A stretch of DNA of 24,136 nucleotides from a virus: the IMG/VR virus record IMGVR_UViG_3300010389_001668, positions 1-24,136 of that record, one strand, 5' to 3'. Below the pieces are notes generated by a model. The model did no database searches. It had not been told where the DNA came from and saw only the letters and a program-made list of their open reading frames with translations. Below, piece after piece: positions 1 to 24,136 of the stretch (within the stretch, counting starts at the first letter, position 1; every line of letters starts with the position of its first letter). A program made the translations under genes and the position numbers.

Positions 1-529
1 TACCCAGGGGCATTGCGTCAGAGAAAGAACCTTGACCGAAAGGATAGACCAGGAACACTGCACTCGCAGCAGCAACAGGTGCCGAATAAGCAACACAGAT
101 CCAAGGACGCATACCAAGACGGTAAGACAGTTCCCACTCACGACCCATGTATGCATAGATACCGATCAGGAAGTGGAACACAACTAGTTGGAAAGGACCA
201 CCGTTGTAAAGCCACTCATCTAGGGAAGCAGCTTCCCAGATGGGGTAGAAGTGAAGTCCAATAGCATTGGACGAAGGAATAACAGCACCAGAGATGATGT
301 TGTTTCCGTACATGAGTGAACCAGCAACGGGTTCACGGATGCCATCGATGTCCACAGGAGGAGCAGCGATAAAGGCAACGATGAAACAGATAGTAGCAGC
401 AAGCAGGCAAGGAATCATCAGGACTCCGAACCAACCAACATACAGACGATTGTCGGTTGAAGTAACCCAGTTGCAGAACTGTTCCCAAATATTCGATTGT
501 GATTGTTGACGTGAAAGCGTAGCAGTCAT
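1..529 (-). CDS. psbA: Photosystem II D1 protein, N-terminal half (partial at window edge)
   Basis: D1 is the photosystem II core subunit that binds the primary electron-transfer cofactors. Phage copies are known to replace the rapidly turned-over host D1 during infection. The minus strand from 529 reads 176 codons before the left edge. It contains the expected helices and motifs: [10 protein letters not shown] (31-40), [13 protein letters not shown] (55-67), [15 protein letters not shown] (86-100) and [16 protein letters not shown] (136-151). One extra N-terminal residue relative to Synechocystis D1 shifts numbering by one, so TyrZ (canonical 161) is Y162 and the Mn ligand D170 is D171. Canonical position 130 is Glu (E131 here), the form associated with high-light D1 variants. 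The C-terminal half lies outside the window, so an intron there cannot be excluded. Expressed from the promoter at 689-723. Confidence 0.98.
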
Positions 530-579
530 TTTTTAAACAAGTAGTAAGTCCATCAGGGAAATGGTGGAGGTACTATGCT

Positions 580-646
580 CCCCGCACCCTCAGCGGGGAT
601 ATGAGAGACGTGCTTTATACACCCTATAGGTCTCGGTTTGGGGTGT
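580..646 (-). promoter_or_regulatory. psbA mRNA leader with two hairpins (PhotoRC-like candidate)
   Basis: Between the psbA promoter and its ATG lies a leader of about 160 nt. Reading the minus strand it can form ACACCC/GGGTGT (641-646 with 619-624, 16-nt loop) and then CCCCGC/GCGGGG (593-598 with 580-585, 7-nt loop). The second hairpin has no T-tract and is followed by about 50 nt of leader, so it does not look like a terminator. Structured leaders named PhotoRC-I and PhotoRC-II are described upstream of psbA in marine cyanobacteria and cyanophages. I cannot compare this one with their consensus here, so the assignment is inference. Confidence 0.45.
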
Positions 647-688
647 TACAACGGTTTAAAGATTATTTACAATCCTTAACGTGTTGAT

Positions 689-723
689 GTATTTATCATA
701 CTACGGTTTACCGCCCCCGTCAA
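689..723 (-). promoter_or_regulatory. psbA promoter: sigma70-type box pair overlapped by a T4-late-like motif
   Basis: On the minus strand TTGACG (718-723) is followed after exactly 17 nt by TATGAT (695-700). This is a near-consensus host sigma70 promoter with a predicted start near 688. The -10 box runs directly into ATAAATA (690-696), the core of the T4-type late promoter. The same spot could therefore serve host-like early and phage late transcription of psbA, which starts at 529. Confidence 0.7.
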
Positions 724-769
724 CATCGATGTTCCAGTTTTACAACTGTCCTCATCTAGAAACACGTTT

Positions 770-777
770 GATAAATA
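770..777 (+). promoter_or_regulatory. T4-late-like promoter motif for the plus-strand secreted-protein genes
   Basis: The sequence GATAAATA lies 29 nt before the ATG at 806 and points into the only plus-strand gene block. It matches the late motif in the psbA promoter and is divergent from it, so the intergenic region 530-805 appears to carry back-to-back late promoters. No good -35 box was seen. Confidence 0.55.
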
Positions 778-805
778 TCTATAGATCTAAACCATATGAG
801 ATGGC

Positions 806-1309
806 ATGAAAAAACTCTTACCTCTCGTTATGTTATTGATGACCGCAGGTGCAGCAAACGCAGGCGGACTTGTTACTAAACATGCTTCTTCAGTCCAACT
901 GACTGTTGATGCTGCTCGCTCTACTGCTATCAGAGTCGGTCATGGTATGTCTATTTCTGGCAGTGGAGTAAATACTACGGACGGCACAACTGCTGGCACT
1001 GTAGGTAATGCTATCGCTATGTCCAGTGATGGATTTACTGGTGCTTCCTCAACGATTACAGCAACACAAGCAACAGATGGTGATGCTTTCTCTTTCAGTG
1101 CTTCTTATACTCAAGGTGATGCTGTCCCAACTAGTGCTGCTACGGTAGGTGCTATTCCTAACTTCGGCAATGTTACCAGTTATGCGGCTGGTTCTGCTGG
1201 GTCTCTAGCTGGCACCATTGATAATGCTCATACTATGTCACTAACAGCAGGTGGTGCTGGTACAAGTGCTACGGGACAATTCATCACAGAAATCACTGTA
1301 ATCGACTGA
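806..1309 (+). CDS. Exported low-complexity protein with signal peptide, unknown function
   Basis: I do not recognise a family. The 167-aa product begins with a classical Sec signal peptide: Lys-Lys at 2-3, a hydrophobic core LLPLVMLLMTAGA, and a probable cleavage after ANA at 19. The mature part is rich in Gly, Ala, Ser and Thr, has no Cys, and has loosely repeated GG/TG-rich segments that suggest beta-structure. It leads a three-gene plus-strand set, each member with an N-terminal export signal. It starts 29 nt after the late motif at 770-777, and no strong Shine-Dalgarno sequence is visible. Secretion into the host periplasm or placement on the virion surface is inference. Confidence 0.8.
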   Translation: MKKLLPLVMLLMTAGAANAGGLVTKHASSVQLTVDAARSTAIRVGHGMSISGSGVNTTDGTTAGTVGNAIAMSSDGFTGASSTITATQATDGDAFSFSASYTQGDAVPTSAATVGAIPNFGNVTSYAAGSAGSLAGTIDNAHTMSLTAGGAGTSATGQFITEITVID

Positions 1310-1317
1310 TAATAAAT

Positions 1318-1752
1318 ATGACTAGATTACAAGAAGCAATCGGTCTCGGGTTGATTCTTGGTGCCTTACATGGGGCTGCTCAAGCAGTCCCCGTGGTTCC
1401 TAACTTTACACAAGGCTCCATGACCAGCCACACAGAGACGACACAAAAAATAACCGAGACCATTAATTCAATGGACTATAACACAGGGTATCAATACTCT
1501 GTGACAGGGAGTGGAATTACAGCATCAGGTAACTTATCACCTGGCACTGGAACAAACAATGTAACTATAGACGGCGTGACTTCAACATGGACAGGCATTA
1601 CAACAAAACCAACATTCACACAAACAACACCAGGAGCAGCGTTTCAGTTCACGGAAACCTATCAGGGTCCTGGTTTAAGCAATCAAACGATTATAAACAG
1701 AACTACAGAAGTAACAAGCGTCACAGACACTACATCAATCTTCTCGCAGTAG
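1318..1752 (+). CDS. Exported Thr/Ser-rich protein, unknown function
   Basis: The 144-aa product has an N-terminal hydrophobic stretch, LGLILGALHGAAQA (residues 11-24), with a plausible signal-peptidase site after AQA. The mature chain is very rich in Thr, Ser, Gly and Asn, and alternating polar/hydrophobic residues suggest beta-strands. It starts 8 nt after the preceding stop, so the two are probably co-transcribed. Its 3' end overlaps the open frame of the next gene by 166 nt, and the likely signal peptide of that protein is encoded within the last part of this gene. The family is not recognised. Confidence 0.75.
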   Translation: MTRLQEAIGLGLILGALHGAAQAVPVVPNFTQGSMTSHTETTQKITETINSMDYNTGYQYSVTGSGITASGNLSPGTGTNNVTIDGVTSTWTGITTKPTFTQTTPGAAFQFTETYQGPGLSNQTIINRTTEVTSVTDTTSIFSQ

Positions 1753-2441
1753 GACTTACCAGTGTATTCTTCCCGTCTCAAGCACTGGCTAATGTTGGTG
1801 GTGTTAGCGCCACAGCTGCTCCTGTTGCTAACTCTTCAGGTAGTGTTACTAATCAAGCAATTCAAGTTCTACAGGGTCCATACATCACAAACACCTATGG
1901 AAATGGGATCCAGTGTCAGGGTGCCACAAGAAACTTTACCCCTTATGTAACTGGAAGTGCATCAGCTACTAAACCATACGAGCCATATTATTATGATAAC
2001 GTATACGATATGCGTGATCTCGACGAGGATGGTGCTCCTGACAATCCTGGCGATGTCCTTTACCAAGTTCCTATAAGAACTGGACAAAAAGATAATTACA
2101 ACTTAGGTGTTGGTTTTTCTATTACCTGGTCAGAACCTTTAGATAAAGAATTGCAAGCACAATGCAAAGAAGCAGCTGCTGCCAACATCGAATTGATGAA
2201 GCAACAAGCTGCTAATAAGAGATTAGATTTTGAGATTGCGAGACTAAAAAACTGTGGTGAGTTAATGAAGCAAGGCATTCAATTCCACCCTCGCTCACCA
2301 TACCATAAAGTGTGTGCAGATGTGGTAGTAAATAATGTATCAATGGTCAAACCCCATAGACACGTTATTACTGCACCAACATCAACTAACGCAGCAGACC
2401 TCGGAGGTCCTATCAATAACGAGACGGGAAAGAATCGATAG
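1587..2441 (+). CDS. Exported protein, unknown function; true start uncertain
   Basis: The open frame starts at ATG 1587, but its first ~49 codons overlap the upstream gene and read as Asn/His/Arg-rich, non-protein-like sequence. A good signal peptide appears only at about residues 45-68: a basic stretch NKRHRHY, a hydrophobic INLLAVGLTSVFF core and a PSQALA cleavage site, mature from about base 1791. No ATG, GTG or TTG lies in frame just before it; the nearest possibilities are an ATC at 1734 or an AAG where ATG would be expected. The mature region carries Asp-rich DMRDLDEDGAPDNPGD near residues 141-156, which could bind calcium, then a helical segment with EAAAANIELMKQQAANK near residues 195-211. 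The 3' end overlaps the convergent gene at 2413-2664 by 29 nt. Confidence 0.7.
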   Translation: MDRHYNKTNIHTNNTRSSVSVHGNLSGSWFKQSNDYKQNYRSNKRHRHYINLLAVGLTSVFFPSQALANVGGVSATAAPVANSSGSVTNQAIQVLQGPYITNTYGNGIQCQGATRNFTPYVTGSASATKPYEPYYYDNVYDMRDLDEDGAPDNPGDVLYQVPIRTGQKDNYNLGVGFSITWSEPLDKELQAQCKEAAAANIELMKQQAANKRLDFEIARLKNCGELMKQGIQFHPRSPYHKVCADVVVNNVSMVKPHRHVITAPTSTNAADLGGPINNETGKNR

Positions 2442-2664
2442 AGGGGCAAACTGCTGAGGGAGGACTCTGATATTGTGATGATGGAGCAGGAGGATCAAAT
2501 TTTCTCAACTCATAAGATCCATCCCCACGATCGATCCATTCCAAATCATCATTTTCTTTCCAACCAGCCTTCTCTAATAATTCTGGAGGAAGGGTAATAA
2601 CATAATCTTCCTCTCCAGTGTCTCCATTAAAAATTGTTTCTACAGGAATCGTCCAATTGGTCAT
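2413..2664 (-). CDS. Small AbrB/SpoVT-like protein
   Basis: The 83-aa product has VITLPPELLEKAGWKENDD at about 22-40 followed by LEWIDRGDGSYELRKF. The pattern of strand, LP-x-E-L-L, a Gly-Trp-Lys-x-x-D turn and a further strand is that of the swapped-hairpin AbrB/SpoVT/MazE DNA-binding fold. A Pro/Ser-rich tail follows. AbrB-like proteins act as dimeric transcription regulators or antitoxins; no partner toxin is adjacent. Its ATG overlaps the stop of the 266-aa gene upstream (ATGA), so the two are probably translationally coupled. The tail-to-tail overlap with the plus-strand gene is 29 nt. The fold call is a resemblance, not a search result. Confidence 0.65.
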   Translation of the reverse strand: MTNWTIPVETIFNGDTGEEDYVITLPPELLEKAGWKENDDLEWIDRGDGSYELRKFDPPAPSSQYQSPPSAVCPSIDSFPSRY

Positions 2665-3461
2665 TTCTTTAGAGTTCTACGTAGTTCCATTATAGCATGA
2701 TTTCTATCTCTTTGCTCTAATCGTCTTTCAGCAACAGAAAGTTCTTTAATTTCTTTGCCTCTGATTTTAGCAATTTTTTTCATAACTTTCTTGACCGTTG
2801 GTTTGACAACCTTTAATAGGATGTCTGCCAACGGTTTTGCCATAAGTGCAGATGCAGTTGCAACGACAGCAATACCACCAGTTGTCATCACCTGACCACC
2901 GCTAGGCAGTCCCGCTACTATCTGTTGAGGTAGTGGGACTGCTTCTGTTATCTGGACACACTCGTTACCAATTAGTTTATATTCAGTAACTTTCTTTCTG
3001 AAACCCTCTACATATGTTCCGACAGGTTCTTTAGCATTCTGTCCTGGTGTAGGACAATCCACCTTGGCAGTAGCAGGTGGTGCTGCTTTGGGAATATCTA
3101 CTTGTCCAGGTGGTTTTGGTGTCTCTTTCTCTCTGGTATCAACACCAGCAGGATAAGTAGGAACTATCTGTTCAGGTTCAAAATTAATAGGATTGTAACT
3201 GGGAATGCCAGAGTCACAATACGTAACCAATCCTCTTTCGTCATCTTGACCTATAGTTTTAGATTTGCTGTTGCTTTCGTGTGCTTCAACGCAACCAGGA
3301 ATGTCAACAACAGGGACACCAATATTTACCGTCACTGGTGGAGACACAAAGATACCAGATACTGGAGCACTCCAGTCTGGTATCTTTTGAATGTCAATTT
3401 GATTAATACTATTGACACCGATACCGACAGTATCTATAGATATAATTTCAATTTGATTCAT
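2661..3461 (-). CDS. Unknown protein with one probable membrane segment and basic C-terminus
   Basis: The 266-aa product is not recognised. The N-terminal half is Pro-rich and of low complexity, with several Cys (57, 82, 136, 168). A Gly/Ala-rich hydrophobic stretch at about 192-216 could cross a membrane. It is followed by a strongly basic, helical C-terminus (VKKVMKKIAKIRGKEIKEL, then an Arg/Glu-rich end). It lies 3 nt downstream of a small membrane-protein gene, in a four-gene minus-strand block. A membrane-linked or virion-associated role is possible but not shown. Confidence 0.7.
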   Translation of the reverse strand: MNQIEIISIDTVGIGVNSINQIDIQKIPDWSAPVSGIFVSPPVTVNIGVPVVDIPGCVEAHESNSKSKTIGQDDERGLVTYCDSGIPSYNPINFEPEQIVPTYPAGVDTREKETPKPPGQVDIPKAAPPATAKVDCPTPGQNAKEPVGTYVEGFRKKVTEYKLIGNECVQITEAVPLPQQIVAGLPSGGQVMTTGGIAVVATASALMAKPLADILLKVVKPTVKKVMKKIAKIRGKEIKELSVAERRLEQRDRNHAIMELRRTLKK

Positions 3462-3464
3462 TTA

Positions 3465-3740
3465 TCAAAAACCAGGAATACCTGCAGGGAGTCCACCAGA
3501 TACCCCTTCGGGAATAACACCACCAGTGGTTGTTGGTAGTTCTGGCATAGCACTATCTAACATACCTGGGAGAGCACTAGACACCGCTTCGACTGCTGCT
3601 TTAGTAACAGTCTCTGTAATTTTACTCTTTGCATCTTCAATAAGTGCATCTTTATTAAGAAGGAGATAGGCACTTCCACCGATCAAAGCAAGAGATGTAA
3701 GACCAGATAGAAGTGCGACAGCGTTAATTACTTTTTGCAT
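3465..3740 (-). CDS. Small membrane protein, unknown function
   Basis: The 91-aa product has one N-terminal hydrophobic helix (about residues 5-28, ending SAYLLL). An Ala/Lys/Glu-rich helix follows at about 30-60, then a Pro/Gly-rich tail. It could be an uncleaved signal anchor with the rest in the periplasm or cytoplasm. It sits 4 nt after the 154-aa membrane-protein gene and 3 nt before the 266-aa gene, an arrangement that suggests one transcript and perhaps a membrane-associated set. Confidence 0.7.
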   Translation of the reverse strand: MQKVINAVALLSGLTSLALIGGSAYLLLNKDALIEDAKSKITETVTKAAVEAVSSALPGMLDSAMPELPTTTGGVIPEGVSGGLPAGIPGF

Positions 3741-3744
3741 GGTT

Positions 3745-4209
3745 TTAAATTGTAGGCATTACGGGTGGTTCGCCGTCATTTTTAGGTGCGGCAGTTGAAA
3801 TTTGAATGGGTGCTTGTTCGATACGGATTGTTTGTGCAGGAGCAGTTTGTGCTGCTGCCGTAATCAGTTTCTCAAGGTCTGCTTTGGTTATACCACCAGA
3901 TGCACCCATCTTCATGGTTCCGTCACCAGACTTCTTCGCTGTTTGGACCCCGAAGGTAGCTAAAACTCCCGTAAAGACGGACGCAATAAAAGTCGGATCG
4001 AGTTTTTGCTCAGGAATACCAAAAGCAGGAGGAAGTTTAATATATGCCAAGGTAAGAATACCACCAGACCAAACAAGAATACCAAGTCTAACCATGGTAC
4101 TAATTGCCTCTAATTGACCCTCATGGTCATCAGCAGCATCCTTTATTTTACCAAGAAATCCCTTCTTCTTTTCTTCTTTTTCAGGTTCTTTTTTAATTTC
4201 TTCAGCCAT
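3745..4209 (-). CDS. Two-helix membrane protein, weak holin-like candidate
   Basis: The 154-aa product begins with a highly charged Lys/Glu-rich segment (1-17), followed by an acidic helix. Two hydrophobic stretches come next: RLGILVWSGGILTLAYIKL (about 41-59) and FIASVFTGVLATFGV (about 74-88). A Gly/Lys linker and an Ala/Gln/Thr-rich C-terminus complete it. Two membrane helices with charged ends are compatible with a holin or another small phage membrane protein, but no family motif is recognised. It is first in a four-gene minus-strand block (3745, 3465, 2661, 2413) and lies just past the terminator of the redox operon. No convincing promoter of its own was seen. Confidence 0.7.
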   Translation of the reverse strand: MAEEIKKEPEKEEKKKGFLGKIKDAADDHEGQLEAISTMVRLGILVWSGGILTLAYIKLPPAFGIPEQKLDPTFIASVFTGVLATFGVQTAKKSGDGTMKMGASGGITKADLEKLITAAAQTAPAQTIRIEQAPIQISTAAPKNDGEPPVMPTI

Positions 4210-4239
4210 TTAGGTGATGAGTGGGGCATAACTATGTAT

Positions 4240-4265
4240 AAAAAAAGGGAGCTATTTTGCTCCCT
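4240..4265 (-). terminator. Intrinsic terminator of the photosynthesis/redox operon
   Basis: On the minus strand AGGGAGC (4259-4265) pairs with GCTCCCT (4246-4252) around the loop AAAATA, and seven T follow. The TAG stop of the last microprotein gene lies at the loop and first arm, so that gene ends inside its own terminator. TATACA follows the T-run but no good -35 box is at the right distance. Confidence 0.85.
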
Positions 4266-4383
4266 CGTATACAGGTCTCATCATTCCCTTGTCAGGTGGA
4301 CCATCGTCATCTTCATTTGTATCAATCAGGAACCATGCTATGACAAAACCGACTAGTAGTCCTAAGTATGATTCCGTGCTCAT
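4252..4383 (-). CDS. 43-aa single-pass membrane microprotein
   Basis: ATG at 4383 opens 43 codons. The N-terminal half is one hydrophobic helix (SYLGLLVGFVIAWFLI, about 5-20), followed by an acidic stretch NEDDDGPPDKG and a short tail. The topology resembles small photosystem or cytochrome accessory subunits, but no family is recognised. It starts 4 nt after the stop of the preceding 24-codon frame and ends inside the operon terminator. It is therefore the last gene of the operon starting near 6302. Position in the operon and coupled spacing support it being a real gene. Confidence 0.6.
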   Translation of the reverse strand: MSTESYLGLLVGFVIAWFLIDTNEDDDGPPDKGMMRPVYEGAK

Positions 4384-4387
4384 GAGA

Positions 4388-4462
4388 TTATTTCGTAGGC
4401 CAAGTTAGTTGCATTGCCCCTACAAGTAAAACTATAAAGACAATTACAAATAGTGTGCTCAC
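4388..4462 (-). CDS. 24-aa hydrophobic microprotein with GTG start
   Basis: A GTG at 4460-4462 overlaps the TGA of the upstream HLIP gene (GTGA). It opens 24 codons that encode almost only a membrane helix (STLFVIVFIVLLVGAMQL) and a short TWPTK end. The four-base overlap, followed by a 4-nt gap to the next ATG, matches coupled translation in the rest of the operon. Very short single-helix peptides are typical of photosystem assembly and stability subunits, but the function here is unknown. It may be missed by gene callers because of its size and start codon. Confidence 0.5.
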   Translation of the reverse strand: MSTLFVIVFIVLLVGAMQLTWPTK

Positions 4463-4566
4463 CACACTCCAGGGATGATCTGCCCAGTGGCAGCATAAGA
4501 TCCCATTGCAGCGATGATGCCAATCATCGCTGCCCAACCATTAATACGTTCTGCTTTTTCGTTCAT
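4459..4566 (-). CDS. hli: Short high-light-inducible protein (HLIP), 35 aa
   Basis: HLIPs are one-helix relatives of chlorophyll a/b-binding proteins. They bind chlorophyll and carotenoid in the thylakoid and protect photosystem assembly under light stress; cyanophages commonly carry them. The 35-aa product has the core AERINGWAAMIGIIAAMGSYA (5-24) with the chlorophyll-binding E-R-x-N-G-x-x-A-M-x-G pattern (Trp replaces the usual Arg after NG) and a TGQIIPGVW end. It is shorter than the usual minimal HLIPs. A strong GGAGG stands before the ATG, which overlaps the TGA of the 49-aa gene. It is the second HLIP of this operon. Confidence 0.9.
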   Translation of the reverse strand: MNEKAERINGWAAMIGIIAAMGSYAATGQIIPGVW

Positions 4567-4712
4567 TGTTTTTCCTCCAGGGTTTTGTTGTAAATTACAA
4601 TTTCTTTACCATCATGGGTAAAGACTAGTTCATCATCATGCCCCCAACAAAGTTCTTCGTAGAGAGCATTGAGTTTCTCCATGTCTTCATAGAGAGCATT
4701 AGGATTCGGCAT
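4563..4712 (-). CDS. 49-aa soluble protein, unknown function
   Basis: The frame is open from 4820, but ATG 4712 ([20 protein letters not shown]) gives a protein-like N-terminus and only a 14-nt overlap with the peroxiredoxin end. The upstream extension would be the peroxiredoxin gene read in another frame. The product is acidic, with [17 protein letters not shown] in a probable helix, then [15 protein letters not shown] in two strands. It has one Cys. Small proteins with this helix-plus-hairpin layout are common in cyanophages, but I cannot name a function. Confidence 0.65.
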
Positions 4713-5217
4713 TTTCTTTAAGGTAGTTGAGCATTGTTTCAGGATCGCTGACTTCATATGGGTCAACAGGACAGTTGCCAACTTTGCCAGGTTCTTCAAA
4801 CAACTTCTCAACCTCGCCATTGTTTACTACCATAGAGTAACGCCAGGAACGGAAACCAAATCCAAGATTTGATTTATTAACTGACATACCCATGGCATGA
4901 GTAAACTCACCACTACCATCAGGAATTGCCTTGACTTTATCAATACCTTGATCCTTGAACCAAGCATTCATAACAAAGGAATCATTCACGGAGATGCAAT
5001 ATACATCATCAACACCTTGCTCACGAATCATATCGTAAAATGCTTCATAACCAGGGAGTTGGTATGATGAGCAAGTGGGAGTAAATGCACCAGGAAGGGA
5101 GAAGACTACTACACGCTTACCATCAAAGATGTCAGATGTAGTCAGATCACTCCATTCGTAGTCATCATCAAACGTGCGAACACGGGTCTTAAAAGTTACT
5201 TCAGGGACTCTTGTCAT
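4699..5217 (-). CDS. Peroxiredoxin, Prx5/AhpE-like redoxin
   Basis: Thiol peroxidases of this family reduce hydrogen peroxide and alkyl hydroperoxides with thioredoxin or glutaredoxin as donor. The 172-aa product from ATG 5217 carries LPGAFTPTC (41-49), with the peroxidatic Cys at 49 in the P-x-x-x-T-x-x-C motif, and [12 protein letters not shown] with the supporting Arg. A further Cys near the C-terminus (GNCPVDP) could be a resolving residue. The frame extends upstream to 5280, but that part overlaps the thioredoxin-like gene. From 5217 the overlap is 17 nt. The gene directly upstream encodes a CGPC protein that could be its reductant, though this pairing is inferred. It probably counters oxidative stress during infection. 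Confidence 0.92.
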
Positions 5218-5499
5218 AATACTTGTCAAATGTTTGTTGAATATTTTTTGTAATCTCAACTCCACCAATAAATTCCTCAACTTTTAATCCTTGAGGGGTG
5301 GCGATAATCAATACTGGAGTAGCGGTTACTCCATAAAGTTTAGCAAGATCTTTGTCTTCTTGAGTTGGTTCTGACCCAACATCTTCAAGATCAATCTTTT
5401 CAATCGCGTTGACTCTATCGTCGTTGATTGCAACCAGATACTTGTCAACGAGTCTACATGGTCCGCAAGACTCCTTAGAAAAGAGAAGAAACTTGTACA

Positions 5500-5500
<1 letters not shown>
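5201..5500 (-). CDS. Thioredoxin-like protein with CGPC site
   Basis: The 99-aa product has [14 protein letters not shown] at 9-22, with redox Cys 12 and 15, and VTATPVLII later with the expected cis-Pro. It is close to the minimal thioredoxin fold length. Such proteins pass electrons as dithiols to reductases or peroxidases. Its ATG shares one base with the ferredoxin stop (TGATG), and its end overlaps the peroxiredoxin gene. The order ferredoxin, thioredoxin, peroxiredoxin suggests an electron path from photosystem I to peroxide; this is inference, and no ferredoxin-thioredoxin reductase is present in the window. Confidence 0.9.
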
Positions 5501-5882
<382 letters not shown>

Positions 5883-5884
5883 TG

Positions 5885-6073
5885 TCAAGTAGTCCGTTTT
5901 ACTTCGTAGATTGTTGAATCACCATAGATCTTATGGTCTTTATATCCAACCATGCGTCCCTTCGTATTTTGTAGGGCAGGCATAAATGCGATAAAGAAGA
6001 ATACAGCTGGTGCTCCTACAAAAAGGAGACTCGCAATGACATAATAAGTCAGCAGTTCTGCAATATCATGCAT
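5885..6073 (-). CDS. 62-aa membrane protein of the photosynthesis operon, unknown function
   Basis: The product has a hydrophobic segment LLTYYVIASLLFVGAPAVFFFIAFM (about 7-31), long enough for one bent or one and a half helices. A basic, Gly/Tyr-rich tail (GRMVGYKDHKIYG) follows. Its ATG shares one base with the stop of the long HLIP gene (TGATG), so the two are co-translated. Location between an HLIP and ferredoxin suggests a thylakoid role; the family is not recognised. Confidence 0.75.
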   Translation of the reverse strand: MHDIAELLTYYVIASLLFVGAPAVFFFIAFMPALQNTKGRMVGYKDHKIYGDSTIYEVKRTT

Positions 6074-6282
6074 CAGATAACACCAAAGAAGAATTTGCCA
6101 GTGATTGCATAAGACAGGAATCCAGCAACGATACCCATCATTGCCCAGCGACCATTCATTTTTTCAGCCTTCTCAGCATAAGGTTCAATACCATAACGCT
6201 CAAGGGCTTCCTTGGTCATATACATGGAAGGTTCTTTGGCAAACATATTCATTTGCCCAAACTCATTTTTTGTTACAGTCAT
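6073..6282 (-). CDS. hli: High-light-inducible protein (HLIP), 69 aa
   Basis: The 69-aa product has the complete one-helix chlorophyll-binding signature AEKMNGRWAMMGIVAGFLSYA at its C-terminal half (E-x-x-N-G-R-x-A-M-x-G), followed by a TGKFFFGVI end. This is typical of cyanophage and marine cyanobacterial HLIPs. The N-terminal 38 residues are polar with several Met and may face the stroma. It is the first gene of the operon, 20 nt after the predicted transcription start from the promoter at 6310-6338. Confidence 0.96.
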   Translation of the reverse strand: MTVTKNEFGQMNMFAKEPSMYMTKEALERYGIEPYAEKAEKMNGRWAMMGIVAGFLSYAITGKFFFGVI

Positions 6283-6309
6283 TTTACGATTTGTTGTAAA
6301 TCTTTACAT

Positions 6310-6338
6310 AGTATATAGCAAAAAAGCACCTCTGTCAA
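6310..6338 (-). promoter_or_regulatory. Promoter of the HLIP/redox operon, nested in the upstream terminator
   Basis: On the minus strand a perfect TTGACA (6333-6338) is followed after 17 nt by TATACT (6310-6315). Predicted transcription starts near 6302, leaving a leader of about 20 nt before the HLIP ATG at 6282. The -35 box forms exactly the six-base loop of the terminator hairpin at 6320-6348, and the terminator T-run lies in the promoter spacer. This is a host sigma70-type promoter, as expected for early expression. Confidence 0.85.
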
Positions 6339-6348
6339 GAGGTGCTTT
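6320..6348 (-). terminator. Intrinsic terminator of the glycan operon
   Basis: On the minus strand AAAGCACCTC (6339-6348) pairs with GAGGTGCTTT (6323-6332) around the loop TTGACA, and the T-run ends at 6320. It lies 15 nt after the stop of the gene at 6363, so it ends the long minus-strand transcript coming from the right. The same bases carry the promoter of the next operon. Confidence 0.88.
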
Positions 6349-6362
6349 GTAGTCATTTATAC

Positions 6363-6581
6363 CTATTCAAAGATTGGTAAGGGTTTGCTGAAAAACTCTT
6401 GCCTCATACGTTTAAGAATCTTTGGGTCATTGCCATAATATCCCAGATTCATATACACACAATCAAGATAACGCAAGTCTTCTCTATCTGCATCATAGGT
6501 TGTATGATCACAATAATATAAAATCTCTTGAGGTACTTCTACTTGTTTAAAATCTTGTTCAATAATAAAAGGCACAGTCAT
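6363..6581 (-). CDS. 72-aa hypothetical protein, last gene of the glycan operon
   Basis: I chose ATG 6581 (MTVPFIIEQDF) because it overlaps the TGA of the DUF4385 gene as ATGA, the junction used throughout this operon. The frame is open to 6596. The acidic, Tyr-rich product has two Cys and no recognised motif. It directly precedes the operon terminator. Its role, including whether it belongs to glycan synthesis at all, is unknown. Confidence 0.75.
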   Translation of the reverse strand: MTVPFIIEQDFKQVEVPQEILYYCDHTTYDADREDLRYLDCVYMNLGYYGNDPKILKRMRQEFFSKPLPIFE

Positions 6582-7039
6582 TCTGATGCTCTCCATTCTT
6601 TACGCATACATTGATAGACAGGATCATATGCTGCTTTGTCTCTTACTTCTTTAAATATTGCCGCAGATCTTGCTTTGACATTCGTGAGGCAATCTTTCTC
6701 GCAGGGAGATATACTCCCATCTTTTGCATATTTGCGTCCCGAAGAGTGATTGGCGTACCGTCTGGCACGAGTGAATCCCATCTCAAGGAATTTCCGTGCC
6801 ATGTCCATGCCAATGAAATCATCCCGTCGTTTATACTCACAGAACATTTCGTATATTTTATGAGAAGATTTAAGAGACGCTGCCTCATCTACGAACCTCC
6901 AATGACTACATATGTAGTCAGTGTAAGGCTTAACCAATAATACTCCCTGCTCCCCTCGGCCAATACGATAAAGTCGTCGAGTGTCAGGATCTGTGAAGTC
7001 AAGTGACTTATAATCGAGTTCATAATTAAACTCTTTCAT
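6578..7039 (-). CDS. DUF4385-like protein
   Basis: The 153-aa product has features I associate with DUF4385: an N-terminal LDFTDPDTRRLYRIGRGEQG (about 14-33), then VKPYTDYICSHWRF and later GMDMARKFLEMGFTRARRYA. This family is frequent in T4-like cyanophages and in bacteria, and its function is unknown. The conserved Arg/His/Trp residues suggest a nucleotide- or nucleic-acid-related role, but that is a guess. It starts 3 nt after the stop of the GT25 gene, one of the few junctions here without overlap. Confidence 0.8.
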   Translation of the reverse strand: MKEFNYELDYKSLDFTDPDTRRLYRIGRGEQGVLLVKPYTDYICSHWRFVDEAASLKSSHKIYEMFCEYKRRDDFIGMDMARKFLEMGFTRARRYANHSSGRKYAKDGSISPCEKDCLTNVKARSAAIFKEVRDKAAYDPVYQCMRKEWRASE

Positions 7040-7042
7040 GCT

Positions 7043-7849
7043 TTAACTTTGTGGTGGAGGTGTTGGTTCGGTAACTCTACCAAGATAAGGATCATAGTCC
7101 ATAAGGTCAGTGGATGTCAAGCTAGCACCAGACTGCTTCCACCAGTTCCAAAGTGCCTCATGATTACGTTTGTGGATAATATCAACGTGATCTTGATGAA
7201 TGGCAGATGGGAACTCAACTTTATACATCAGCAAAGGTACTGCAAAAGTATTGCCCGAGTTATAAATCAAATCATCAGCAACTGCACGGGGTTTTACCCC
7301 ATTATCAAGTTTAAACTTGTCGTCTCTACAATGCAGTCTTACAAGTTTCTCTGCATGATATCGATTGATAACATAGCAAGCAGTAGAGAAATCATTTACA
7401 AATCTCTTGTGCAATTTAATATGAATATCCCCAGTACAAATAATAGACAATTGTACTACATCCCAATCATATGGGAACTGTGCATATAACTCAGACCAAG
7501 TAAAGTTCCAAAACTGAACTGTAGACAAGTCACAATCATCCTCCATCAAAATCGCATAAGGACTGTCAGAGGTATCTAGATAGTGCTTGAGTGCCTTGAG
7601 ATGGGACGTAGTACATCCAACCTCCCCAGAGTTCATTAGAGGGGGATACTTCCCCTTTAAAATGCCACTCAGGTCATCCACCCTACCATCACACGCAGAG
7701 ATGCGTTCGTAATTATCAATACCCCAATACTTAAATTGGTTTTCCATCCACTCCCACCTATCAGTTGCATCGTCAAGGTTAATGCAATACAGAGGTCCAA
7801 AGTTGTTTAACTTATAAGCAGACTTATTTTTTTCCGTAAAGTCAATCAT
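7043..7849 (-). CDS. Glycosyltransferase family 25 (LPS-type)
   Basis: GT25 enzymes transfer sugars, often galactose, to lipopolysaccharide sugars or to protein. From ATG 7849 the product has 268 aa with YCINLDDATDRWEWM (21-35), GEVGCTTSHLKALKHYL (75-91) and the metal-binding-like LMEDDC (101-106). These are the three usual GT25 blocks in the usual order. The start at 7849 overlaps the stop of the upstream GT4-like gene as ATGA; an earlier start at 7906 would overlap it by 61 nt. The C-terminus ends in a Pro-rich stretch. Acceptor and sugar cannot be read from sequence. Confidence 0.88.
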   Translation of the reverse strand: MIDFTEKNKSAYKLNNFGPLYCINLDDATDRWEWMENQFKYWGIDNYERISACDGRVDDLSGILKGKYPPLMNSGEVGCTTSHLKALKHYLDTSDSPYAILMEDDCDLSTVQFWNFTWSELYAQFPYDWDVVQLSIICTGDIHIKLHKRFVNDFSTACYVINRYHAEKLVRLHCRDDKFKLDNGVKPRAVADDLIYNSGNTFAVPLLMYKVEFPSAIHQDHVDIIHKRNHEALWNWWKQSGASLTSTDLMDYDPYLGRVTEPTPPPQS

Positions 7850-8790
7850 TTGTTTATCAGGGTATGAATGTTTGGCAGATAATACTTTTGTAGGATATTT
7901 TCCCAAGAGAACTGCTTGGCATATTCTCTAATCTCTTGTCTATGTTTAAGAGACTTTGTTCTGTTTTCATTGATTATACTTAAGACATAATCAATATCTT
8001 CAACTTTTTCCTCTGGAATAACATCAATAAAAGGTAGAGATGTGTCAAGGTTTGCTGCACCCCATTGAGATACAACAACGCCGAGTCCAGCAGCAAATGC
8101 CTCCATACAAACTAGAGGGTGTGCCTCACCATCACTTAAGAGAATGAGGTTTGCATATTCTGTTAGATTAGCATACAAATACTCTTTTGACCACTCTCCA
8201 AGATATCGAGATGATTTTTTAAATCTTGAGTCAGCAATATTGCCAGCAAAATGAATCTCTGGACAATCGTGATACAGATACTGACGCTTTCTTGAATCAA
8301 TCTTTGCAAGATAAATTGACTTGAGACCAAATCCAGGTGCCATAGTAAACTTAAAGTTATCGATGGCGACTCCATTTGGATTCAAAAAGAGTCGGTCTTT
8401 TGGAATACCTGCAAGATTATGATAGACATCATTAATCCCTGTTGACAGACCAAACACATTGGGTTTGTAAGCAGTAAATACATCAAACACCCTTTGTTTA
8501 TAAGGACCCATCATCTCAGGTCTCTCCAGATATGCAAAGTGCGTTGTAATAGCACAAGGATACTGAATATAAGGACACAATCCTACCCAATCATCATAGT
8601 TAATATGAACAAAATCAGGACGGTACTCATTGACCTTCCTGATAATTTCATTTGGATTGCCTTCATTGATAATCAGGACATCGTGCCCCAGTTTATCGAG
8701 TGTAAGTTTATAATCCCAGATTAAAGATTCAACAGCACCCCACCCCTTAGGAGGGATTGGAGTGTTGGGACCAATGATAACTATCCTCAT
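7846..8790 (-). CDS. GT4-like glycosyltransferase (GT-B fold)
   Basis: The 314-aa product begins with IIGPNTPIPPKGWGAVE (5-21), the glycine-rich acceptor-side loop of GT4 enzymes. It has a linker with LNPNGVAIDNF and LAKIDSRKRQ (161-170), and a donor site GEAHPLVCMEAFAAG (221-235) with the E-x7-E pair E222 and E230. It is about 50-80 residues shorter than typical GT4 proteins. It is a tandem paralog of the next gene upstream, with aligned blocks at the same places. Junctions with both neighbours are ATGA overlaps. Confidence 0.85.
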   Translation of the reverse strand: MRIVIIGPNTPIPPKGWGAVESLIWDYKLTLDKLGHDVLIINEGNPNEIIRKVNEYRPDFVHINYDDWVGLCPYIQYPCAITTHFAYLERPEMMGPYKQRVFDVFTAYKPNVFGLSTGINDVYHNLAGIPKDRLFLNPNGVAIDNFKFTMAPGFGLKSIYLAKIDSRKRQYLYHDCPEIHFAGNIADSRFKKSSRYLGEWSKEYLYANLTEYANLILLSDGEAHPLVCMEAFAAGLGVVVSQWGAANLDTSLPFIDVIPEEKVEDIDYVLSIINENRTKSLKHRQEIREYAKQFSWENILQKYYLPNIHTLINK

Positions 8791-9758
8791 TGCAAAATCT
8801 TCTCAATATTTTGTACATACTTATCAATAAGTTTAGTTAGAGAGAACGTCTCCATACCATACTCACGAATCTCTTTACGATGAGCAGCAGAGTATTGACG
8901 GTTCTCCTCAACTGCCTGAGTTACATACTCAATGTCCTTGAGTTTGTCATCAGGAATCACAGTAACAAAAGGTTTGTCAGTGTCAACCTCACTGGCACTA
9001 TGCTTTGAGATCACAACACCAAGACCATTGACTAGTGCTTCTTTGATTGCAAGAGAGGTTCCGTTCTCACCATCGCTCAACAATACCATATTAGCATACT
9101 TTGTCAGGTCACGACAGAGGTCTTCTCTACTCCATTCACCTTTATAATTGTGTCTGCGAGCATCAAATCCTGTGCCAGTTTCATACTTACCAACAAAGTC
9201 AATGCTGTCAATATCCTGATAAATGTCTTGCTTCTTGCGTGGAGAGATTTTACCAAGATAGATTGACTTGCCTGGATACTCACACTCCTCATTGTAGGTA
9301 AACTCAGGGTCATTTGTACCCTCCATCAACCAAAAGAGTCTATCCTCTTCCCAACCATTCTTTTTGTAAAACTCAACATCCTTAGGGGAGACCGCAAAGT
9401 TATAATACTTCTCTTTATTATTCTGCATCCACTCAGCAACTCTCCAATAACCATCCTTCTTATGCCAATCAGGTTGATCGATATATGGATAGTGACTGCT
9501 AAACAGGATGGGGCACTTCACCTTACCATAGAGAAAGTCTACAACAGGATAGAACATATCATAGTGAATATGGATTACATCAAAGTCACCCTCAAGGCAA
9601 TTCTTTGCAATCTCATTCATATCTGGGGTGTTAATAATCTCACCAGTGTGCCCCTTCTCTCCAAGGATACAAGCACGATCCCACATCTGTCTCTCAAGTG
9701 CTCCCCATCCGTCAGGTGGGATTGGCATGATGCCAGGTCCAACTAAACAAATTTTCAT
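8787..9758 (-). CDS. GT4-like glycosyltransferase, paralog of the neighbouring gene
   Basis: From ATG 9758 (MKICLVGPGI) the product has 323 aa and shows IPPDGWGALERQMWD (13-27). Later it has YLGKISPRKKQDIYQ and a donor-site region SDGENGTSLAIKEALVNGLGVVIS, where the Glu spacing is one residue longer than E-x7-E. These blocks match the 314-aa neighbour, so the pair arose by tandem duplication. The chosen start gives ATGA overlap with the upstream gene and has GAGG before it. The altered Glu spacing may mean a different donor sugar. Confidence 0.85.
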   Translation of the reverse strand: MKICLVGPGIMPIPPDGWGALERQMWDRACILGEKGHTGEIINTPDMNEIAKNCLEGDFDVIHIHYDMFYPVVDFLYGKVKCPILFSSHYPYIDQPDWHKKDGYWRVAEWMQNNKEKYYNFAVSPKDVEFYKKNGWEEDRLFWLMEGTNDPEFTYNEECEYPGKSIYLGKISPRKKQDIYQDIDSIDFVGKYETGTGFDARRHNYKGEWSREDLCRDLTKYANMVLLSDGENGTSLAIKEALVNGLGVVISKHSASEVDTDKPFVTVIPDDKLKDIEYVTQAVEENRQYSAAHRKEIREYGMETFSLTKLIDKYVQNIEKILQ

Positions 9759-10603
9759 TGTTCCTCCATGTAACAAACTTCTTTGAGTTTTTTCAAGAAT
9801 AACTCATCCTCACTAGTGGATTTGCCATGGAAATATGGCATACCATAAAACTCTTCAATGTCATTATGGAAAGCAAAGACGGGTTTAAACTCCTCATCTT
9901 GAGGGTTCTTACCATAAAAATTATCTGTGTATATAAGAGGCATTTGCTCTCGATTAGAACTATGGTTCATAGAACCATTTGTAAACTTATAGTTTTGAGT
10001 TTCATGGAGTGAGAGGGACAAAAGCATCTCATCAGTAATCCCATCTGCGTTTCTACCAGATGAAAACACTTGGTCAAACTTTTGAGCAAACTTCTCAAAA
10101 ACATTATTGTGATCTCCATTCTTAAACAAAAAGAGACCTGATGCAATGTAAGGTGTGTCTTCAGTTGCACCACCGATTATCTCAGGATGTAACCCAAGAC
10201 TATTACGCACATTCCTTGCATACTGCCCAAGAGTAGGAACCCACCAATGTCTGCAGATCATAAACTTATCTTCAGACTCTTCAACGAGTTCATCAACTCT
10301 ATCATTGACAATTACAGTATCACTGTCCATGTAAAAACAGTAGTCTGTATCAAGGTGCTCATACAGATGATATCTCATTTGCCAGTAGTGAGGTTGAAAC
10401 CAACCATCACTACTTTGATTGTCAATCGGATAGTGGACAATTTTTACCTTTGGATCGTCATTTTCCAATCGACCATCAGCATCTAAGATCAAAACATTAT
10501 AATCCTGTTCAATTCTTTCTAGAGAACTGACAGATCTAATCAAATTGTTGTAGTGTTTATCGGCACCACCAACAATATAACCAAAGGTAACTTTTGTCAT
10601 CAT
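9755..10603 (-). CDS. GT-A-fold glycosyltransferase with DxD motif
   Basis: The 282-aa product starts with KVTFGYIVGGADKHYNNLIRS and has YCFYMDSDTVIVND (88-101), whose DSD at 93-95 is the metal- and nucleotide-sugar-binding DxD of GT-A enzymes. A later GGATEDTPYIASGLFLFKNG resembles the acceptor-loop region of GT6/GT8-type enzymes. The exact family is uncertain. It is joined to the methyltransferase gene upstream and the GT4 gene downstream by ATGA overlaps. Confidence 0.8.
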   Translation of the reverse strand: MMTKVTFGYIVGGADKHYNNLIRSVSSLERIEQDYNVLILDADGRLENDDPKVKIVHYPIDNQSSDGWFQPHYWQMRYHLYEHLDTDYCFYMDSDTVIVNDRVDELVEESEDKFMICRHWWVPTLGQYARNVRNSLGLHPEIIGGATEDTPYIASGLFLFKNGDHNNVFEKFAQKFDQVFSSGRNADGITDEMLLSLSLHETQNYKFTNGSMNHSSNREQMPLIYTDNFYGKNPQDEEFKPVFAFHNDIEEFYGMPYFHGKSTSEDELFLKKLKEVCYMEEQ

Positions 10604-11217
10604 TCAGGTTTAATATACGACCAACTCTTGTAAGAGGGTTCGGAGGTCATCCAAACGTTATCAAGCACATCTGCAAAATACTCCTCTAGGGCACCCTCAA
10701 CATCAAAGAAGTCGTATGCCTCATTGGTAGGTTCACAGAAGCAATCGTGCCCAGAGATGATACCACCCTTCTTGAGTTTTGGATACCATGCAGTGATATC
10801 ACTCAAAACTGCCTCTTTGGTGTGATCAGCATCGATATAGATCCAATCAAAGTACTCATCCTCAAACTCTTTTGCTCTCTCAACGGATGCACCCTGACAC
10901 AGAGTCACCTTTGGGTTGTTGCCATAGCGTTCAATCACACGTTGGTGACCACGCTCTACCTGACCATCGCGGTTGCGGAAGTAATCATCATTGCCTTCAG
11001 TGGACCACAGGTCAACACAATAAAAATTAGAGGTTACGCTCTCAAGTTGAGGAAAGTAGATATCCATATATCCACCATACTCAACACCAATCTCAACCAC
11101 TTTAAGGTCAGTACGTCCATTGGCAAGAGTATCCTTCACCACAGTCGGGAGATGATCACGAGTGAAGTTAAAGTGCTTATAACGGGAATCAATATTAAAT
11201 CCGTATGGGTTGTTCAT
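10600..11217 (-). CDS. Class I SAM-dependent methyltransferase
   Basis: The 205-aa product has LKVVEIGVEYGGY (SAM-binding motif I, about 38-50), an acidic FYCVDLW block, FDWIYIDADHTKEAVLSDI and a later KKGGIISGHD. This order fits the Methyltransf_24-type group that includes sugar and small-molecule O-methyltransferases. In a glycan operon it probably methylates a sugar hydroxyl or a nucleotide sugar. The gap to the next gene downstream is an ATGA overlap; a 7-nt gap separates it from the gene upstream. Confidence 0.85.
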   Translation of the reverse strand: MNNPYGFNIDSRYKHFNFTRDHLPTVVKDTLANGRTDLKVVEIGVEYGGYMDIYFPQLESVTSNFYCVDLWSTEGNDDYFRNRDGQVERGHQRVIERYGNNPKVTLCQGASVERAKEFEDEYFDWIYIDADHTKEAVLSDITAWYPKLKKGGIISGHDCFCEPTNEAYDFFDVEGALEEYFADVLDNVWMTSEPSYKSWSYIKPE

Positions 11218-11224
11218 TTTTCTC

Positions 11225-12139
11225 CTAGATCAGTTTTACTAAACCTTGTACACGATTGACAAATGTATGTTCTTTACGGACGACATTCATTTGGTGTTGA
11301 ATCCTTTCAATGTCATCCTTGTGTTCCAAACCAAGTTGGAATAGTTCTGGGATACTCTCAGAGTATAGGACAGAATCATCAATAAACTCTTGACTAATCT
11401 TTGAGTTTGTCATACCAATTTGACCAAAACTAATTGCTTTCATCAATCGGCATCCGATGTATCCCCATTTTTTATGTGTTTCATTCCTAAAGTCTGGACA
11501 CATAAAGGACTGTTGAGTGTATTTGATGTTGTCCTGCTCATCAAGAGGATTTTGCCATGGATCATTCATGGCAGTCTTCACTCCAATTTTAGCACAACAT
11601 TGGAAAAACTCGTTAATGTATGATGCGTTTGCAAACCTACCACTGGTGGAGATACTTCCAAGGAAGTAATAGGTATCAGATCTTTGAATTTTTGCCCACT
11701 CAAGATCGATCTCATCGGGCAATAAATTAGTTGCCCATGCCATATAGATGATCTCATAATCACCTGAGGGTCTCTCATGGAGAACACCCTTGTCTAGGAT
11801 ATCACACTTGGATCTATCAAGGACAAAACTATAATTGTCCGTGTCCATATTGTTCATCAAGTATCTGACATCAACAAGTTTTTTAACTTTGCCAAGATAC
11901 TTTTCTGGATTAACACAGACATGAACGAAATAAGTGCTTGTCTTTCTTAATGGGATCTTTTTGTCTGCAAATCCCTCTGTGAAGAATACACAGTTTTCGT
12001 AATCAAAATCCTCTGGATACTTTCCATCGTGGAACCAGTAGGTTTCATAACCAAGGTGTTTAAATGCTCTGTATACGGCTTCGTGTGTATACGAATGAGT
12101 ATGGGTATGTAAGGGGTATCCCCAAATAATCACTTTCAT
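11225..12139 (-). CDS. Putative glycosyltransferase-like protein, family not recognised
   Basis: From ATG 12139 (MKVIIWGYPLHTHTHSYTHE) the product has 304 aa; this start overlaps the SDR stop as ATGA. The N-terminus (strand, GYP loop, THTHSYTHEAVYRAFKHLGYETYWFHDG) looks like the first beta-alpha unit of a GT-B enzyme. The C-terminal GYIGCRLMKAISFGQIGMTNS resembles the donor-binding helix region of such enzymes. The His/Thr-rich motif near residues 11-19 is unusual. Function as a glycosyltransferase is inferred from fold-like features and context only. Confidence 0.7.
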   Translation of the reverse strand: MKVIIWGYPLHTHTHSYTHEAVYRAFKHLGYETYWFHDGKYPEDFDYENCVFFTEGFADKKIPLRKTSTYFVHVCVNPEKYLGKVKKLVDVRYLMNNMDTDNYSFVLDRSKCDILDKGVLHERPSGDYEIIYMAWATNLLPDEIDLEWAKIQRSDTYYFLGSISTSGRFANASYINEFFQCCAKIGVKTAMNDPWQNPLDEQDNIKYTQQSFMCPDFRNETHKKWGYIGCRLMKAISFGQIGMTNSKISQEFIDDSVLYSESIPELFQLGLEHKDDIERIQHQMNVVRKEHTFVNRVQGLVKLI

Positions 12140-13059
12140 TCTAAAGATCTCCAATAATCAAAGGTGTCACCAATAGTCTTTTGCAGACTAATCTCCGTGT
12201 CCCACCTTAATAATCCCTTCGCATTATTTATGTTGCCGTAGATAACCTTCTCATCAGTTGCCCTAAGGAGAGACTCATCGACATAATAGTCTCTGCCCGC
12301 AAGAATCAAATCCAAAACATCACTAATTTTGTAGCAAGCAGATGATCCGAGATTAATAGTTTTGCCGAGTTGAGTCACATATTGTGCTTTAATCAATCCC
12401 TTTACTAAATCTCTAACGTCAACAATTGACCTACGTCCAGTTATGTTTCCAACTCTAATGGGAAGATCATCTTTAATGACTCTTCGTACAATATCAGAGA
12501 CAAAATCACTTGTCTTACGAGGTCCAGTACAATTAAAGATACGGACATTTACAAACTCAATGTGTCCCATCTGAGCATAGTTTCTCATCAGATGTTCCTG
12601 TGCCAACTTACTAGTTCCGTAAGGTGACATTGGTCGAGTTGGAGCATCTTCATCAGGAGGTTCAGTCCAATCAATATCTCCATACACAGCAGAGGATGAT
12701 GCATTTACAATCTTAGGTTTATAATCCAACTCTCTACAAGCATCGAGTAGATTAACAGTTCCTTGAACGTTAGTGTCAATAGTATATCCAACTTTATCGA
12801 ATGAAACATCTGGTCTACTTTGAGCAGCAAGATGATAAATTACAGTTGGTCTATGTGTATTAAGTGTCTCAACTACCCTCGGATAGTCAAGGAGGTCCAA
12901 CTCCAAGTGATTATCTTTTAGGTCTTGTAGGATTGGGTCTCTCTCATCAATTGTTGGTAAGAGATACGTTGCAAGTACATCCTCTCCATCATTTTTTAGG
13001 GTCTCATAAAGATGAGTGCCCATCATACCAGCAGCTCCAGTGATTAAGGAGTAAACCAT
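12136..13059 (-). CDS. Extended SDR nucleotide-sugar dehydratase/reductase/epimerase
   Basis: The 307-aa product has the NAD(P)-binding GAAGMMG (8-14), LAAQSRPDVSF, the Ser-rich SSSAVYG block (about 121-127) and the catalytic YGTSK with Tyr147 and Lys151. IRVGNITGRRSIVDVRDLVKG resembles the reductases that act on GDP-4-keto-6-deoxy sugars (Rmd-like). With heptose-activation genes next to it, a GDP-heptose 4,6-dehydratase or reductase is also possible. The 5' end overlaps the nucleotidyltransferase gene by 16 nt. The exact substrate cannot be read from sequence. Confidence 0.85.
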   Translation of the reverse strand: MVYSLITGAAGMMGTHLYETLKNDGEDVLATYLLPTIDERDPILQDLKDNHLELDLLDYPRVVETLNTHRPTVIYHLAAQSRPDVSFDKVGYTIDTNVQGTVNLLDACRELDYKPKIVNASSSAVYGDIDWTEPPDEDAPTRPMSPYGTSKLAQEHLMRNYAQMGHIEFVNVRIFNCTGPRKTSDFVSDIVRRVIKDDLPIRVGNITGRRSIVDVRDLVKGLIKAQYVTQLGKTINLGSSACYKISDVLDLILAGRDYYVDESLLRATDEKVIYGNINNAKGLLRWDTEISLQKTIGDTFDYWRSLE

Positions 13060-13700
13060 TCTCTAAACCTCTCTAGTCTTTCAGGTGTTCCGATATCGAA
13101 CTTTTTGCATTCGATTTTTTGATACGTCATATTATTAAATGGCAACACCTCATACTCCATACTAACGGGTTTATCATGTTTTGCAATGGGAAGATTTAGT
13201 TGTGATTTATAAAACTTGTATATACCACTGTTTACCAACTGACGTGTGCCTTTTGCTGTTGGATCTTTCTCAATAAACATTCCAACATGACCGTCTTTAC
13301 CGACGATAAACCCTTCGTCTCCAACAATAGTTTCCTCTGACACAAATACTGTTTGAGCGATACGGTCTACATTAATATCACCACCAAAGTATGTGTCGCC
13401 ATTCATCACATAAAAACTATCAGGCAATTGAGTTCTAAACATCCATCCAGCAGTCCCTGCTGCCTTACCTTCGTTTAGAACATCATACCCATAGTTTTTA
13501 AAGTATTTTACATTGTCATCAGAACAAACAAGAGTAATATCGAATCCAGAAAGATTCTCTATTACTCTCGATAAAAATGGTTTGCCATGGATGTCAATCA
13601 AAGGTTTTGGGATACCATTTGTAACCGATTGTAGTCTGGTTCCTTTACCTCCAACAAGAAGATAAAGTTTAGTCCCCTTTGATAACTCTGTAACTATCAT
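13044..13700 (-). CDS. Nucleotidyltransferase, HddC-like (sugar-1-phosphate guanylyltransferase candidate)
   Basis: The 218-aa product from ATG 13700 has YLLVGGKGTRLQSVTNGIPKPLIDIHGKPF (about 13-42), the nucleotide- and sugar-binding signature of sugar-1-phosphate nucleotidyltransferases. VMNGDTYF carries the metal-binding Asp. The pattern is closest to D-glycero-D-manno-heptose 1-phosphate guanylyltransferases, and an HddA-like kinase lies two genes upstream. The frame is open to 13808, but the extra N-terminus is the cupin gene in another frame. From 13700 the overlap is 32 nt. No ATG nearer the motif exists, so this start is probable, not certain. Confidence 0.85.
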   Translation of the reverse strand: MIVTELSKGTKLYLLVGGKGTRLQSVTNGIPKPLIDIHGKPFLSRVIENLSGFDITLVCSDDNVKYFKNYGYDVLNEGKAAGTAGWMFRTQLPDSFYVMNGDTYFGGDINVDRIAQTVFVSEETIVGDEGFIVGKDGHVGMFIEKDPTAKGTRQLVNSGIYKFYKSQLNLPIAKHDKPVSMEYEVLPFNNMTYQKIECKKFDIGTPERLERFREWFTP

Positions 13701-14016
13701 CCTCAAAGTGTTGTGTAGAAAATTCAAACAACTCAGTGTCAACGATGGCGTGCATCTGATGTCTGAGTCCAGGGTAAATATGGAACACATCACCCTTGTC
13801 AAGGACAATTTGCCTTGCCTTTAGTATATCATCGTCATCACCGTAGGTCAATAAAATAGACCCACTTTGGATAAAAAATGTTTCATCTTTGATAATGTGA
13901 TAGTGCCAGGAGCACTTTTTGTCTGCCTCAAAGAATAATACTTTACCGCAATACTTTTCGTTGTTGACAATCCAGTTTTCATATCCCCATCCTTTTGGGT
14001 GGATTTCTCCCTTCAT
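13669..14016 (-). CDS. Cupin, sugar-isomerase-like
   Basis: The 115-aa product is one cupin barrel with the metal motif WHYHIIKDETFFIQSG (G-less form of H-x-H-x4-E at about 37-46) and a second motif HIYPGLRHQMHAI. It resembles the C-terminal cupin of type II mannose-6-phosphate isomerases and small sugar-phosphate isomerases. In this operon it may isomerise a sugar phosphate or nucleotide sugar. I chose ATG 14016 because it overlaps the kinase stop as ATGA; an in-frame ATG lies 9 nt upstream. It lies between heptose-type kinase and nucleotidyltransferase genes. Confidence 0.82.
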   Translation of the reverse strand: MKGEIHPKGWGYENWIVNNEKYCGKVLFFEADKKCSWHYHIIKDETFFIQSGSILLTYGDDDDILKARQIVLDKGDVFHIYPGLRHQMHAIVDTELFEFSTQHFEDDSYRVIKGD

Positions 14017-15032
14017 GTTCGCCATACGTCTACTCCATGCTTCACGAATTTGAATGGAACGATTCTACCAGTATCTCTCTTCTTGAGAGCAGAGATTAGT
14101 TTATGTCTCTGTTCAAAATCAGTAAAAAGAATAAGGTGTCCGCCACCGCCTGCTCCAGATATCTTAGCAGCAGTTGCTCCATTTGCGATAGCATACTCAT
14201 AAGTATCTAGCAACTCAGGAGAACCTACTTTATCACTAGTCTGCAACTTGTGAATCCAATACTGATTCATTAGTTCGGATATTTTTTTAACATCACCAAT
14301 CAACAGACTTCTCTTAAATTCAATACAAGACTCTTTGATTTTGTGTGTTGCGTCCAGAGACTTAGTGCTGCTTTTTAGATTATTAGACGTTGCCTCAATG
14401 ACCCTCTCATCCCTTCTAGGACATCCAACATAATAAAGGACAGTATTTAACTCAAGCATGTTTTGAGTTTTATAGTTAAGTCTCAAAGGATTGACAATAG
14501 TTCTACCATCCTGCAAAAACTCAATATAATTAAATCCACCAAATGATGCAGAGTATTGGTCCTGCAATCCACCAGGCAAATCACAAATCTCTCTTTCAAT
14601 ATGCACAGCAAGTCTTGCCGTCTCATACTCATCTCTAGGCATATTATAATATTCAGAGATTGCAGAGATGAGAGCAACTACCAGTGCGCTAGAACTTCCT
14701 AATCCGCTGCCAGGAGGCGCTTCAACATATGTTGTAATCTTAACGGGTGTCCTATGCGAGAAATCTTTTACAAGGTGCTTATAGACGTTTATAAGCAGTT
14801 TAAGAGGACCAGGAGAATATTCATGAAACTTTAAAAACTCATGACTCTCCTCAAGATCAAGGTCAACACTCTTAAATACCCAATCTTCATTTGGTTCGAC
14901 CTTGCAGTATGCATACTGATCAATGGTTCCACTTAGCACAACTCCACCATACTCCTTCCAATATGGAGCAAGGTCAGTTCCACCTCCAGCAAGTCCTAAT
15001 CGGAGAGGTGCTTTGGCAAATACAGTCTTCAT
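14013..15032 (-). CDS. hddA: GHMP-family kinase, D-glycero-D-manno-heptose 7-phosphate kinase-like
   Basis: HddA phosphorylates D-glycero-alpha-D-manno-heptose 7-phosphate at C1 on the way to GDP-heptose. The 339-aa product has APLRLGLAGGGTDLAPYW (8-25), the Gly/Ser-rich ATP loop PPGSGLGSSSALVVAL (106-121) and the late KISGAGGGGHLILF block. These are the three GHMP motifs, in the version seen in HddA and related sugar kinases. Length agrees with the family. With the HddC-like gene at 13044 it makes a credible activation pair. A close alternative is a fucokinase-type enzyme. Confidence 0.88.
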   Translation of the reverse strand: MKTVFAKAPLRLGLAGGGTDLAPYWKEYGGVVLSGTIDQYAYCKVEPNEDWVFKSVDLDLEESHEFLKFHEYSPGPLKLLINVYKHLVKDFSHRTPVKITTYVEAPPGSGLGSSSALVVALISAISEYYNMPRDEYETARLAVHIEREICDLPGGLQDQYSASFGGFNYIEFLQDGRTIVNPLRLNYKTQNMLELNTVLYYVGCPRRDERVIEATSNNLKSSTKSLDATHKIKESCIEFKRSLLIGDVKKISELMNQYWIHKLQTSDKVGSPELLDTYEYAIANGATAAKISGAGGGGHLILFTDFEQRHKLISALKKRDTGRIVPFKFVKHGVDVWRT

Positions 15033-15802
15033 CGTAAATCTACTTGTAAATCTTGAGAGTTTGCTTTGAGTATTTTCTTTTGCTCAGAGATATCAATATT
15101 ACCTCTCTTCATCATAAAAACACCCAGATCTAAAATCTCTCCAGGAATGTTCTCTTCGGAAATAGAGTGTAACATCAATTCATGCATGTGCCTCAGACCA
15201 TTACGATAGAATGGCAAAATCTTTTCAAAGGTCTTGTTGATTTTGCTCATATACTTGTTAGGACCAAACCAAAACCAATCTTGATAGTGTCTGTCACCAC
15301 CACATTGGATTGCTCCATCCATCATATAAACTTTATCAGGTTCAAAATCAGAAAACTTAATTGGTTTATTAAAGGTAAGATCAGTCCTTGCTCTCACAAC
15401 AAAGTCATAGTCATCAAGGTAATGATGTGACATAGACCAGTTGATAGAATACCACTGACTTCTTTGTCTTGTGATAATACTACGAATCACGTCGGGGTCC
15501 ATCGACGGGTCAAACAAACTGTTTGTTGGAAAGTCATCATAACCAAAAAACTCTTTTGGTTTGTGTGCTTCTACAAAAGATGACTTAGGTTTAAACTTTT
15601 GTCTAAAGTCCTCAACAGGATCATAGTCTTCGGGATATCTATCTTGACTCTCCCAGGCAAAGGTGTTGCCCTTGTATGACTCATCCCACCATAGGTGAGC
15701 ATACACATCTACGTCATTACAAGAGAGAATGTTTTTATCAAACTGTTCAAATGACTTCTCAATATATCTGGGTTGACCAGAAAAACACAGTGCTACCTTC
15801 AT
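15029..15802 (-). CDS. CFSGQPR-family protein, putative glycan-synthesis enzyme (copy 2)
   Basis: The 257-aa product begins VALCFSGQPRYIEKSFEQF and later has DYDFVVRARTDLTF and a WFWFGPNKYM block. This family is found in cyanobacteria, phages and large viruses near sugar genes; a glycosyltransferase role has been supposed but I know of no proof. It is a tandem paralog of the gene upstream (same SGQPR start, HLW block and [RK]-x-R-T-D motif). It shares one base with that gene (TGATG) and ATGA with the kinase downstream. Confidence 0.72.
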   Translation of the reverse strand: MKVALCFSGQPRYIEKSFEQFDKNILSCNDVDVYAHLWWDESYKGNTFAWESQDRYPEDYDPVEDFRQKFKPKSSFVEAHKPKEFFGYDDFPTNSLFDPSMDPDVIRSIITRQRSQWYSINWSMSHHYLDDYDFVVRARTDLTFNKPIKFSDFEPDKVYMMDGAIQCGGDRHYQDWFWFGPNKYMSKINKTFEKILPFYRNGLRHMHELMLHSISEENIPGEILDLGVFMMKRGNIDISEQKKILKANSQDLQVDLR

Positions 15803-16569
15803 CAGAATCTAGGCAATGTAATATGGATAGGCAATGGTTGAGAGTTAATTTCAAAGAAGTCAACCATCTTTTTATGAATCAACTCGCAGCACCAAGCACC
15901 ATCAGTTTGCTCCATGCAAGCATCAATACACTTATCAAGCACAGGGAATGGAGACATAAATGCATCCATTACCTCAGAGGACCCAAAGTTAAACCAGTCA
16001 TTAATCATACCATCCATCTGTTCCTGAACACCAGAGTAAAAAACAGTATTCTTAACGTTAGTAAATGATGGGTAATCAATCTTATTATGAACAATAGAGT
16101 CTGTTCTACTTTTAACAACTAGATCATATTTAAAGTCATGCTCATACTCATATTCCTTTTTGAGCATACAGACTTTTAATAGAGAGTAATAATATGAGGT
16201 AATGTTATTGACATCACGAATTGCAAAGTTTGGTTCTTCTGGATTATCAATTGCACCCCACTTATACCTCTTAAGTGATGCTCCGTAATTATTGGAGAGA
16301 TGTGAGTTTAAAAACTTTTTACTATTCTCAACAATTAAACCTTTTGGATTATATGCTTTCTCAAATTGTTCGATAGCGTTTGGGTCAATACGCTGATTCT
16401 TCCATCCACCTGCCCCACCAAATTTGTATGGTTTGGATTGTAACTCCTCATCAAACCAGAGATGTCCGAATACATCTACTTCATGATCTCCAATAATGTT
16501 CTCCTTAATCGTAGGAGCAACCTCATTGATAAATCTGGGTTGTCCCGAAAAACAAAGTGCAATTCTCAT
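15802..16569 (-). CDS. CFSGQPR-family protein, putative glycan-synthesis enzyme (copy 1)
   Basis: The 255-aa product starts IALCFSGQPRFINEV and contains VDVFGHLWFDEE, then KYDLVVKSRTDSIVHN and NDWFNFGSSEVMD. The same blocks occur in the downstream gene in the same order, but the rest has diverged, which suggests different acceptors or donors. The R-T-D motif could take the metal-binding role of a DxD in a GT-A-like fold; that is inference. Start and stop are joined to neighbours by ATGA and TGATG. Confidence 0.72.
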   Translation of the reverse strand: MRIALCFSGQPRFINEVAPTIKENIIGDHEVDVFGHLWFDEELQSKPYKFGGAGGWKNQRIDPNAIEQFEKAYNPKGLIVENSKKFLNSHLSNNYGASLKRYKWGAIDNPEEPNFAIRDVNNITSYYYSLLKVCMLKKEYEYEHDFKYDLVVKSRTDSIVHNKIDYPSFTNVKNTVFYSGVQEQMDGMINDWFNFGSSEVMDAFMSPFPVLDKCIDACMEQTDGAWCCELIHKKMVDFFEINSQPLPIHITLPRF

Positions 16570-17621
16570 AGCAAATAATCACTCAGATTATCATTATTCC
16601 TGGTGATATTTATTGAACCGCAGGAAGGATAGGTATTGCTCTTGGCAAAATCATTGATAACAATCCGATTACAGTGAGGTAGTCCCATAATCAGTTGATC
16701 GTAAGGCATACCATGCTTTTCCATCTCTTTAACAGTAGTCTCTCTTAAAAACTCAGGACGACTGGTGGTCAAAATAATATAAACCTTTCCCTCGTTATAA
16801 AGATTTCTCAGACACTCAATATTGTTAACAAGAGGTTGTCCCGACCCAACATAAGGTGGGAACTGGATAGATGAGTTTGTAACTAGAGTGCCATCAATAT
16901 CTACAAACAATGTTTTATATTGCTTCTTATACCTCCTCCAGGCATCCAGAGTTCCCCAATCTTTATAAGTGTTTACCTCAAGACCAGAAAACTTTGAACC
17001 AGATAACATCATATCATAGATGATGTGACTGATATAACACTCTCCCTGCATATCTTTGAGTTTATTAAATGCAGCAGAGAACTCTTTTGCATCAGCAAAT
17101 CCATATCCACCACAAGAGAATGTAGAACTAATTACATTCTTCTCTACGATGTTGGTAACAATACCATTTACATCCAACTCGATGTAACTCTTATTCCTAG
17201 CATTGATATTGTCCTCACTATTCAAATCAAAGTAAGCAACTTGATTGCCCTCTTTGACCTCACACTCATAATAGTTGTCGGAGTCCTTCACAAAGATAAA
17301 CCCATCCAAATCATTACCCTCAATCAGGGCATTGACAGTCTCTGATTGAGATGAAGTGGGTTCCTTAAGATACATAAGGAATGATTTTTCACGGACTCCA
17401 AGTTCATCAAGTTCACGCACAAATCCAGCACTGAACTGATACTTATCCTCGTGCTCTTGGAGACAGATAAAATAAATCTGGTCAAAAAAGTCCAGGTTGA
17501 GTCCTGAGATAGACTCAATTGCCATAAACCTATTCTTCTTTGGGTGCGTCAGCATCCACTTCGGTCGCATATCTGGGAAGCGAGACGACTTGCCCGCCAT
17601 TGGAACGACTAAAGTTTTCAT
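16566..17621 (-). CDS. Fused nucleotidyltransferase and HAD-type phosphatase
   Basis: The 351-aa product has two domains. The first begins VVPMAGKSSRFPDMRPKWML (5-24), the MobA/LicC-like NTP-binding loop, with VKDSDNYY (111-118) carrying the metal Asp. The second, from about 235, begins TLFVDIDGTLV (237-247) with the HAD nucleophile Asp241 and acid Asp243. It continues with ILTTSRPEFL and VINDFAKSNTYPS, the other HAD motifs. It could dephosphorylate a sugar phosphate and activate a sugar 1-phosphate in one chain. A GmhB-like role in heptose synthesis is possible. The 5' end overlaps the kinase gene upstream by 92 nt, within which both frames look coding. Confidence 0.87.
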   Translation of the reverse strand: MKTLVVPMAGKSSRFPDMRPKWMLTHPKKNRFMAIESISGLNLDFFDQIYFICLQEHEDKYQFSAGFVRELDELGVREKSFLMYLKEPTSSQSETVNALIEGNDLDGFIFVKDSDNYYECEVKEGNQVAYFDLNSEDNINARNKSYIELDVNGIVTNIVEKNVISSTFSCGGYGFADAKEFSAAFNKLKDMQGECYISHIIYDMMLSGSKFSGLEVNTYKDWGTLDAWRRYKKQYKTLFVDIDGTLVTNSSIQFPPYVGSGQPLVNNIECLRNLYNEGKVYIILTTSRPEFLRETTVKEMEKHGMPYDQLIMGLPHCNRIVINDFAKSNTYPSCGSINITRNNDNLSDYLL

Positions 17622-18417
17622 ACAAATCTGTTTTTTCTACTAATGTTTTCAGTATAGAGCGATGCCTATTATTAGTCAAGTAAGGTTCAATACGCAGCAA
17701 AGTAAGTGCATCCAAAACTTTAAATGCAACTGTGTTTAGATATTGAGAGTATCTATTCTCTATCTTTGACCAGAGATAGTGATATATTTGATATAATCTA
17801 AGATTATTATTGCCATGTATCTTAAGATTCCAATGATAATATAAGTCTTGCTTCAGTTTTGCAAAATCTACAAGATAACTATCAATAAAAGAGTCTAAAA
17901 AATCAATAAAGTACATCCTCTTAGGATGAAATATAACATTGGCAAAAGTTAAATCTCCGTGGCAAAAACTATACGGTACATTCAAATCATTATCAGAGCA
18001 TACTTGTAGTAAGTAATCAATATAGTCAGACTGATTTAACGTTTTAATCTTATCAATAAAAATTTTTTTTGATACACTATTATGATATCTCTTTGAGTTA
18101 TCAATCAAAAAGTCAAAGTAATCATATAAAGAATTCAAAATATTGTTAACACTTCTCACATCAGCATGTGAAAAGTATTCATCGAAAGAAAATCCCGAGA
18201 CATACTCCATGTCAAAAGAGTATAAGTCATCGAGATTTACCTGATATACCCTAGGAGAATCAACATCCTTCAAAACAAAATGTGCAAACATTGATTGTTT
18301 TTTGGACTGTGCCACTAGTCTTTTATTGTATTCTGGAGATGAAGAATACTTTCTTAATACATCATCACGGAGCAGTTCAATTTTACATCCAGATAAACCA
18401 CTCTTCAAATTAGTCAT
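17530..18417 (-). CDS. APH/choline-kinase-fold phosphotransferase
   Basis: The 295-aa product shows the catalytic loop FCHGDLTFANVIF (151-163, with His153, Asp155 and Asn160) and the metal-binding YFIDFLDS (169-176, Asp172) of the aminoglycoside-phosphotransferase superfamily. The usual N-terminal ATP loop is only weakly visible. Such kinases next to LicC-like nucleotidyltransferases often phosphorylate a choline, amino sugar or other small alcohol, so it probably supplies the neighbouring fused enzyme. The last ~30 residues (ending DADAPKEE) are encoded in DNA that also encodes the start of that enzyme. Confidence 0.78.
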   Translation of the reverse strand: MTNLKSGLSGCKIELLRDDVLRKYSSSPEYNKRLVAQSKKQSMFAHFVLKDVDSPRVYQVNLDDLYSFDMEYVSGFSFDEYFSHADVRSVNNILNSLYDYFDFLIDNSKRYHNSVSKKIFIDKIKTLNQSDYIDYLLQVCSDNDLNVPYSFCHGDLTFANVIFHPKRMYFIDFLDSFIDSYLVDFAKLKQDLYYHWNLKIHGNNNLRLYQIYHYLWSKIENRYSQYLNTVAFKVLDALTLLRIEPYLTNNRHRSILKTLVEKTDLYENFSRSNGGQVVSLPRYATEVDADAPKEE

Positions 18418-19130
18418 ACCTGATACGCTGAGTTATCTTTTGCTAGGTGTACGATGGTTGGTTTAAAACTACAAAACCCTTTAAAGATTTCGGGATATGC
18501 AAAGGATGGTCCGAGTGTATGAACTTCTGATTTATTCTCAACAAAGAACTTATTCATCTGACTTTCATCATGCCACTCAGCAATCACATTACGAGTCTCA
18601 TCGTCTTTGGTTCGACGGTCCAGTTCCTCCATCATATCAATCACATGAGGCACCTTACCGCCCCATAGACACCCCTGCCAGTAGGTTGAGATGTCATCGC
18701 TCTTAGAGATTGCTGCACAAGACTGTGGGTTAGTCTCAAAGGCACCAGGAAACTCTGTATGTGGAGACATCTTCATATAGTGACAAGGATGGTGTACACC
18801 AATAAACTTCTTATCCGTAAAGAGGTCTTCCTCTGTCACTGTATCGACCACACGCATATCAGCATCGAGGAATAAAACAAAATCAAATTTTTGTAAGTCT
18901 TCCTTTGCTTTTAAGATTGTACCGAAGCGGTACAATGTAATATATGGCCAAGGTAAATGTTTCTGATGATACGGGATAATATTATCTGGAACACCATCTA
19001 ACTCACCATCGGTAAAAACAAAATACTTCTTCTCAGTGCTTGGAACAAGATATTGTTCACACGCTTCATGCCAAGTTGGGAGGAAGTTGAGATATCTGTT
19101 TGTACCGATAAAAACAACCGCTAGTTTCAT
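18414..19130 (-). CDS. Glycosyltransferase family 6 (ABO/alpha-1,3-galactosyltransferase-like)
   Basis: GT6 is the family of the ABO blood-group and alpha-1,3-galactosyltransferases; bacterial members make O-antigen mimics. The 238-aa product has the GT6 blocks WPYITLYRFGTIL (61-73), FVLFLDADMRVVD (84-96), a PGAFETNPQSCAAI region, YWQGCLWGGKVPHVIDMMEEL and EWHDESQMNKFF. The metal motif is D-A-D (89-91); most bacterial GT6 enzymes have NxN, while vertebrate and reported cyanophage members have DxD. It is short, lacking the membrane stem of animal enzymes. Both ends are ATGA overlaps. Confidence 0.93.
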   Translation of the reverse strand: MKLAVVFIGTNRYLNFLPTWHEACEQYLVPSTEKKYFVFTDGELDGVPDNIIPYHQKHLPWPYITLYRFGTILKAKEDLQKFDFVLFLDADMRVVDTVTEEDLFTDKKFIGVHHPCHYMKMSPHTEFPGAFETNPQSCAAISKSDDISTYWQGCLWGGKVPHVIDMMEELDRRTKDDETRNVIAEWHDESQMNKFFVENKSEVHTLGPSFAYPEIFKGFCSFKPTIVHLAKDNSAYQV

Positions 19131-19723
19131 TTTATCTTAATCAAAGTTTGAATGGGATAGTTAGTATCAACTAAGTAAATAATTTCGTAATCCAAATTAT
19201 ATTCATCTAGAAACTCTGCAAATGCTACTCCCTCATTACGTTCCATATCTTTTTTTATCAAAAACTCATCAAAGTAAATGAAGGTTCCAGGTTTGATATA
19301 TGGTCCAAGGTACTCAAAGACTGTTTTAGTGGAGGAATATAAGTCACAGTCAATATTAATAAAAGAGATTTTATCAATCTCATGTTCTTCAACAAACTTT
19401 GGAAGAGTATCATCAAACCACCCAATAACAAGTTCTACATTATCATGAACTTTAGGTGGTTCCTTTCTAGAAAAATGCCCCTTTTTGTGATTCTCTATCC
19501 AATCTTCTGGAAGACCTTTGAATGAATCAAAACCATAGATTTTATCACAACACTTACTTAGTTTATTGATGGTCTCTCCAGAGAATACACCAAACTCGAA
19601 CCAATAACCATCTCTAGGAATATTAGATTGGGGAATCCAATCTTTAAGAATAATGTGTGCATTTGTTTGCTTACCAGTAAACGAAGTAAAGTCTTTGATT
19701 ATGCGTTTATATGTATCAGACAT
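19127..19723 (-). CDS. TylF-type O-methyltransferase
   Basis: The 198-aa product has WFEFGVFSGETINKLS (motif I, about 41-56), YGFDSFKGLPEDW (about 63-75) and FINIDCDLYSSTKTVFEYL, with the metal-binding Asp pair typical of the TylF/macrocin O-methyltransferase family (PF05711). Members methylate sugar hydroxyls of macrolides and surface glycans. Together with the next gene upstream it gives two consecutive methyltransferases of different types. The start overlaps the upstream gene by 8 nt. Confidence 0.88.
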   Translation of the reverse strand: MSDTYKRIIKDFTSFTGKQTNAHIILKDWIPQSNIPRDGYWFEFGVFSGETINKLSKCCDKIYGFDSFKGLPEDWIENHKKGHFSRKEPPKVHDNVELVIGWFDDTLPKFVEEHEIDKISFINIDCDLYSSTKTVFEYLGPYIKPGTFIYFDEFLIKKDMERNEGVAFAEFLDEYNLDYEIIYLVDTNYPIQTLIKIK

Positions 19724-20405
19724 TTTTTTTAAAGGTTAAAGATACAACGTTCAAATTGGGATGACCTGCGACTCTAAACAAATCCTTTTTACGGTTTCTC
19801 CATTTACCCTCAAGAGTAAGACCTTGTGCATTTGCAGCAGCAATAAATGTCTCAGGACTCACAAACTCTCCAGTATCACAATCAACCTGACAATCTGATG
19901 AGATGATAATGTGACCGCCTGGTTTGAGGCATCGATAAACCTCTCTGAATACGTTATTCAGTACAGATTCACCATCAGGACAGACTCCACCTCGTCCACA
20001 AAAGTGAGTGATAGAACAAAGATCAGTAAAGACATCGACACTCTCATCCTCAACAGCAGGAAACCATTCCCAAATGTCAGCATTAATCATTGTGACTTCA
20101 CTTCCCTCACAGTCGTGGTCCAAACGACCACCAGTTTCAGTACAGTCAACTCCAGTAACTGTGTTGCCCCAAGATGAGATGATGTGAGGTACGCAACCAC
20201 GAGCACATCCAAGGTCAACAACGGTTACACCATTGTCTGGGTAAAGTTCTTTGAACCTATCCAAAACACCAATCCACTTAATTAGCGCATCAGACTTCCA
20301 CCAAAGATCATGATGAGGAAATCTAGTGGCATAATCATTTTCATCACGGACTTGGCGAGCACGGACGAGATCTCTCTCATCATACAAAACATTTTGAATG
20401 GTCAT
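19716..20405 (-). CDS. Class I SAM-dependent methyltransferase
   Basis: The 229-aa product has VTVVDLGCARGCVPHI (SAM-binding motif I, about 60-75), VTGVDC (acidic post-motif), a VDVFTDLCSITHFC block and REVYRCLKPGGHIIIS, as in Methyltransf_11-like enzymes. Ten Cys residues are unusual for a protein of this size. The substrate is unknown; a sugar or an amino group on a sugar is likely from context. The start overlaps the sulfotransferase-like gene as ATGA. Confidence 0.85.
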   Translation of the reverse strand: MTIQNVLYDERDLVRARQVRDENDYATRFPHHDLWWKSDALIKWIGVLDRFKELYPDNGVTVVDLGCARGCVPHIISSWGNTVTGVDCTETGGRLDHDCEGSEVTMINADIWEWFPAVEDESVDVFTDLCSITHFCGRGGVCPDGESVLNNVFREVYRCLKPGGHIIISSDCQVDCDTGEFVSPETFIAAANAQGLTLEGKWRNRKKDLFRVAGHPNLNVVSLTFKKNV

Positions 20406-21055
20406 AATACTTGAATGTCTGGCAGTTCGTTATAAAGGTCTGTTGCTGATCGTAGGATGGCAGTAAACTCCTCTCTTTTATCCTCGGGAATAAGATCAAT
20501 CTTAGAGTTACGTGGTCTCTGAACATATTCAGATGGGACCGATTCTTGATTTAGAAAATCAACAAATATCTGCTTACCGTACTTCCATTGTACATCAGAT
20601 TTTACACAAAGGATAGGATAATTCGTCGTCCTTTGAGTCCAATTGTATATATGCTCATAAGTCATAAACCAATCAAGACCACCTTTAACATACTCATCAA
20701 GAGTATATTGCTTACGGAACTGTGGTTGAACTCTATAGATCTCTTTACTCTCTGGATGCAACTCAACATTGTCTGTACGAGTTGGGTGCAGAGGTAGTCC
20801 CTTATTTTCAATATGTGTGACTGCCATATCTCTACGGAAAATAGAGATCACCGATTGCAGTGGGTCACCAACAACAAAGATTGCTTTTTCAATCTCCGAA
20901 TACATTGGAGGATAAAGAGTATGTTTACATCGACCAAAGTTAATACCCTGGTGGAAGTGATCATAATTACTCTCAATACCTAAAGAGTTAATGATCTTAA
21001 ACAACTGACTGGAGGCGCATCCCCCAATACTATTCAATACAGTTACTTCACTCAT
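20402..21055 (-). CDS. Sulfotransferase-like protein
   Basis: PAPS-dependent sulfotransferases move sulfate to sugars or alcohols. The 217-aa product has a P-loop-like start, TVLNSIGGCASSQLFKIIN (5-23), in the place of the PAPS 5'-phosphate loop. It also has AIFVVGDPLQSVISIFRRD (about 58-76), which matches the 3'-phosphate-binding R-D-P-x-x-x-x-S-x-x-R-R type block with Gly for Arg. A usual lysine in the P-loop is not obvious. The call rests on these two motifs and on context with sugar genes; confidence is moderate. Confidence 0.7.
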   Translation of the reverse strand: MSEVTVLNSIGGCASSQLFKIINSLGIESNYDHFHQGINFGRCKHTLYPPMYSEIEKAIFVVGDPLQSVISIFRRDMAVTHIENKGLPLHPTRTDNVELHPESKEIYRVQPQFRKQYTLDEYVKGGLDWFMTYEHIYNWTQRTTNYPILCVKSDVQWKYGKQIFVDFLNQESVPSEYVQRPRNSKIDLIPEDKREEFTAILRSATDLYNELPDIQVL

Positions 21056-21879
21056 TCAAGTATCTCCCAATGTTCTGGATATAAGTCTTTTGTATTTTTG
21101 TCTCTTAATGCTGGTCCAAACCAGTGTTTTGGTGCAATGACCCTTCCTTTGTTTGCAAACCAAGCACCCCACCAAGAGAATGTAGAGTTGGCAATGATAA
21201 AGTCTGAGCACAGACTCATCAGACACATGTCAACATAACCACTGGTATTCTCAGAGACTAGGAATCTGTCATCAGAGAACAAGTCCTGCTCTTTGCACCA
21301 AGATGGATCATCAGAGAAGACAATAACATTTGCATCATCTGGAAACTTTGCAAGTGCTTTTTTATAATAATCCAAACCAAGATTATTATGATTAGCAGAG
21401 TTTTGAATATAATCTGTTCGACGGATATGTAAAGCAACAATTGTAGGATCAGGATCTTCAGCATAAAGAGATCCCATCATCTCATTACAAGGATCAAGTA
21501 TTTCTTTTTTAAAAGTAAAGTCCTTACGGATAATATCCTCTACATTTTTAAAATACTTTTCTGTTTGAAAAAATCCATACAGACTTACCCAATCAGGACA
21601 ATTGTTAAATAGATCCTCATCAAATTCAAATCCTCTCTCTTTTCTATAAGGTCTACTTGGATCAATGGACTGAAGATTGAGAGAGGTCACACTACTCATC
21701 TCAAAACAATCAAACAACTCTGTTCTGAGCATATTCCCAATACCATCATCGACAGCATCTTTGTAAAAGGGAAGGCAAAAGTTGTGTCCATTGTTTGCAG
21801 CGATTCCACGAAGAGCAGCATATTGGAACATTTGGTTTCCCAGGCGTCCCAATCTACCCAAATGATTAAATCCAATCAT
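21052..21879 (-). CDS. Glycosyltransferase family 11 (alpha-1,2-fucosyltransferase-like)
   Basis: GT11 enzymes transfer fucose, or a related GDP-sugar, to galactose. The 275-aa product has GRLGNQMFQYAALRGIA (11-27), the nucleotide-binding HIRRTDY (151-157), VFSDDPSWCKEQ, and FIIANSTFSWWGAWF. All four are GT11 signatures in order, and the length is standard. GDP-L-galactose from the adjacent epimerase resembles GDP-L-fucose, so L-galactose could be the donor; this is inference. ATGA overlaps join it to both neighbours. Confidence 0.95.
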   Translation of the reverse strand: MIGFNHLGRLGRLGNQMFQYAALRGIAANNGHNFCLPFYKDAVDDGIGNMLRTELFDCFEMSSVTSLNLQSIDPSRPYRKERGFEFDEDLFNNCPDWVSLYGFFQTEKYFKNVEDIIRKDFTFKKEILDPCNEMMGSLYAEDPDPTIVALHIRRTDYIQNSANHNNLGLDYYKKALAKFPDDANVIVFSDDPSWCKEQDLFSDDRFLVSENTSGYVDMCLMSLCSDFIIANSTFSWWGAWFANKGRVIAPKHWFGPALRDKNTKDLYPEHWEILE

Positions 21880-23021
21880 CCTGCAGCAATCTCCTCACTG
21901 ATTTCAGTATCAGCATATGCATTAATGGCAAGTCTCAGGTCTATCTGCTTCTCAATCCATTCATAAGTCTTGCGAATACCTTCCTCAAGAGTCATCTCAT
22001 AATCCCAATCAAGTTTTTCTCGAATGAGATCATTGTTGGAGTTACGTCCACGAACACCAAGAGGTGCATCTAATTTATGAAGTCTTTGAACAGGTTTGCC
22101 AGCAACCTTAGATACGATCTCAACCAGTTCATTAATAGTTACCATCTCTTCCGAACCAATATTTACTGGTCCCTCAAAATCAGATTCCATCAGACGACGA
22201 GTTGCCTCAATACATTCATCAATATAAAGGAATGAACGAGTTTGCATTCCGTCTCCCCAAACCTCAATAGCACCACCTACAGGGGGCAAAGATGCTACCT
22301 TGCGACACATTGCCGCTGGTGCTTTTTCTCGTCCACCTTCCCAGGTTCCTTCGGGTCCGTAAATATTATGGTATCGAGCAACACGTACAGGAATACCGTG
22401 ATTCCTGCTGTAAGCAAGGTACATACGCTCGGAGAAGAGTTTCTCCCATCCATACTCTGAGTCTGGTGCTGCTGGGTATGCTGAGTCTTCACTACAATCG
22501 GGATTATCAGGATCAAGTTGATTATATTCGGGATACATGCAAGCAGATCCAGAATAGAAGATCTTAGTAGGTTGTTCTAGTTTAGGACGGTTGCAAACAG
22601 TTCCAACCTTTTCTATACCATCAAAGGTCTCGTTGAACTTACGAACCTCTTCAAGTACGTTTAGATTGATTAATGCAGAGTTGTGCATGATGTTTGCATC
22701 GTTTTCTCCAGTAAATACAAATCCTGCACCACCCATATCAGCAGCAAACTGATAGATTTCATCAAATGGGAGTAGATACTGATAGGGAACATTAGAGGTA
22801 AAGTTTCCTTGGTATCCTTTAAACTCAATAACGCGACGAACAAAGTTTGGATCACGTAGGTCACCACGTACAAACTCATTAGCAGCAGTGATACCAAACT
22901 CTGGATACTTTAGATCAACACCACGAACCCAGTATCCTTCGTTTCGGAGTCGGTAGACCATATGGCTTCCAATAAATCCACCAGCACCTAGAACTAGTGC
23001 TGTCTTCTTATACTCAGACAT
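21876..23021 (-). CDS. GDP-mannose 3,5-epimerase-like SDR (WcaG/COG0451 superfamily)
   Basis: The enzyme converts GDP-D-mannose to GDP-L-galactose in plants and some bacteria. The 381-aa product has GAGGFIG (12-18), FAADMGGAGFVFTG (92-105), the active-site SGSACMYPE (157-165) with Ser/Cys, the catalytic pair Tyr190 and Lys194, and RYHNIYGPEGTWEGGREKAPAA. These match GDP-mannose 3,5-epimerases closely. Compared with that family an insertion of about 20 residues lies before the active-site strand (near 130-152). It is the first gene of the glycan operon, with ATG 28 nt after the -10 box at 23049-23054. Confidence 0.92.
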   Translation of the reverse strand: MSEYKKTALVLGAGGFIGSHMVYRLRNEGYWVRGVDLKYPEFGITAANEFVRGDLRDPNFVRRVIEFKGYQGNFTSNVPYQYLLPFDEIYQFAADMGGAGFVFTGENDANIMHNSALINLNVLEEVRKFNETFDGIEKVGTVCNRPKLEQPTKIFYSGSACMYPEYNQLDPDNPDCSEDSAYPAAPDSEYGWEKLFSERMYLAYSRNHGIPVRVARYHNIYGPEGTWEGGREKAPAAMCRKVASLPPVGGAIEVWGDGMQTRSFLYIDECIEATRRLMESDFEGPVNIGSEEMVTINELVEIVSKVAGKPVQRLHKLDAPLGVRGRNSNNDLIREKLDWDYEMTLEEGIRKTYEWIEKQIDLRLAINAYADTEISEEIAAG

Positions 23022-23048
23022 CCTAAAAAGTTGATTAACTTACTATGT

Positions 23049-23077
23049 ATTATACAAAAAAAGAGGGGTTGTTGCAA
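23049..23077 (-). promoter_or_regulatory. Promoter of the glycan operon, nested in an upstream terminator
   Basis: A perfect TATAAT (23049-23054, minus) is preceded after 17 nt by TTGCAA (23072-23077), which matches the -35 consensus at four of six bases. The -35 box lies at the loop of the terminator hairpin 23063-23083, and the T-run fills the spacer. Transcription is predicted to start near 23041, giving a leader of about 20 nt before ATG 23021. This repeats the layout seen at 6310-6348. Confidence 0.75.
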
Positions 23078-23083
23078 CCCCTC
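23056..23083 (-). terminator. Intrinsic terminator between the GC-rich region and the glycan operon
   Basis: On the minus strand GAGGGGTTG (23075-23083) pairs with CAACCCCTC (23063-23071) around a three-base loop, and seven T follow (23056-23062). It is a nine-pair stem, strong enough to end transcripts coming from the small genes to the right or from the GC-rich region. It may also act as a regulated attenuator for the glycan operon. Confidence 0.88.
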
Positions 23084-23289
23084 TCAAAAAATATTTACGC
23101 GACGCGCCACGCTATTTTGACTGAATAACGAAACAGGCGGGGTATACCCCATCCGCACCAGCGACATTTGAGAGATGCCGCAAACTCCGAGGGTCAAAGG
23201 ACCATCCCGACCAGGGCAATGTTAACGTCATTCCGAGACGGGCATATTAGGGATGACTCCACCAGGATAATTTAGAGTCTATCCAGGAC
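23084..23289 (-). ncRNA. GC-rich candidate structured RNA upstream of the glycan operon
   Basis: This 206-nt stretch has no clear gene and is distinctly GC-rich (68 of 120 bases, 57%, at 23101-23220, against about 40% around it). On the minus strand it can form GCGGCAT/ATGTCGC (23175-23181 with 23161-23167, one G-U pair, seven-base loop), GGTC/GACC (23200-23203 with 23192-23195) and the palindrome GGGGTATACCCC (23139-23150). The G-U pair favours the minus strand as the RNA. It ends in the intrinsic terminator 23056-23083. Cyanophage wcaG and manA RNA motifs are described before sugar genes; the first operon gene here is of the WcaG superfamily. An alternative is the 39-codon frame inside it. 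Confidence 0.4.
23112..23231 (-). CDS. Possible 39-aa ORF inside the GC-rich region (doubtful)
   Basis: ATG 23231 opens 39 codons with a Trp/Pro-rich start (TLPWSGWSFDPRSLRHL) and an Ala/Gly/Val-rich second half. No clear Shine-Dalgarno sequence precedes it, the frame crosses the predicted hairpins, and a 39-codon frame can occur by chance in a GC-rich stretch. I list it because it is the only frame of note in this gap. Confidence 0.18.
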   Translation of the reverse strand: MTLTLPWSGWSFDPRSLRHLSNVAGADGVYPACFVIQSK

Positions 23290-23535
23290 TCAGAAAGGAA
23301 GTTTTTGACTTCTACCAAGGAAAGTGATGAGAGTTTCAAGTCTCTCACTTACAGCAGATACATCTCCACCTGATGCTTTAGCACCACATGGTTCATGAGA
23401 TCTTTCTTCCAGAGCAGCAAGTCTTGCTTCAATCTCTGCAAGTTTCTTTTCTACTTCTTTATCATACGCAGACATATATGGTTGCGAAGAAGAGGATGTA
23501 GATGAGGAAGATGAGGATGTTCTTCTAGTTGCCAT
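23290..23535 (-). CDS. Small Ser-rich coiled-coil protein, unknown function
   Basis: The 81-aa product from ATG 23535 starts MATRR followed by a Ser/Thr tract at about 6-17. Then comes a heptad-rich helix, YDKEVEKKLAEIEARLAALEE (about 24-44), likely a coiled coil. A second short helix (VSERLETLITFLG) closes it. The Ser tract suggests a flexible head. No family is recognised. A 5-bp inverted repeat (GAGTC/GACTC, 23275-23291) overlaps its stop codon. Confidence 0.7.
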   Translation of the reverse strand: MATRRTSSSSSSTSSSSQPYMSAYDKEVEKKLAEIEARLAALEERSHEPCGAKASGGDVSAVSERLETLITFLGRSQKLPF

Positions 23536-23566
23536 GGTTATCAATTCGTGACTATGTGTTATTTAG

Positions 23567-23791
23567 TCAATCATACTTTCTATAAGCTCCAGGGTTATCT
23601 GGATCCAACCATTTAGTATACTCAAAATCTTCCATTGCGGTAGAGATTTGCATACTGTTATCACAAAGATACATGTCTTTATATCTCGCAGTCATAGAAT
23701 CCATTTTTTGAATCCTATAGTCTGGGTGACCATTTTCTAGAGTTCCTCGTTCAACATAACGATAGGGAAACTGCTCAAGCAGAATCTTCAT
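23567..23791 (-). CDS. 74-aa hypothetical protein
   Basis: The product from ATG 23791 (MKILLEQFPYRYVERG) is Tyr- and Asp-rich, has one Cys and no membrane segment or known motif. A TTG six bases upstream is a less likely start. It follows the 71-aa gene by 2 nt, so the two are co-transcribed from the promoter at 24032-24060. Function unknown. Confidence 0.7.
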   Translation of the reverse strand: MKILLEQFPYRYVERGTLENGHPDYRIQKMDSMTARYKDMYLCDNSMQISTAMEDFEYTKWLDPDNPGAYRKYD

Positions 23792-23793
23792 TA

Positions 23794-24009
23794 TCAAGCA
23801 ACCTCCAAGGTTTGAAGATCGTTGTAAATGTATTCCATTAGCATATCATAATCATCAAGAGGTTCACCAGAAAAAACTACTCCTTGATTTTCATAGTAGC
23901 GACGTACCTTTTTGAAAAGTTTCGGATTCTTTACATCAAGGAAAATATCGCCATTAGCGGCGTCACGGAGTGTTTGTACGTCCTTTTTGAACTTTGCTGT
24001 GAGTGTCAT
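23794..24009 (-). CDS. 71-aa hypothetical protein
   Basis: From ATG 24009 (MTLTAKFKKDVQTLRDAANGD) the product is charged and soluble, with a basic middle (KNPKLFKKVRRYYENQG) and an acidic C-terminus (DDYDMLMEYIYNDLQTLE). The frame extends to 24060, but that part contains the promoter boxes. No family is recognised, although small proteins of this type are usual in cyanophage early regions. Confidence 0.7.
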   Translation of the reverse strand: MTLTAKFKKDVQTLRDAANGDIFLDVKNPKLFKKVRRYYENQGVVFSGEPLDDYDMLMEYIYNDLQTLEVA

Positions 24010-24031
24010 TGTCTCGTTTGTTGACCTAGTT

Positions 24032-24060
24032 ATAGTAGGATTTTTTGACGGTATTGTCAA
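24032..24060 (-). promoter_or_regulatory. Promoter for the small genes at the right end
   Basis: A perfect TTGACA (24055-24060, minus) is followed after 17 nt by TACTAT (24032-24037), with a predicted start near 24024 and ATG at 24009. The -35 box begins two bases after a seven-pair hairpin (24063-24082) that follows the tRNA, so the layout resembles the two nested modules at 6310 and 23049, but here without a T-run. Confidence 0.65.
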
Positions 24061-24062
24061 GG

Positions 24063-24082
24063 GGACAGATTGGATTCTGTCC
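24063..24082 (-). terminator. Hairpin after the tRNA gene
   Basis: On the minus strand GGACAGA (24076-24082) pairs with TCTGTCC (24063-24069) around ATCCAA. It begins two bases after the tRNA 3' end. There is no T-run, so it may be a weak terminator or a processing structure rather than a full intrinsic terminator. Confidence 0.45.
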
Positions 24083-24084
24083 AG

Positions 24085-24136
24085 TGCTCCTTGCGTGGAT
24101 CGAACACGCCTCAGGCGAATTATGAGTTCGCTGCAT
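24085..24136 (-). tRNA. tRNA with anticodon CAT (Met or Ile2), 3' part, cut by window edge
   Basis: The minus strand shows an anticodon stem GCGAA/TTCGC with loop CTCATAA (anticodon CAT). It is followed by a five-base variable loop, a T-arm GCGTG-TTCGATC-CACGC, the 3' acceptor strand AAGGAGC and discriminator A at 24085. CCA is not encoded. The anticodon stem lacks the three G-C pairs of initiator tRNAs, so it is elongator Met or, if C34 is modified to lysidine, Ile for AUA. The 5' half lies outside the window. Confidence 0.92.

Follow-up and report, generated by a model that had tools for sequence, protein, structure and literature searches.

The window, which is the whole stretch of 24,136 nucleotides of viral DNA analysed here (IMG/VR virus record IMGVR_UViG_3300010389_001668), carries a structured RNA on its minus strand, between a small gene and a block of glycan genes (Table 1). 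The conserved locus is fixed by an orthologue of Syn9 gp206, and the gene at 23794-24060 is 37% identical to Syn9 gp205; in cultured phages the order at this locus is talC, gp205, gp206, RNA, tRNAs or hli, and psbA. Positions 24084-24136 (minus strand) hold the apparent 3' part of a CAT-anticodon tRNA, which is cut by the window end and is absent from the ARAGORN output. Downstream of the RNA lies a sugar operon, as the initial annotation had stated: it is led by an NDP-sugar epimerase gene, and the glycan genes after it encode a family 11 glycosyltransferase, a GDP-mannose dehydratase-type protein, a GHMP kinase, and a nucleotidyltransferase. An hli gene occupies 6073-6282, so the glycan block sits between the RNA and hli. 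A PhotoRC-II RNA (RF01717, 75.8 bits) was found at 565-658 (minus strand), immediately before a psbA fragment on the same strand (2-529).

Table 1. Features at and around the RNA locus of the window.
Feature	Position	Strand	Description and basis
Syn9 gp206 orthologue	23567..23797	-	71% identity over 70 aa; PHROG 481
Upstream small gene	23290..23544	-	84 aa, coiled-coil-like; PHROG 35121; function not assigned
Unit X	23250..23291	-	Type II unit GAGTC-CTGGATA-GACTC..TTATCCTGGTGGAGTC; model R1 and covariation
Unit Y	23187..23240	-	Type II unit CGTC-TCGGAAT-GACG..TTGCCCTGGTCGGGATGGTC..GACCCTCGG; model R1
Unit Z	23136..23187	-	First half of Rfam wcaG: GAGTTT and stem GCGGCAT/ATGTCGC, then TGGTGCGGAT, then hairpin GGGGTATACCCC; RF01761, 67.8 bits
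Unit W	23103..23137	-	Last wcaG hairpin CGTTAT../..ATAGCG, then GTGGCG; predicted H-type pseudoknot, pairing CTG/CAG; RF01761
Intrinsic terminator	23055..23085	-	GAGAGGGGTTGCAACAACCCCTC and T7; hairpin 23063-23085
Predicted -35	23072..23077	-	TTGCAA, in the loop of the terminator hairpin; consensus match
Predicted -10	23049..23054	-	TATAAT, 17 nt past the -35, directly after the U-run; consensus match
NAD-dependent nucleotide-sugar epimerase	21876..23021	-	First gene of the glycan operon; PF01370, PHROG 540

A search of 1.2 kb with the Rfam models identified a wcaG RNA (RF01761) on the minus strand at 23096-23189, with a score of 67.8 bits (E 3.5e-12) against a curated cut-off of 42 bits and a match that spans model positions 1-98 of 98. 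The initial annotation had suggested comparison with the wcaG, manA, and PhotoRC models; the first matched, while neither manA (RF01745) nor PhotoRC has a match within 23084-23289, the PhotoRC-II model matching the window only at the site given above. Two minus-strand stems, GCGGCAT/ATGTCGC (23161-23181) and the hairpin of unit Z at 23139-23150, proved to be stems of RF01761, and the loop CTC of the former is able to pair with the preceding GAG. The GC richness noted earlier is also real, with 52% over 23096-23288 and 54-55% in the best 100-nt windows, compared with 39.8% for the whole window. The stretch was said to hold no convincing gene, and we agree: a 39-codon frame exists at 23112-23231 (minus strand), but a small protein was rejected there since the frame is unconserved, the same ATG opening frames of 2 to 258 codons in 21 related loci and the wcaG core lying in all three phases. 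In Syn9 and Syn10, annotated ORFs that may not be genes overlie the RNA (gp208 and its counterpart; L263 3417-3575 and L268 3423-3575).

The RNA of the window exceeds the Rfam model, as two further units, X and Y, lie upstream of it. A BLAST search against phage records matched the span 23291-23115, which extends beyond the wcaG part alone, and an Rfam search of 23190-23291 on the minus strand returned no match even at E 10. Our model R1 recovered both units, X at 23291-23259 (22.5 bits, E 7e-5) and Y at 23241-23208 (49.2 bits, E 3.8e-12). The extent first assigned, 23084-23289, was correct in marking structured RNA, but the true reach is to 23291, and the half from 23190 to 23291 is outside the Rfam family. 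In minimum-energy folding the 3' half (23049-23190) has an unusual energy (z -2.6) and the 5' half (23190-23291) does not (z -0.4); the latter is supported through covariation and not through folding energy.

This covariation comes from related phage loci. A pattern scan for the wcaG core gave at least 120 IMG/VR stretches and, with phage records and the window included, 112 loci distinct by sequence, a biased sample, since most loci were retrieved via that core and contigs related to each other do not count as independent. Pattern-scan matches in non-cyanobacterial genome contigs were, on the basis of the pattern, taken for chance. A type II unit consists of a 4-bp stem, a 7-nt loop N-Y-G-G-N-N-N, an A-rich tail, and CUGGU. 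The loop Y (Y2) pairs with a given tail base in all 88 distinct type II units (62 C-G and 26 U-A), and loop base 5 (N5) pairs with the preceding tail base in 44 of the 44 units that lack the initial loop A (24 A-U, 17 G-C, and 3 U-A); unit X has both pairs, as U-A and A-U. These loop-tail pairs played no part in finding the units, whereas the 4-bp stem was the search criterion, and its 100% pairing is therefore by selection. The covariation score, which includes the stem, was reached in 0 of 500 shuffles for either unit class. The loop GG, the AA, and CUGGU are invariant. Taken together, the aligned copies indicate that type II units constitute a second family of RNA units, across about 110 related phage loci.

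Comparison of the wcaG hairpins disclosed additional pairing. In the last hairpin, the four bases before UUU pair with the four bases at the loop start in 54 of 54 distinct in-register copies, with variants such as CTGG/CCAG, CAGG/CCTG, CCAG/CTGG, CCTG/CAGG, and CTAG/CTAG and with double changes at two of the four pairs. This pattern argues for an H-type pseudoknot in the last wcaG hairpin, a pairing absent from the Rfam structure line printed by cmscan; model R3, built for this hairpin, misses the window copy, which is shorter. The first hairpin presents weaker evidence for a pseudoknot-type pairing, its loop start complementing the three bases before UUU in 45 of 65 distinct copies against an average of 22 in shuffles. 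The initial annotation, which had named covarying pairs as a check, was right about covarying stems; in related phages such pairs are present both as loop-tail pairs and as the pseudoknot.

The array begins where the upstream gene ends: the TGA stop of the 84-aa gene, at 23290-23292, shares positions with the initial base pairs of the array. The same placement recurs among relatives, where the first unit starts at, within, or shortly after the stop codon of the preceding gene; these upstream genes fall into 23 sequence clusters, although gene calling was mechanical and may have erred in a few cases. In some loci the first unit even encodes the C-terminal residues of the upstream protein, for example ..DTDGL or ..SPGTT. 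Units at many different gene ends, varied in number and order and sometimes providing the stop codon, would be expected of a passive spacer, meaning DNA that moves by recombination from one intergenic site to another and gives the phage nothing but a terminator. Across more than 100 loci, however, the loop-tail pairs and the pseudoknot covary exactly and unpaired bases are invariant, which makes such a spacer very improbable.

Type II units also occur on their own. A strict pattern for one type II form had matches in 92 IMG/VR stretches, and across all collected loci 66 contexts were distinct and had enough sequence to be read; in 27 of these the units of that pattern had no wcaG core within 400 nt, and 12 of the 66 placed them directly behind a tRNA (9 Leu and 3 Met). 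In S-IOM18, a unit begins at 9452, the base after the annotated tRNA-Leu. Type II units directly behind a tRNA-Leu were noted at loci L269 (1153 onward), L272, L284, L312, L319, L327, L330, L339, and L347, with another tRNA or a small ORF after the units. Some units end about 2-30 nt from a start codon with no terminator between; these may take part in translation of the following gene, a point against the 3'-end reading given below.

At its other end, the array of the window is closed by an intrinsic terminator before the operon, which the initial annotation had recognized and which is real by its folding (-17.6 kcal/mol, z -5.6). With a -35 hexamer in the terminator loop and TATAAT directly after the U-run, the glycan operon has its own predicted promoter. 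Among the loci with enough sequence, a terminator lies behind the RNA in 79 of 105, and a tRNA lies within about 260 nt in 13 of 105, one of the 13 also having a terminator. The terminator-promoter composite, meaning a -35-like hexamer in the hairpin and a TATAAT-like one after the U-run, is found in 65 of 111 loci besides the window; it also occurs elsewhere, at lower density. Predicted sigma-70-like sites, scored as consensus matches, are enriched after the RNA (74 of 102 loci versus 23.7 in shuffles) and not before it (43 of 104 versus 46.3). In the window, a second composite stands at about 6315 on the minus strand (AAAGCACCTCTTGACAGAGGTGCTTT and TATACT), just before hli at the far end of the glycan block. 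The glycan block is thus bracketed by two such elements, and it may be a later insertion.

These features bear on the proposal that the RNA attenuates the operon, for which pairing between the array and the terminator arm had been suggested as an alternative fold. If an array switches a terminator, some part of it is expected to complement the terminator at its own locus. Over 79 loci, the longest run between the P2 hairpin and its own terminator arm averaged 4.13, compared with 4.11 for shuffled terminators, and the whole array gave 5.10 against 5.09; this comparison found no conserved expression-platform pairing in the array, and the attenuator acting by alternative pairing of P2 and terminator was rejected. 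The predicted promoter of the operon, which overlaps the terminator, also speaks against an attenuating regulator. The initial annotation had offered either an attenuator or a terminated sRNA, and its second option, an sRNA or 3'-end RNA, fits better.

More generally, the array could be a riboswitch that responds to a metabolite by changing read-through into the sugar genes or their translation, and wcaG was indeed rated a probable riboswitch ahead of exopolysaccharide and high-light genes (PMC2864571). Sugar genes are common behind the RNA: in metagenomic phages, the next gene is an epimerase/dehydratase in 34 of 97 cases and a nucleotidyltransferase in 12 of 97, and other sugar genes also occur there. 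The terminator between RNA and gene and the invariance of the loop GG, AA, and CUGGU, as expected of a binding site, also agree with a riboswitch. In the window a sugar gene comes next as well, yet the terminator and the predicted promoter intervene, and a predicted promoter follows the RNA in most loci. Copies at the same locus are moreover followed by tRNAs or hli: behind the RNA of ten isolates (Syn9, Syn10, S-IOM18, S-B64, S-RIM4, S-MS29, S-CREM1, S-CAM1, S-CAM3, and S-SZBM1) glycan genes are absent and tRNAs or hli-psbA take their place, whereas glycan genes do follow the RNA in the window, S-SKS1, DSL-LC02, DSL-LC03, and Sf-FS3, in some of these beyond other small genes or tRNAs. Together with the units directly behind tRNAs and the lack of conserved pairing between array and terminator, this leaves a riboswitch of the glycan operon rather unlikely.

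We give an even chance to the reading that the wcaG RNA forms the 3' portion of a modular array of pseudoknot-type units and serves as an intercistronic or 3'-end element, not as a ligand-controlled leader of sugar genes. The array would form the 3' untranslated tail of the transcript that carries the upstream small gene, starting inside the stop codon at 23290 and ending with the terminator hairpin, while the sigma-70-type promoter overlapping that terminator would start the glycan operon separately. The units would then most likely act as compactly folded plugs at RNA ends or processing junctions, marking or protecting them, and we would place protection of ends or processing first among the roles of the array; its main rivals are a trans-acting RNA and, for part of the family, a riboswitch. 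Lying at the tail of an upstream gene, closed by a terminator, and followed by an operon that apparently has its own promoter, the array does not look like the sugar-gene leader under which it is catalogued. A pure 3'-end role does not itself explain the frequent sugar genes behind the RNA in metagenomic phages, and because these remain common there, part of the family may act in cis. A literature search found no report of transcript ends for Syn9 or a related phage.

A terminated array could alternatively be released as a stable, trans-acting small RNA that binds a host protein or toxin, like the tandem-pseudoknot antitoxins of type III systems or a phage pseudo-ToxI decoy. The row of several pseudoknot-type units with a U-rich first loop and an A-rich last loop, and the terminator right behind them, resemble such RNAs, and phage PhiTE is described as carrying a decoy of this kind (PMC3475682). 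The units vary in sequence and are not repeats, however, a ToxN-type gene is not next, an Rfam ToxI match is absent, and a promoter follows the terminator, so that we regard this explanation as unlikely. Less probable again is the broader proposal that wcaG, instead of being a riboswitch, is one arrangement of a modular tandem-pseudoknot family positioned by T4-like cyanophages at the ends of genes and after tRNAs; freed as a stable RNA, it would act in trans on a host factor, for example as a decoy for a host protein of defence or RNA decay.

The wcaG RNA of marine phages is already known, and what is new here is the longer pseudoknot-like array around the RF01761 core. Type III antitoxins (ToxI, CptI, and TenpI) resemble it in having H-type pseudoknots in a row ahead of an intrinsic terminator (PMC5086642). 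They consist of tandem repeats, whereas the tandem pseudoknot-type units of the window are not one repeated sequence; the terminator is present, but the next gene is an epimerase in place of a ToxN/CptN/TenpN-type toxin gene, and the array has a predicted promoter past its terminator. The STAXI motif (RF01728) likewise has tandem pseudoknot units and no assigned function, and is found near DNA-manipulation and antirestriction genes; it repeats one unit and belongs to Enterobacteriales, while the array has several unit types, occurs in cyanophages, and has no Rfam match to STAXI. The manA motif (RF01745) is another cyanophage RNA, in S-CREM1 located between tRNA genes together with an abiF RNA (L006 4568-4920), a few hundred bases past wcaG. 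Its structure is different, and it matches nothing in the window; kinship of the array to manA was dropped on structure.

The closest comparison is with the wcaG motif (RF01761) itself. Weinberg et al. 2010 judged it a probable riboswitch with exopolysaccharide or high-light genes as its apparent targets (PMC2864571), and this cis-regulatory reading has been repeated in cyanophage papers (PMC9602691, PMC9964418, PMC10665884, and PMC12197685). If wcaG acts at 3' ends or between cistrons, looking for a sugar ligand means probing the wrong end of the transcript. The invariant loop GG and the covarying loop-tail pairs of the new unit family offer a concrete structure testable in cultured phages such as S-CREM1 and S-IOM18. 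The window RNA is a member of the motif over the full model, from a marine cyanophage with a sugar gene behind it; unlike the motif as described, it adds two upstream units without an Rfam match, its last hairpin is a likely pseudoknot missing from the Rfam structure line, and its position and the predicted promoter point to the 3' end of an upstream transcript and not to a leader.
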